DNA of 64,000 nt from Bacillota bacterium. GTDB taxonomy: Bacteria > Bacillota > Sulfobacillia > RBS10-35 > JAJYVN01. Shown here piece by piece: positions 1 to 64,000 of the stretch. A program made the translations under genes and the position numbers. Within the stretch, counting starts at the first letter, position 1. Every line of letters starts with the position of its first letter. The notes under the pieces are model-generated. The model did no database searches and was not told where the DNA came from. It was given only the letters and a program-made list of their open reading frames with translations. The stretch covers positions 1-64,000 of the forward strand of contig JAJZZC010000007.1 of NCBI GenBank assembly GCA_021797775.1. The letters are read 5' to 3'.

Positions 1-551
1 CCCCGCGCCCCGCGCCCCGCGACGACCTCGCTATCCTAGCCCCACTGACCCCTTCTCGCTGCCACAATCGCCTGCCATACTTGCCAGCCCCCCGCTCCCC
101 GTGCGACCTCCTGCCCCGGGGGCCGTCTGGCCGGGCGTCGGCGGCGTGCGGCCAAGGACGAACGGCGTCAGCCACCGCGTGCGCGCAGCGGGGCCCCCCC
201 CGCGGCGGACGCAGGCGCCGGCCCCGCTGTTCGAGTCGCAACGCGCGCGCTCCGCCCGCGCTACTCCCAGGCACGCCGCCTGCCACAATGGGCTGGGGCA
301 ACCAGATCCCGCGCGCCGGCCCCGTGTAGCAGGGCGGCAGCCACCGTGCGGCCAACGCATGCCAGGGGCCTGATCCAGCATCGCTACCTAGTAGAGGGCG
401 GGTGTGACGCCTTCCGGGGCCATCGGGCGACATGGCGCGCGTGCCCTGGGCCACGGGCAAGGCCAGCCCGTGGCCGTTCGCGCTAAGGCGGGCCGAGGAG
501 GGTGCCGATGCCGCCGCCCGCATGTGCCGGGGGCACCGGGCCTCAAGAGGC
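1..551. other. Non-coding stretch downstream of the ribosomal operon
   Basis: No gene was recognised here. The short open frames lack a recognisable protein and look like chance frames of GC-rich DNA. The extreme left end carries three tandem copies of the heptamer CCCCGCG (1-21). The stretch lies downstream of the terminator that closes the ribosomal operon. Confidence 0.5.
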
Positions 552-589
552 AAAAAGGAAAGGGCCCGGTCAACAACAGACCGAGGCCC
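552..589 (-). terminator. Rho-independent terminator closing the ribosomal operon
   Basis: Read on the minus strand, an arm at 589-579 pairs with 571-562 (10 bp, one bulged T) around a 7-base loop. It is followed by a T-rich tract, TTTCCTTTTT, at 561-552. It lies about 120 bases downstream of the rpsI stop, so it probably ends the long transcript carrying rplM and rpsI. The U-tract makes it the most classical terminator in the window. Confidence 0.8.
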
Positions 590-709
590 GAGAGCATGAT
601 GGCAAAACATCACCTCAGCCGCCCGCCAGCACAGCTGTAGCCGGAAGGGAATGGTACTGTGGGCGCAGGCAACCGGGGCGCCGCCAAAGCCCACTTTCCG
701 GGCGACCGA

Positions 710-1117
710 CTACCGCTTGCTGAACTGTGGTGCCTTGCGCGCCTTCTTGAGGCCGTACTTGCGCCGCTCCTTAACCCGTGGATCACGGGTCAGCAACCCG
801 GCCTTCTTGAGAACCGCCCGGTGCTCGCCCTCCGTACGCAGGAGAGCACGGGAGATGCCGTGCCGTACTGCCCCCGCTTGGCCGCTCACGCCCCCGCCCG
901 CCACGCGCACGTAAACGTCGTACTGGTCCTCGGTGCCCGTCAGCGAAAGGGGCTGGCGAAGGGCAACCTGTAGGAAGGCGAGCGGGAAATAGTCCTCCAT
1001 GGGACGCCCGTTGACGATCACGCGCCCGTGACCCGGGACCAAGCGTACTCTGGCGACGGCCTCCTTGCGGCGCCCCGTGCCCCAGTACGCCAGCGCAACC
1101 TTCTTCATCGTGGGCAA
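710..1117 (-). CDS. rpsI: 30S ribosomal protein S9
   Basis: The protein has 135 residues and is component S9 of the small subunit, whose C-terminal tail reaches the P-site tRNA. The N-terminal [14 protein letters not shown] and the C-terminal run of basic residues ending FSKR are diagnostic. The start is uncertain: TTG at 1117 lies about 9 bases after GGAGG, while ATG at 1108 ([15 protein letters not shown]) is also in frame. It follows rplM, the usual rplM-rpsI pair, and is the last gene before the terminator at 552-589. Confidence 0.95.
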
Positions 1118-1150
1118 GTGTCCGTCCCTCCGCGCGGCGGCGAGCCGCAG

Positions 1151-1588
1151 CTAGGCCTCGATGGTTAGCGGCACCGGCGCGTGCCCGCCGTGTGGGTGGG
1201 CCGGCCCCGGATATACCTTCAGCTTCTTGAGCATGGCGCGACCCATGGGAGTCTTGGGCAACATGCCGCGCACGGCCCAGCGGATCACGCCCTCAGGGTC
1301 CTTGGCGAGAAACTGGCTGTAGGGAATGCTCTTGAGGCCGCTCATGTAGCCGGTATGCCAATAGTGCCGTTTGTTCTGGAGCTTGCGCCCCGTCAACCGC
1401 ACCTTCGCCGCATTGATGACCACGACGAAGTCGCCCGTGTCAAGGTGCGGCGTGTACATGGGCCGGTGCTTCCCTGACAGGACCATGGCCAAACGCGTGG
1501 CCAAGCGCCCGAGCACCACGCCGTCCGCGTCAACGATGTGCCACTGCCGCTGGATGTCGGCGGCTCGGGCGGAATAGGTCGTCTGCAC
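1151..1588 (-). CDS. rplM: 50S ribosomal protein L13
   Basis: The protein has 145 residues and is an early-assembly protein of the large subunit that binds 23S rRNA. The segments WHIVDADGVVLGRLAT and NKRHYWHTGYMSG and the proline/histidine-rich end (GPAHPHGGHAP) are typical of L13. A GTG start at 1588 is preferred because GGGGAG lies about 7 bases upstream and the resulting QTTYSAR start matches the family. A TTG at 1603 would add five residues. It sits 35 bases after truA and just before rpsI. Confidence 0.95.
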   Translation of the reverse strand: MQTTYSARAADIQRQWHIVDADGVVLGRLATRLAMVLSGKHRPMYTPHLDTGDFVVVINAAKVRLTGRKLQNKRHYWHTGYMSGLKSIPYSQFLAKDPEGVIRWAVRGMLPKTPMGRAMLKKLKVYPGPAHPHGGHAPVPLTIEA

Positions 1589-1623
1589 CGTGTCACTCCC
1601 CAAGGCGGAAACGCCCTGCTAGT

Positions 1624-2484
1624 TTACTGATCCGCTTGGTGCGCGTCAAGGAAGGGATCCGCGGGGCAGGCCGGTCCTGGCGCCCCCGGCCAAGCCGCGT
1701 CCCCGGGAAGCGGCAACCCGTGTTCCGGCGGGTAGCGGACGCGCAACAGACAGAGGCCATGGGGCGGCAGCGACGGTCCGGCCTGGTCCCTGCGGCGCTG
1801 CGCGACCAGTCGGTCCATTTCGCAGGCGGTTAGGGCTCCCGTGCCCACACGCCAGAGGGTACCGGCCATCGACCGCACCATACGGTAGAGGAAGCCGTCG
1901 GCTTCCACGTCCAGGGCCACCCACGGTCCGGACGCATAGACACGGCAGGAGCGCACGGTGCGCGTTGCGTCCTTAACGGCGCGCGCGGCACCGGCGAAGG
2001 CCGTCAAGTCCCGGCGCCCCTCAAGCAGGCGGGCCGCGGCGGCCATGGCGGCGACGTCCAGGGGCCCCTTGTAGTGCCAAGCGAACGGGCGCCAAAACGG
2101 GGAGGCCGTCCCCGGGCGCCAGATCAGATACCGGTACCGTTTGCCAGCCGCAGAGAAGCGGGCGTGAAAGGTGGGCCCCACGCCCCAGGCCCCCGCCACG
2201 GCGATGTCGGCGGGCAGCCTCGCCGCCAGCGCGAGCGGTAGGCGGGTCACGCCCGCACGCACGGACGGCGGCAACCAGGCGTCGACGACCTGCCCGGCCG
2301 CGTGCACACCGGCGTCGGTCCGCCCGGCTGCCCGTATGGCGACGGGTTCCCCGGCCAAGTCGGACAAGGCTCGTTCCAGACGTCCCTGGATCGTGTCGCG
2401 ACCGGGCTGGTGCTGGAACCCGCTGTACGCCCCGCCGTGGTAGGACACGATCAGCGCCACATGGCGCGGGGCCTCAGGATCCAC
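1624..2484 (-). CDS. truA: tRNA pseudouridine(38-40) synthase TruA
   Basis: The 286-residue enzyme isomerises uridines 38, 39 and 40 in the tRNA anticodon stem-loop. The catalytic aspartate is D57 in AGRTDAGVHA. The N-terminal YHGGAYSGFQHQPG and the FLYRMVRSMAGTL segment match the TruA fold. The start is GTG. It sits between ecfT and rplM, as in other Bacillota, so it is probably cotranscribed with the ECF module and rplM-rpsI. The C-terminus runs about 30 residues past the core and is proline-rich. Confidence 0.95.
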   Translation of the reverse strand: MDPEAPRHVALIVSYHGGAYSGFQHQPGRDTIQGRLERALSDLAGEPVAIRAAGRTDAGVHAAGQVVDAWLPPSVRAGVTRLPLALAARLPADIAVAGAWGVGPTFHARFSAAGKRYRYLIWRPGTASPFWRPFAWHYKGPLDVAAMAAAARLLEGRRDLTAFAGAARAVKDATRTVRSCRVYASGPWVALDVEADGFLYRMVRSMAGTLWRVGTGALTACEMDRLVAQRRRDQAGPSLPPHGLCLLRVRYPPEHGLPLPGDAAWPGAPGPACPADPFLDAHQADQ

Positions 2485-2607
2485 GCTCTTCCCCCCTTCT
2501 TGCGGCGCCAGGGCCCGATGGCGGGGCCTCGTTTACGGTGGCGCGCAGCCCGCCACCGCCGTCTGAGTCGACGCAGCCCCGCCGCGGGGACGCGGATCCT
2601 CCGGTCC

Positions 2608-3402
2608 TCAGCCCGCGCGCAGCGACGCGAGGGCGATGCATGCCGCCAAGGCGGCGATCAAGGACAGCGCCCAGCCGTCCTCGGCGCCCCAACGCGTGGC
2701 GCGCCAGCGCGTCCGCCGCGCACCACCCCAGCCGCGAGCCTCCAGCGCCAGCGCCAACTCGTCACTCCTACGCAGGATGCCGACGAGCAACGGCGACAGC
2801 AGCGCGGTCAGCGCAACCCAGCGCCGACCAAGACCGCCCCGGCCATCAACCCCCCGCGCCGCCTGCGCCTGGGAGATGCGCTGCGCCTCCTCGGCCAGCA
2901 TCGGGATAAAGCGCAGGGCCACCGTCGCCATGAGCACCCCATCGGACACCGGCACGCCCAGGCGAGCCAGCGGCGCGCACAACCGCCCCGCCGTATCCAC
3001 CAAGTCGTACGGATCCGTCGTCAGGGTCGTGAGCGTGGATTGCCAGGCCAGCAGCCACAAATGGGCCGCGGGGGCAAGCCCCCCCGCGAGCCCGTGCGCC
3101 CGGGCGAACACCCAGGACACGGCCGCGCCGGCGGGGGCCGGCGCAAGCAGGCCGTCCGCGACCAGCGTCAGCGCCACCAACGCATTGATCGGGGCCAGCC
3201 CGCGCCAGAGGGCGCGCAGCGGGGGGCGAGCGGCCAGCACGCAGGCGGCCGTGAAGGCGGCACACGCCCCGGTGCTCCACCAACCACGCCCCCCCCAGAG
3301 CAGGACCGCGTAGACCAGAAGCCCCATCAGCTTGGTCCTCGGGTCCAAGCGGTGCAGAACGCTGTCACCGGGCAGGAATTGTCCGAACACGACCCGGTTC
3401 AT
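2608..3402 (-). CDS. ecfT: ECF transporter transmembrane subunit EcfT
   Basis: The 264-residue membrane protein is the shared T component of a group II energy-coupling factor vitamin/metal importer, linking the ATPases to interchangeable substrate-binding S components. Several hydrophobic segments are visible, and the two Ala-Arg-Gly coupling motifs appear as AQAARGVD and LEARGWGG in the C-terminal half. ATG at 3402 is chosen because it overlaps the stop of the ATPase gene as ATGA, implying translational coupling. No S-component gene lies nearby, as expected for the shared module. Confidence 0.9.
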   Translation of the reverse strand: MNRVVFGQFLPGDSVLHRLDPRTKLMGLLVYAVLLWGGRGWWSTGACAAFTAACVLAARPPLRALWRGLAPINALVALTLVADGLLAPAPAGAAVSWVFARAHGLAGGLAPAAHLWLLAWQSTLTTLTTDPYDLVDTAGRLCAPLARLGVPVSDGVLMATVALRFIPMLAEEAQRISQAQAARGVDGRGGLGRRWVALTALLSPLLVGILRRSDELALALEARGWGGARRTRWRATRWGAEDGWALSLIAALAACIALASLRAG

Positions 3403-5405
3403 CCGCACCCACCACCGTCGGTGCAACCGGTCCGAGGATCGGGGGCAAACGTTACCCCGGCACGGGCCAGGGCGTCAGCGGCCTCCGCCGCCGTCAGCGC
3501 CCCCTCCCACTCCGCCGGAGCGCCGCGCCCCTTGGCGCACTGGCCGTGAAGCTCCCACTGGAGCGCCACCGCTGGCGGGGGCTCCAGGCCCCAGGTGGAG
3601 AGTCGCGTCTCAGAGAGGACGGATCGGGCTCCTCCGCTCGCCACCACGCGCCCGCCATCGACGACCACCACGTCGTCCGCGAGGGCCGCGGCGTCTTCCA
3701 TGCGGTGTGTCACCAGCAGCACGCCATGGCCGGCGTCGCGGAGGCCCGCGAGTACAGCCCGGATTGAGGCGCGCCCGGCGGCGTCCAGACCCGCCGTGGG
3801 TTCATCCAAGATCAGATACCGAGGGGCGCAGGCCAGGATCCCGGCCACGGCCACACGGCGTTTCTCGCCGCCAGACAGCGAGAACGGAGACCGGTCCCAC
3901 AGCGCCGAGGGAAGGCCCACCGCCGAGCAGGCGGATGCGACCGCCGACCGCACGGCCGCAGCGGACCACGCACGCTGACGGGGTCCGAAGGCGACCTCCT
4001 CCCATACGGTCTCACCAAAGAACTGATCCTCTGGCCGCTGGAAGACCACACCGACCCGGCTCCGCACGGCGATGGGCATCCCGCGCCGCCCCGCCAGAGG
4101 CCAGGAAACCGCCACGCCGTCCACAGTGAGGCTTCCCCGGTCCGCTGCCAGCAGGCCGGCCGCGATCCGCGTCGCCGTCGTTTTGCCGGCCCCCCCTCGG
4201 CCGAGCAGGCAGAGGCAGCGGCCCGGCGCCACGCGCAACCAAAACCGGTCGAGAATCGGGGCTTCCCGCCCAGAACCGAATCGATGTTCACGCGCCATAT
4301 GGACACCGCATAGGATCAGACCACCGTCGACCGGCGGAGGATCCTCCCGCCGGGCCGCCGTTGCCGGCGGCCCGGACTCGCACGCCTCGGCGCCGCCGCC
4401 CCCCGTGGGGCCCGGCGGCGGAACCTGACCGACCGGGCGTGCGAGGCGGTACCGCGCCTGCACCGCGGCCAACGCTGACACCTCGGCGGCCAACGCGCGT
4501 AGCGTCAGCGGCCGGGGACCACGCATCCGCACGTCCCACGCCAATCGCGCCGCGACCACCACAGCGGGTGGAGGTTCAAGGCCCCATGCGCGCAGGTGCG
4601 CCGACTCGCCGACCACCCGGGAGGGCGGGCCATCCGCGGCCACCCTGCCTGCCTGCAAGACGACCACGCGGTCGGCATGAACCGCCTCGCTCATGTCGTG
4701 GGTGCTGAAGAGTACAAGGTGCCCATCCGCGCGCAGGCGACCGATGGTCGCTCGCATCGCGGCAGCCGCCACCGGGTCAAGGTGCGCGGTCGGCTCGTCG
4801 AGGCATAGGCAACGGGGGCGGCAGGCCAAGACGCCAGCGAGGGCAGCGCGTTGGCGCTCGCCGCCCGAGAGATCCCGCGGGGACCGGGAGGCTCGGTCCC
4901 CCAAGCCCACGGCGCCAAGCGCCTGCTCGACGCGCGCCGCGATCTCGGCCGAGGGTAACCCGAGGGCCTCGGGCCCAAAGGCGACATCATCTTCGAGCCG
5001 TGAGGCGATCAATTGGTCGTCTGGATCCTGCAGGAGGATGCCCACGAGCCGACGTGCGTCGGGGTGCGTGGCGAGGTCGCTCCCCGCGATGCGCACCGAA
5101 CCGCCCTCGATCCGCACCAGGCCGGCGATCACCCGAAGCAGCGTCGACTTCCCAGACCCGTTGGCGCCGACGATGGCGATCAGTTCCCCGGCTTGAGCCG
5201 TGAGATCGACCCCGTCGAGGCCCCGGGGCACGCTCGCCCCCCCGGCCGTCCCGCCGTACCGGGCGCGGACCGCCGAAAGTTCCAGCAGCGCCGGCGTCAC
5301 ACCGATGGCCGCCTCCCGCGGGACGCCGGGCCTTTCCCGCCCGCGCGCACCGCCACCGTCCCCCATCCCCCCGGTGCAGGTGACGCTGGACGCTGGCGGG
5401 AACAT
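3399..5405 (-). CDS. Fused double-ATPase subunit of the ECF transporter (EcfA1-EcfA2)
   Basis: This single 668-residue protein carries two complete ABC ATPases that are usually separate genes (ecfA1 and ecfA2). Half one has Walker A GANGSGKST (K86), LSGGERQR (179-186), Walker B CLDEP (201-205) and H235. Half two has Walker A GRGGAGKTT (K407), LSGGEKRR (509-516), ILDEP (531-535) and H566. A Pro/Gly-rich linker lies at about 320-360. It would power EcfT for vitamin uptake. The true start may be GTG at 5300, which follows GGGAGG and removes a low-complexity N-terminus. It follows rplQ directly. Confidence 0.88.
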   Translation of the reverse strand: MFPPASSVTCTGGMGDGGGARGRERPGVPREAAIGVTPALLELSAVRARYGGTAGGASVPRGLDGVDLTAQAGELIAIVGANGSGKSTLLRVIAGLVRIEGGSVRIAGSDLATHPDARRLVGILLQDPDDQLIASRLEDDVAFGPEALGLPSAEIAARVEQALGAVGLGDRASRSPRDLSGGERQRAALAGVLACRPRCLCLDEPTAHLDPVAAAAMRATIGRLRADGHLVLFSTHDMSEAVHADRVVVLQAGRVAADGPPSRVVGESAHLRAWGLEPPPAVVVAARLAWDVRMRGPRPLTLRALAAEVSALAAVQARYRLARPVGQVPPPGPTGGGGAEACESGPPATAARREDPPPVDGGLILCGVHMAREHRFGSGREAPILDRFWLRVAPGRCLCLLGRGGAGKTTATRIAAGLLAADRGSLTVDGVAVSWPLAGRRGMPIAVRSRVGVVFQRPEDQFFGETVWEEVAFGPRQRAWSAAAVRSAVASACSAVGLPSALWDRSPFSLSGGEKRRVAVAGILACAPRYLILDEPTAGLDAAGRASIRAVLAGLRDAGHGVLLVTHRMEDAAALADDVVVVDGGRVVASGGARSVLSETRLSTWGLEPPPAVALQWELHGQCAKGRGAPAEWEGALTAAEAADALARAGVTFAPDPRTGCTDGGGCG

Positions 5406-5418
5406 GCCCCGTGCTTCG

Positions 5419-5757
5419 TCACACCAACTCGATCACACAAAGCGGAGCCGCGTCCCCGCGCCGTACGCCGACGCGCGTGATACGTGTATAGCCCCCGGCC
5501 CGTCCTTCGTAACGGACCGCCAGCGTGTCGAAGAGCTTCGACACGACATCCTCGTCGAGTACGTAAGCCAGGGCCTGGCGACGGGCGTGCAGGTCGCCAC
5601 GCTTACCGAGGGTAATCATGTGTTCCAACGGGCCACGCAACTCTTTGGCCTTCGTCACCGTCGTAGTGACCTTCTCGTGGCGCAGCGTCGATGTCACCAG
5701 GTTGCGCATCAGGCTGCGCCGGTGATCCGAGCGTCGCCCCAGCTTGCGATATCCCAT
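5419..5757 (-). CDS. rplQ: 50S ribosomal protein L17
   Basis: The 112-residue large-subunit protein sits near the exit tunnel. The start [20 protein letters not shown] is the family signature, followed by ATG-proximal basic helices and the [13 protein letters not shown] segment near the end. The ATG at 5757 is chosen by that signature, with GAGGGGC upstream. It ends the alpha block directly downstream of rpoA and precedes the ECF module, the normal Bacillota order. Confidence 0.97.
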
Positions 5758-5910
5758 CGGTCGCCCCTCCCGCCCGTGCTCTCCTCGGCCCCGAGCAAAA
5801 CCGCCCGCCTGACGCGGCCACGGCGGGCCGCCGCCCCATGCGACCCGCCATGACGCCGCGCGTGGCCCCACCCCAGGGCCGTCGAACGGATCGCCACTGG
5901 CCTTCGCGAC

Positions 5911-6858
5911 CTACTCCTCGACTGTTTTCAGCGACAACCCGAGGCCCTGCAGCTTCTCCTCAACCTCTTCCAGCGACTTCCGGCCCAGATTTCGGACACG
6001 CATCATGTCCTCGGCCGTGCGTGAAGCCAACTCGCCAATGGTGTTAATGCCGGCTCGCTTGAGGCAGTTGAATGAGCGTACGGACAGGTCGAGGTCCTCG
6101 ATCGAGCGCTCCAGCAACCGCGCGCGCTCGTCCTCCGGTTTCTCCGCCAACACCTCGCTGCCCGTGCCGCCATCGATCAGCCCCGTGAACAGTCCGAGGT
6201 GCTCTGTCAGGATGCGCGCGCCCATGCTCACGGCTTCCTCCGGCCGTACCGTCCCGTTCGTCCAGACCTCGAGGGTCAGCCTGTCGAAATTGGTCACCTG
6301 ACCCACTCGCGTGTTCTCCACAGTAAAGTTCACGCGCCGTACGGGGGTGAAGATGGAGTCCACCGGCACCATGCCAATCGCCTGGTCCGGGTGCTTGTTC
6401 AGGTCCGCGCTATGATAGCCGCGGCCGCGCTCCGCGGTCATCTCCATCACCAAACGGCCATTGCGGTCGAGTTGCGCGATGTGCAGGTCGCCGTTGACGA
6501 TCTCGACGTCTGGCCCGTGCTTGATGTCCCCGGCGGTAACCGACCCCTCTCCCTCCGCCTCGATGCGCAGCACCTGCGGTTCTTCTGAATGGATGGCCAT
6601 ACAGAGCTGCTTGAGGTTGAGGATGATATCGGTCACGTCCTCGCGCACGCCTGGGACGGTCGAGAACTCGTGCAGCACGCCGTCGATGCGCACCGAGGTC
6701 ACAGCGGCGCCAGGCAACGACGACAGCAGAACCCGTCGCAGGGAATTGCCCATCGTAGTGCCGTACCCACGCTCCAAGGGCTCGACGACGAACTTCGCGT
6801 GGGTCCCGTCCGGGTCGCGCTCGACGCAGTCGATGGTAGGCTTTTCCATCTCAAGCAT
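5911..6858 (-). CDS. rpoA: DNA-directed RNA polymerase subunit alpha
   Basis: The 315-residue alpha subunit nucleates RNA polymerase assembly. The N-terminal assembly domain includes [20 protein letters not shown], and the C-terminal domain includes the helix-hairpin-helix region around [18 protein letters not shown] and [15 protein letters not shown]. The ATG at 6858 gives the family's usual MLEMEKP start, with GGGGAGGGG 10 bases upstream. An in-frame ATG at 6918, seven bases after a stronger GGAGGGAGG, would add 20 residues, so both starts are possible. It lies between rpsD and rplQ. Confidence 0.96.
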
Positions 6859-7030
6859 CGACGAGCGACCCCTCCCCGTGGCGACCCCGTTCATGACCGT
6901 CGCGGCCGGCAACGACATGTTCCCGCCTCCCTCCTCGACCCTTGCCTCTGCGCCGCCGACCTTCTGCCGAAGCCCGGCAGGCCGGCCGGGACGCCACCCG
7001 GGGGGGACACCTCGGAACGTGCCCCGCCCG

Positions 7031-7660
7031 TCAGCGCGAGTAGTACTCGACGATGAGACGTTCGTTGACGCTCATATCGAGCTGTTCGCGCTCAGGCAAC
7101 CGCGCCACCGTGCCCTGCGCGCCCGCCAGGTCCCGCACCAGCCAGTCCGGAACGGTCCGCGACTCGGCTTCCTCCAGCCGTCGCCTGAGCAACGGCAGGG
7201 CGCGGCTCCGCTGCCGCACGCCGACCACGTCACCCTCCCGCACAAGAAACGAGGGCACGTTCACCCGCCGCTCGTTGACCAGGAAGTGGCCGTGCGTCAC
7301 CAACTGCCGCGCCTCCGGCCGGGACGAGGCGAAGCCGAGGCGAAACACGACGTTGTCCAGCCGGCGCTCCAGCAGGCGCAGCAGGGCCTCTCCCGTCACG
7401 CCCTTGGACTTGGTCGCCACACGGAAGTAGCGGCGGAACTGTCCCTCACCCATTCCGTAAATCCGGCGCACCTTCTGCTTTTCCCGCAGGTACGGCCGGA
7501 AGTCGCTGCTGCGCCGAGGGCGCTTGTCGCCGTGCTGCCCTGGCGGCATACGGTGACGCTCGATGGGACACTTGGGGCTATAGCAACGGTGTCCCTTAAG
7601 GAACAGTTTCATACCTTCCCGCCGGCACAGCCGGCAAACGGGCCCCATCTGACCGGACAA
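7031..7660 (-). CDS. rpsD: 30S ribosomal protein S4, zinc-binding form
   Basis: The 209-residue primary 16S rRNA-binding protein is also a possible translational regulator of the alpha operon. Four cysteines at 9, 12, 26 and 31 (CRLC...CYSPKC) form the zinc knuckle of C+ type S4. The S4 RNA-binding domain around [15 protein letters not shown] and [14 protein letters not shown] is intact. The TTG at 7660 aligns with the family start, although a GAGGAG touches it. ATG at 7648 is the alternative. The gene is placed between rpsK and rpoA. Confidence 0.95.
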
Positions 7661-7871
7661 CTCCTCACCGCTCCCCTCGTCACACCGCTGCGATCGACGC
7701 GGCGCACGTCCCCACCCGCACCGTGGGGCCGGGCGCGCAGCGGACCTCCCGGCTTGTCGCAGGCGCGGGGGTCCCCCGGCCGCCTCACCCGGCGCCTGCT
7801 GCGCGCAGGCACGCGGGCCGCCCGGGCACCTCCCCGCCGCCGGTCCCGCGAACCAGAGCGCTGCGCGGCAA

Positions 7872-8267
7872 TCAGACGCGCCGCCGCTTCGGCGGCCGGC
7901 AGCCGTTGTGCGGGATTGGGGTCATATCCCGAATCTGCGTGACATCGAGCCCGACGGACTGGAGGGCGCGGATCGCCGCCTCACGTCCGGGCCCAGGCCC
8001 CTTCACGAACACCTCTAACTCACGCATACCGTGCTCCATCGCGGTACGCCCGGCCTTCTCCGCAGCCATCTGCGCGGCAAAGGGCGTACCCTTCTTGCTG
8101 CCCTTGAACCCCTCGGTACCGGCCGTTCCCCAAGCCAGGGCATTGCCCTGGGGATCGGTGATCGTGATCAGCGTGTTATTGAATGACGAACGGATGTGGG
8201 CAACGCCCCGTTCGACGTTCTTGCGTTCCCTGCGCTTGAGCCGCTTCTTCTGCTGCTCCCTCGGCAT
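7872..8267 (-). CDS. rpsK: 30S ribosomal protein S11
   Basis: The 131-residue small-subunit platform protein contacts mRNA near the E site. [30 protein letters not shown] and the C-terminal THNGCRPPK-type end ([14 protein letters not shown]) are diagnostic. The ATG at 8267 has GGAGAG upstream. It follows rpsM in the standard alpha-block order. Confidence 0.96.
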
Positions 8268-8359
8268 TCCGGCTCTCCTCCCCGCGGCGGTCCCACCCCT
8301 GCTCCCCGTCCCCACGCGGCAGCCACCGCGCGCACGCGCGGGGGGGTGAAAGCGGTCCC

Positions 8360-8743
8360 CTAGCGCTTGCCGCGCTTCACGCCCACCGTGCGCCGCGGCC
8401 CTTTGCGCGAGCGCGCGTTGGTCTTGGTGCGCTGGCCTCGCACCGGCAGGCCCCGGCGATGGCGCAGGCCGCGGTAGCTGCCGATCTCGATCAGGCGCTT
8501 GATGTTGCGCTGCACCTCGGCCCGCAGATCGCCCTCAACCTTATAATCGCGGTCGATAACCTCACGCAGGCGGGCGACATCCTCCTCAGTCAGGTCGCGC
8601 ACGCGCGTCGCGGGGTCCACCTGCGCTTTGGCCAGAATCTGGCGCGACGTCGTCCAGCCCACGCCGTGAATGTTCGGGAGCGCGGCCTCGACCCGCTTTT
8701 CCCTCGGCAGATCGACGCCAGCGATGCGTGCCAATCGTACCAT
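8360..8743 (-). CDS. rpsM: 30S ribosomal protein S13
   Basis: The 127-residue head protein of the small subunit contacts the P-site tRNA and L5. The start [19 protein letters not shown], the IHGVG helix-turn and the end [20 protein letters not shown] are typical. The ATG at 8743 is set by homology and by GGGGAGG just upstream. An open frame continues upstream but has no S13 sequence. It follows rpmJ. Confidence 0.96.
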
Positions 8744-8792
8744 CCTCCCCCCGGACCCCCGGCCCGCGCCGGCCGCGAGGCCACAACCCGCG

Positions 8793-8906
8793 TCAGCCCT
8801 GGGCCTGCTTGTGCTTCGGGTTCTCGCAGATGACCAGCACACGCCCGTGCCGCCGCACGATCTTACACTTCTCACAGATGCGTTTCACGGAAGGCCGCAC
8901 CTTCAA
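8793..8906 (-). CDS. rpmJ: 50S ribosomal protein L36, zinc-binding form
   Basis: This 37-residue protein starts with TTG ([16 protein letters not shown] follows) eight bases after GGAGG. C11, C14, C27 and H32 form the zinc site of C+ type L36. It binds 23S rRNA in the large subunit. It lies between infA and rpsM, its standard position, and is easily missed because it is short and lacks an ATG. Confidence 0.95.
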
Positions 8907-8943
8907 CCATCTCACCTCCGGGGGCGCCCGCGCGATCCGATCC

Positions 8944-9216
8944 CTACCCGCGGTGCCGGTACGTGATCCGGCCCCGCGTCAGGTCATACGGCGACAACTC
9001 CACCGTGACCCGGTCGCCACGCAGGATGCGGATGTACACCCCGTTGCGCCGCATCTTGCCGCAAATGTGCGCCATCACCCGATGCCCGTTGTCCAACTCG
9101 ACACGAAACATGCTATTTGGCAGCGGCTCGACCACCGTACCCTCGACCTCGACGGCGTCCTTGCTCGCCGGCCGCGGCGGCGCAGCCGTCGTCGCGACCG
9201 GGCGCTTCGCCCTCAC
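8944..9216 (-). CDS. infA: Translation initiation factor IF-1
   Basis: The 90-residue S1-fold factor binds the ribosomal A site during initiation. The core reads [20 protein letters not shown] followed by [15 protein letters not shown] and the end [16 protein letters not shown] start at 9216 has GGAGGGGG upstream and overlaps the stop of the KOW gene as GTGA, suggesting translational coupling. This leaves an unusual basic/Ala/Pro N-terminal extension of about 17 residues compared with the usual 72-residue factor. Confidence 0.93.
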
Positions 9217-9488
9217 GCCTGTTCCCCCTCCGGTCCGGCCACCTCCAGCAACCACGCGCGCACGGCCTCATCCCGGACCTGTCGCCCTGCGGCGATATCG
9301 GCCAGGACCGCCGCGGCGGCCGCAAGGTGGCGGATGTTTTTCCGCTTCGGGCGAGCGGCGGGACGCAGACCGCCGTCTGAGACCAGTACGTGCCGGCTGT
9401 CCTGGACGCCCACGACCACCATAGGCCGCCCACGGTCGCGCCCGGCCTTGGAGTAGACCAATTGTCCCAAGCGGGGAACGGTGTCCAC
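9213..9488 (-). CDS. KOW-domain RNA-binding protein (L14e/YbzG-like)
   Basis: This 91-residue protein starts with GTG, five bases after AGGAGG. The N-terminal [22 protein letters not shown] is a KOW motif of the type found in ribosome-associated proteins. The rest is helical with a basic [10 protein letters not shown] segment. In Bacillota a KOW gene commonly sits between map and infA, which matches. It probably binds rRNA or the ribosome, but its precise role is unknown. Its stop overlaps the infA start. Confidence 0.8.
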
Positions 9489-9595
9489 GCCTTCCTCCTC
9501 GCGGTGCGCCGTCGGATGCCGCCCAGGCCCTTCCAATTGCCTTCCGTCACCGCGCCCCGGCTCCGAAGGGCCGGCAAAAGAGCGTCCAACTTTCT

Positions 9596-9601
9596 AGTAT
9601 A
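9596..9601 (-). promoter_or_regulatory. Possible -10 element between map and the KOW gene
   Basis: TATACT on the minus strand lies in the 227-base gap after map and about 110 bases upstream of the KOW-infA-rpmJ genes. Such AT-rich hexamers are rare in this DNA. No convincing -35 element sits 16-18 bases upstream (a TTGACT is 24 bases away), so this is weak. Confidence 0.25.
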
Positions 9602-9715
9602 CACGTCCGCACCGAGATGTACACCAGTCAAACCGACGGGGGGGGTAACCTGGCTCCGACCGCCGCAGCGGTCCCTTCCCGCCCCATTCACGTCCGAGCG
9701 CGCCGACTGATCCGT

Positions 9716-10528
9716 TCAGGGCGCGGTGAGAATCTCGGGACCGGCCTCGCGGATGGCGACCGTGTGCTCGAAGTGGGCGGAGGGACGCCCATCGCGAGTG
9801 ACCACGGTCCACCGGTCCCGCAGCACCCGCACGTCGTCGCCGCCGGCGTTCACCATCGGTTCGATGGCGAGCACCATGCCCGTCCGCAACAACGGCCCCT
9901 GGCCGGCCTCTCCGTAGTTGGGCACCTGCGGTTCCTCGTGCATGCTCGTGCCGACCCCGTGGCCGCAATAGCGGCGCACCACGGAAAACCCCTCGGACTC
10001 GACCACGGTCTGCACCGCGTGGGAGATGTCTCCCACGCGAGCGCCGGGCATCGCCGCCCGGATCCCCGCCGCCAGCGCCCGGCGCGTCACGTCCAACAGC
10101 CGCCCCGACTCCGCTGACACCGGCGGTACGGTGAACGTCCCGGCGCCGTCCCCAATGTAGCCCCCAAGCGTAGCGCCGACGTCGCAACTGACGATGTCCC
10201 CTGGTCGCAGGCGCCGTGCGCCGGGGACACCATGGACCACTGCTTCGTTCACGGAGACACAGATGGACCCGGGGAAGCCGTGATATCCCTTGAAGGTCGG
10301 CACGGCACCCGCGGCGCGGATCAACCGCTCGGCCAGCGCGTCGAGATCTCGCGTCTCGATCCCGGGCTCGACCGCCCCCCCCAGCGCATCCAGCACGGCC
10401 GCCACGATCCGGCCCGCCTCGCGCAGCTGCTCGATTTCCCTCGCCGAACGGACGACGATGCCACGGGGTGGGGCCGCGCCACCGTCGGCCGCCGACCGAG
10501 CCCCGCCGCCGTCCACAGGCCGCCTCAA
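9716..10528 (-). CDS. map: Methionine aminopeptidase, type I
   Basis: The 270-residue metalloprotease removes the initiator methionine. The five metal ligands are visible: the two Asp of CDVGATLGGYIGDGAGTF, the His of GHGVGTSMHEEP, and the Glu of AIEPMV and HFEHT. The first possible start (TTG) overlaps the adk stop as TTGA. GTG at 10516 is an alternative, and the first about 20 residues are not conserved. The adk-map order is standard for the spc-alpha region. Confidence 0.95.
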   Translation of the reverse strand: MRRPVDGGGARSAADGGAAPPRGIVVRSAREIEQLREAGRIVAAVLDALGGAVEPGIETRDLDALAERLIRAAGAVPTFKGYHGFPGSICVSVNEAVVHGVPGARRLRPGDIVSCDVGATLGGYIGDGAGTFTVPPVSAESGRLLDVTRRALAAGIRAAMPGARVGDISHAVQTVVESEGFSVVRRYCGHGVGTSMHEEPQVPNYGEAGQGPLLRTGMVLAIEPMVNAGGDDVRVLRDRWTVVTRDGRPSAHFEHTVAIREAGPEILTAP

Positions 10529-11181
10529 CGGCCCTGCCTCCCGAGGGCCGCGCGGAGCACGGCGCCCGCGACCACGTCTACTGGTCCGTCGCCGCCCACC
10601 GCCACCAGCCTGCCCTGAGCCGCGTAGTAACCGAGTAGCGGCGCGGTGTCGCGCTGATACACTTCCAGGCGTCTGCGCTGCGTCTCCTCTTGGTCATCAC
10701 CCCGCTGCGCCACGACCTCACCACAGCAACGACACACCCCGCCCTCTCCTGGCGGATCGGTGTCCACGTGGTAGGTCGCCCCACAGCGCGGGCATACCCT
10801 ACGCCCGGCGAGGCGCCGAAGCACCACCGCCTCAGGAACCTCCAACGCGATCGCGGCGTCCAGAGGTCGCTCCATTTCGGTCAGCAGTCCGTCCAGCGCC
10901 TCTGCCTGTGGGAGGGTCCGGGGGAAGCCGTCCAGGACGAATCCAGGCCCGCAATCCCCCGCGCCGAGGCGTTGGCGCACGACCGCCACCGTCAGGTCGT
11001 CAGGCACAAGCGCGCCTCGCTCCATCACATCCCGGACTCGCGCGCCCAGATCCGATCCCGCGGCCACGGCCTGCCGGAACATGTCACCGGTCGCCACGTG
11101 CGCGATACGGGCCGAAGCGGCCAACCGTGCTGCCTGTGTGCCCTTGCCCGCTCCGGGTGGACCCAGCAAAAGGATCCGCAA
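10525..11181 (-). CDS. adk: Adenylate kinase, zinc-containing lid
   Basis: The 218-residue enzyme interconverts ATP+AMP and 2 ADP. The P-loop GPPGAGKGT is at 7-15 and the AMP/lid segments GFVLDGFPRT are intact. C130, C133, C150 and C153 form the structural zinc site of the lid, typical of Gram-positive enzymes. TTG at 11181 gives the family start MRILLLGPPGAGKGT. GTG at 11193 is also in frame but touches its own SD sequence. It lies between secY and map. Confidence 0.95.
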   Translation of the reverse strand: MRILLLGPPGAGKGTQAARLAASARIAHVATGDMFRQAVAAGSDLGARVRDVMERGALVPDDLTVAVVRQRLGAGDCGPGFVLDGFPRTLPQAEALDGLLTEMERPLDAAIALEVPEAVVLRRLAGRRVCPRCGATYHVDTDPPGEGGVCRCCGEVVAQRGDDQEETQRRRLEVYQRDTAPLLGYYAAQGRLVAVGGDGPVDVVAGAVLRAALGRQGR

Positions 11182-11292
11182 CGTCCCACGCACCTCCCAT
11201 GCGCTTGGAACAGCCCCGGCCGCAGCGGAGCACGTGACATGCGCGGGCGTCGGTCGCCGGGCAACCGACGATCAGCCTCTCGCGCCATGCGC

Positions 11293-12570
11293 CTAGCGGA
11301 TGAATCCCTGGTAGTGCCGCATCAACAACTGCCCCTCGATCTGCATCATCGTGTCCAGGGCCACCCCGACAACGATGAGGAGGGCGGTTCCCCCGAAGAA
11401 CAGGTTGGGCACATTGGTGGCGCCGGCGAAGACCACGGGTATGACACAGATCACCGCCAGAAAGATCGCGCCGATCACCGTGATACGTTCCAGTACGCGG
11501 GAGAGATGGTCGGCGGTGGGGCGCCCTGGACGAAAACCGGGAATGAACCCGCCGTATTTCCTGATATTGTCCGCGACATCCATGGGATTCCAAATAATCG
11601 AGGTGTAAAAGAACGTAAAGGCGATGATCAGGGCAGCGTAGATGAGTTCATAGGGAACACTACCGAAACTAACGAAGCCCACTACGCCGGAAAGAAACTT
11701 ATTCGTGCCGAGAAACTGAGCCAGGGTCAAGGGAACAGTCAGTACCGAAGCCGCGAAGATGACCGGAATCACACCCGCCTGGTTGACGCGCAGTGGGATG
11801 TAGGTAGACGCTCCGCCCACCATGCGGCGGCCCACGACCCGCTTGGCGTACTGGACCGGGATGCGTCGTGCCGCCTGCGTCACCGCCACCACCGCCGCTG
11901 TGATGACGAACGCAAGCACCATGAGCACCAGAATGTTGAACCAATTAATCCTACCCGTCACCAAGTACGTATACAAGGTGGAGATACCCTGAGGTAGGCG
12001 CGCCACGATACCGGCAAAGATCAGAATGGAGATCCCGTTGCCGATACCGTATTCCGTCATCTGCTCTCCAACCCACATCAGGAACACCGTGCCTGCCGTA
12101 AGGATCACCATCACCGTGGCGATCGAGAGAACTCCTGGATGCAGCAACGCATGGTTATCCTGCAGGTAGATCGCGAGAGCGAACGACTGCACCACACCGA
12201 GGATCACCGTACCGTAACGCGTCCACTGGTTGATGTGCTGCTGGCCCTCGGCGCCCTCCTTGGACCACTCCTCCACCTGGGGCACCACGAGGGTCAGGAG
12301 CTGCATGATGATCGACGCATCGATATAGGGAGTCACACTCATGGCGAAGACGGCGAAGAGCGTCAGCGCTCCACCAGCGAACAGGTTAAGCAGACCAAAG
12401 ATCGTACCGGTTTGGAAGAGATGTTTCAGCGCCGCGGCGTTGATGCCCGGCACCGGAATGTGCGCGCCCACCAGGAATACCGCAAGCATGGCCAGCGTGT
12501 AGAGGATGCGCTGGCGCAGGTCACCGAGCTGAAGCGCCTTGCCCATGCCGCTGGCAAGCTGTGCCGCCAA
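11293..12570 (-). CDS. secY: Preprotein translocase subunit SecY
   Basis: The 425-residue ten-helix channel of the Sec translocon handles secreted and membrane proteins. The plug and TM2 region around VTPYIDASIIMQLLT, GIGNGISILIF, the cytoplasmic loop RRIPVQYAKRVVGRR and the end MRHYQGFIR are typical. TTG at 12570 (AAQLASGMGKALQL follows) has GGAGGG 10 bases upstream. The 239 bases between it and rplO are non-coding: no rpmD or other small gene was found there. adk follows after about 110 bases. Confidence 0.95.
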   Translation of the reverse strand: MAAQLASGMGKALQLGDLRQRILYTLAMLAVFLVGAHIPVPGINAAALKHLFQTGTIFGLLNLFAGGALTLFAVFAMSVTPYIDASIIMQLLTLVVPQVEEWSKEGAEGQQHINQWTRYGTVILGVVQSFALAIYLQDNHALLHPGVLSIATVMVILTAGTVFLMWVGEQMTEYGIGNGISILIFAGIVARLPQGISTLYTYLVTGRINWFNILVLMVLAFVITAAVVAVTQAARRIPVQYAKRVVGRRMVGGASTYIPLRVNQAGVIPVIFAASVLTVPLTLAQFLGTNKFLSGVVGFVSFGSVPYELIYAALIIAFTFFYTSIIWNPMDVADNIRKYGGFIPGFRPGRPTADHLSRVLERITVIGAIFLAVICVIPVVFAGATNVPNLFFGGTALLIVVGVALDTMMQIEGQLLMRHYQGFIR

Positions 12571-12809
12571 GGGCCAACACCCTCCCGCCGGATCCTGGCG
12601 ACGCGGGCGCCCCGCTCGCCCCCTCTGCCCTCGCCAAGCAAGGAACCCTAGTCGCACCTGGGAGGAACGGGCGGTGCCGCTACGCGGCGGGGCGCCCGCG
12701 CCCGCTCTGTCCGCTGCCCCTCCGCCCGAACGGGCAGCGCTTCTCAGCCTGCCAGAGGGCCGGCGGTTCCCAGATGCCCCGCCGTACCTCCTCCGACGTG
12801 ACCAAGGTC

Positions 12810-13277
12810 TTACCCGGACTGGCCAGAGGGCACCGCCGCCACCCGGCCACCTGCAGCCTCAATCTTGGCCCGCGCGCTCGCCGAGATGGCCGCCACATCC
12901 ACGTCCAGCGCCCTGTCCACTTCACCCCGGCCGAGCAGCTTTACCCGGGCGCCCGCCGACTGCACAAGCCGCCTATCGGCCAGATTCGCCGCCGTCACCG
13001 GCGTTTCGGGGGGCCAATCGGCCAGTTGCTGCAGGTTGACGACCTCAAAGCGCACGCGAAACGGGGCGTTGGTGAAGCCGCGCTTGGGCACCCGCATCTG
13101 GATCGGCATCTGGCCACCCTCAAAGCGGGGGCCCTTCGTCCCACCCGACCGTGCCTTCTGGCCCTTGTGACCCTTGCCTGAGGTCTTGCCGTGGCCCGAT
13201 CCGCTCCCGCGGCCCACGCGCTTCCTGCGCTGAGCCGGCGCCCCAGGCCTCAGCGACTGCAACCCGACGTCGGCCAT
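12810..13277 (-). CDS. rplO: 50S ribosomal protein L15
   Basis: The 155-residue large-subunit protein begins MADVGLQSLRPGAP and carries the glycine-rich GRGSGSGHGKTSGKGHKGQKAR segment diagnostic of L15. The ATG at 13277 has GGAGGGAACGTC upstream. It follows rpsE after 104 bases. That gap is too short for rpmD, which normally sits there. Confidence 0.95.
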   Translation of the reverse strand: MADVGLQSLRPGAPAQRRKRVGRGSGSGHGKTSGKGHKGQKARSGGTKGPRFEGGQMPIQMRVPKRGFTNAPFRVRFEVVNLQQLADWPPETPVTAANLADRRLVQSAGARVKLLGRGEVDRALDVDVAAISASARAKIEAAGGRVAAVPSGQSG

Positions 13278-13381
13278 GACGTTCCCTCCAACGCGCAATC
13301 AGCGCCAGCCCTTCGCCCGCCCGCTAACTGGGGGGCCCATCGGCGGGCCGACGTCCTGCCGCCCGCCGCTCGGACAGGCCC

Positions 13382-13885
13382 CTAGGCGCGCAACTCCTCG
13401 ACGGTCTTGCCCCGCAGCCGCGCGACCTCCTCGGCTCGCTGCAACGAGCGCAGCGCCTCCAGCGTCGCGTAGACCACGTTGTTGGCGTTGGATGTACCGA
13501 GGGACTTCGCCAACACATCTCGCACGCCAGCGAGTTCCAGAACCTCGCGCACGCCATGCCCGGCGATGAGCCCCGTGCCAGGGGACGCGGGCTTCAGCAA
13601 CACCCGTCCCGCGCTGAACTGCCCCACCACGGCGTGCGGAATGGTCGTGCCGACGCGCGGCACCTCGATAAGCGCCTTGCGCGCCGCGGCGATGCCCTTG
13701 GGGATGGCGTCCGCGGGCACGGCAGCCTTGCCGAGCCCGGCGCCCACGCGGCCGTTGCCATCGCCCAGGACGACCAACACGCTGAAGCTCAGGCGCCGTC
13801 CGCCCTTAACCACCTTGGAGACGCGATTGATGCGAATCACGCGCTCCTGAAACTCCCGGTCCGCCGCCCTGGGGATCGTCGCCAC
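13382..13885 (-). CDS. rpsE: 30S ribosomal protein S5
   Basis: The 167-residue small-subunit protein supports decoding fidelity. [42 protein letters not shown] and the C-terminal [21 protein letters not shown] are family signatures. It starts with GTG at 13885, although the best SD almost touches it. It follows rplR in spc order. Confidence 0.95.
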
Positions 13886-14043
13886 CTCCCGCTCTGCTAC
13901 CCCCGCGTCGCACGGCCGTACGCAGCGGGACCCGGCTCGACCCGGAGCCGCGCCGCCCTGACCCTCGCGCGGTCCCGGTCCTGAGGCGTACGCTCACGCC
14001 GCACGGCGCGTCCAGGCACTCTGCGCGGCAAGCGCCTCGGTCC

Positions 14044-14406
14044 TCAGAAGTCCAGGCCCGCGCCCCGCGCCGCTTCCGCCAGCGCCCGCACGCGGCCGTG
14101 ATAGACGTAACCGCCGCGGTCGAACACGACGCGTTGCACACCCCGCGCCAGCGCCCGCTGTGCCACGGCCTCTCCCACTTGGCGCGCCGCCGCCACCGTG
14201 CCCGGGGCCTGCACGCGTGGCCGTACATCGCGGTCGAGCGTCGACGCGCTCGCCAGGGTAACCCCGGCGACGTCATCGATGACTTGGGCATAGATGTGCT
14301 TGTTGCTGCGAAACACGTTCAGTCGCGGACGCTCGGCCGTTCCCGCCACCTTACGGCGCACGCGGCGGTGCCGGCGCAGCCGGAGCAGTCTGCGATCGCT
14401 CACCAC
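14044..14406 (-). CDS. rplR: 50S ribosomal protein L18
   Basis: The protein has about 120 residues and binds 5S rRNA together with L5. The segments [35 protein letters not shown] and [20 protein letters not shown] are diagnostic. GTG codons at 14406 and 14403 are both possible starts after GGGGAAAGGG. It lies between rplF and rpsE. Confidence 0.94.
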
Positions 14407-14451
14407 GCAACACCCTTTCCCCACGCGTCCGGGCCCGCGCGCCTGGCGCGC

Positions 14452-14991
14452 CTACTTGCCGGTCTTGCCCTGCTTCAAGCGAACGCGCTCGCCGGTGTAT
14501 CGGATGCCCTTGCCTTCACCATACGAAGACGGCGGGCGCACCGCCCGAATGTCGGCAGCGAGCTGCCCTACCGCCTGTTTGTCGATTCCGCGGACCACCA
14601 CGTTGGTCACGACCGGCACGTCGATTTCCAGCCCGGTCGGCGGTTCCACCTCCACCGGGTGCGAAAAACCGACCGTGAGCACCAACTTCCGGCCGTTCTT
14701 CGCCGCGCGATAGCCGGTGCCCACCAAGTCCAACGACTTGCTAAACCCTTGCGTCACTCCAGTCACCATGTTGGCGACCAGCGTCCGCGACAGGCCGTGC
14801 AACGCCCGCACCTGGCGCGCGTCCCCGTGCCGGCTGACCGCGACCCGCCGCCCGTCGCGCTCGATGGCGATGCCGCGCGGCAGGCGATGCTCCAAACGGC
14901 CCCGCGGGCCACCCACCATCACCCGGTCGCCGTCGACCTGTAGCTCCACGCCGTCCGGCAGGTCGATCGGCTGCCTGCCCACCCTCGACAC
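14452..14991 (-). CDS. rplF: 50S ribosomal protein L6
   Basis: The 179-residue large-subunit protein sits near the sarcin-ricin loop. The start SRVGRQPIDLPDGVEL and the C-terminal signature RPPSSYGEGKGIRY followed by TGE are characteristic. GTG at 14991 is chosen by homology, with GGGGTGTGAGG upstream. The 284 bases to rpsH contain a promoter-like element at 15132-15160 that may add transcription from rplF onward. Confidence 0.95.
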   Translation of the reverse strand: MSRVGRQPIDLPDGVELQVDGDRVMVGGPRGRLEHRLPRGIAIERDGRRVAVSRHGDARQVRALHGLSRTLVANMVTGVTQGFSKSLDLVGTGYRAAKNGRKLVLTVGFSHPVEVEPPTGLEIDVPVVTNVVVRGIDKQAVGQLAADIRAVRPPSSYGEGKGIRYTGERVRLKQGKTGK

Positions 14992-15131
14992 GGCCCTCAC
15001 ACCCCGTTCCGCTCGGCGCCCGGCCCCGCGCCCGGCAGTGGTCCTACCCACGAGAGCGGCAGGCCGTGCCAAGCCAGCCCTGTCGCCCGCACTCACCGCG
15101 CGGGGGTATTGCAGGGGCGGCGCGAAATCTC

Positions 15132-15160
15132 AGTATACGACCGTTGCTCTCGGACGTCCA
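15132..15160 (-). promoter_or_regulatory. Putative internal promoter upstream of rplF
   Basis: On the minus strand TGGACG (15160-15155) is followed by a 17-base spacer and TATACT (15137-15132). The match to the sigma-A consensus is 4/6 and 5/6. It sits inside an unusually wide 284-base gap of the spc block, about 140 bases ahead of the rplF start. Sequence alone does not show it is active. Confidence 0.5.
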
Positions 15161-15275
15161 GAACCGCGCGATCCCGCACGAGGGCGGATCGGACCGCCCG
15201 GCCTGCCCACCCGCAGCCATCCTAACCGGCAACGGGCCGCGTCAGCGCGAGCGACGGCGCTGCCCTACGGACGGC

Positions 15276-15677
15276 TCACCAGACGTAGCAGAGAACCTCG
15301 CCGCCGACGCCCTCGCGCCGTGCCTTCCGGTCGGTCATCAGCCCGCGCGACGTCGAGACGATCGCGATCCCGAGACCACCAAGAACCCGTGGTAGGGCCA
15401 CCTTACCCGTGTAGACCCGGAGCCCTGGGCGCGAGACGCGACGTAGACCCGTGATGACCCGCCGGCGCTCTGGCCCGTACTTGAGCGTCAGGCGCAGCGT
15501 ACGCCGCCCCGCCTCGTCCAGCCACTGGACATTCTCGATGAAACCCTCCTCGCGCAAGATCTGCGCGATGGCGCGCTTCACCCGAGAGCCCGGCACATCG
15601 ACCTGGCGCCTACGTACGACGTTCGCGTTGCGGATCCGCGTTAGCATATCGGCAATCGGATCGGTCATGCTGATCAC
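15276..15677 (-). CDS. rpsH: 30S ribosomal protein S8
   Basis: The protein has about 133 residues. S8 organises the 16S central domain and in many bacteria represses the spc operon. [16 protein letters not shown] at the start and the end [20 protein letters not shown] followed by GGEVLCYVW are diagnostic. GTG at 15677 lies close after AAAGGGGG. ATG at 15668 gives the conventional start. rpsN is upstream. Confidence 0.95.
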
Positions 15678-15741
15678 GCTGCCCCCTTTCGCGACACGGC
15701 CGCCTCGGATCCCGCGGCGGCCACACGGGCGCAACGCCCAC

Positions 15742-15927
15742 CTACCAGCTCGCCTTGCGCACGCCGGGAATCAGGCCCTCGTGGGCCATCTGCCGGAAGC
15801 AGAGGCGGCAAAGGCCGAACTTGCGGATGTAACCACGCGGCCGTCCGCAGCGGCGGCAGCGCAACCGCAGGCGCACGCGATACTTGGGCTGGTGGCTCAT
15901 GCGCGTCAGATCATTCTTGGTAGCCAC
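15742..15927 (-). CDS. rpsN: 30S ribosomal protein S14, type Z
   Basis: The 61-residue S14 with two CxxC pairs (CRRCGRP and CRLCFRQ; C24, C27, C40, C43) is the zinc-binding type Z form. It starts with GTG. It lies between rplE and rpsH as expected. The short length and [11 protein letters not shown]-type core separate it clearly from the zinc-free form of about 100 residues. Confidence 0.96.
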
Positions 15928-15950
15928 ACGCGTCCCCCCTTCCCGCCGGC

Positions 15951-16496
15951 TCAGGAAGCCGCCCGGAACGGCATACCCAGGAGGCGGAGCAACTCGCGCG
16001 CCTCCTCGTCCGTCGGTGCGGTAGTGACGATGCTCAGGTCCAGCCCGCGCACCTTCTGGACCTGGTCATACTCAATTTCCGGAAAGATCAGCTGTTCGCG
16101 TAGTCCCATGGTGTAGTTGCCTCGGCCGTCGAAGCTGTCCGGCGAGACGCCGCGGAAGTCGCGCACCCTTGGTAGCGCCAGAAAAAAGAGACGCTCAAGG
16201 AACTCGTACATACGCGCACCGCGCAGTGTAACCATCGCGCCGATCTTGTCGCCCTGACGTAATTTGAAGGAGGCGATCGAGCGGCGGGCCCGCGTGACGA
16301 CCGGCTGCTGCCCGCTGATCACGCGCAACTCGGCCACCGCAGAGTCGAGCAACTTCTCGTTCTGGAGCGCATCGCCGACGCCCATGTTCAGGACGACCTT
16401 GACCACCCTGGGCACCTCCAGGGTGTTCCGGTAGTGGAACCGCTTGGTCAACGCCGAGACCACTTCTTGACGGTACCTCTCCGCGAGCGTCGCCAT
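15951..16496 (-). CDS. rplE: 50S ribosomal protein L5
   Basis: The 181-residue protein binds 5S rRNA and forms a subunit bridge. The start [49 protein letters not shown] and [20 protein letters not shown] are conserved. The ATG at 16496 has GAGGGG upstream. It sits between rplX and rpsN. Confidence 0.96.
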
Positions 16497-16585
16497 CACG
16501 GCACCCCTCTTCACTCCGCGGCCCATGCCCCACAACCGGCCCGCCCCGACGGCGGGTGATCCCAGTGACCCGTGCGCCCCACTGG

Positions 16586-16924
16586 TCAGAGCGCCTGGCC
16601 GCAGCGGACGCAGCGCCGCGCTCGACGCCCGTCCTGCATCATGTGACCCACGCGCGTCGGCTTCTTGCAGTGGCGGCAGACCACCATCACGTTGCTGACC
16701 GCGATGGGGTTCTCCTGTTCGATGATCCCGCTCTGCATCACCCGCGCCGTGGGCTTCTGGTGCTTGTGCGCAATGTTCACGCCGGACACGACCAGTCGCG
16801 CCCGCTCGCGTTCGACGCGCAGTACCTCCCCACGCTTACCGCGGTCCTTGCCGGATATGACCTCCACGGTGTCCTGCCGGCGGACCGACATCCGCGGCGG
16901 CTTGCCCACGCTGCCCTTGATCAC
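16586..16924 (-). CDS. rplX: 50S ribosomal protein L24, zinc-ribbon form
   Basis: The 112-residue assembly initiator of the large subunit has a KOW core, [20 protein letters not shown]. The C-terminal half has [11 protein letters not shown] and CVRCGQ, two CxxC pairs that form a zinc ribbon seen in many thermophilic and Gram-positive L24 proteins. A GTG start at 16924 has GGAGGG upstream. It follows rplN in the standard order. Confidence 0.95.
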
Positions 16925-16970
16925 GACCAGCCCTCCGTCTCCGCCACCCCGCACCGGGGCAGGCGAGGGA

Positions 16971-17339
16971 TCACAGCACCTCGGGGGCAAGGCTCACGAT
17001 GCGCATGTACTCTCGCTCGCGCAGCTCGCGAGCCACCGGCCCGAAGATACGCGTTCCCCTGGGCTCCCGAGTGTCCCGTAGGATGACGGCGGCGTTCTCG
17101 TCAAATCGGATCATGCTGCCGTCCGCCCGACTGCAGCCCTTGACCGAGCGGACCACCACCGCCCGGACGACCTCGCCCTTCTTCACCATGCCCCCGGGCG
17201 CAGCCGCCTTGACCGAACACACGACGACATCGCCGATGTTGGCGTAACGCCGGCGGGTACCCCCGACGACCTTGATCACCTGGAGCTGCCTGGCCCCGGT
17301 GTTGTCCGCTACGACCAGGCGCGTCTGCTGCTGGATCAC
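16971..17339 (-). CDS. rplN: 50S ribosomal protein L14
   Basis: The 122-residue protein at the subunit interface starts [20 protein letters not shown] (GTG start) and includes [27 protein letters not shown] and [13 protein letters not shown]. Its length is exactly that of the family. It begins seven bases after rpsQ ends, so the two are tightly linked. Confidence 0.97.
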
Positions 17340-17346
17340 GTCCGCC

Positions 17347-17604
17347 TCACTCCGCCTTGCGCAGGATGGACGCGACCCGCCAGCGCTTCTGAGCGGACAG
17401 CGGACGCGTCTCCATCAGCAGCACCCGATCGCCCACGTGCGCAGCCCCCTGCTCGTCGTGGGCCTTGTAGCGCTTAGTCCGCCGGATGCGGCGACCATAT
17501 AGCGGGTGGGCGACCAGACGTTCCACGGCCACCACGACGGTCTTCTGCATCCGGTCCGATACCACGAGGCCCACCAGCGTCTTGCGCCGGCTGCGCTCCG
17601 ACAT
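17347..17604 (-). CDS. rpsQ: 30S ribosomal protein S17
   Basis: The 85-residue primary 16S binding protein carries [43 protein letters not shown] and [13 protein letters not shown], all diagnostic. The start is ATG after a G-rich SD (GGGGG). It lies between rpmC and rplN in standard S10 order. Confidence 0.96.
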
Positions 17605-17659
17605 CCCCCTTGCCCCCTCGGGCGCGCGAGCGCCCCCCCATCGCCGAACCGTCGAGCCA

Positions 17660-17869
17660 CTAACGCGCCTGTCGCCCCGCCCCCAGCGCCCGCATACGCT
17701 GAACGGTCTTCACGCGCGCGACATCCCGCCGCAAAATCCGCAGGCGGATCGGGTTCTCCAACTGGCCGGTGGCCTGCTGGAAGCGGAGGTTGAAGAGCTC
17801 CCCCTCCAGATCGCTCAACTGCTTGACCAACTCTTCGTCGGAGCGCTCGCGCAACTCGCTCGCCTTCAC
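17660..17869 (-). CDS. rpmC: 50S ribosomal protein L29
   Basis: The 69-residue two-helix protein near the exit tunnel begins [20 protein letters not shown] with a GTG start that overlaps the rplP stop as GTGA. It continues [17 protein letters not shown], the family signature. The open frame extends far upstream on the same strand but only inside rplP. Confidence 0.95.
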
Positions 17870-18291
17870 AGCGCCTCCCCCTCCGCCTCGCGCTTGAGGA
17901 AGCGCGTCGGGATGGGCAGTTTGTGCGAGGCGAGGCGCATGGCCTCCCGGGCGGCTTCCTCGCTGACCCCTGCCATCTCGAACATGATGCGGCCGGGCTT
18001 CACCACCGCCACCCAGTGGTCCGGCAGCCCCTTGCCGCTTCCCATACGCACCTCGGCCGGCTTCTTCGTAACAGGTTTGTCCGGAAAGATGGTGATCCAT
18101 AGCTTACCGCCGCGGCGCACACTACGGGTCAGCGCCACACGCGCCGCCTCGATCTGGCGGTCCGTGATCCAAGCTGCCTCAAGAGCCTGCAGCCCATACT
18201 CCCCGAACGAAATCTCCGAGCCATCGTAGGCCAGGCCCGTCCGCCGCCCCCGGTGCTGCTTCCTGTGTTTCACCCGCTTCGGCATCAGCAC
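17866..18291 (-). CDS. rplP: 50S ribosomal protein L16
   Basis: The 141-residue protein at the A-site region of the large subunit starts [16 protein letters not shown] with GTG at 18291, matching the family. ATG at 18285 is internal to that start. [23 protein letters not shown] and [24 protein letters not shown] are diagnostic. The stop overlaps the rpmC start by four bases. Confidence 0.96.
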
Positions 18292-18362
18292 GACGGTCTA
18301 ACCCCCTGTGCTCCGGCCCCGGGGCGCGGTTCCCGCACCATCGCCACGCAGAGGCCCGCGAC

Positions 18363-19037
18363 CTAGGCCCCGGTCGCAGCACCCTCCGCCACGCGCTGCG
18401 CCGACGGGGCGGCAGGCAAAATCTCGCCCTTGTAAATCCATACCTTGACCCCAAGTTTGCCGTACGTCGTCAAGGCCTCGGCAAACCCGTAGTCGATGTC
18501 GGCGCGAAGGGTGTGCAGCGGGACCGAACCCTCCGCCGTCCACTCCCGCCGCGACAACTCTGCTCCGTTGAGCCGACCCGAGACCATGACCTTCACGCCC
18601 CGGGCGCCGCGCTGCATGGTGCGCTGCGCCGCCCGCTTGATGACGTGCAGGAAACGGGCACGCCGCTGCAACTGGAGGGCGATGCCCTCCGCGACCAATT
18701 GGGCCTCCATCTCGGGGGAGCGCACCTCGACGATGTTAATCGCCGTCTGCCTCCCGCTCAGGCCTTCGATGTCCTTGCGCAGCCGCTCAACCTCGGTGCC
18801 GCCCCGCCCGATCACCATGCCCGGTTTGGCCGTATGCACCGTCACCTTGAGTCGGTTGGCCGCGCGCTCGATCTCGATGCGCGCCACCCCCGAATCGTAC
18901 AGCCGGGCCTTCACGTGCCTGCGGACCTTGAGATCCTCCTGCAGGAGCGCGCCGAACTCCTTATCCGCATACCAGCGCGATTCCCACGGGCGGATGACGC
19001 CGAGTCGCATGCCCCTGGGATGAACCTTCTGGCCCAT
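18363..19037 (-). CDS. rpsC: 30S ribosomal protein S3
   Basis: The 224-residue protein forms the mRNA entry channel. The start [20 protein letters not shown] and the KH domain [18 protein letters not shown] are clear. The C-terminal [17 protein letters not shown] is conserved. The ATG at 19037 is fixed by MGQKVHP. It lies between rplV and rplP. Confidence 0.96.
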
Positions 19038-19065
19038 GACCGCCCTCCTACAACCTGCCGCGCGG

Positions 19066-19461
19066 TTAGGCACCGCGCTGACGGACCACGACCCCAATGT
19101 GGCAGGTCCGCTTGAGGATGCCAAACGGGCGCCCGCGAGCCCGCGGGTGAATCCGCTTCATCATGGGCCCCTGATCCGCCGTGGCCGCGGCGACGAGGAG
19201 ATCCTCGACGTCAAGGTCGTAGTTGTGCGCGGCGTTGGCCACGGCCGAGCGCAGCACACCATCCACCAGCGTCGCCGCACGGTTCGGCAGGAATCGCAGG
19301 ACCGCCAAGGCCTCTCCCACCGGCTTCCCGCGAATGGCGTCGCACACGATGCGCACCTTGCGCGGCGACCCGCGGACAAAGCGCGCAACCGCCCGCGCCT
19401 CGACGACCAGGTCGGTGTCCCGGCCCGAGCCGTCCCGGGCACCCGCCGCTGACCCGCCCAT
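19066..19461 (-). CDS. rplV: 50S ribosomal protein L22
   Basis: The 131-residue protein lines the exit tunnel with a loop. [20 protein letters not shown] and the C-terminal [20 protein letters not shown] are diagnostic. The ATG at 19461 has GGGAGG upstream and yields a glycine/aspartate-rich N-terminal extension of about 18 residues before the conserved core. It lies between rpsS and rpsC. Confidence 0.95.
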
Positions 19462-19518
19462 CCCCTCGACCTCCCCACATGCCGTCGGGCCCGACCGGGG
19501 CGCGTCCCCCACGCGCCC

Positions 19519-19803
19519 CTACTTGAGCGCCGAACTGCGCTCCGTGTGGTGCCCATGCCCCTTGAAGGTGCGCGTGGGCGCAAACTCACCCAGCTTGTGC
19601 CCGATCATGTCCTCCGTGACGAAGACCGGCACGTGCTTACGCCCGTCGTGCACCGCGAGCGTATGACCGATCATCTCCGGGACGACGGTGCAATCGCGCG
19701 CCCAGGTGCGCACCACGCGCTTCTCGCCGCGCGCGTTCATGTCCTCCACCTTACGCAACAGACCCGCGGTCACATAGGGCCCCTTCTTCAGCGATCGACC
19801 CAA
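19519..19803 (-). CDS. rpsS: 30S ribosomal protein S19
   Basis: The 94-residue protein sits in the head of the small subunit. [19 protein letters not shown] at the start and [20 protein letters not shown] near the end are diagnostic. A TTG start at 19803 lies eight bases after a G-run and yields the canonical [12 protein letters not shown] at 19812 would add three residues. It lies between rplB and rplV. Confidence 0.95.
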
Positions 19804-19859
19804 CGTCAGCACCCCCCCCGGGCGACGGATCCCCCATCGCTGCGCACCGCAAATCCGCC

Positions 19860-20690
19860 CTAGCGCGTGTGCCGCGAGCGCACGATGTACTTGTTACTGG
19901 GCTTGCTCCGCGTCCGGGTCCGCACGCCGCGGGCGGGCTTGCCCCAGGCCGTCATCGGATGGCGCCCACGCGGCGCGCGTCCTTCTCCGCCGCCGTGCGG
20001 GTGATCCACCGGATTCATCGCCGCGCCCCGAACCGCTGGACGCCGGCCGACATAGCGGCTGCGGCCTGCCTTGCCCAAGCGTACGTTCTCGTGGTCGGTG
20101 TTCCCGACCTGGCCGATGGTCGCCATGCACGCCAGGCGGATCAGCCGCACCTCGCGCGACGGCAGAAGCACATGCCCGTAGTCGCCCTCCTTAGCGACGA
20201 GCTGCGCCTCCGTACCCGCCGCCCGGCAGAGCTGGCCCCCCCTACCCGGCCGCAGCTCGATGTTATGAATCACCGTGCCGGTCGGGATGCGCGTCAAGGG
20301 CAGGGCGTTGCCGGGACGGATGTCTGCCTCAGGCCCACTGATCAGACGGTCGCCCACGCGCACCCCCACCGGCGCCAGGATGTAGCGCTTCTCCCCGTCC
20401 GCGTAGAACAGAAGGGCGATGTGGGCAGAGCGGTTCGGGTCAAACTCCAGCGCGGCGACCCTCGCCGGAACCCCCGCCTTCTCGCGGCGGAAGTCGATGA
20501 CGCGGTACCGGCGCTTGTTGCCGCCCCCACGATGGCGGACGGTGATCTTGCCCTGAGCGTTCCGCCCAGCCCGCGAGCGCAAGGGTGCCAGCAGCGACCG
20601 CTCCGCCCCGCTCCTGGCCAGCCCCGTCTTGTCGAGCACCGACATGTTCCGGTGCCCCGGCGATGTCGGTTTGTACACCCTGATCGGCAC
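19860..20690 (-). CDS. rplB: 50S ribosomal protein L2
   Basis: The 276-residue protein lies near the peptidyl-transferase centre. [40 protein letters not shown] and the functionally important [14 protein letters not shown] with its conserved His are intact. It uses a GTG start. The length matches the family. It follows rplW. Confidence 0.97.
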
Positions 20691-20750
20691 GCGCTTCCAC
20701 CCCTCTGCCCGGCGGGGCGGGAGCCCCCCGCCACCCCGCCAGTCGCTGCG

Positions 20751-21038
20751 CTACATCAGGCCTTCGAAGAAGCCGATCTGCTCACCCGGCCGCAGGGTGA
20801 CAATGGCCTTCTTCCAATCTGGCCGACGGCCCACGCTGCGCCCCACCCTGCGGGTCTTCCCATGCATGCGCATGGTGTTGACCGCCGCGACCCTGACCCG
20901 CCAGATTTCCTCCACCGCTTGGCGGATCTGCACCTTATTGGCGCGGAGATCCACAACGAAGGTGTACCGTCCTTCGCGCAGCCCGCCCATGCTCTTCTCC
21001 GTGACCAACGGCCGCACGATGACCTCCCGTGCCGTCAA
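20751..21038 (-). CDS. rplW: 50S ribosomal protein L23
   Basis: The 95-residue protein at the exit-tunnel rim docks trigger factor and SRP. VIVRPLVTEKSMGGL, ANKVQIRQAVEEIWRVRVAAVN and GRRPDWKKAIVTL are typical. The TTG at 21038 overlaps the rplD stop as TTGA and has GAGGGGG about 10 bases upstream, indicating coupling to rplD. Confidence 0.95.
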   Translation of the reverse strand: MTAREVIVRPLVTEKSMGGLREGRYTFVVDLRANKVQIRQAVEEIWRVRVAAVNTMRMHGKTRRVGRSVGRRPDWKKAIVTLRPGEQIGFFEGLM

Positions 21039-21667
21039 CGGGTCAGCACCCCCTCGACGCGGACTACCGCGTCGCGCGTCAGGACCACGTTGCGCGCACG
21101 CAGCACCAAGAGCGCGTTGAGGTCAACAGCAGGGCTCACTTCCAGATCCGGCAGGTTGCGCCCCGACAAGTACACGTTGGCGTCAGGGTCCGCCGTGACC
21201 ACCAGCGTTCGCCGATCCCCCAGCGCCAAGTGCTGTAGCACCTGAGCCAGCTCCTTGGTCCGCGGCCGCTCCAGCGCCAAGGCGTCTAGCACCTTGAGAC
21301 GCCCCTCGGACAGCCTGGCCGAAAGGGCGGAGCGCAGGGCCCCGCGCCGCAGCGACCGCGGCAACGCCTGGCGATAATCCCGCGGGTGGGGTCCAAACAC
21401 CACGCCGCCGCCCTTCCAATGCGGCGCGCGCCGGCTGCCCTGACGGGCGTGCCCCGTACCCTTCTGACGCCACTGCTTGCGGCCGCCGCCACGTACCTGG
21501 CCGCGCGTCTTCGCCGCCGCCGTGCCCTGCCGCCGGTTGGCCAAGTAGCCCACCACCACCTGGTGCATGAGCGGCGTGTTTACGGGCGCGGCGAACACGG
21601 CATCCGAGAGCGTCATCTCGCCCACCTGTTCGCCCTGCGTGTTATACACGGGGACGGTCGGCACCAC
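21035..21667 (-). CDS. rplD: 50S ribosomal protein L4
   Basis: The 210-residue protein has an extended loop in the exit tunnel (KTRGQVRGGGRKQWRQKGTG, ARQGSRRAPHWKGGGVVFGP) and a globular C-terminal domain. GTG at 21667 follows GGGAGGGAAGC, and VPVYNTQGEQVGEM matches the family start. In some bacteria L4 represses the S10 operon. Nothing in the sequence here shows whether that applies. Confidence 0.95.
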   Translation of the reverse strand: MVPTVPVYNTQGEQVGEMTLSDAVFAAPVNTPLMHQVVVGYLANRRQGTAAAKTRGQVRGGGRKQWRQKGTGHARQGSRRAPHWKGGGVVFGPHPRDYRQALPRSLRRGALRSALSARLSEGRLKVLDALALERPRTKELAQVLQHLALGDRRTLVVTADPDANVYLSGRNLPDLEVSPAVDLNALLVLRARNVVLTRDAVVRVEGVLTR

Positions 21668-21776
21668 GCTTCCCTCCCGCGGCGGACCGGCCTGACGGCC
21701 CATCCGCGCCAAATCGCCGGATGCCAGCCCCCAGGCAGCCACGCAGGCGCCCACGGGCTAGCAGATCCCCACCGCG

Positions 21777-22427
21777 CTAGGCGCGCGGGGCGCCGCGATC
21801 CGCCGCCCGCACCGTGACGAGTGCCCCGCGCACCCCCGGGATCGCCCCGTGCAGCAGCAGCAGATGCCGCTCCCTGTCGACTCGCACCACGCGCAGGGCC
21901 TTGACCGTCGCACGTCGCGCGCCCATACGCCCAGGCATCTGCCGGTTCTTCCACACGCGGGCCGGCGTCGTGCCCGCGTTGAGGGAGCCCACGCGACGGT
22001 GGTACTTGCTGCCGTGGGTCATCGGGCCGCGCCGTGCGTGATGCCGCTTGATCACCCCAGCGGTGCCCTTTCCCTTGCTGATGCCCGTGACGTCCACCAC
22101 ATCGCCGGCAGCGAAGATCTCGACCGTCAAGTCGCTGCCGATGGGCGGTGGATCCCCGTCCCAGGCGAACTCCATGATCCTCCTGGCCGGGGAGACGCCA
22201 GCCTTGCGGAAATGACCCGCCATGGGGCGCGTCAGCCGCGACGGACGCACCGCGCCGAACCCGAGTTGGACGGCTGCGTAACCATCGCGCTCGGGCGTCC
22301 GGTGCAGCACGACCCGGCACGGTCCAGCCTGCACCACCGTCACCGGGAGCTGCCGGCCCGCGTCGTCGAACACGCGCGTCATGCCGAGCTTGCGCCCCAG
22401 GATCCCCCGCCGGTTGGTCCCCGCCAC
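21777..22427 (-). CDS. rplC: 50S ribosomal protein L3
   Basis: The 216-residue protein initiates large-subunit assembly. [20 protein letters not shown] at the start and the W-loop region [20 protein letters not shown] with [19 protein letters not shown] are diagnostic. It has a GTG start with GGGAGTGACGGGAGA upstream. It lies between rpsJ and rplD. Confidence 0.96.
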
Positions 22428-22489
22428 TCTCCCGTCACTCCCCAGCCACGTGCGCTAGGCCGCAACCGCCCCGTCCGGGACGCCCCGCG

Positions 22490-22798
22490 CTACAGCTTGA
22501 TCTCGATATCCACGCCCGCGGGGAGGTCCAGACGCATCAAAGCGTCCACGGTCTTGGGCGTCGGCTCGAGGATGTCGATCAACCGCTTGTGCGTGCGCAT
22601 CTCGAATTGCTCGCGGATGTCCTTCTCGCCGTTCGGGGCGGTGAGCACGGTGTAGACGGCCCGCTCCGTGGGCAGGGGAACCGGCCCGGCGACGAACGCC
22701 CCGGTGCGCCTCGCCGTGTCCACGATCTTGCCGGCAGACACGTCCAGGATGCCGTGCTCGAAAGCGCGCAACCGGATGCGAATCTTCTGCGCGGGCAC
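22490..22798 (-). CDS. rpsJ: 30S ribosomal protein S10
   Basis: The 102-residue protein of the 30S head is also known as NusE in antitermination. [35 protein letters not shown] and [20 protein letters not shown] are conserved. It starts with GTG 12 bases after the tuf stop, so the S10 block is joined to the str block without a visible promoter. Confidence 0.97.
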
Positions 22799-22810
22799 AG
22801 AAAATGCCCC

Positions 22811-24010
<1,200 letters not shown>

Positions 24011-24062
24011 CCTTCCCGCTACCTCCCCAACCCGTGCTTCGCCGCCAGGGTGCTGCGCGGCC

Positions 24063-26144
24063 TCAGGCCCTCTTGGCGATGGCTTCCCCGAGGTGCCGCG
24101 GCACCGGCTCATAATGATGGAACTCCATACTGTACGTTCCCCGGCCCTGCGTGCGCGAGCGCAGGTTGGTCACGTAGCCGAACATCTCGGCGAGCGGGAC
24201 AAAAGCCCGGACCAGTTGCGACCCGGCACGGCGCTCCAGCCCTTCGATGTGGCCGCGCCGGGCATTCAGGTCGCCTATGACATCCCCCATGAAATCTTCG
24301 GGTACGGCGACCTCGACGCTCATGATCGGCTCCAGGATCACAGGCCCTGCCCGCTCCGCGGCACTCTTCAGCGCTAGGGAGCCGGCAATCTTGAAGGCCA
24401 TCTCCGAGGAGTCGACCTCGTGGAAGCTGCCGTCGTGCAGGGTGGCACGGACGTCCACCAAGGGAAAGCCGCTGAGCACCCCGCCCTGCATCGCCTCGCG
24501 TATGCCGTCGTCCACCGCGGGGATGTATTCCTTGGGGATGATTCCGCCCACGATCTTGTTGACGAACTCGTAGCCTTTGCCGCGCTCCAGCGGCTCGAAA
24601 AGCACCACGGCGTGCCCGTACTGGCCGCGGCCGCCGGTCTGGCGGATGAAACGGCCCTCGGCGTCGGCCGCTCGCGTGAACGTCTCACGGTAGGCGACCT
24701 GCGGCTTGCCTACGCTGACTTGGACCTTGAACTCACGCAACAAGCGATCGACCATGATCTCCAATTGGAGTTCGCCGACGCCCGAAATGATGGTTTGGCC
24801 GGTCTCGGCGTTGGTACTGACGCGGAAGGTCGGGTCCTCTTCGGCCAGCTTGCCCAAGGCCTCGCCCATCTTGTCTTGGTCGGCCTGCGTCTTCGGCTCG
24901 ATGGCCATGGAGATGACTGGTTCCAGGAACTGCATAGCCTCCAGGACGATCGGCCGGTCCTCCGCGCAGAGGGTGTCACCGGTAACGGTGTCGCGCAGGC
25001 CAACGGCAGCAACGATGTCGCCGGTTGCCGCTTGGTCGACGTCTTCACGCCGGTTGGCGTGCATCCGCAACAGGCGGCTGATGCGCTCGCGCCGCCCCTT
25101 CTTGGGGTTATAGACGTAGCTGCCGGCGGCGAGGATGCCGGAATAGACGCGCAGGAACGTCAGGCGGCCGACGTACGGATCGGAGGCCACCTTGAAAGCC
25201 AGGGCGGAGAACGACTCCTCGTCGCGCGCCGCGCGCTCATCGTCCTCCCCGCTCCCGGGCAAGGTACCGCGAACCGGCGGTACGTCCAAAGGCGAGGGTA
25301 GGTATGCGACGACGGCGTCCAGCAGCGGCTGCACTCCCCGGTTCCTATAGCTGGCACCACAGGTCACCGGCACGATGCGCTGCTCCACGGTACCCTTGCG
25401 GAGAGCTGCCTCGATCTCCTGGGCCGAGAGCTCGGCCCCGTCCAGGTACCGCGCCATCAGATCATCGTCTTGTTCGGCCGCGGCCTCGAGCAGACGCTCC
25501 CGGTACTCTCCCACCGTCTCGACCAGTTCGAGCGGCACGTCTGTCTCCGTGCTCTGGGTGCCAAGGTCGTCCGTGTAGATGATGGCCTTGCCGCTGACGA
25601 GATCGACCATGCCGCGGAAGCTGTCCTCGACGCCGATCGGGACCTGCACGGCCACCGGTCGCGCGCCGAGTTTCTCTTCCATCTCTCGCAGCACGCGGGC
25701 GAAGTCGGCCCCCACCACGTCCATCTTGTTGACGTAGGCGATGCGCGGCACGCGGTAGCGGTCGGCCTGGCGCCACACGGTCTCGGACTGGGGCTCGACT
25801 CCCTCCTTGGCCGCGAAGATGGCCACCACGCCGTCCAGCACGCGCAGCGAACGCTCCACCTCGACGGTGAAGTCCACGTGACCGGGGGTATCGATAATAT
25901 TGATGCGATGACCCTTCCACGAGCACGTGGTGGCCGCGGACGTGATGGTGATGCCCCGCTCCTGCTCTTGGACCATCCAATCCATCGTCGCGGCGCCCTC
26001 GTGGACCTCGCCCATGCGATGGACCCTGCCCGTGTAGAAGAGGATCCGCTCGGTCGTCGTCGTCTTGCCGGCATCGATGTGCGCCGAAATGCCGATGTTG
26101 CGCAGCCGAGTGAGGTCCGCCTGACGGTCGGCAGGGTCAGCCAT
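24063..26144 (-). CDS. fusA: Elongation factor G
   Basis: The 693-residue translocase GTPase moves tRNA-mRNA after peptide transfer. The P-loop [16 protein letters not shown]3 [17 protein letters not shown]4 [11 protein letters not shown] and the domain IV loop region [20 protein letters not shown] are visible. It has an ATG start and full family length. It lies between rpsG and tuf, the standard str order. Confidence 0.98.
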
Positions 26145-26231
26145 CTCGAGTCACCTCCCCGGAGGTCCACATGGACCCCGCGTTCCGGTCGACCGCGGCG
26201 CGCCGCAGGCGCGGCACGGGCCGCCCGACGC

Positions 26232-26702
26232 TCACCACCGGTAGTGGGCAAAGGCGCGGTTGGCCTCTGCCATACGGTGGATGTCCTCCTTCTGGCGCAC
26301 GGCAGCCCCCTGGTTGGACGCCGCGTCCAGGAGTTCGCCCGCTAGGCGGGCGGCCATACCACGCTCGGAGCGGCGGCGGGCATGGTTGACCAGCCAGCGC
26401 ATGGCGAGGCTGACGCGCCGTTCGGCTCGCACCTCGTTGGGCACCTGCAGGGTGCTGCCCCCGACGCGCCGACCGCGGACCTCGAGGGTGGGAGCCGCGT
26501 TACGCAAGGCGGCCTCCACCACTTCGAGCGCGTTGCGCTCGCCGCGCTCGGCGACCATGCCCAGCGCGCTGTAAACGATGCGCTGGGCCGTGCCCTTCTG
26601 CCCGTCACGCATGACCTTGTTGATCAGGCGCGTCACCGACTCGCTCTGGTAGACGGGATCAGGCGGCAACGTGCGGCGCTCCACCGCTCCTCGCCTCGGC
26701 AC
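26232..26702 (-). CDS. rpsG: 30S ribosomal protein S7
   Basis: The 156-residue nucleator of the 30S head contacts the E site. [20 protein letters not shown] at the start, [19 protein letters not shown] and the C-terminal [13 protein letters not shown] are diagnostic. GTG at 26702 gives exactly the usual length. It lies between rpsL and fusA. Confidence 0.97.
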
Positions 26703-26758
26703 GGAGACATCACCCCCACCCACGTCCCGGGACGCGCCCCGCGCGCACTCGGGACGAC

Positions 26759-27139
26759 CTACTTCTTCTTTGCGGCGCGCTTGGCGCCGTACTTGCTACG
26801 GCCGCGTCGGCGCTTCTCGACGCCTCCGGCGTCCAGCGTGCCGCGGACGATGTGATACCGCACCCCGGGAAGGTCCGGCACGCGCCCACCCCGGACGAGC
26901 ACCACCGAGTGCTCCTGCAGGTTGTGCCCCTCACCGGGAATGTAGGCCGTCAACTCGATGCCATTGGTCAAGCGCACGCGGGCGATCTTTCGGAGCGCGG
27001 AGTTGGGCTTCTTCGGCGTCATCGTCTTGACCACGAGGCACACACCGCGGCGCTGCGGATTGCCGCGCAGCGCCGGCGCCTTGGGCTTGCCGCCCTGGGC
27101 CGTGCGTCCATGCCGCACCAACTGGCTGATCGTCGGCAC
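26759..27139 (-). CDS. rpsL: 30S ribosomal protein S12
   Basis: The 126-residue protein sits at the decoding centre. [40 protein letters not shown] and [20 protein letters not shown] are diagnostic. The lysines associated with streptomycin response (in PKKPNSALR) have the wild-type residue. GTG at 27139 follows GGAGGATGGAGCG. The 146 bases upstream contain a 12-bp hairpin (27225-27254). Confidence 0.97.
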
Positions 27140-27224
27140 CGCTCCATCCTCCTCGCCGGGCGGGCCCCGCCCGCCCTGGATCGCATGGCCGGACCCGCTG
27201 CCGAGCACGCCCTCGGACACAAGA

Positions 27225-27254
27225 GCGGCTTCCCGGCGGATCCCGGGAAGCCGC
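27225..27254. other. 12-bp inverted repeat between the L7Ae gene and rpsL
   Basis: GCGGCTTCCCGG (27225-27236) pairs perfectly with 27243-27254 around a 6-base loop. It lies 31 bases after the L7Ae gene and about 85 bases ahead of rpsL. No T-run follows on the minus strand, so it could be a weak attenuator, an RNA-processing site or an mRNA stabiliser. Confidence 0.6.
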
Positions 27255-27285
27255 CAAAGCGCTTCTCCGGTACCTGTCCGCTGGC

Positions 27286-27564
27286 CTAGCCCCCGGGGGA
27301 CCGGCGCGCCGATGGCGCCGCCGCCAAGATGGCGGCCGACGCCGCGCCCACCTCGACCCCGCAGGAGCGCCCCAAGGCCTCCATGCTCTCGACCTCTTGC
27401 AAGGGCAACCCGCGCTGGCGGCAAAGACCCACCAAGTGCCGCACCACGTGCGGGTCTGCGTCCCGCGCCACAAAGACCACGAGGGCCTGTCCGCGTTCCA
27501 CCGCGCGCAGGGTCTGCTTGGTCCCCACCGTACGCGCGGGCGCGCGCCGTAACTGTTCGAGCAT
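27286..27564 (-). CDS. L7Ae-family RNA-binding protein (YbxF/L7Ae-like)
   Basis: This 92-residue L7Ae/L30e-fold protein belongs to a family that binds kink-turn [43 protein letters not shown] and [20 protein letters not shown] follow the YbxF/RplGB pattern. In Bacillota this gene lies between rpoC and rpsL, as here. The ATG at 27564 (MLEQL) is preferred, and GTG codons just upstream are possible. It is the first gene after the promoter at 27602-27630. No good SD is visible. Confidence 0.88.
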
Positions 27565-27601
27565 GCGGTCCACCACCGGCCCTGCATGAAGACGCTCGAC
27601 C

Positions 27602-27630
27602 AGTCTAGCACCGGCGTATACACAAGTCAA
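27602..27630 (-). promoter_or_regulatory. Promoter of the L7Ae-rpsL-rpsG-fusA-tuf block
   Basis: On the minus strand TTGACT (27630-27625), a spacer of exactly 17 bases and TAGACT (27607-27602) form a sigma-A-type promoter (5/6 and 4/6). The predicted start is near 27595, about 30 bases before the L7Ae start codon. It lies in the 158-base gap after rpoC. Confidence 0.75.
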
Positions 27631-27722
27631 TCAGCGGTTTCTCGACACGCCGCCCACCGCGATCGCCCTCCGCACGGGCCCCACCCCTCGGGTGCAAGGG
27701 AGAGCGCTCCACGCCAGGGACC

Positions 27723-30700
27723 CTACTCCTCGCCCTTCTTGCGGCTGCGGCGCACCGCGCCTGTGTCCGGAGCGGCGGCCACCGTGGCGTTCGGCTCGAG
27801 GGCGGCCGCCGGTTCGTCCCGCGCCGCACTGTCCGCCACGGGGTGCGCCTCGGCCCCCAGCGGTTCCCGTCCGGCGCCGTCCAGCTCGGCAGCCGGTGCG
27901 GGGACCTGCTCCACCGCTTCCGCCGTCAAACCGTCCCCCGACAGGAAATCGTCGAACTCCGCCGTGCCATCGGCGCCTGCCGGGGCCCCTTCCACACTGC
28001 TCGGATCCTCGTCGCCCTCGGCGTAGACGCGGATGTTGCGATACCGGGGCATGCCGGTGCCGGCGGGAATCAGCTTGCCGATGATGACGTTCTCCTTGAG
28101 GCCGAGGAGGGGGTCGCGCTTCCCCTTGATCGATGCCTCCGTCAGGACTCGCGTCGTCTCCTGGAAGGACGCCGCCGACAGGAACGAGTCCGTGGCCAAA
28201 GATGCCTTGGTGATGCCAAGCAGCATGGCCTTGGCCACCGCCGGCCGCCCACCGGCCGCCGTCACGGCCGCGTTCTGCTCTTCCAATTCATAGATGTCGA
28301 TCTGGCCGCCCGGCAGTACATCGGCGTCCCCGGGGTCGTCGACCTTCACCTTGCGAAGCATCTGGCGGATGATGATCTCGACATGCTTGTCGTTGATGTC
28401 CACGGCCTGGCTACGGTAGACGCGTTGCACCTCCTGCAGCAGGTAGGCCTGGACGCCGCGCACGCCCTTCACCTTCAGGATGTCGTGCGGATTGATGGGG
28501 CCCTCGGTCAGTTCGTCCCCGGGGAGGACGCGGTCGCCATCCCGAACCCGCAGGCGCGCGCCGAAGGGGATGGGGTAGGATTCGGTCTCCCCCTCGTCAG
28601 TCGTGACGCGCACCTCGCGCCGTCCCCGGTTCTCCACCAATTCCACGGTGCCGGCGATCTCGCTGATGGTGGCCTGACCCTTGGGCTTGCGCGCCTCGAA
28701 CAGTTCCTCGACCCGCGGCAACCCCAGGGTGATGTCCTCGCCGGTAGCCACCCCGCCGGTGTGGAACGTGCGCATCGTGAGCTGGGTACCGGGCTCGCCG
28801 ATGGACTGCGCGGCGATGATGCCTACGGCCTCGCCTACGTCGACCAATTGGCCGGTCGCGAGGTTGCGCCCGTAGCACTTCGCGCACACGCCGTAGCGCG
28901 TGCGGCAGGTGAAGACCGAACGGATCTCAACCTCCTCGATCCCCGCCTCGACAATGGCCGCCGCCTGGCTCTCGTCAATGGAGCCGTCGGCCTCGACCAG
29001 CACATCGCCCGTGCTGGGATGCACCACTTCCCTCACGGCCACACGCCCGGCGATGCGCTCCGCGAGCCCCTCGATCACCGCGGCGCCGTCGCGGACGGAC
29101 TGGACAACGACCCCGCCGGGGGCGCCGCAGTCCTCCTCGCGGATGATCACGTCCTGACTCACGTCCACCAGCCGCCGCGTCAGGTAGCCCGAGTCCGCGG
29201 TACGCAAGGCCGTGTCGGCAAGCCCCTTGCGCGTGCCGTGGGTCGAGGTGAAGAACTCCAGGACCGAGAGCCCCTCCCGGAAGCTCGCCTTCACCGGGAC
29301 CTCGATGGTCCGTCCGGTGGGGTCGTTCATCAGGCCGCGCATCCCCAGCAACTGACGGATCTGCCCGAACTGGCCACGGGCTCCAGAGGTGACCATCATG
29401 TACACCGGGTTGTGCGCATCGAAGGACGTGGTGACGCGCCGTTCCAGTTCCTGCGTAGCCTGTTCCCAGACCCGGATGACCGCGGCGTAACGCTCCTGGT
29501 CGGTGAGAAGCCCACGGCGGTATTGCTGTTCGATGACGACGGCGCGGTTCTCGGCCTCGCGGAGGAGTTCGTCCTTGTGGATCGGTACGTCCAGGTCGCC
29601 AAGGGAGATCGTGGTACCCGCGCGGGTCGCGAAGCGGAAGCCCATCTCCTTGATCGCGTCGAGGATGCGCGCCGTCTCCGCGCTCCCCAGCAGCCGGTAG
29701 CAGTCGCCCACGATCCGGCCGAGGCCCTTCTTGTCGACCACGCGGTTGACGAAGCGCAGCTCGCGCGGCAGCCGCTCGTTGAAGATCACGCGGCCCGGGG
29801 TCGTCTCCACGCGGGCGCCACCGAAGCGCACGATGACCCGCGCCTGCAGGCCGACCTCACCGAGTTCGTAGGCCATAATCGCCTCCTCCGGCGAGGCGAA
29901 GACGCGGCCCTCCCCTCTGTCTCCCGCCCGGTCATGTGTCAGGTAGTAACAGCCCAACACCATGTCCTGGGTCGGGGTGACGACGGGCCCGCCGTCCTTG
30001 GGATTGAGGATATTGTTGCTGCTCAGCATGAGGATGCGCGCCTCAGCCTGCGCCTCGGCGGACAGCGGCACATGGACGGCCATCTGATCCCCATCGAAGT
30101 CGGCGTTGTAGGCCGTGCACACCAGCGGATGCACCTGGATGGCCCGCCCCTCGACCAGAATCGGCTCGAAGGCTTGAATGCCGAGACGGTGCAGCGTCGG
30201 CGCGCGATTGAGCAGGACGGGGTGCTCGGCGATGACCTCCTCCAGGACATCCCACACCTCGTCGCGCACCCTCTCGACCATTCGCCGCGCACTCTTAATG
30301 TTGTGCGCGAGGTTGCCCTCGACCAGCTTCTTCATGACGAAGGGTTTGAAGAGCTCCAGCGCCATCTCCTTGGGCAGGCCGCACTGATGCATGTGCAACT
30401 CCGGGCCGACCACGATCACCGACCGCCCGGAGTAGTCGACACGCTTGCCCAGCAAGTTCTGCCGAAAGCGCCCCTGCTTCCCCTTGAGCATATCCGACAA
30501 CGACTTCAGCGGCCGATTACCGGGACCGGCCACCGGACGCCCGCGCCGGCCATTGTCGATGAGGGCGTCGACCGCCTCCTGCAACATGCGCTTCTCGTTG
30601 CGCACGATGATGTCGGGCGCGCCGAGATCGAGTAGCCGCTTGAGGCGGTTGTTGCGATTGATGACACGCCGGTACAGGTCATTGAGGTCGGAGGTGGCGA

Positions 30701-31499
30701 ACCGGCCACCGTCCAACTGCACCATAGGTCGCAACTCCGGTGGGATCACCGGGATCACGTCGAGGATCATCCACTCCGGCCGGTTGCCGGACTTGCGGAA
30801 GGCCTCGACGACCTCCAGGCGGCGGATGGCGCGAATCCGTCGTTGCCCCGACGAGTGCCGAAGCTCGCCGCGCAACTCTTCGGCCAGTTCGTCCAGATCC
30901 ATGCGCTCCAGCAACGTCTTGATGGCCTCGGCGCCCATGCCCGCCACGAACACGTTGCCGTACTTCTCACGATGCTCCCGGTATTCGGTCTCGGTGAGCA
31001 ACTGCTTCTCCATCAGCGGCGTCTCACCTGGGGTGATGACCACGTAGGACGCGAAGTAGAGTACCCGCTCCAGGGACCGCGGCGACATGTCCAGCAGCAG
31101 GCCCATCCGACTGGGAATTCCCTTAAAGTACCAGATGTGGGAAACCGGCGCCGCGAGCTCGATGTGCCCCATCCGCTCGCGCCGCACCTTCTGCCGCGTG
31201 ACCTCTACGCCACAGCGGTCGCAGATGATCCCCTTGTAACGCACGCGCTTGTACTTGCCACAATGGCACTCCCAGTCCTTAGTTGGACCGAAGATCTTTT
31301 CACAGAACAGGCCCTCGCGCTCCGGCTTGAGCGTACGGTAGTTGATGGTCTCCGGCTTCTTAACCTCGCCCTTGCTCCACTCGCGGATCTGCTCGGGGGA
31401 AGCGAGCCCGATTTGGATGGAGTCAAAGTTGTTGACGTCTAGGGCCAGACCGCCGGCGCCATCCGCCACGTCGCGGCCGAAACCTTCGATGGTCTTCAT
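27723..31499 (-). CDS. rpoC: DNA-directed RNA polymerase subunit beta'
   Basis: The 1258-residue catalytic subunit binds the active-site Mg2+ through the Asp residues of NADFDGDQ (465-472). The N-terminal zinc ribbon uses cysteines near 66, 78-80 and 93-96. A second zinc site includes [11 protein letters not shown] in the C-terminal half. Bridge-helix and trigger-loop regions are present ([20 protein letters not shown]). The last about 90 residues form an acidic, Ala/Pro-rich tail ending in RRSRKKGEE beyond the family core. The start is ATG. It lies 174 bases downstream of rpoB. Confidence 0.98.
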
Positions 31500-31673
31500 G
31501 CAGGCGCTCCGTCCTTCCCGCAGGGGATCTCTGGGCCGCGCCAGCGCGCAGCCACACCGCCCGTCACGGGCAGGCGCGTGAACCGGGTACGGCGGCAGCG
31601 GGACGGAGGGATAGGGCCGCCCACGGCGTGGCCGGTGGTGGTCCCCCGATCCTCAGCCCCGCGTGTCCGCCCC

Positions 31674-35375
<3,702 letters not shown>

Positions 35376-35487
35376 GTGCATCACTCCTTGCGGATCGGCC
35401 GGCGCGGGCCCGCGGCCGGCCTGCCGTGGGAGGGGCGCGGTGTGGGCGGCGACAAGCGGGAGGGGCACCCGCAGGCACGGATTCGCG

Positions 35488-35610
35488 CTAGTCGGGCGCC
35501 CGCGCCGAGATGCCAACCCAATCCGCGTCCCAGAGAGCATTTCCGTCCGGCGCGGCGGCAGGTGCGGGCACCAGTGCGTCGAAGCCTTCGATTGAGGGTG
35601 CGCGAAGCAT
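35488..35610 (-). CDS. Possible 40-residue upstream ORF in the rpoB leader
   Basis: ATG at 35610 opens a frame encoding [20 protein letters not shown] and 20 more residues ending in RAPD, then TAG. It lies wholly inside the predicted 270-base leader of rpoB. The Shine-Dalgarno match (GGGGGAC about 11 bases upstream) is weak. It could be a leader peptide or a chance frame. No homologue is recognised. Confidence 0.3.
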
Positions 35611-35645
35611 GTGCGGCTGGGCCGTCCCCCTGCCCCACGGGGCAA

Positions 35646-35665
35646 CTATGGATGGTACTCCATAG
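35646..35665. promoter_or_regulatory. Dyad overlapping the rpoB -10 region
   Basis: CTATGGA (35646-35652) and TCCATAG (35659-35665) form a perfect 7-bp inverted repeat separated by 6 bases. It covers the -10 element and predicted start of rpoB and lies between the divergent rpoB and oxidoreductase genes, a typical operator position. The binding protein is unknown. Confidence 0.5.
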
Positions 35666-35680
35666 CCCGGCGCGGGTCAA
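35652..35680 (-). promoter_or_regulatory. Promoter of rpoBC
   Basis: On the minus strand TTGACC (35680-35675), a 17-base spacer and TACCAT (35657-35652) form a sigma-A-type promoter (5/6 and 4/6). Transcription would start near 35645 and leave a leader of about 270 bases before the rpoB TTG. rplJ/rplL, which often precede rpoB, are not on this side of the promoter. Confidence 0.7.
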
Positions 35681-35725
35681 GGGCGCTGATGGCGCGTTGG
35701 CATGTCCCCTGGCGGAGGGATCGCC

Positions 35726-36739
35726 GTGGCAGGTGCGTTGCGCCTCGGCGTCGTCGGGTTGGTGCACGACCACGTATGGAACATGCTGCCCCAGTTCGCC
35801 GCCTGCGGGGTACAGCCCGTGGCGGTGGTAGACGCCAACACACCGCTGACCGAGCGTGCGCGGCGCGAATTCGGGTATGCACACGCGCTGCCGGTGCTGG
35901 AGGGCCTGTGGGAACTGCGGCCGGACGCCGTCCTCTATTGCGGTCCGAACGCTGGGGCCGCGCCCGTTGTGGAGGCCTGCGCCGCGCGCGGGGTGCACGT
36001 ATTGGTGGAAAAGCCGCTGGCCGCGACGCTGGGGCAGGCCCGGCGCATCGCCACCGCTGCGGCGCGCGGCTGCGTCCATGTGATGTGTAACTGGCCGACG
36101 GCATGGGACCCGCGGGTCCAGCATGCGGCCGCGCTCGCGCGCGACGGCGCCCTGGGCAGGGTCTACACGGTCCGCTACCGCGCGGCACACAGTGGGCCGC
36201 GGGAGATCGGCTGCTCCCCGTACTTCTGGTCGTGGCTCTACGACGCCGAGCAGAACGGCGCCGGCGCCCTGATGGACTACTGCTGCTACGGCGCGGCCCT
36301 CTGCGCCTGGCTGCTCGGCCCGCCCGACACCGTCACGGCGGTGAAGGGGCGGCTGGTCAAGACCGATGTGCCGGTGGACGACAACGCCGTCATCCTGATG
36401 GCCTACGCCTCGGCATTCGGCATCGCCGAGGCGAGTTGGACGCAGGCGGGATACCGGCCGTACGGTCTGCAGGTGTTGGGCGAGCGCGCCGGTCTCGTGG
36501 CTGAGGGCGACGCATTGCTGCGCGTGGACGAGGAGCACCCGCGCGGTGAGCCGGTCGCGGTGCCCGAACTCCCAGCGGGCGCGCGCAATCCCGCGGAGTA
36601 CTTTCTATCGTGCCTGCGGGAGGACCGGGCGCCCGAGGGCCTGGTCAGCTTGGAGGTGGGCACCCTGGCACAGGCCATCCTCGAGGCGGGGCTCAGCGCC
36701 GCACGCACAGGCCAGGCGGTCCGGCCGGGTGGCCTGTGA
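35726..36739 (+). CDS. Gfo/Idh/MocA-family NAD(P)-dependent oxidoreductase
   Basis: The 337-residue protein has a Rossmann N-terminus (LRLGVVGLVHDHVWNMLPQF) and the family's EKP motif (residues 95-97, HVLVEKPLA), which positions the nicotinamide. The C-terminal alpha/beta domain includes GGALMDYCCYGAA-like sequence (AGALMDYCCYGA). GTG at 35726 is chosen because GGAGG lies seven bases upstream. ATG at 35702 lacks an SD. The substrate, probably a sugar or polyol derivative, cannot be inferred because no pathway genes adjoin it. It is divergent from rpoB and convergent with rng. Confidence 0.85.
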   Translation: MAGALRLGVVGLVHDHVWNMLPQFAACGVQPVAVVDANTPLTERARREFGYAHALPVLEGLWELRPDAVLYCGPNAGAAPVVEACAARGVHVLVEKPLAATLGQARRIATAAARGCVHVMCNWPTAWDPRVQHAAALARDGALGRVYTVRYRAAHSGPREIGCSPYFWSWLYDAEQNGAGALMDYCCYGAALCAWLLGPPDTVTAVKGRLVKTDVPVDDNAVILMAYASAFGIAEASWTQAGYRPYGLQVLGERAGLVAEGDALLRVDEEHPRGEPVAVPELPAGARNPAEYFLSCLREDRAPEGLVSLEVGTLAQAILEAGLSAARTGQAVRPGGL

Positions 36740-36790
36740 ACCAGATTTCGCAATCGGTAAAGCCTGGGCTCACAGTCGGCGGGCCCGCGA

Positions 36791-38542
36791 TCAGGGGATG
36801 ATCCTGGCCTTCGCGTAGGTGCGAAAGGTCCGGGTGACCTCCACCCGGACCTTTCGGCCGATGTGGGCCGCCCCGTCCGCGATGTCGAGCACGTACCCGT
36901 CAACCCGAGCGATCCCGTCCTGCTTGGCGGTGACGTGCGGCTCGTCGACCCGTACCTCCAGGACCTCACCCTCACGCACCGGTCGAGCCTGCGCCTCCAC
37001 CTCCTGCCGTCCGCCCAGCGCCCGTATCCGAACCTCCTCTGGGGGGCAGTCCATCGCACCGCGTACGAAGACCCCGCGTCCCGTGCTATGCTCCAGCGCC
37101 CGCAGCCCCGCGCCCCCCGGTCCGATCATCAGGGCCGCCACCGCGGGGTGCACTTCAACCAAAACGGCCTCGTGGCCCGAGGCGCGCAGCAGGGCCCGCA
37201 CCTGCTGCCGCGCGCGCCGGCTCAGCGTCTCCTCCGACGGCACGCGCCCCCTGCCCTCGCAGGCAGCGCAAGGACGGGTCAGAAGGTCACGCAGGCTCTG
37301 ACGGGCCTTCTTGCGCGTCATCTCGACCAGGCCCAACTGCGTGAGGCCCAAGACCTGCGGGCGGCTGCGGTCCGGCTGGCAAGCGAGTTCCAGCGCCTCG
37401 CGCACCCGGCGCCGGTGTTCCGCCACCTGCATGTCGATGAAGTCGACGACGATGATCCCGCCAATATCGCGCAGCCGGATCTGGCGCGCGATCTCCTCGG
37501 CGGCCTCTAGGTTGGTCTGGAGGAACGTCTCGTCGGGCGAGGCAGCGCCCACGAAACGCCCCGTGTTGACATCGATCGCGGTCAGGGCCTCCGCCTGGTC
37601 GATAATGATGTACCCACCGCTTGGCAGCGCTACGCGACGGGCGAGGGCCCGGTCGAGGGCGGCGTCGACCCCCCGGGTCACAAAGAGACCCTCGCGCATC
37701 TCCGCCGGGCTGGCCAGCTCGAGCCGATCAGCGTGGCGGGGCGCCATGACCTGGGCCAGGGCGCGCAGCCGCTCCCACTCCTCCCGGCTGTCAACCACGA
37801 CCCGTTGGACCTCATCGTTCAAACGGTCCCGCAAAACGCGCTGCACCACATCCAGGTCCCGATGCAACAGCAGGGGGGCCCTGGCGTGCCGCGCGCGCGC
37901 GCGCAGTTGCTCCCAGAGGGCACGGAGGTAGCGCATATCGAGGATGAGGTCCTCCGCGGCCACGCCCGCGGCCGCGGTCCGGACGATGAACCCATACCCA
38001 GGCTCCCGTGCCTGCTGGGCCAACCCACGCAACCGCTCGCGCTCGGAACCGTCGTTGATGCGGTGGCTGACGCCCACGTGGTCCATGCCCGGCATCAGGA
38101 CGAGGAAGCGCCCGGGCAGTGACAGGGCGCGGCTGACGCGGGCCCCCTTGCCCCCACTGGGCTCCTTGCGCACCTGCACCAGGATCTCCTGGCCCGGCTG
38201 CAGCAGGTCGGCGATGTCCGGCGCCTGCCCGGCCTTCGCTGGCACCTCGGCATCGGGCCCGCTCTCGGGTCCGGCGTCTGGGTCGCCTTCTGGCCGTGCA
38301 TCGTCCACGTAGAGGAACGCGTTGCGCTCCAGGCCGATGTCCACGAACGCGGCCTGCATCCCTCGCAGGACGTTTTGTACGCGGCCCTTGTACACGTTAC
38401 CCACAATGCGACGCCCGCCAGGCCGGTCGATGTCGACTTCGACGAGTTGCCCGCGTTCAAAGACCGCGGTGCGTGGCTCGTCGTCCTCGAAGCTCACCAA
38501 GATCTCGCGCTGCGGGACGGGTTCCTGAGCCTCAGCGGCCAA
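36791..38542 (-). CDS. rng: Ribonuclease E/G family endoribonuclease
   Basis: The protein has about 583 residues and processes rRNA and mRNA. An S1-like region near the N-terminus (GNVYKGRVQNVLRGMQAAFV) is interrupted by an acidic/proline insert. The catalytic Asp residues lie in TAIDVNTGRFVG and VVDFIDMQ, and the zinc link is CAACEGRG. The last about 60 residues resemble a TRAM domain (IGRKVRVEVTRTFRTYAKAR). The start is uncertain: TTG at 38542 follows a 13-bp hairpin, while an open frame back to TTG 38659 would add 39 unconserved residues. An M50 protease gene lies upstream. Confidence 0.9.
   Translation of the reverse strand: MAAEAQEPVPQREILVSFEDDEPRTAVFERGQLVEVDIDRPGGRRIVGNVYKGRVQNVLRGMQAAFVDIGLERNAFLYVDDARPEGDPDAGPESGPDAEVPAKAGQAPDIADLLQPGQEILVQVRKEPSGGKGARVSRALSLPGRFLVLMPGMDHVGVSHRINDGSERERLRGLAQQAREPGYGFIVRTAAAGVAAEDLILDMRYLRALWEQLRARARHARAPLLLHRDLDVVQRVLRDRLNDEVQRVVVDSREEWERLRALAQVMAPRHADRLELASPAEMREGLFVTRGVDAALDRALARRVALPSGGYIIIDQAEALTAIDVNTGRFVGAASPDETFLQTNLEAAEEIARQIRLRDIGGIIVVDFIDMQVAEHRRRVREALELACQPDRSRPQVLGLTQLGLVEMTRKKARQSLRDLLTRPCAACEGRGRVPSEETLSRRARQQVRALLRASGHEAVLVEVHPAVAALMIGPGGAGLRALEHSTGRGVFVRGAMDCPPEEVRIRALGGRQEVEAQARPVREGEVLEVRVDEPHVTAKQDGIARVDGYVLDIADGAAHIGRKVRVEVTRTFRTYAKARIIP
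36822..36856. terminator. 15-bp perfect hairpin overlapping the 3' end of rng
   Basis: Arms 36822-36836 (CGAAAGGTCCGGGTG) and 36842-36856 are perfectly complementary around a 5-base loop. It lies 83 bases after the plus-strand oxidoreductase gene and inside the last codons of convergent rng. AAA/TTT ends give short U-runs in both directions. It is probably a terminator for the plus-strand transcript, perhaps bidirectional. Confidence 0.6.
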
Positions 38543-38565
38543 ACCGGGGCCGTGCCCCTCGCCGT

Positions 38566-38602
38566 GGTCGCGGGCGCCCCCCGGGAGGTGGCGCCCGCGA
38601 CC
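38566..38602. promoter_or_regulatory. 13-bp hairpin in the rng leader
   Basis: GGTCGCGGGCGCC (38566-38578) and its exact complement (38590-38602) flank an 11-base loop. On the rng transcript it lies between the predicted transcription start (near 38677) and the preferred rng start at 38542. RNase E/G genes are known to autoregulate through leader hairpins in E. coli. A similar role here is inference. Confidence 0.5.
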
Positions 38603-38683
38603 CTGTTCCCCGTTGTCCAATCCTGACCATGGCTCCCAGCAACAAACTTGCGTTGCCAAACCGGCGGCTTCGGCCTTGGGAGG

Positions 38684-38689
38684 ATTATA
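38684..38689 (-). promoter_or_regulatory. Perfect -10 hexamer upstream of rng
   Basis: TATAAT occurs on the minus strand 142 bases ahead of the preferred rng start. Nothing close to TTGACA lies 16-18 bases upstream and there is no extended -10 TG. In DNA this GC-rich a perfect TATAAT at an operon start is still notable. Confidence 0.4.
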
Positions 38690-38961
38690 GCCCGCGCGTT
38701 CGCCGCCCTGCGCAGAGCCGCCGAGCGGCAGGGTCGCGTCCCAGACGGCGCCACGAGCGGGGGTCCTGCGGAGCGGTACGCCGGTCCGCTCGCGCCCACC
38801 ACCGCTTGCCGCGCACGGGTTCGGCGCCTCGATGCGGCCGCGGCGCCCGTGGGGTCACGGGGGCCAGTGACGGCCGTACGCGCCGAATTCGGCCTGCACC
38901 CGCAATCGCCTGTGGCGCAAGCGACTCGCCCAGAACGACGCGACCTTGCGCCGAGCGGCCC

Positions 38962-39852
38962 TCACGGCGGCTGGGGCCGGGCCGGCTCCGCCAGCACCTC
39001 TGCAGGCGCCCGCGCGCCACGGTCGCGCAGCGCACGCCACACGTCGGCCTCGTCCCAGGGCCCCGAGGCCGCTCCCGCCCCATCGACGATCCAGACGATG
39101 TGGTAGGCCCGCGGCGCGAATTGTTGGACCAGGTCGCGCAGGGCCAACCCCGGTGCCACGGCCAGCGGGCGGACCGGGTAGAGCCCTGCGGTGGCGATGG
39201 CCCCCCCGCGCCGGGCCAGTTCCCGCCAGGGACGCACGCGCGCCTCTCTCCTCTCGGGCCCTGCCCGCATGGCGACGAAGGCCCCAAAGATGAAGAGGCC
39301 TGGCACGCAGACGGCCCGCAGCAGGAGCGCGGCCCCCGCCGCCAGCAGGACCGCGGCCAACACGTAGCCGGCGCGGCTCACGGCCCTGGTGGCAGCCTGG
39401 CGGCCGCGGTCCACCGCCAGCATCGCCTGGACCGCGCGGCCCCCGTCCAGCGGAAGAGCGGGCAGGAGGTTGCCAGCTCCGACCACGGCGTTGGCCCCCA
39501 GGAAGAAGGTGCCAACGTCTGGACGCAGCCAACCGATCTCCCGCAGTGCAAAGCCCGCACCTAGCCAGAGCAGGTTGTGCACGGGTCCCGCCAGCGCCAC
39601 CGCCGCCTCCACGCCGGGGTCGGCTAGGTCCAGCCCCTCCAAGCGCAGCACGCCGCCGAAGGGCAGGATCTCCGCGGAGGCGACCCGCAGGCGGAAAGCC
39701 GAGGCCACGAGCAGGTGGGCCAACTCGTGGCCGGCCAGCACGACACAGAGGGCCAGAACCTCTCGGCCCATGCCGCCGGCAACGGCCGCCGCCAGCAGGA
39801 CCAGGAACACGGGGTGGACCCGCAGGCGCAGACCGCCCCATGCGCGGCTCAT
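38962..39852 (-). CDS. M50-family (site-2 type) intramembrane metalloprotease
   Basis: The protein has about 296 residues and several hydrophobic helices. GHELAHLLVA (H42, E43, H46) is the HExxH zinc motif, and NLLPALPLDGG (N128 to D136) supplies the third ligand in the NPDG-type motif, as in SpoIVFB and S2P. A C-terminal segment of about 70 residues resembles a CBS domain. M50 genes often neighbour rng in Bacillota. SpoIVFB-type sigma-factor processing is possible, but no SpoIVFA gene adjoins it. The ATG at 39852 lacks a clear SD. Confidence 0.85.
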   Translation of the reverse strand: MSRAWGGLRLRVHPVFLVLLAAAVAGGMGREVLALCVVLAGHELAHLLVASAFRLRVASAEILPFGGVLRLEGLDLADPGVEAAVALAGPVHNLLWLGAGFALREIGWLRPDVGTFFLGANAVVGAGNLLPALPLDGGRAVQAMLAVDRGRQAATRAVSRAGYVLAAVLLAAGAALLLRAVCVPGLFIFGAFVAMRAGPERREARVRPWRELARRGGAIATAGLYPVRPLAVAPGLALRDLVQQFAPRAYHIVWIVDGAGAASGPWDEADVWRALRDRGARAPAEVLAEPARPQPP

Positions 39853-40654
39853 CGCACCGGGCATGGCGGGGGGTGGACGGGCACCCCGCGGACGCCCGGG
39901 TGCCGGGCCCGGCCACCCGGTCCCGGCCGGGCGCCCCTTGCCGCCCGGAGAGGCGGTAGCCCGCGGAGGACCGCCTGGCGGCGAGACAACGGCGCACGGA
40001 CGCAGCCCCTGTGCGACGACTCCCACCCTCGGGCATAGTCGACGACCACGCGGCGGCGGGAACCGGGCGGCTCCCCGTCCGCGGCGGCGACGCGGCGCGG
40101 TGCCAGCGGCACACCGCCCGGTGCAGCGCGGCGGGTTAGGGCGGCGCGGCGCGGCCCGCCCGCCCGGCCGATCGAGCGGAAGGGCCGAACCCTGTCCTGG
40201 CAAGCACGTGGACCGAGGCCGGTGGCGAGAGGGAGGGCCCGGATACCGGTAGGGGGCGGGACCTGCGCACCCCGTGTGGCGGCCGGGGCGCGGACCCAGG
40301 GCCCGGCGACCCACAACGCGGCAGGCGGCGACGCGCGGCGCAGCTCGCGACCGGAGAGAGCCACCCTCATGCCGCATGCTATGCGCCCGCGACCGCCTTA
40401 GCACCCTTCACGGCCCTAAAGATAGGCGTTCCGACACGGCCGAGCGGAGGTCGGTGCACGGTGAGAGATCGCAGGGATGCCGCATGCCCGCCCACCAGAC
40501 ATGCGCCACGCCATAGGTGGCACGGCGCCCACGCGTGGCGCATGGGCTTGGGGTACTCACCCGCGGGTCACCTGGGATCGCCCGGCAGGCAGGTTCCGGC
40601 TGCTCCGGGACCCCGTGCCCCCCGGCCGTGCCGCCGACCCGAGGACCCCCGTGG
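39853..40654. other. 800-base stretch without a recognised gene
   Basis: The M50 reading frame stays open upstream to 40404, but its Arg/Pro/Gly-rich translation has no M50 or M23 features and looks like a chance frame. No tRNA or known small RNA was recognised. The stretch contains a 12-bp inverted repeat (40500-40544). Confidence 0.5.
40500..40544. repeat. 12-bp inverted repeat
   Basis: CATGCGCCACGC (40500-40511) and GCGTGGCGCATG (40533-40544) are exact complements separated by 21 bases. It lies 111 bases beyond the stop of the solute-binding protein gene and may fold in its 3' untranslated RNA. There is no U-tract. Confidence 0.6.
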
Positions 40655-41971
40655 TTAGTCGGCGGTCAACCCAAGGGCGCCCAGAGCGGCGTTGCAGGCA
40701 CGCTCCGCGGTCGTGAACACCTCAGACACCGTCGACCCCGCACCTGGGGAGAAGGCCGCGACTTGGGCGTTGGTGAGGATGAAGAGGATGGCGGGGTGCC
40801 AGAAGATCTGGGGCAATACCTCACCGGGCGCGGCCACCACAACATTGGCGTCGTCCCCAGGGGGCAGCGGGGGGACCCAGGCGGGATCGGACTGGAGATC
40901 CGAACGGGCCGAAGGCGCCCCGTGGGCGTCCAGATAGCGTTGGGCCGTGTCGCCCCCCAACCACGTCAGGAAGTCCGCCGCGCCCGGCACATCCCGGCAC
41001 TGGGTCGAAATGCCCGCACCTAGGGCGAGCACCGGCGACAGCGGCTGTGGCAGGCTCGGGAAGGGGAGAAGCCCCATCGCCATACCGTTGGCTTTGTCAA
41101 ACGACGCGGCACCGTTGCTGCCGAATCCGAAGCTAAAGAGGGCCCTCCCCCTGGTGAACGTGTTTGCCCCGCCATATGCCCGACAGATCGTTCCCAGCTG
41201 GTGGAGGACGGAGAGGCCCTTCCCGCGGGCGAAGGTGAAGCGCCCGCCGCTCGTCAGAGTGCCGCCATAACCCACCACCATGGTGCCCCACACGGGCGGG
41301 CCGATCTGCACCAAGTCGAGTCCGACGGTACCAGGGGGGAGCTTCGGCGCGGCGCGTCTCAGGATGCCGTCGATCTGCTCCAGACCCATGGCGCGCGTGG
41401 GCGGGACAAAGCCAGCGGGCACAGCAAGGAGGTCGTTGAACGCGAGCAGCCCGTGGGCAAAGCTATATGGCATGCCATAGAGCCTGCCTCGCAGCCGGAA
41501 GCTCGCCAGCGCGGCGGGCATGAGGGGACGCAGCGCCGAGGGTGGCACCAGGCTATCGAGCGCGTGCAGGAACGGCCCCACCCGACCGCCGCTGCCGGCG
41601 GCCACCCCCAGCCCGCCGACCCAGAGATTCGTCGCCGTCACGTCCACGATGTCCGGCAGGTGCTTGGGTAGCGGCGGTTGTCCGAGGTCAATGGCGGAGG
41701 AGACCGCCACGGCCTTCACCCGGGCCCGCGGGCCCGTTTGGTTGTACGCGGCGAGTAGCCCGGGCAATTGGGCGAACTGCGCGCCCACGGCGAGCGGCGG
41801 CGAGGCGGAGCAGGCCGCGAGCAGCAGGGGCGCCGCCCCGGTGGCCACCCCCACAGCCCCCCGCAGCGCCGCGCGCAGGAGGGCGCGCCGTCGGAGCCCG
41901 AGCCGCTGCTCGCCCACCACGGCCGCTGGCGAAACCGCCCCGGAGGCCGGCGGATCCAGGCGCAGGGACAT
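40655..41971 (-). CDS. Extracellular solute-binding lipoprotein (family 1-like)
   Basis: The 438-residue protein has an N-terminal twin-arginine-like basic stretch (LGLRRRALLRAALRGAV), a hydrophobic core and a lipobox (LLLAAC), so it is probably an exported lipoprotein. The body resembles ABC importer solute-binding proteins of the sugar/oligosaccharide type, with late motifs such as GMPYSFAHGLLAFND and WLGGDTAQRYLD. The ATG at 41971 has GTGAGGAG four bases upstream. No permease or ATPase gene adjoins it, so the ligand and partner are unknown. It follows the FolP-like gene on the same strand. Confidence 0.72.
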   Translation of the reverse strand: MSLRLDPPASGAVSPAAVVGEQRLGLRRRALLRAALRGAVGVATGAAPLLLAACSASPPLAVGAQFAQLPGLLAAYNQTGPRARVKAVAVSSAIDLGQPPLPKHLPDIVDVTATNLWVGGLGVAAGSGGRVGPFLHALDSLVPPSALRPLMPAALASFRLRGRLYGMPYSFAHGLLAFNDLLAVPAGFVPPTRAMGLEQIDGILRRAAPKLPPGTVGLDLVQIGPPVWGTMVVGYGGTLTSGGRFTFARGKGLSVLHQLGTICRAYGGANTFTRGRALFSFGFGSNGAASFDKANGMAMGLLPFPSLPQPLSPVLALGAGISTQCRDVPGAADFLTWLGGDTAQRYLDAHGAPSARSDLQSDPAWVPPLPPGDDANVVVAAPGEVLPQIFWHPAILFILTNAQVAAFSPGAGSTVSEVFTTAERACNAALGALGLTAD

Positions 41972-42169
41972 CGTTCTCCTCACCGTTCCTCTACCGGCAG
42001 GGCGCGCTCTCTCCAGCCGCCGCTGCGACCGTCCGCCGCACGTCCACGGCGGCGCCCTGCTCGGCTCCCGGCGGCGCGTCCCCCTCGATCCTACGCACGG
42101 AGCGCCCGTCAGACCGGCACCGCGTTCCGGGGCGGCGAACCGGACACGGCCCCTGGCCCCCTGGCACGA

Positions 42170-43429
42170 TCACACCGCGGTGATGGCGGACCAGGACGGG
42201 CGGCCAACAAAGGCATCCGTGGCCCGCGCCACGCGGGCCATCCACGGCAGGTCGTGCACCCGAACCAAATCCGCGCCAGCGGCGATCCCGACAGACACCG
42301 CGGCCGCCGTCCCCGGAAGCCGTTCAGGAATCGACTCCGGGAAGCCCAGGACTCGGCCGATGGCGTGCTTGCGCGACGGCGCATGCAGGAGCGGCCGGCC
42401 GAGGCGGCGCAACTCGCCGAGCCGGCGCGTTGCCTGGAGATCCTCGGCGACGCTCTTGCCGAAGCCGAACCCCGCGTCGAGCACCACCTGCTCTCTCGCC
42501 ACCCCGGCGGCCTCTGCCCGACACAGGGCTTCGCCCAAAAACGCCGCGATCCCGTCGACCAGGTCCGCACCATTGTCGCGGGACGACCCGCCGTCCATGA
42601 GCACGAGCGGCGCCCGGTGGACTGCGGCGACCTCCCCGAGGGCCCTCTCGGCCAGGGCGTCGACGTCGTTGAGGAGCACGGGAGCAATTCGCAAGGCGGC
42701 TGCGGCGACGGCGCCATGGCGCGTGTCGACCGACAGCAGCGCGGGAAGGTCCGCCAGGGCCTCCAGCACGGGGAGCAGCCGCGCCATCTCTACCCCCGGG
42801 TCAATCCCGCCCAGGTCGCGCTCCGCGCTGGATTCCGCGCCAACGTCGACGATGTCCGCGCCGCCGCGCCACGCGGCCCACGCCGCGTCCACGGTCCGCG
42901 CCACCGACGGCAGACCCTGGCACCCATCGCTGAAAGAACCGATGGCGCGATTGACGATCCCGACGACGTAGGTCTTGTGGCCGAACGCCAAGCGGTATGG
43001 ACCACACTTCAAGGGCGCAGGCGCACCGGGCGCCGCCCCACCCGCCGGCGCGCCGCCACCCGCCGCCAGCCACCGGCCGAGGGCAGACAGGTCCGGGTCG
43101 CCGCAGCGGGCCAGGGTAGCGCCCAGGGACCGCAGGCGATCCCCCTCGCCGCTCCATAGGACACGGTCGCGGCCGACCGCCCACCCAGCGCCGGCGCGCT
43201 GCGCGTCGCCCGCCGCGCGGGCCCACACCGCGCGGCTGCCGCCAAGCGGGACCGGCCACTCGCCCCATGCGGTCGCGGCCCGCGCCGCGAAGCGCGCGCC
43301 GCCGGTGGCCCCACAGGCCACCAGGCGGCGGCGGACATCGGCTGGTCCGGTGACGGGAAGCCCGCGGGGCAGGGGCGCACCCAACAGCCCCCCCGGTCCG
43401 CGCTGCGGGGTGGGCTGCGCGACGGGCAT
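42170..43429 (-). CDS. Dihydropteroate synthase-like protein, FolP2-like loops
   Basis: This 419-residue protein has a non-conserved N-terminal region of about 140 residues and a TIM-barrel DHPS domain. Pterin-pocket residues are kept: N160, D235, N254, D318 (VLDAGFGFGK), K354 (PSRK), R390 and H392 (RVHD). Loop 1, normally NVTPDSF, reads NRAIGSF, and loop 2, normally STRPG, reads SSAERD. These loops build the catalytic substructure, so DHPS activity is doubtful. The IVNR start of loop 1 recalls actinobacterial FolP2. folE lies upstream on the same strand, so a pterin-related role is likely. Confidence 0.75.
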   Translation of the reverse strand: MPVAQPTPQRGPGGLLGAPLPRGLPVTGPADVRRRLVACGATGGARFAARAATAWGEWPVPLGGSRAVWARAAGDAQRAGAGWAVGRDRVLWSGEGDRLRSLGATLARCGDPDLSALGRWLAAGGGAPAGGAAPGAPAPLKCGPYRLAFGHKTYVVGIVNRAIGSFSDGCQGLPSVARTVDAAWAAWRGGADIVDVGAESSAERDLGGIDPGVEMARLLPVLEALADLPALLSVDTRHGAVAAAALRIAPVLLNDVDALAERALGEVAAVHRAPLVLMDGGSSRDNGADLVDGIAAFLGEALCRAEAAGVAREQVVLDAGFGFGKSVAEDLQATRRLGELRRLGRPLLHAPSRKHAIGRVLGFPESIPERLPGTAAAVSVGIAAGADLVRVHDLPWMARVARATDAFVGRPSWSAITAV

Positions 43430-43552
43430 CGGGCACGGCTCTCGGGACAGGGCGTGGAAGGGTTGCGGTCGCGCCTTCGTCGCGCCCCACCCCCACTCCG
43501 CGGAGCCGCCGAGGCTCCCGCGGACAGCCGCGGGGCGCTCTCGACCGGAACC

Positions 43553-44152
43553 TCAGCCGCGGCGAAGCCCGAGGAGCGAGAAAGCCTCCGCGCGCGTGCG
43601 CGGATCTTCCAGGAATAAACCGCGAACCGCAGAAGTCACGCACTCCGCGCCCGGCTTGCTTACGCCGCGCATGGTCATGCAGAGGTGCTCCGCCTCGACG
43701 CACACGAGGACACCCTGCGGATCCAGCGCCTCCATCAGCGCGTCGGCCACTTCGCAGGTCAACCGCTCCTGCAGCTGGGGCCGGCGTGCGGCAATCACCA
43801 CTGCCCGGGCCAGCTTGGAGAGGCCGGTCACCCGCCCCTTCTGGGGTATGTACGCGACGTGCGCGCGCCCAATGAAGGGGAGCATGTGGTGTTCGCAAAT
43901 GGAGGAAAAGGGGATGTCTCGCAGTGCTACCATTTCGTCGGTTTCCACCGTAAAGAACTTGTCCAGTTCCTCGATCGGCGAACGCCCGATCCCCCAGCAG
44001 AGCTCCGCGTAGGCGCGGGCCACGCGGGCGGGGGTTTCGAGCAAGCCCTCGCGCTCCACGTCCTCCCCGATCCCCTCGAGGATCAGGCGGACCCCCCGCT
44101 CGATCTTGGCTGCGTCAAACCGCTGCGGGCGGCGCTTGTCCTCTGTCACCCC
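43553..44152 (-). CDS. folE: GTP cyclohydrolase I (FolE, type IA)
   Basis: The 199-residue enzyme converts GTP to 7,8-dihydroneopterin triphosphate, the first step to folate and related pterins. Zinc ligands are in SICEHHMLPF and the Cys of EHLCMTMRGV. GLSKLARAVVIAARRPQLQE is conserved. GTG at 44152 has GGGGGGAACGG upstream and is preferred. An in-frame ATG at 44182 would coincide with the predicted transcription start. The FolP-like gene follows after 123 bases. The promoter is at 44190-44218. Confidence 0.94.
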   Translation of the reverse strand, partial: GVTEDKRRPQRFDAAKIERGVRLILEGIGEDVEREGLLETPARVARAYAELCWGIGRSPIEELDKFFTVETDEMVALRDIPFSSICEHHMLPFIGRAHVAYIPQKGRVTGLSKLARAVVIAARRPQLQERLTCEVADALMEALDPQGVLVCVEAEHLCMTMRGVSKPGAECVTSAVRGLFLEDPRTRAEAFSLLGLRRG

Positions 44153-44189
44153 GTTCCCCCCGTCCCGGGCGCCTAGGCGCATCTGCCCG

Positions 44190-44218
44190 ATTTTATGTGC
44201 ACCCCTGAAGTCCGTCAA
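44190..44218 (-). promoter_or_regulatory. Promoter of folE
   Basis: On the minus strand TTGACG (44218-44213), a 17-base spacer and TAAAAT (44195-44190) match sigma-A consensus 5/6 and 5/6, the best promoter in the window. The predicted start at about 44183 lies 31 bases before the preferred GTG start of folE. Confidence 0.8.
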
Positions 44219-44812
44219 AGCGGGGTGCGCAGGGCGCCCGCCACTCCGGGCCCCCGGGGCTGGCGCGGGGGCCTTTGACGTGTCTCCACCACCTCGGGCC
44301 CCCACGCACACGGCGCGCGTTGGCTCCGGTTGAAGGGCTGCGCGAGCGCGGCGCCCGGCCGTTGCCGCTGGGGGCAGGCCACGGGGGCTTTCAGAGGTGC
44401 GGCACTTCCCCGGCTAGAGACAGGCCGCGTGCAGCGCGGGGGCAAGCGCCGCACGCGGGGCGCCCCGGATCCTCGCCGCGCGCCTCCGCGGGTGGCGCCC
44501 CATCGACGCGCCGCCGCGACCACCGCCCGCGAGCCCCCGATGCCCGTACCCTCACCCCGGGGGCAGCCCCCCTTTGCTGTGCAAGGGGCGCGACCCGCAG
44601 AACGCGCTCGCGGTAGTGGGCACCCGGCGGGGGAGACGCCGGCGCAGCGCAACTGGCCACCCCTGCCCCCCCGGTAGGCACCCCTCTAGGGCGGAGCGAG
44701 ACGCCGCGCGGCGCCGAGCGCCCCGACTCTCCTCGGTTCGGCCCCCCGGCGGGACGGGGGCGCTGCCCCGCCAGGAACGGCACGGCCCGGGGATTGCGCC
44801 CCAGGCGCGCAC
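44219..44812. other. Non-coding gap between gltB and folE
   Basis: There are 594 bases after the gltB stop and before the folE promoter. Open frames here are low-complexity Arg/Pro/Gly frames without family features. No tRNA or clear terminator was recognised, although several C-rich partial hairpins are present. Confidence 0.5.
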
Positions 44813-47800
44813 CTACTCCGTGCTGATGGACGGGTCGACCTGCTGGCCGCGCGCCTGGACCTTGAGAAACACACGCTCCGGGTGCTCCAGCAGGGAGGCG
44901 ACGCGGTCGGCCACCTCCTTCTGATCCGTGGCCCGCAGCTCCTCGACATAGGCCCCCAATAGCTCGCGCAGGTTCTTGACGTCGCGCTCGTCGACGGGGG
45001 CGATCTCCACGGTCGCTCCCTTGGCGAGCCGCCGACGCAACGCCTTCTCGTCCAGCCCCATCTCCGGCTGCAGGCGAAGGTAGACTGCTCCCCCCGTCAT
45101 GCCCGAGCAGATCCATGGCCCGGGATCCCCCAGCACGACCGCGCGCCCGTTCGTCATGTACTCGAAGGCGAAGCCTTTGAGGTTGGCACGGGTGGCCATC
45201 GCGCCCAAGTCGTCGCGCACGGGCGCGTGCAGTTCGCCGCCGATGACAACGTCAGCCCCGGACAGGCGGACCCCGGCACGCGAGTCCGCGTCACCCTGCA
45301 CGATGAAAAGGCCGCGTTGGGCCCCGTAGGCCAAGCCCTTGCCCACCGAGCCGTCTAAACGCTCGCCCTGATGGTTCGTCCCTTTGAGAATGACGATCCG
45401 GCCGCCAAAGGCTGCCTTGCCGACGCCGTCCTGGGCACCCCCCTCGACGCGCACGTCCACACCCTCGCTGTTGAACGCGGCCAGACCGTTGCCTGGAATG
45501 GACCCGCCGTTGAGCGAGAGGCGCGCGCCACGAAAGTGCAGGAACCGTCCGCCGAAACGGCCGCGGGTGACCTCGCCAGCCAGATAGGTTCCCATAGCGC
45601 GATCAGCGCTATTGATCTTGTCGTCCTCGTAGGAAACCAGTTCCTCCCCCTGCTCGATCACCTGGGTGGTCAATTCCGCGACGAGTTGGGTGAGGAAGTT
45701 ACGCGGACGGTGCACAGCCCGGGGCGCCACCGCCGCGGGCGGCGGCGTGGCGTGCAACCAACGGTCTCCGGGCACCGGCGCGCATAGTTCGCCGAGGTCG
45801 AGGCTGCCGAGGGCCGCCACCTGGTGCAGCAGGTCGGAGCGCCCGACGAGGTCCTGGGCGCGCCGGAAGCCGAGCCTCGCGGTCAGTGCCCGCAGCTCGT
45901 CGCCCATCGCGCCGAACAGCCGGCAGAGCGCCTCGGTCGCCGCCTCGAACTCCCTGGGCTCAAACCGCTTGACACCCTTCTTCTCCGCCTCTTCAAGCGT
46001 CTCGATCTGCGTGGCGATGCCGACGTGGCAGGTGTCGAGCTGGCAGCCGCGGCAGATCGTGCAACCGATCGCCACCATGGGCAGCGTACCGAACCCGCAG
46101 CGATTGGCCCCGAGGCAGAGCATCTTGACCACGTCCACCGCAGTCTTGAGCCCGCCGTCGCACCAGATCTCCATGCGTTCACGCAGGCCGGAGGCCACCA
46201 GATGGCGATGCGCCTCCTTGACCCCGATCTCAACCGGGAGTCCGACGTGGCGCAGGGCGTGCCGGCGGGCTGCGCCGGTACCGCCGTCGTAACCGGACAG
46301 GGTCACGATGTCCGCGCCGGCTTTGGCGATGCCCACGGCGATGGTCCCGATCCCCGGCACCACCGGCACCTTGACCGCCACGCGGGCGTGGGGGTTCGCC
46401 GTCTTCAGCTCCTCCACGATCTGGGCCAAGTCCTCGATGGAATAGATGTCATGGTTGTTGGAGGGCGAGATGAGGTCCACGCCTGGCCGCGCGTTGCGGG
46501 CCGCAGCCACCTTGACCGAGACCTTACTACCGGGAAGATGACCGCCCTCTCCAGGCTTCGCCCCCTGGCCGATCTTGATCTCCAGCAGGTTGCTCGAATT
46601 GGCCAACTGCACGTTGACCCCGAACCGGCCGGAGGCGATCTGCTGCCCGCGGTTGTTAGGATACTTGCGCAGCATGTCCTTGATCTCGCCGCCCTCGCCA
46701 TTGAGGCAGACCATGTTCAGTCGGTAGGCGGCCTCGGCGTAGGCGCGAAACGCCGTCTCCCCCTGCGAGCCAAAGGACATCGAACTGATGGCGAAGGGCA
46801 GGCTGTGCCCGCCGACTCCCACGTCCACGTCCTGGACCGGCAAGGGATCGCGGTCCCCACGCAACTCCAGGCAGTGGCGGAGGGAAACGGGGTGCTCGGC
46901 CTCCAGTTCCGCCACCTTCTGCTCGTACGCAGGGTAGTTGGCCGGATCCTGAGCCGCGGCGCCGGCGGACTTCCATACGAACGGATAGAACCGGAAGGTG
47001 CGTACCGGACGTCCCGGCGCGAGCCCCCCGCCAATCTGCCAGCGCTGCTCGGCGATCTCCTCCAACCGCTCCCAGCCCATCCCCCTGCCACCGGCCCCGC
47101 AGTACCCCTCGGTGCCGAAGACCTCCAGGACCTCGGGCTGCAGACCGATGGCACTGGCCAACCGACCGTATCCACGGAGTTCATGGATCCCCATCGTGGA
47201 GATCACCTTCTCCAGGCCTCGGCGCAGGCTCTCCACCAAGTTCGCCACCGCACGGGCGGGATCGGCCGGGCTGGCTTGCAACGCCACGTCCAGCATCGCG
47301 TAGGGGTTGACAGCGTCGGCGCCCAAGCCCAGCGCCAGCGCCAAGTCGTGCAGGTTGCGCACGCCCGCGGTGCGCAGGACCAGACCGCAGAAGCGGCGTA
47401 GGCTAACACTCGCTCCGTCGCGCAGCAGGCCCTGCGGGCCGAAGCGGATCCCGTCCGCACGCTCCCCCCGGAGCGCCCGATCCACCGCGGCCAGAACCAG
47501 GTGCGGGTCCAGCGGACGCACGCCAGATCCCAGGGCCCCTGAGTCGTCCAGAACCAACATGATCGCGCCGGCGCGCGCAGCACCGAGCGCCTCGCCCGCC
47601 AAGCGGTCCAGCGCCTGGGGCACCGTCTCGCCCTCGCGCCGGTGCACGGGCAGCACGCTGGCGGGAAACTCCGCGCACACGTCCTCCACCAGCCACGTGC
47701 CGGCCGCGCGCGCTAGCGCCCGATACGCCGGCCACTCGAGCCCGGCGGCGGCGGCGTGCCCGCCCAGAAGCACGGGAGCGGAGAGCTCACAGCGGGACGG

Positions 47801-49507
47801 CCCACCGCCCTCGACCGCCGGGGTTGCGGATGGGTGGGCGGCACCCTCGGGGGGCGCCAAAGGGCGCCGCCGGCCGAGTACGACGCGCGTCGAGAAGTGC
47901 TCGATCTCCCGCTCGCGGTCGATGGCCGGATTGGTCACGACGGCTACGCTTTCTTTGAAAAAGTCCGCCAGGTTCTGCCGCTCATGGGACAGCGCCGCCA
48001 GCGGGCCGTCGAAGCCCAACGAGCCGATGGGCTCGTGCGGCTTCGGCCCCGAGAGGTCTTCGACCAGGCTGATGTCGTCGTAGTCCCATGCCCAGGCGGC
48101 GAGCACGCGCTGGCGACTCACCCCGGCCGCACGGCCAGCCGCCTGGTCGAGCCCGGGATCCACCGCGGGCAACAGCGTCGTGAAGGCGACGCCGCCCGCT
48201 GCCGCCGGGGGCTCCAGGGGGCCGCCGCAATCCAGATCCGCGCGCGCCCCCTGCCAGGCCAGGCCGGCGCGCTGCAGGCGCCCGTACACCTCGCGCTGCA
48301 GGGCCGCGTAATCGAGGATCTGCACGCCCCGGCTGCGCGCCACCACCGCGGCGATCTTTTCGCCGGGCGCCAAGGGCTTGGGGTCTCGCACCATCGTCTC
48401 TAGCGGGATGGCGCCCTTTTCGGACGAAAAGAAGAACTCCTTCTCCGTCTCACCAAACCAGAGCGGCCGCAGCCCCAGGGCATCGACCGAGCAGACCACT
48501 TCGTCGGCGAAGCGGGCCACCACGGCTGCCGGCCCCTGGGCGAAAGGGCCCCACGCCTGGCGCAGGTAGGCATACATGTCCTGCAACTCGGGCGGGAGTT
48601 GGCGGATCTCGTTCACGATGGGCGGGAAGACGATCTCCATGGCCTCGGCCAGTGAGAGGTGGAAGCGGTGCATCAACCCCGCCAGGCCGCGGTCCAGGTC
48701 CTGTGAGTCCGAGGCGCCGGGCACGAGGTCCATGCCCAGCATACGGAACTCCTGGCGGAGCTTTTTCACCGTGTTAATCTCGCCGTTGTGACCCAGCAGC
48801 GCGAACGGTTGGACCCGGACGAAGGCCGAGGTGGTGTTGGTCGAGTAACGGTTGTGTCCCAGGGTGATGGCGGACATGAAGTCCGGCTGGCGCAGCTCAG
48901 GGTAGTAGCGGCTGAGCACCTCGGCCGACCCGCGCACCTTGTATACGGCACTGTGGCTGGACAGAGAGCAGAAGTGGACGGGGTGGGATGCTTCGAGCTG
49001 GGTGGCCAAATCGAACAGGTGCGCGTCGACGCGCTCCGGCGCGACGCGCGGCACCTTCATGCCCAACTGCCAAAACTCGGGCTCCTCCCGCCGTGCGCGC
49101 TTGCCCAAGGCGGACCCGTCCACCTCCCCGGCCTGGTCGACAAGCACCTCCACGCCATGGGCGGCGAACGCGCGCGCCATCTGCTCCTTAAGCTCCCCCG
49201 CCCGCTGCCGGTACTCCGGCGCGATGAAGGCGTGGCCCACGGCAAAGCGCGGGTCGTAGGCCAGGTCCTCGCTCACGCCGTACAGGGCGAGCCGCCGCGC
49301 CCAGATGCGGCGCGGTAGGTCCGTCAGCAGACCGCACCCGTCACCCTCGCCAGCCACCTCACCCGAGCGGTGGCCCATCTTGACCAGGGCCTCGATGGTC
49401 CGCTTAACGTTGCCGTGGGAGGGCGACCCTGTCTTGCGTACGTTGACGATCAGGGCGCAAGCGTCGTGTTCCTCGTCCCGCAGTGGCCAGCGACCGGGTC
49501 CTTCCAT
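44813..49507 (-). CDS. gltB: Glutamate synthase large (alpha) subunit
   Basis: This 1564-residue enzyme would transfer the glutamine amide to 2-oxoglutarate. It begins with a class II glutaminase domain whose probable nucleophile is C17 (EEHDACALIV) after a 16-residue propeptide. The FMN synthase domain (LEIKIGQGAKPGEGGHLPGS, VTLSGYDGGTGAA) and 3Fe-4S site (CTICRGCQLDTC) follow, then the C-terminal GXGXG barrel. The ATG at 49507 follows GGGGGAG. No gltD lies nearby, so it may use ferredoxin or a distant beta subunit. It is preceded by a 21-base palindrome. Confidence 0.93.
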   Translation of the reverse strand: MEGPGRWPLRDEEHDACALIVNVRKTGSPSHGNVKRTIEALVKMGHRSGEVAGEGDGCGLLTDLPRRIWARRLALYGVSEDLAYDPRFAVGHAFIAPEYRQRAGELKEQMARAFAAHGVEVLVDQAGEVDGSALGKRARREEPEFWQLGMKVPRVAPERVDAHLFDLATQLEASHPVHFCSLSSHSAVYKVRGSAEVLSRYYPELRQPDFMSAITLGHNRYSTNTTSAFVRVQPFALLGHNGEINTVKKLRQEFRMLGMDLVPGASDSQDLDRGLAGLMHRFHLSLAEAMEIVFPPIVNEIRQLPPELQDMYAYLRQAWGPFAQGPAAVVARFADEVVCSVDALGLRPLWFGETEKEFFFSSEKGAIPLETMVRDPKPLAPGEKIAAVVARSRGVQILDYAALQREVYGRLQRAGLAWQGARADLDCGGPLEPPAAAGGVAFTTLLPAVDPGLDQAAGRAAGVSRQRVLAAWAWDYDDISLVEDLSGPKPHEPIGSLGFDGPLAALSHERQNLADFFKESVAVVTNPAIDREREIEHFSTRVVLGRRRPLAPPEGAAHPSATPAVEGGGPSRCELSAPVLLGGHAAAAGLEWPAYRALARAAGTWLVEDVCAEFPASVLPVHRREGETVPQALDRLAGEALGAARAGAIMLVLDDSGALGSGVRPLDPHLVLAAVDRALRGERADGIRFGPQGLLRDGASVSLRRFCGLVLRTAGVRNLHDLALALGLGADAVNPYAMLDVALQASPADPARAVANLVESLRRGLEKVISTMGIHELRGYGRLASAIGLQPEVLEVFGTEGYCGAGGRGMGWERLEEIAEQRWQIGGGLAPGRPVRTFRFYPFVWKSAGAAAQDPANYPAYEQKVAELEAEHPVSLRHCLELRGDRDPLPVQDVDVGVGGHSLPFAISSMSFGSQGETAFRAYAEAAYRLNMVCLNGEGGEIKDMLRKYPNNRGQQIASGRFGVNVQLANSSNLLEIKIGQGAKPGEGGHLPGSKVSVKVAAARNARPGVDLISPSNNHDIYSIEDLAQIVEELKTANPHARVAVKVPVVPGIGTIAVGIAKAGADIVTLSGYDGGTGAARRHALRHVGLPVEIGVKEAHRHLVASGLRERMEIWCDGGLKTAVDVVKMLCLGANRCGFGTLPMVAIGCTICRGCQLDTCHVGIATQIETLEEAEKKGVKRFEPREFEAATEALCRLFGAMGDELRALTARLGFRRAQDLVGRSDLLHQVAALGSLDLGELCAPVPGDRWLHATPPPAAVAPRAVHRPRNFLTQLVAELTTQVIEQGEELVSYEDDKINSADRAMGTYLAGEVTRGRFGGRFLHFRGARLSLNGGSIPGNGLAAFNSEGVDVRVEGGAQDGVGKAAFGGRIVILKGTNHQGERLDGSVGKGLAYGAQRGLFIVQGDADSRAGVRLSGADVVIGGELHAPVRDDLGAMATRANLKGFAFEYMTNGRAVVLGDPGPWICSGMTGGAVYLRLQPEMGLDEKALRRRLAKGATVEIAPVDERDVKNLRELLGAYVEELRATDQKEVADRVASLLEHPERVFLKVQARGQQVDPSISTE

Positions 49508-49524
49508 GACACGCTCCCCCGGCC

Positions 49525-49545
49525 TTTGCGGCGACTCGCCGCAAA
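49525..49545. promoter_or_regulatory. 21-base perfect palindrome ahead of gltB
   Basis: TTTGCGGCGA (49525-49534) mirrors TCGCCGCAAA (49536-49545) around a single C. It ends 18 bases before the gltB ATG, just upstream of its Shine-Dalgarno sequence. It could be a DNA operator or an RNA hairpin controlling initiation. Confidence 0.5.
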
Positions 49546-49607
49546 CAGCCATTAGACGCCCCGCGCGGCCACCGCCCGCAGGCGTCGCGTCCCGCCGGCG
49601 CGTCTAC

Positions 49608-49619
49608 GCATAAATATGC
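49608..49619. promoter_or_regulatory. AT-rich palindrome between gltB and the divergent small gene
   Basis: GCATAAATATGC is an AT-rich near-perfect dyad (GCATA/TATGC) in a GC-rich background, followed by TAGTAT. It sits midway between two divergent genes and may hold overlapping -10 elements. No convincing -35 was found on either strand. Confidence 0.35.
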
Positions 49620-49708
49620 TAGTATGGCTCGCAGACTACCACAGCTTGCACCGCTTGGGAAGACGGGCGCGGCATCCGGCCCGGCGGCGGCGAAGAGGAT
49701 GGGTGTGG

Positions 49709-49987
49709 ATGGACTCCCTGCGGACCGCATACCTGGAGCTGATGATGGATGAGCCGGGCACGCCGCTCGGCGCCTTCATGGAGCGCGTCGCCCGCGGCGA
49801 CTACGGCGCCCATACCGCCCAACAACTGGTCGACTTCCTGCGCACCATCGAGCGGGACACCGTGGCCAGTATCGAGGCCCAGGCCGCGGCCCACCCGGGC
49901 CTCGCCAGCCACGCGGAGGAGCGCGTCGAAGAGGCACGGGCGGAGATCGACGCGTTGCTGCGTCGCTACGCCGCCCCCCCCTCCTGA
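49709..49987 (+). CDS. Small protein of unknown function
   Basis: The predicted protein has 92 residues and starts MDSLRTAYLELMMDEPGTPL. It is rich in Ala, Glu and Arg and likely all-helical, with an amphipathic C-terminal helix (EERVEEARAEIDALLRRYAA). It has no signal peptide, membrane segment or cysteine. No family is recognised. The composition is protein-like (acidic and balanced, unlike the Arg/Pro-rich chance frames around it). The ATG at 49709 has AAGAGG about 10 bases upstream. It is divergent from gltB. Confidence 0.55.
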   Translation: MDSLRTAYLELMMDEPGTPLGAFMERVARGDYGAHTAQQLVDFLRTIERDTVASIEAQAAAHPGLASHAEERVEEARAEIDALLRRYAAPPS

Positions 49988-50587
49988 GCGCGCGAGGCCG
50001 CGTGGCGGCCCCATCCCCCCACCCCGGCCTGGGGCCCCCCACGTCCCACCGGCCTCCCGCCCCGCCGCCCGGATGGCCGGTCCGTGGACGTGCGGTTTCC
50101 CCCATCCCGGCCAGGGACGGGGATGGGTGAGCGCACGGCGTTCCCGTTACCCGGCCCCCGAGGCGGAGTACTCGGAACTCGGCGTTCCCCGTTTCTCTAG
50201 ACGCGGGACAACCCCGTTGTCGCCCCCACGGCCCTGCGCTCCCCTGGTGTATGCCCTCCTGACGCCCGTCCGCCCCTGCCTCCGGTCCCCAACCCAAGGG
50301 CCGCAAGAGGCGACCCGTCTTCGATGAGTGTGTCCACTCGCTCCCGTGGTTGGCAAGCGGTCACTTCGTCCTCTGCCATCCGCTTCGACGCGGTGATGGC
50401 CGACCTAGATCCAGAGGAAGCCTGCACGGCTCCAACCGTTTGCCGCCGGTCTGCCACCGACTCCAGGGACCTTCGCTGGCCGCCTGCAATGCATACACCA
50501 TCCATCAACGTCAACGGACCAGAGGCTGGAACTTGAGGGTAGTCTCGGAGGGTGTCCCGGGCCTGCACCACGCGGGGTCAGAAATAG
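49988..50587. other. Non-coding gap between the small gene and rodA
   Basis: There are 600 bases between convergent genes. A 124-codon minus-strand frame (50197-50571) is open but its translation resembles nothing known. A small hairpin (GACAAC/GTTGTC near 50206-50220) is present. No transposase remnant was identified. Confidence 0.45.
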
Positions 50588-51844
50588 TCAGAAACGGATC
50601 GGTTTCCGCCGGGCGTAGATGCTCTGCACGAGTCCGACGGAGGCAAGGCTGACCATGGCGGAGCTCCCGCCGTAGCTGGTGAAGGGCAGGGGCACGCCGG
50701 TCACGGGCATGAGCCCCAGGGTGACTCCCACATTCAACAGGGTCTCGAAGCCCAGCATGCAGGCCACCCCCGCAGCCAGGAGCGCGCCCGTCGTGTCGCG
50801 CGCGAGCATCATACATGTCAGCACCCGCCACACGATCAGAGCCAGCACAAGGACGACGGCAACGCCACCGACGAAGCCCATGGTGTCAGCGATGCTCGAG
50901 AACACGAAATCGGTATTGTTCTCGGGCATATAGGTTAGCTGGCCACCGACCCCACCGCTGAACAGACCGTTGCCGAACAAGCGCCCGGAACCAACCGCCA
51001 TCTCTGACTGCACAACCTGATAGCCCGTGGTCTGGGCGTGGGCCTGCGGATTAATAAAGGCCGTCAGGCGCGCAAGTTGGTACCTGTGCAGCGGGAGTGG
51101 GACGTAGTGGGGCCAGTGCAGATGGGCGACCACCAGCGCCACGGCGGACCCGACAGAGAGGACGGCGGCCAGCAGCACCTTGTATCCGGGAAAGCCGGCG
51201 GCAAAAGCCATCCCCGCCAGGATCGCGATGAATACAAGGCTGGTGCCGAGGTCGGGCTGCAGCACCACCAACACGGCGGGCACGGCGATCGCGACCGTCG
51301 GCAGCACCATGTCCCGGTACGTCCGCAGCTTGCCCGACTGGCTGGAGAGGATGGCCGCCAGGCAAATAACCATCGCGAGTTTGCTCAACTCGGAGGGCTG
51401 GAGATCGAAGGGTCCCACACGAATCCAGCGCTGTGCCCCCAGAGAATGGTGGCCGATTACCATGACGGCGACGAGTAACAGCAGGGCGCCGCCATAGATC
51501 ACCCGCCACCACGATGCCCAAAAATGATAGTCGGAAACGGCAAATACGACCAACGCCACCCCGCCGATGGCGAAGGATAGCATCTGTCGCTTGACAAGAT
51601 ACGCCACCAGCGGGTCGCTGAGGCTGTTGCCGCTCGCGCCAGCGATGCTGACCAGGCCCAACGCGCAACTCAGCAAGGCGAGCCCTAACAACAGCCAATC
51701 CAGGTTCCTCAAACGCGCCAGAGGACCGCCACCTCCCCGCCCCGCGGGCGAGGCCCGACCGGCCCGCGCCGTGGCCGCGGGACACCGGGTCGTCGCCTCG
51801 GGCGTCCCGCCACCCCCCGCGGGCACCCTATCTGGATCGTACAC
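50588..51844 (-). CDS. rodA: Rod-shape determining SEDS glycosyltransferase RodA
   Basis: The 418-residue polytopic membrane protein polymerises lipid II during cell elongation with a class B PBP. SEDS motifs are GAQRWIRVGPFDLQPSELSK, the QPDLGTSLVF segment and PLPFTSYGGSSAMVSLAS. A Gly/Pro-rich N-terminus of about 45 residues precedes the first helix. GTG at 51844 is the first start and the true one may be further in. The shape/division neighbours often found with rodA (mre, min) are absent from the window. FtsW is less likely given the QPDLGTS context and length. Confidence 0.85.
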   Translation of the reverse strand: MYDPDRVPAGGGGTPEATTRCPAATARAGRASPAGRGGGGPLARLRNLDWLLLGLALLSCALGLVSIAGASGNSLSDPLVAYLVKRQMLSFAIGGVALVVFAVSDYHFWASWWRVIYGGALLLLVAVMVIGHHSLGAQRWIRVGPFDLQPSELSKLAMVICLAAILSSQSGKLRTYRDMVLPTVAIAVPAVLVVLQPDLGTSLVFIAILAGMAFAAGFPGYKVLLAAVLSVGSAVALVVAHLHWPHYVPLPLHRYQLARLTAFINPQAHAQTTGYQVVQSEMAVGSGRLFGNGLFSGGVGGQLTYMPENNTDFVFSSIADTMGFVGGVAVVLVLALIVWRVLTCMMLARDTTGALLAAGVACMLGFETLLNVGVTLGLMPVTGVPLPFTSYGGSSAMVSLASVGLVQSIYARRKPIRF

Positions 51845-52499
51845 CGACCGGGCCCCGGCGCAAGGGCCCGCGCGCCGCCGCTCCCCACGGCCCCGCCGGC
51901 GCGCGCACGGGCGGCGGAGTGGGCACAGGCTGGATGGAAACGACGCATGCCCCTACCACGCACGCCCCACGGTCCCGTGCGGCGTCAGGGTCAGGCCGGA
52001 GGCGCCTTGGCATCCGAGGGCATGCCCGTGTGCCGACGGGCTGGCGCCACGCGATGGAAAACGAGGCGGGGCCCCCGCCCCAGATCCCCTGCGGTGAGCC
52101 GAAGCGGCGCAGCCACAGGTAAGGGCAGTTGGCGCGCGCGTCCATGCCCGAGAGACCGGCGCGCGCCCCCCCGAGGGGGATCGCCACTGTCCCCTACCGG
52201 CCGCACACCGGGCGCTCGATCCCCCACGTGATCCCGGGTGGGTACCCGGGCCCTCCCGGGCTGGCTGCATGAGGGCCGGGCACGGCGCTACCCCGGCGGG
52301 ACCGGCCAAGCGATGAGTCGAAGCACCAGAACGGCGGTAGCCGAAGCCATCGCGCGTGCGGCATCGCTCCCGATTGCCGGGCCCTCGCTTGGCTGCAGGT
52401 GTTCCCACGGCTACTCGCGGCGCCGTGCGACGGTGGGTGGTCCGTACCTACGACCGGCCGCCGCCCCGCAGAGCCTCTGCGCCTGTACCCCGCGCGAGA
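51845..52499. other. Non-coding gap between the ROK kinase gene and rodA
   Basis: There are 655 bases without a recognised gene. A 7-bp hairpin (CCCGGGT/ACCCGGG, 52233-52250) lies about 250 bases past the kinase stop. No RNA gene was recognised and no -10/-35 pair for rodA stands out. Confidence 0.45.
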
Positions 52500-53474
52500 T
52501 CAGGGCGCGGGCTCCGTCACGAGCGCCGCCGCGCCCATTCCGCCCGCTAGGTCGCCGAGTTCGGCTGGCACGATGCGGCAGGCGGCACCCACGCCCATCG
52601 CATGCTCCACCGCCCATGCGGCGGCCGGCGCGACCAACCGGTCCCATGCGTGGGCCAGCCCGCCGCCGACCACAATGGCGGTCGGCCCGAAGAGATTGAT
52701 GAGGTTCATCAGGCCCACGCCGTTGAACTCGGCGGCCCGCGCGACAATCGCGGCGGCGGTGGCGTCTCCGTCCGCCGCCGCCGCCAGCACCGCACGGGCA
52801 TCCAACGCGCCAGCGGACAGGGCGACGGCCAGCCGAGGGGCTCGCCCGGCGGCCGCCGCCTCCCGCGCCTGGCGGGCCAGCGCGGTTCCGGAGCTGATGG
52901 CTTCCCAGCACCCGTAGCGTCCGCAGCCGCATCGGTCGGGGGCCCCATGCGCGAGCACCATGTGTCCAACCTCGCCCGCGGCGTGGCCGGCCCCGCGGAT
53001 CAGGCGACCGGCAGCGATCACGCCGCCGCCGATGCCGGTGGACACGGTCACGTAGATCATGTCGGACGCGCCCCGGCCAGCGCCGAAACGATGCTCGCCC
53101 AAGGCCGCCGCGTTAGCATCGTTGTCGACGTGGACAGGCGCGCCAAGACGCTCGCCCAGCAGGTCGCGGACAGGCAGGCCGCGGCAGTCGGCGGGAAGAT
53201 TCGGGGGCATAACCAGGATGCCCCTGGCGGCGTCGGTGACCCCAGGCACGCCGATGCCGACGCCCGCCACGTCACGCACACCCATGCCGGCCTCGCGCAC
53301 CGCCTCGCGCGCGGCGTCCTCGAGCACGGCCAGCAGTGCGTTCCGGTTGGTCTGGGGGGTCGGGCGCAGCGAGCGGCCCAGCACCGCCCCGTCGGCGCCG
53401 ACCACCAGCGCCAGGGTCTTGGTTCCTCCCAGGTCGAGTCCCACGGCGGGCCGGCGGACCCCTGCGGCGCCCAC
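52500..53474 (-). CDS. ROK-family sugar kinase (glucokinase-like)
   Basis: The 324-residue enzyme shows the actin-like ATPase phosphate loop (VGLDLGGTKTLALVV), HVDNDANAAALGEHRFGAG with the catalytic Asp, the STGIGGGVIAAG segment and the ROK zinc signature CGCGRYGCWEA. It probably phosphorylates glucose or a related hexose. It has no DNA-binding domain, so it is not a NagC-type repressor. GTG at 53474 has GGGGGAG upstream. It stands alone on the minus strand, divergent from tatA. Confidence 0.88.
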   Translation of the reverse strand: MGAAGVRRPAVGLDLGGTKTLALVVGADGAVLGRSLRPTPQTNRNALLAVLEDAAREAVREAGMGVRDVAGVGIGVPGVTDAARGILVMPPNLPADCRGLPVRDLLGERLGAPVHVDNDANAAALGEHRFGAGRGASDMIYVTVSTGIGGGVIAAGRLIRGAGHAAGEVGHMVLAHGAPDRCGCGRYGCWEAISSGTALARQAREAAAAGRAPRLAVALSAGALDARAVLAAAADGDATAAAIVARAAEFNGVGLMNLINLFGPTAIVVGGGLAHAWDRLVAPAAAWAVEHAMGVGAACRIVPAELGDLAGGMGAAALVTEPAP

Positions 53475-54125
53475 GCGCGCTCCCCCTTTAGCGGTGCTGG
53501 GGCACCCCTGGGGCTTGCTTCGCCCGTGGCCACCGGGCTCCTCTCGCCGCGGCGGGGCGGGCTTCCGGCGTCACGCGCCGCCGGGTCGCGGCGGCGGCGA
53601 CGGTCACACACCCCATGCCACGGACGCGGTTTGCCTAGTGGGAGGCAGAGACCACGCGGGGCACGCGCTTAGGACACTCGATCGGCGCCCCTGGAGCCGG
53701 CGGCGCCTTCTCCCAGGGGCGGCGCCCACCGTGGGCTGGACCCGCGGCGGCGCCCGGGCCGGCAGCGGCCGGGGACGTGGAACGAAGGCACGGGGGCGAC
53801 ACACCGGTCGCTGCTTCCGCAGCGGCGGGCCCCACTGCGGTCAGGAACCGCTCGGGCGTTCAGGGCCGGGCTGACCCATGCGCGCACCGGTGACGGCGCC
53901 GGGCCCCGCGCCATTCCACCCCACGTGCGGCGAGGCCCACTCCCCCATCCGCCCGCTTGCATGGTATACTCGCGGGCAGCAAAGGAGCGGGAAGCGTCTC
54001 TGCGGGGCCGCCCGCCCTGCGTGAGGGTCTGGCGGCCCGTGCCGTAGCCGCCAGGTCCGCTCGGTGCCCGCTGAGGCACGCGGGCGGGGGCGTCGGAGGA
54101 ACACGCGGCGAGAGGAGGTGGCGGA
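53475..54125. other. Intergenic region between divergent ROK kinase and tatA genes
   Basis: There are 650 bases without a recognised gene. The tatA-proximal end holds an extended -10 promoter (53962-53970) and a leader of about 150 bases. Most of the rest is GC-rich, with several GGCGCC-type partial inverted repeats. Confidence 0.5.
53962..53970 (+). promoter_or_regulatory. Extended -10 promoter of tatA
   Basis: TGGTATACT matches the extended -10 pattern TGnTATAAT (5/6 in the hexamer). No -35 is evident at 17 bases, which is tolerated by extended -10 promoters. The predicted start near 53977 gives a 149-base leader to tatA. Confidence 0.55.
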
Positions 54126-54371
54126 GTGCTCGGAGACCTGCTTTCGCCGCTGCACATCGCGCTCTTGTTGATCGTCGCGCTGCTCATCTTCGGCCCGCGG
54201 CGGCTTCCCGAGTTGGGGGGCGCCGTGGGCAAGACCATCAAGGAATTCCAGAAGTCGATGAGCGAGGCGCGGGCGCAGTTATCCAGCGTCACTACATTGG
54301 ACGAGTCCAAGCCCGTCGTCGAGACGGGCCAGGCCCAGGTCGTCTCGGCCGAGAAGGACAAGCCCAACTGA
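54126..54371 (+). CDS. tatA: Sec-independent translocase protein TatA
   Basis: The 81-residue protein has one N-terminal membrane helix (LHIALLLIVALLIFGPRRLP), the FGPRRLPELGG hinge and an amphipathic helix (AVGKTIKEFQKSM), the TatA layout. It forms the pore of twin-arginine export. GTG at 54126 lies eight bases after GGAGG. TatC and TatB are not in the window. The twin-arginine-like lipoprotein at 40655-41971 could be a client. Confidence 0.9.
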   Translation: MLGDLLSPLHIALLLIVALLIFGPRRLPELGGAVGKTIKEFQKSMSEARAQLSSVTTLDESKPVVETGQAQVVSAEKDKPN

Positions 54372-55053
54372 TCGGCAGCGGCACGCGCGCCGGTCCGACT
54401 CCGCCCGGGGCCGGATCGGCGCGCTTTGAGGTTTCGGCCACTCGGTGGCAGATCCGGCGCGGCCGGGCATGGCCCGGGCCTTGCGCGGCCGCGGCCCCGG
54501 GGTGGTGTCTCGATGGACCGGTCGGGGCCGCCGGCGGGTCTTCCTGGTGGCCGATCGGAGAACGTCGCTGGCCCGTGAGCGGGGGATGGTACCGACAGCG
54601 AACCGGGGATGTCGCCAGCGCACCGAGCCGGGGGATGGCCTGGCACCTCGGCGGGGCTGATCTGGCACCCAAACCGGGACACCGTCGCACCCCCCAGCTA
54701 GGTTCGTCCCTGGCGGTGGCGGCCCCGGACAGGCTGGTGTGCCGGGCGCCGGACCGGAGTGATCCCCTGGGCCTCCGTGGGGGCGGGTGCTGGTACCAAC
54801 GGCCGCCGTCCGCTACCCGACCGGAGGGCCTCTGAGTCCCGACCCAGGGGTCAGCGCCTCGCTTGAGTGGGGCCTCCTGCCGAGGGGCGAACGGCCGGGG
54901 GACCTCGTCTCGTGCCTGAGCCCGGGCTGTCGCTGGCGGCCGGAACCCTGCCGCTTGTGCAGGGGGAGCGCTGGTCGGCAGCCGTCCGTGCCTCTGGGCT
55001 CCGACCGCAGACGGAGGGGGGGAAGGGCCGCTCTGCGGCCCGAGGCAATCTTT
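54372..55053 (+). promoter_or_regulatory. Long structured leader/intergenic region ahead of hppA
   Basis: There are 680 bases without a recognised protein. CTGCCGA (54877-54883) pairs with TCGGCAG (54975-54981), enclosing GGGGGACC-containing sequence. GGGCCGC-TCT-GCGGCCC (55025-55041) is a terminator-like hairpin immediately before GAGGCAATCTTT and the hppA ATG. The layout (aptamer-like domain, then hairpin at the RBS) suggests an RNA regulator. The identity is unproven. Confidence 0.35.
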
Positions 55054-57042
55054 ATGCTAGCCTGGTGGCCGATCATCGCTGGCCTGCTGGCCGTGCTGGC
55101 GGGCCTTTATTTCGTAAGCTGGGTCTTGAAGCACCCCAAGGGCAACGACGAGATGCAGTCCATTGCCGGCGCCATCCAGGAGGGTAGCAAGGCTTACCTC
55201 TTGCGCCAGTACCGCACGGTGCTCTATGTGGCCGTCGTGTTGTTCGTCCTCATCGGCCTCGTGTTGAACTGGCAGACGGCGGGCCTGTTCCTGATCGGCG
55301 GCTGCCTGAGCGCGATCGCGGGTAGCAGCGGGATGCTCGTTGCGGTCAACGCAAACGTGCGCACTGCGGAAGGCGCCCGGGGCGGGCTGCCGGGGGCGCT
55401 GGGCATCGCTGTCCGCGGCGGGGCGGTCACCGGTCTCTTCGTCGTCGGCTTGGGCCTGATGGGTGTCGGCGCCCTGGAGGCGGCAACGGGCAACCCTGGG
55501 GCGCTGGTTGGTTTCGGCTTCGGCGCCAGCCTGATCTCCGCGTTCGCCCGCCTCGGCGGCGGGATCTATACCAAGGCCGCGGATGTCGGCGCTGATTTGG
55601 TGGGCAAGGTGGAAGCGGGCATCCCCGAGGACGATCCGCGCAACCCCGCCGTCATCGCCGACAACGTGGGTGACAACGTCGGGGATTGTGCGGGTATGGC
55701 CGCCGACCTCTTTGAAACCTACGTCGTCACGTCGGTGGCCGCGATGTTGCTCGGCTCACTGGTCTTCCCCCACCAACCCAACGCCGTGTGGTTCCCCCTG
55801 ATCCTGGGCGCCATTTCCATCGTGACGTCGATCCTCGGGATCTTTGCGATGAACCTCGGAGGCGCGGGCACCATCATGTCCAGCCTCTACCGTGGCATTG
55901 GCGTGAGTGCGGTACTCTCTGCCGTTGTCTTCTTCTTTCTCACACGGGGCATGATGGGCTGGGTGCCGGGCAGCGGCGCCACCGGCCTATTCCTCTCGGC
56001 GCTCATCGGTCTCGGTCTGACGGTCGCGCTGATGATGACTACCGATTACTACACCTCGACGCACTACCGGCCGGTCCGCCGTATCTCTGAGGCCAGCCAG
56101 ACCGGGCACGCCACAAACATCATCGCCGGTCTCGCCATGGGGATGAAGAGCACGGCTTGGCCCGTGCTCTTCATCGTCCTGGCCATCCTGGGTGCCTACT
56201 CTGTGTCCGGCGTGTACGGCGTCGGGGTAGCCGCCGTGGCGATGCTGTCGCTGGCCGGCATGATCGTGACGCTGGACTCCTTCGGCCCCATCACGGACAA
56301 CGCCGGCGGCATCGCCGAGATGGCCGGCCTGCCTGAGTCGGTGCGCGAGGTGACCGACGCCCTCGACGCGGTGGGTAACACCACCAAGGCGGTGACCAAG
56401 GGATACGCCATCGGGTCGGCCGCCCTGGCCGCCATCGTGCTGTTCTCTTCCTACGCAAGGGAGCTGGGCCGGGGCGCCGTGGTGCCATTCACCCTGACGG
56501 ACCCACGGGTGCTGATCGGTCTCTTCCTCGGCGGCGTGGTCGCTTTCGTGTTCGCCTCACTGAGCATCGAGGCGGTCGGCCGGTCCGCCGGCCGCGTGGT
56601 GGACGAGGTGCGGCGCCAGTTCCGCGAGATCCCGGGCATCATGGAGGGCAAGGCCAAGCCGGAATACGGTCGTGCGGTGGCGATCGTGACCAGCGCCGCC
56701 CTGCGTGAGATGATCGCGCCCGCGCTAATCCCCGTGCTGGCCCCGGTCGTCGTAGGGTTCGTCCTCGGCGGGCGGGCCCTTGGCGGCATGCTGGTGGGAG
56801 CCATCGTCACGGGCCTGTTCCTCGCCATCCAGATGACGGCCGGCGGCGGCGCATGGGACAACGCCAAAAAGTACATTGAGGAAGGCAACTTTGGTGGTAA
56901 AGGCACACCGACCCATGCGGCGGCGGTGACCGGGGACACAGTGGGCGATCCTTACAAGGATACCGCCGGCCCGGCGATCAATCCGATGATCAAGATCCTC
57001 AACATCGTGGCCCTGCTGGTGGCACCGCTACTCGTGCGCTGA
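55054..57042 (+). CDS. hppA: Membrane H+-pumping pyrophosphatase, K+-independent type
   Basis: The 662-residue, roughly 16-helix membrane protein hydrolyses pyrophosphate and pumps cations. The PPi-binding region [20 protein letters not shown] to [15 protein letters not shown] lies at about 178-217. K445 in [10 protein letters not shown] replaces the alanine of K+-dependent enzymes, and T448 agrees, so K+ independence and H+ transport are expected. The ATG at 55054 has a weak GAGG SD. It is followed by a 17-bp hairpin terminator. A second, K+-dependent-type paralogue lies at 60313-62334. Confidence 0.95.
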
Positions 57043-57096
57043 GGGGGCCACGCTCCGCCATCTTTGCTCCCCTCCGGCGGGACGAGGCGGTGGCGA

Positions 57097-57133
57097 GCGG
57101 AAGAGGGCCGGCCCGGGGCCGGCCCTCTTCCGC
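57097..57133. terminator. 17-bp perfect hairpin after hppA
   Basis: GCGGAAGAGGGCCGGCC (57097-57113) pairs fully with 57117-57133 around a 3-base CGG loop. It lies 55 bases after the hppA stop and is followed only by GTTT. It is probably a strong terminator without a long U-tract. Confidence 0.7.
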
Positions 57134-57250
57134 GTTTCCCAGCCCAGGGGCCGGCAACGGGCGTTAGAGACGGGACGAGACTGCGTTGCGGGGACGAGCC
57201 CTGGTCCCCTGTGTCCGCTGCGGTCTCTGACGGCCGTTTTTCCAGGGGGG

Positions 57251-58567
57251 ATGGGGATGGATGTGGGGATGGCGGAACGGAGCGAACGGGCAGTCCTCGC
57301 GGTCATCCACGGTCCGGGCGGCTGGACGGTGGACGATGATCTCGACGAACTTGCGGAGCTGGCGCGCGGCGCCGGCGCGGAGGTTGTGGGCACCGTCGTG
57401 CAGCGGCACGGGCGCTACGACCCCGCCACCCTGTTCGGGCAGGGCAAGGTTGATGAACTGCGATCCGCCATGGCGGCAGGCGCGGCCGACCTGGCCCTCT
57501 GCAACCGCGACCTGTCCCCGCGGCAACAGTTGCGCCTGGAGGAGGCCGTCCACGGCAGGGTCGTTGACCGGACGCGACTGATCCTCGACATCTTCTCCCG
57601 TCGCGCGCGCAGCCGGGAGGGCCGTATCCAGGTCGAACTCGCCCAGTTCCTCTACCTGCTCCCCCGCCTGAGCGGGCTGGTGGAGGAGATGGGCCGCACG
57701 GGCGGCGGCATCGGTACGCGCGGGCCGGGCGAGACCCAGTTGGAGTCGGACCGGCGGCGGGTGCGTGCGCGCATCGCCTCGCTGCGCGCGCAACTCGGCG
57801 AGGTGGCGGAGACCCGGCACGTGCAGCGTCGCTCGGCCCCGGAGGGTACGCTGCGGCTCGCCCTGGTCGGCTATACCAATGCGGGGAAGAGTACGCTGCA
57901 CCGGGCCCTGACCGGATCCGACGTCCTGGCGGCCGACGCGCTGTTCGCGACGCTCGACCCCACGACCCGCGTGCTCCACCTCCCCCACAACCGGCGCGTC
58001 CTGCTGAGCGACACCGTGGGGTTCATCCATGACCTGCCCCCCCACCTCGTGGCCGCGTTTCGCGCCACGCTGGAGGAGGTGACCACCGCCGACCTGCTTT
58101 TGGAGGTGGTCGACGCCGCCCACCCCCGGTGCGAGGAGCAGCGCCGGGCGGTCGAGGGGGTGCTGGCGGACCTCCAGGCGCTGCACGTGCCTCGTGTCCT
58201 GGTGTGGAACAAGATGGACCGCGTGGCTCCGTGGCCGGCGGGAGGCCCGGACGGAGGGCCTAACCTGGAGGCCGAGGTGCCGGCGGTCCGTGTGTCGGCG
58301 CTCTCGGGCGCCGGGCTGGCCGAGCTGCGCGACCTAATCGCAGCCCACTTGCCTGACGCCCGAATCGAGGTGAGGGTGCGCCTCGGGCTCGGCGCCGAGG
58401 CGCTGGTGGCGGCGGTGCGCCGCGAGGGGGAGATCATCCGGCTCGCGTACGACGGGGGCGGGATCGACCTGGTGGCCAGAAGCGCCCCGGCACTGGCGGC
58501 GCGCTTGCGGGCGGCGGCCTTCGACGCCGAGGGAACTGGCACACAAGCGGAACCACGGCAGCCGTGA
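57251..58567 (+). CDS. hflX: Ribosome-splitting GTPase HflX
   Basis: The 438-residue GTPase rescues stalled ribosomes. The N-terminal HflX domain includes YDPATLFGQGKVDELR and the GGGIGTRGPGETQLESDRR linker. The G domain has GYTNAGKST, DTVGFIHDLP and NKMD. A C-terminal region of about 90 residues follows (VRVRLGLGAEALVAAVRREG). Several ATGs (57251, 57257, 57269) compete within a G-rich SD region. It stands alone between hppA and the dehydrogenase gene. Confidence 0.93.
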   Translation: MGMDVGMAERSERAVLAVIHGPGGWTVDDDLDELAELARGAGAEVVGTVVQRHGRYDPATLFGQGKVDELRSAMAAGAADLALCNRDLSPRQQLRLEEAVHGRVVDRTRLILDIFSRRARSREGRIQVELAQFLYLLPRLSGLVEEMGRTGGGIGTRGPGETQLESDRRRVRARIASLRAQLGEVAETRHVQRRSAPEGTLRLALVGYTNAGKSTLHRALTGSDVLAADALFATLDPTTRVLHLPHNRRVLLSDTVGFIHDLPPHLVAAFRATLEEVTTADLLLEVVDAAHPRCEEQRRAVEGVLADLQALHVPRVLVWNKMDRVAPWPAGGPDGGPNLEAEVPAVRVSALSGAGLAELRDLIAAHLPDARIEVRVRLGLGAEALVAAVRREGEIIRLAYDGGGIDLVARSAPALAARLRAAAFDAEGTGTQAEPRQP

Positions 58568-58907
58568 GCAGCAGGGGCGGCAAAGTGACGTGGAGTCGTG
58601 CCGCCGCTTGGAGCCCAGGCGGTCCTCCGCGCCGCCCAGTCCACGCGGGGGACCGCGGCGCCTGGCCGCGGCGGGCACTTACACCCCCGCGGGGCCATGA
58701 CCCCGGCCAGAGCAACGCCACCCTGCTGCTCTTGGGGCAAGGGACTGGCAGGATCCTCCTGCGAAAAAGGCCGGGCGCGCGTGACACCAGGTTGCGGCAA
58801 CAGACATGCAACCCGCTGCGTGGAGTCAACCGCACGGGCCTCGCTTATAGTGCGGAGGACAGTACTAACTGCAGGGAGATGTCGACGCCGTCTCGAACCG
58901 CAGCGGT
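58568..58907. other. Gap between hflX and the dehydrogenase gene
   Basis: No gene is recognised in these 340 bases. A small inverted repeat (GCAGGA/TCCTGC, about 58748-58762) and a plus-strand TATAGT at 58846-58851, about 57 bases ahead of the next gene, are visible. The latter is a possible -10 without a good -35. Confidence 0.4.
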
Positions 58908-59888
58908 ATGAACGTGACACCGGAGGTAGCGGTGCGTGTCCCTGCCGAGGACCTGCGGGCCTTTGTGTCGGCGGTCCTGGGCCGGGCCGGCGCGCCGGAG
59001 CAAGACGCCCGCCTCTTGGCCGATCTACTCGTGGCCAACGACCTGCGCGGGGTGTTCAGCCACGGCAGCCGGCAGGTGGCCACCTACGCCAGGGATCTAC
59101 GGGCGGGCCGGCTCAACCCACGGCCAGAGATCCGTCTGGAGGCCGAAACCGCGACCACCTTTGTCGTGGACGGCGACGGGGGGCTCGGTTACTTCCCTGC
59201 CCACCGTGCGGCCCATGCGCTGGCGGCCCGGGCCCGGGCCGCAGGGGTCGCGGTGGCGGTGACCCGGCACCACGGGCACATCGGCGCCGCCGGACTGTAC
59301 ACCCGCATCCTGGCGTCGGCCGGCCTGATCGGCTACTGCACCTCCGGCCACCAACTCGGCCTGGCGCCGGGCACCCCCTTCCCCCACGCCGCGGGAGGCT
59401 CTCCCCACAGCTTCGCCGTGCCGGTGGGCGCGGAGCCCCCCTTCGTCCTGGACTTCGGTGCCATGCACGACCTGTACGACGGGGATCCGTACGGGGCCGC
59501 CATCTTCCGATTGGCGCCCGGCCTGGTCTTCCGCAGCATCGGGCTGGGGGCCGTCTGTCAGTCTGTAGGTGGCTTCCTCACCGGGGTGCCCTCCCGTGCC
59601 GAGCGGGCGCAGCGTGCCTACCAGGGCGCGAATCAGGGCGCATTCCTGTTCGCGGTAGACGTGGAGCGTTTCCAGCCCCTGGACGACTTCCGGCGGGAGA
59701 TGGACGACTACATCGCACAGGTACACGGCTTGGCGCCCCTACCAGGGGTGGAAACGGCCATGTTACCCGGGGAGCCCGAGTGGCACCGGGAGCGGGGGTG
59801 GGCCGTAACCGGCGTACCGGTGGGCCGGGGGCACCAGGAGGTCCTGCGCGCCATCGCGGCGGAACTGGGTGTGCAACCGCCGGTGTAG
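58908..59888 (+). CDS. Ldh2/malate-type NAD(P)-dependent dehydrogenase
   Basis: The 326-residue protein belongs to the malate/L-lactate dehydrogenase (Ldh2) family, distinct from classical Rossmann LDH/MDH. It has FSHGSRQ (H52) near the N-terminus, the VTRHHGHIGAAGLYT segment (H121, H122, H124) corresponding to the family's substrate/nucleotide region, and FVLDFGAMHDLYDGDPYG later. Substrates in the family include malate, lactate, ureidoglycolate and sugar acids. The one here cannot be told. The ATG at 58908 has a weak SD. A 42-base hairpin lies downstream. Confidence 0.82.
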   Translation: MNVTPEVAVRVPAEDLRAFVSAVLGRAGAPEQDARLLADLLVANDLRGVFSHGSRQVATYARDLRAGRLNPRPEIRLEAETATTFVVDGDGGLGYFPAHRAAHALAARARAAGVAVAVTRHHGHIGAAGLYTRILASAGLIGYCTSGHQLGLAPGTPFPHAAGGSPHSFAVPVGAEPPFVLDFGAMHDLYDGDPYGAAIFRLAPGLVFRSIGLGAVCQSVGGFLTGVPSRAERAQRAYQGANQGAFLFAVDVERFQPLDDFRREMDDYIAQVHGLAPLPGVETAMLPGEPEWHRERGWAVTGVPVGRGHQEVLRAIAAELGVQPPV

Positions 59889-60312
59889 CACGGGAACGCG
59901 TGAGGCGGGGCGAGGGCGTTACCCACCTCGCGGGTCGCCAGGTGCCCTGGCGGCGAGGCGCTGGGACGATGCTACGGGACGCACGCTTGTCGTCCCGTCC
60001 GCTCCGATCCACGCACAGAGGATCCTGGTCCGGAAACGGCGGGACGAGGCGGCCCGCGCGGGCCGCCTCGTCCCGCCGCGAACCTCCTGCTGCAGCAGCA
60101 GAGCGCACTGCTCTCCGATGAGCGCATCTGGACCCCCACGGGCTCGCTGTGGCGCGGACGGCCCTTGCTGCCCGGGTGGGGGGCGCGCCCACGAGTGGCC
60201 GAGGTTCCATGCGCCCGGCGGAGACCAACCGGCCCCGGATCTGCTGCACGACCCGCACGGGATGTGCCGCCGGGGCCGCGACGCAATGGCCCATGTGTCG
60301 GCGACGCCCCGC
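59889..60312. other. Gap between two convergent genes
   Basis: There are 424 bases between the convergent dehydrogenase and second pyrophosphatase genes. No gene was seen. The main feature is the perfect 42-base palindrome at 60037-60078. Confidence 0.5.
60037..60078. terminator. Perfect 42-base palindrome between convergent genes
   Basis: Arms 60037-60057 and 60058-60078 are exact complements (21 bp, CGGCGGGACGAGGCGGCCCG and one more base on the left). It can form a very stable hairpin for transcripts from either side. No U-tract follows. It is probably a bidirectional terminator or RNA 3'-end stabiliser. Confidence 0.6.
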
Positions 60313-62334
60313 TCATCGGAACAGGGGGGCGAAGACGAGCGCCACGATCGCCATGAGCTTGATTAGAATGTTGAGCGACGGTCCAGCCGTGTCCTTAAGC
60401 GGGTCGCCCACCGTGTCGGCCACGACGGCCGCGCCGTGCGCCGGGGTACCGCGGCCGCCGAAGGCTCCCGCCTCGATGTACTTCTTGGCGTTGTCCATGG
60501 CCCCGCCCGCATTGGCTGCGGCGATGGCCAACGAGACCCCCGAAACCAAGGCACCCGCCAGCAGGCCGGCCAGCGCCTCCCGCCCGAAGACCAGCCCCAC
60601 AACGAGCGGGAGGACCACCGCGGCCACCCCGGGCGTGGCCATCTGGGCTAGCGCGCTGCGCGTGCTGATGTCCACACAGCGCGCGTAGTTCGGCGGTTCC
60701 TCTCCGCGGAGAATGCCAGGGTGCTCCCGGAACTGGCGGCGCACCTCGGCCACCATCTCCAGCGCGGTCCGGCCCACCGCGCGCATGGCGTGGGCGGAGA
60801 ACAGGAAGGGCACCGCCCCGCCGGCCAGCAGGCCCGCCACCACAGCCGGGTGCGTCAGATCGACAACCCGCAGGCGCGCCTCCGTCGCAAAGGCGGCGAA
60901 AAGGGCGAGGGCGGTGAGCGCGGCCGAGCCGATGGCGATCCCCTTGCCCATGGCTGCCGTCGTATTGCCGACCGAATCCAGCCGGTCGGTGCAGGCGCGT
61001 ACGGCGGACGGCAGTCCCGCCATCTCCGCGATGCCCCCGGCGTTGTCGGCGATGGGTCCGTATGCGTCCACCGCCAGCGCGATAGCCGTGATGGCCAGCA
61101 TGCCTACGGCCGCCAGCGCGATGCCGTACAGCCCTCCAAAGGCGTAGGCGCCGAGGATAGCCAGGGCCGCCAGCGCCACCGGGGCGGCGACTGAGGCCAT
61201 GCCCAGGGCCAGCCCCTCGATCACGGTGGGGGCCGGCCCCACGGCCGCGCTGCGGGCCACGGCCACTACCGGGGCCCGACCCGCCCCCGTGGCGCGCTCG
61301 GTCAGGTGGCCGACGCCAAGGGCCAGGCCCAGGCCGCACGCCACCGCCCCGAACAGCGACGGCGCCCCGTACAGGACCGCCGTGGCCCACCAGGCGCCGG
61401 CCAGGAACACCAGCCCTGCTCCCCACGTGCCGAGGCGCATGGCTACCGCGGGGTCGCGCGCTGAGAGCGCGCGGACCAGCAGGCCACCACACCAGGACGC
61501 GCCGAGGCCCAGGGCGGCAAGGGCCAGGGGCAGCAGCAGGGGGGCGCCGCCGCGCCCGAGGTCCGCGGCCCCAATGGCCAGGGCAGCCACCAGCGAGCCG
61601 GCGTACGACTCAAACAGGTCCGCCCCCATGCCGGCCACGTCGCCGACGTTGTCCCCCACGTTATCGGCGATCACAGCCGGGTTGCGCGCGTCATCCTCGG
61701 GAATGCCCACCTCCACCTTGCCAACCAGGTCCGCCGCCACGTCCGCACCCTTGGTGAAGATGCCGCCGCCCACGCGCGCGAACAGGGCGACGGAACTGGC
61801 CCCCAGGGCAAAGCCGTTGACCGCGTCCAGCGTCGCGGGCCGGGCCGGATCGCCGAAGGCGAATAGCACGGCGGCGACGCCTAGCAGACCCAGGCCGCCC
61901 ACCGTGAAGCCCACGACGCTCCCGCCGTCGAACGCGACGGCGAAGGCGGCTGGGAGCCCGCGCCGCGCGGCGTCGGCGGTGCGTACGTTGGCGGCCACCG
62001 CCACACGCATGCCCGCCAGGCCGGCGAGCAGAGAGCAGGCCGCTCCCGCCAAGAACGCCTCGGCCGTCGCCGGCGTGAGTTGCGGGTGTCCGAGGCGGCC
62101 CGCTGCGACCAGCGCGGCTGCCAGGACGACGACGAACAGCCCGACGGTACCGTAGGCCCGGCGCAGGAAGGCGGACGCCCCATCGCGGATGGCCCGGGCG
62201 ACGGCGGCCATGCGCGCGTCACCGGCCGGCATCTGCCCGAGCCGGGCTGCGAGGCGCGCCGCCCAGGCCAAAGCGAGCACGCCGGCGGCCAGCGCCGCCG
62301 CGAAGTCCAGCACACCCCTGCCGGGCTGCACCAC
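60313..62334 (-). CDS. hppA: Membrane pyrophosphatase, K+-dependent type
   Basis: This 673-residue paralogue of the protein at 55054-57042 keeps the PPi site ([40 protein letters not shown]). The diagnostic position is A460 in GNTTAAMGKG, with G463, as in K+-dependent enzymes. FESY carries a Glu at the position seen in the Thermotoga Na+ pump, so Na+ transport is possible but not shown. The GTG start has GGGGGGTGAGGGC upstream. It is convergent with the dehydrogenase gene and its Ala-rich sequence differs strongly from the other paralogue. Confidence 0.93.
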   Translation of the reverse strand: MVQPGRGVLDFAAALAAGVLALAWAARLAARLGQMPAGDARMAAVARAIRDGASAFLRRAYGTVGLFVVVLAAALVAAGRLGHPQLTPATAEAFLAGAACSLLAGLAGMRVAVAANVRTADAARRGLPAAFAVAFDGGSVVGFTVGGLGLLGVAAVLFAFGDPARPATLDAVNGFALGASSVALFARVGGGIFTKGADVAADLVGKVEVGIPEDDARNPAVIADNVGDNVGDVAGMGADLFESYAGSLVAALAIGAADLGRGGAPLLLPLALAALGLGASWCGGLLVRALSARDPAVAMRLGTWGAGLVFLAGAWWATAVLYGAPSLFGAVACGLGLALGVGHLTERATGAGRAPVVAVARSAAVGPAPTVIEGLALGMASVAAPVALAALAILGAYAFGGLYGIALAAVGMLAITAIALAVDAYGPIADNAGGIAEMAGLPSAVRACTDRLDSVGNTTAAMGKGIAIGSAALTALALFAAFATEARLRVVDLTHPAVVAGLLAGGAVPFLFSAHAMRAVGRTALEMVAEVRRQFREHPGILRGEEPPNYARCVDISTRSALAQMATPGVAAVVLPLVVGLVFGREALAGLLAGALVSGVSLAIAAANAGGAMDNAKKYIEAGAFGGRGTPAHGAAVVADTVGDPLKDTAGPSLNILIKLMAIVALVFAPLFR

Positions 62335-63264
62335 GCCCTCACCCCCCCTTGCGGCAAGCGCCGCGCTTCCCCGGCGAGGCTACGCGCCGCCCTCAGCGGC
62401 AAGACCGCACGGGACCCGGCGCGGCGCGGGGACCGCGGGCCGAACCGCGCGCGACGCCGGGACCACCGCACGGAGCACCCGGCTGCCCATCCGCTCACCC
62501 CGACACACACAAGGCCCCAGGGGGCAATCGCTCCCAGCGGAGGGGCAAGGCTCCGCGCGCGGGCTCGCCACGCACCGCCGCCGTGCGGGGCACGCGGGAT
62601 GATGTGGTCGGCGCGCACGCGCGATCGATCTCGCGCTCTGGGCTCTGGGAGCGACCAACCGCGACCCGTTCCTCCGTATCGCGCGCCAGAGAGACACCGA
62701 CGGAGCGCGGGCGGGCTGTGGCGGCGGTGGGGCAGGGGGCAGGTGGGCGGTCGTCCGACCCGTGCGGCGGCTTCCCCACCATGGGGAATGGGTACGCTGG
62801 GACGGCCCCGCAAACCGAGGGGCCGCTGCGGCGGGCGGCGGCGCGCGCGGGGTCCGGAGCCGGAGGACGCCGCCCAAGCAGATGCGCGCCGCACCGTTTT
62901 GCCCGCCGCCGCCAGAGACCCGCAGCGGCAGGCCCGTCGAGGGCGGGCGTCCAGACGACGGGCGCAGCACCCTCAGGCCGCCGGGGGGCGGCCATGCACG
63001 GTCGCGCGCAAGCGCCCTGCAGAGCCGCGGCCGGGGCCCTGGCCCTGAGCGTGCGCCGCCGTGCAGCGGGACACCGCGGAGGGCGGCGTCGGCGGACCGG
63101 GGAGGGAGGAACGCCCGCAGGTGGGGGTAGCCGGCGTAGGGTAGGCGGGCGGCTCGCCGCCCCCTACCCGCGGAGTCGGCGGCAGCGAGGTCGCGCGGCC
63201 GTGATCCACATGACGAAGTCGGAGGTCCATTTGGCCAGAACCGTCGCTGTTCCGGGGCATGGCC
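62335..63264. other. 930-base stretch without a recognised gene
   Basis: It lies between the divergent pyrophosphatase and aldolase genes. Open frames are Arg/Pro/Gly-rich and match no family. No RNA gene or clear promoter for the pyrophosphatase gene was recognised. Confidence 0.45.
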
Positions 63265-63293
63265 TGGACGCGCACCGTATTCGGTGCGATAAC
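63265..63293 (+). promoter_or_regulatory. Putative fba promoter with a dyad filling the spacer
   Basis: TGGACG (63265-63270) and GATAAC (63288-63293) are separated by 17 bases. That spacer is occupied by the perfect inverted repeat CGCACCG-TATT-CGGTGCG (63271-63288). A repressor or MerR-like activator site is a natural reading. The core hexamers match consensus 4/6 each. Confidence 0.5.
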
Positions 63294-63425
63294 AGCCATG
63301 GGCCCGGGCCCCACAGGGTTCGCTGCGCTGCAGGAAGCAGAGCGGCGGTCCGTGAAGCGGTGAGGCCCGGTTGGTGGGCTGCCCCCCTCCCAGGGCGGAG
63401 CCACCCCACCGTCCGTGAGGAGGCC

Positions 63426-64000
63426 ATGAAGGTGAACGCGCGCATCCGCGAGATCCTGGGCAACTACGCTGGCGACCATCCGGGCACGCGGGCCCATCTC
63501 GCCCGCCTGCTGCTGCACGGACGCCTGGCCGGCACGGGACGGCTGCTCATCCTCCCCGTAGATCAAGGCTTTGAGCACGGCCCGGCGCGCAGCTTCGCGC
63601 CCAACCCCCCGGCCTACGACCCCCGCTACCACGCCGCGCTGGCCATCAAGGCCGGCTGCAGTGCCTACGCCGCACCACTCGGTTTCCTCGAAGCGGTGGC
63701 CGACGACTGCGCCGGGGAACTCCCCCTCATCCTCAAGTGCAACAGCCACGAACTGCTGGTCGGCGAGGAGCCCGACCCCCTGTCGGCGCAGACGGCGTCG
63801 GTGGGCGATGCGCTGCGCCTGGGATGCGTCGCCGTGGGCTTCACGATCTACCCCGGCTCCGCGCACAGTCAGGCCATGTACGAGCAGGCGCGCGACCTGA
63901 TCGAGGAGGCCAAGTCCGTCGGCCTGGCCACCGTCCTCTGGTCCTACCCCCGGGGCAGCCACCTGAGCAAGGATGGTGAGACGGCGCTGGATGTGGTCGC
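63426..64000 (+). CDS. Class I fructose-bisphosphate aldolase, DhnA/FbaB type (5' part)
   Basis: The first about 191 residues are in the window and the gene continues past its end. GRLAGTGRLLILPVDQGFEH, SFAPNPPAYDP, AALAIKAGCSAYAAP and VAVGFTIYPGS follow E. coli FbaB/DhnA closely. The family cleaves fructose-1,6-bisphosphate in glycolysis and gluconeogenesis by a Schiff base. The catalytic lysine lies beyond the window. ATG at 63426 is only two bases from GGAGG. GTG at 63432 has better spacing (8), so the start may be there. Confidence 0.88.
   Translation, partial: MKVNARIREILGNYAGDHPGTRAHLARLLLHGRLAGTGRLLILPVDQGFEHGPARSFAPNPPAYDPRYHAALAIKAGCSAYAAPLGFLEAVADDCAGELPLILKCNSHELLVGEEPDPLSAQTASVGDALRLGCVAVGFTIYPGSAHSQAMYEQARDLIEEAKSVGLATVLWSYPRGSHLSKDGETALDVV

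Follow-up and report, generated by a model that had tools for sequence, protein, structure and literature searches.

A hairpin between a distant Shine-Dalgarno sequence and the start codon recurs before hppA in one clade of a Bacillota class and may form a split ribosome-binding site

The described systems that come closest to the leader considered here are genes 38 and 25 of phage T4, in which RNA structure shortens the spacing between the Shine-Dalgarno (SD) sequence and the AUG (from 22 nt to 5 in gene 38 and from 27 nt to 11 in gene 25), and in which destabilising the structure lowers initiation, as given in a review (PMC3014915). Within the literature reached, these two phage genes are the cases in which a hairpin bridges an SD and a distant start. 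In E. coli thrS, the hairpin is placed upstream of the SD, with repression by the enzyme, whereas no repressor is known for hppA. The thrS ribosome-binding site is divided by the hairpin, which the ribosome is reported to accept in the folded state (PMC3936740). A literature search gave no recognisable report of a split ribosome-binding site at hppA, most subscription papers lying outside the coverage of that search, and the accessible part of an RNA-structure paper (PMC8346122) holds nothing on an SD-hairpin-start arrangement.

The window analysed here, i.e. the whole stretch of 64,000 nt, carries hppA, the gene for a membrane-bound ion-pumping pyrophosphatase (55054-57042, forward strand; NF001951 and TIGR01104 above cut-off), whose start codon is the ATG at 55054. 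The gene upstream is tatA (54126-54371, forward strand; TIGR01411 above cut-off), which precedes hppA in 5 of the 5 f1 genomes that have hppA (f numbers denote families and G numbers genomes, the window genome being G000). An SD, GGAGG, is present on the forward strand at 55013-55017, with a run of G going on to 55022, and stands 36 nt from the ATG. Between the two lies the hairpin GGGCCGC-TCT-GCGGCCC (55025-55041), followed by a 12-nt spacer (55042-55053). It may be noted that this spacer holds GAGG (55042-55045), a possible weaker SD, which at 8 nt before the ATG could act as a near SD in the window genome. The 16S tail GGATCACCTCCTT is present in 7 of the 14 genomes searched, the window genome among them. 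The initial annotation of this DNA had proposed an RNA element before hppA, consisting of a larger aptamer-like structure, which it allowed might be chance, and of this hairpin next to the ribosome-binding site. The letters of the hairpin are exact as it gave them, and its recurrence in relatives, in position as well as in pairing, leads us to take it as more than chance; the larger aptamer, which is discussed below, is not supported.

Relatives of hppA at E ≤ 1e-220 are present in 34 of the 154 class genomes searched. We examined 37 leaders of the hppA clade from 13 families, including those of G101, G102, G007 and G009 and two f20 leaders; the leader of G088 (f40) and that of G012 (f5), the latter without a 5′ end, stand outside the 37. 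The order SD-hairpin-start was found in 25 of the 37 leaders and 8 of the 13 families, which is the conservation one would look for in a split site of the T4 gene 25/38 type. On dividing the leaders by family, the hairpin is present in f1 (5 of 5), f2 (2 of 2), f3 (2 of 2), f12 (3 of 3), f27 (4 of 4), f40 (7 of 7), f44 (1 of 1) and f45 (1 of 1), and no leader with this order was seen in f4 (0 of 1), f5 (0 of 1), f20 (0 of 2), f21 (0 of 1) and f46 (0 of 7). The SD of the hairpin leaders is GGAGG, or GGGGG in f40. The detector used here requires a perfect stem, 5 bp or longer, at the chosen starts and picks up 21 of the 25 hairpin leaders; the remaining 4, all from one f40 genus, were counted by eye, their arms GCATCCGAC/GTCGAGATGC having a bulged A. 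A protein tree of 44 rows was made by a quick search, and some of its forks are weak; all hairpin-bearing hppA in it fall in one 36-row clade (support 89), and the hairpin-free branches f4, f5, f20 and f21 with f46 are nested inside this clade. Such a distribution fits an early origin of the hairpin followed by several losses. G007 is represented in the tree by a fragment only, which is on a different contig from the G007 leader.

The presence of the hairpin is linked to the distance of the SD. In every one of the 25 hairpin leaders the SD five-mer nearest to the chosen start is 26-38 nt away, as against 7-15 nt in 10 hairpin-free leaders; a far SD of the T4 gene 25/38 type is thus seen in 25 of 25, the window having in addition the 4-nt GAGG at 8 nt from its ATG. 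Of the two hairpin-free f20 leaders, that of G027 carries AGGAG at 14 nt, and that of G047 carries only GGAG, without a listed SD five-mer near the start. When the hairpin is excised, the spacing between SD and start falls from 27-39 to 8-20 nt in 24 of the 25 leaders. The leftover 8-20 nt exceeds the E. coli optimum. In the exception, G090, 22 nt are left; here the script picked a farther GGAGG, although the GGGGG of its neighbours is also present. As for a structure that shortens the spacing in the manner of T4 genes 25 and 38, it is found here as predicted structure only, and in f27 and in the window (two contexts) with a low pair probability.

By analogy with these systems, we consider it reasonably probable (about 0.6) that the hppA hairpin forms a split, or accommodated, ribosome-binding site, i.e. 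that it is an aid to translation rather than a sensor of a small molecule. The GGAGG at 36 nt from the AUG of the hppA mRNA would be too distant to act directly, and folding of the hairpin at 55025-55041 would take away the intervening stretch, so that one 30S subunit could hold both SD and AUG. The 30S subunit would then bind with the hairpin folded, the folded hairpin would be expected to help initiation, and its stability may help set the amount of pump made. The likeness to T4 genes 38 and 25 is that RNA structure between SD and AUG cuts an over-long spacing (PMC3014915); the differences are that those are phage genes, whereas hppA is a chromosomal housekeeping gene with the arrangement spread over 8 families of a class, and that the hppA stems have letters mostly unrelated between families, hppA being likened to the phage genes by anatomy. 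The proposed site resembles that of thrS in being divided by a hairpin, which in thrS is the one reported to be accepted folded, except that the thrS hairpin stands between an upstream single-stranded ribosome-binding region and the remainder of the site (PMC3936740), whereas the hppA hairpin lies between SD and start. A class-wide chromosomal case with varied stems would be a natural series on the acceptance of a folded spacer by the 30S subunit, and would also let one ask why hppA needs a folded spacer.

The stems of most families have no evident sequence in common, and within families the pairing is kept while letters change. Two f12 genomes have an A-U pair where the third has G-C, which is the only compensatory double change seen within a family. 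Also, a U-A pair becomes U-G in the second genome of f3, a G-C pair becomes G-U in G002 of f1, and the bulged A of f40 is shifted by one place. On aligning 23 SD-to-start pieces with MAFFT, the hairpins of different families fail to line up, and therefore no covariation across families was counted. A lone double change of this kind counts for little, and the weight of the argument is on the recurrence as compared with the controls. In predicted folding, the window hairpin has a probability of 0.99 when the leader is taken by itself, of 1.0 in the region from -100 to +60, and of 0.21 from -45 to +15 and 0.03 from -45 to +40, the coding sequence being a competitor. The listed f27 stem is predicted at 0.00-0.60 depending on the context, two f40 leaders at about 0.35 in two contexts, and f44 at 0.24 in one. 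Pairings other than the hairpin are thus often preferred in the predicted folding of the window genome and of f27.

These values bear on the alternative that the hairpin is a regulated switch, which we regard as unlikely. Here temperature, a bound factor or an alternative pairing would open or re-pair the hairpin, and pump translation would be governed by the resulting state, with SD and start joined or with the SD hidden. In its wider form, a switch of the 'fold to turn on' kind, answering to temperature, ionic state or a bound factor, would join or separate SD and start and so meter the pyrophosphate-driven pump, and would have persisted across the class as its letters were replaced; this too we would hold only tentatively, as an unlikely case. 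A switch is possible chiefly because f27 and a part of f46 offer alternatives that hide the SD. In the f27 leaders (L014, L015, L137 and L140) the hairpin loop holds CCTC, with which GAGG of the SD can pair, and in the f46 leaders of G100, G099 and G102 (L141, L142 and L144) AGGAG can pair with CTCCT, both as judged by eye, and the low, context-dependent probability predicted for the listed f27 stem points in the same direction. However, alternatives that hide the SD are found in 2 of the 13 families only, of which f46 is without the split-site hairpin, and the variation of stem letters between most families argues against one conserved binding factor.

We then consider it improbable that the arrangement is the product of chance hairpins in G+C-rich leaders together with wrongly chosen start codons. 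Besides the high G+C, this explanation draws on the background in ordinary genes, for which the controls were taken from parts of two genomes, G053 and G000. The detector passes 16 of 262 ORFs in G053 and 15 of 192 in G000 under a looser choice of starts, and where the only SD five-mer is 22-45 nt off the control start, a hairpin lies between the two in 15 of 122 and 10 of 81 cases (25 of 203, 12.3%). Against this background, P for an arrangement seen in 8 of 13 families is about 4e-5 if the families are taken as independent, which they are not. Dinucleotide shuffles pass the detector in 0-12 of 300 trials for 23 of the 25 hairpin leaders, and in 32 of 300 for the window (G000) and 29 of 300 for G005. 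As for start codons, a start was called forced if the reading frame, followed upstream from 25 nt before the chosen start to the first stop, is free of ATG, GTG and TTG, which assumes that one of these three codons is used. By this definition the start is forced in 8 of the 25 hairpin leaders, from 5 families (f1 2, f3 1, f40 2, f12 2 and f44 1); upstream in-frame alternatives exist in the other 17, the window included, and the start assignment is therefore partly our choice. Still, chance has to account for 8 of 13 families, 5 of them having one or more leaders with a forced start, and for the absence of the arrangement from all 94 of the other hppA leaders examined. These comprise the leaders of a second, divergent hppA (60319-62292, reverse strand) and its relatives, scanned back to 160 nt (0 of 9), those of hppA orthologs from the same phylum (0 of 5) and hppA loci of other phyla used as outgroup (0 of 80, these being the best 80 of more than 591 stretches).

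Two observations on start codons may be added. In G002 (L006), ATG, GTG and TTG are absent near the SD, and CTG was assumed, which is likely the hppA start codon in that genome. In f40 (L011 and L127-L132), the first of two in-frame ATGs is in or at the 3′ arm of the hairpin and the second follows 9 nt later; the second was used as the start. Gene finders that expect a nearby SD may misplace the hppA starts in these genomes.

It is quite improbable that the hairpin serves to protect or position the 5′ end of the mRNA, i.e. acts on stability, its place between SD and start being incidental. In several relatives, e.g. in f2 and f3, TATAAT-like boxes were seen by eye some tens of nucleotides before the SD, and the hairpin may therefore be close to a 5′ end. 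But protection needs neither a strict placement between SD and start nor a link with the SD distance. Also, a scan for promoters and terminators over 54100-55100 of the window found no promoter-like site and no terminator.

A ligand-binding riboswitch over 54877-54981, whether c-di-AMP-like or new, has in its favour a perfect 7-bp closing stem and is hardly credible when the window and leader have no Rfam match, the leader folds like its shuffles, 10 comparable stems lie within the leader and two relatives have no room for the structure. The stem letters given for this structure (forward strand) are exact, CTGCCGA at 54877-54883 being a perfect complement of TCGGCAG at 54975-54981. The 64-kb window holds 697 perfect 7-bp stems that close 80-130 nt (10.9 per kb), and the predicted fold of the 682-nt leader is no stronger than those of its dinucleotide shuffles (z 0.07; equalled or exceeded by 10 of 20 shuffles). 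The c-di-AMP riboswitch family, RF00379, was brought in by the initial annotation on a faint resemblance only, with the suggestion that covariance models be run. Rfam gave 0 matches at gathering level over the whole window, and at E ≤ 10 over 54100-55250 it gave no riboswitch match, RF00379 included, and 3 weak matches (two microRNA families and one lncRNA family; E 4.6-8.6). Since there is neither an Rfam match nor excess folding nor a sign of conservation, the proposed aptamer is dropped, and this first structure is no more than chance. In an order-wide DNA search of 13 genomes, the sole match directly before the hppA of a relative, among the matches listed, is a weak one in G003 (E 0.36), and it spans leader positions 640-671, i.e. 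55011-55042, which is the SD and the second hairpin. The gap between tatA and hppA is 682 nt in the window (54372-55053) as against 232 nt in G003, 215 in G005, 165 in G001 and 132 in G002, and the gaps of the last two are too short to hold the 54877-54981 structure at its distance from hppA. This removes a false riboswitch lead at hppA.

Some features of the locus may be recorded here. The window gap is about 3-5 times longer than in the four same-family relatives; the direct repeats in the leader belong to short two-copy families only. The second hppA, with 50% identity to the first, is encoded on the opposite strand some 3.3 kb further downstream. G004 (f1, about 92% complete) is without an hppA match, and the other five f1 genomes searched have two hppA each.
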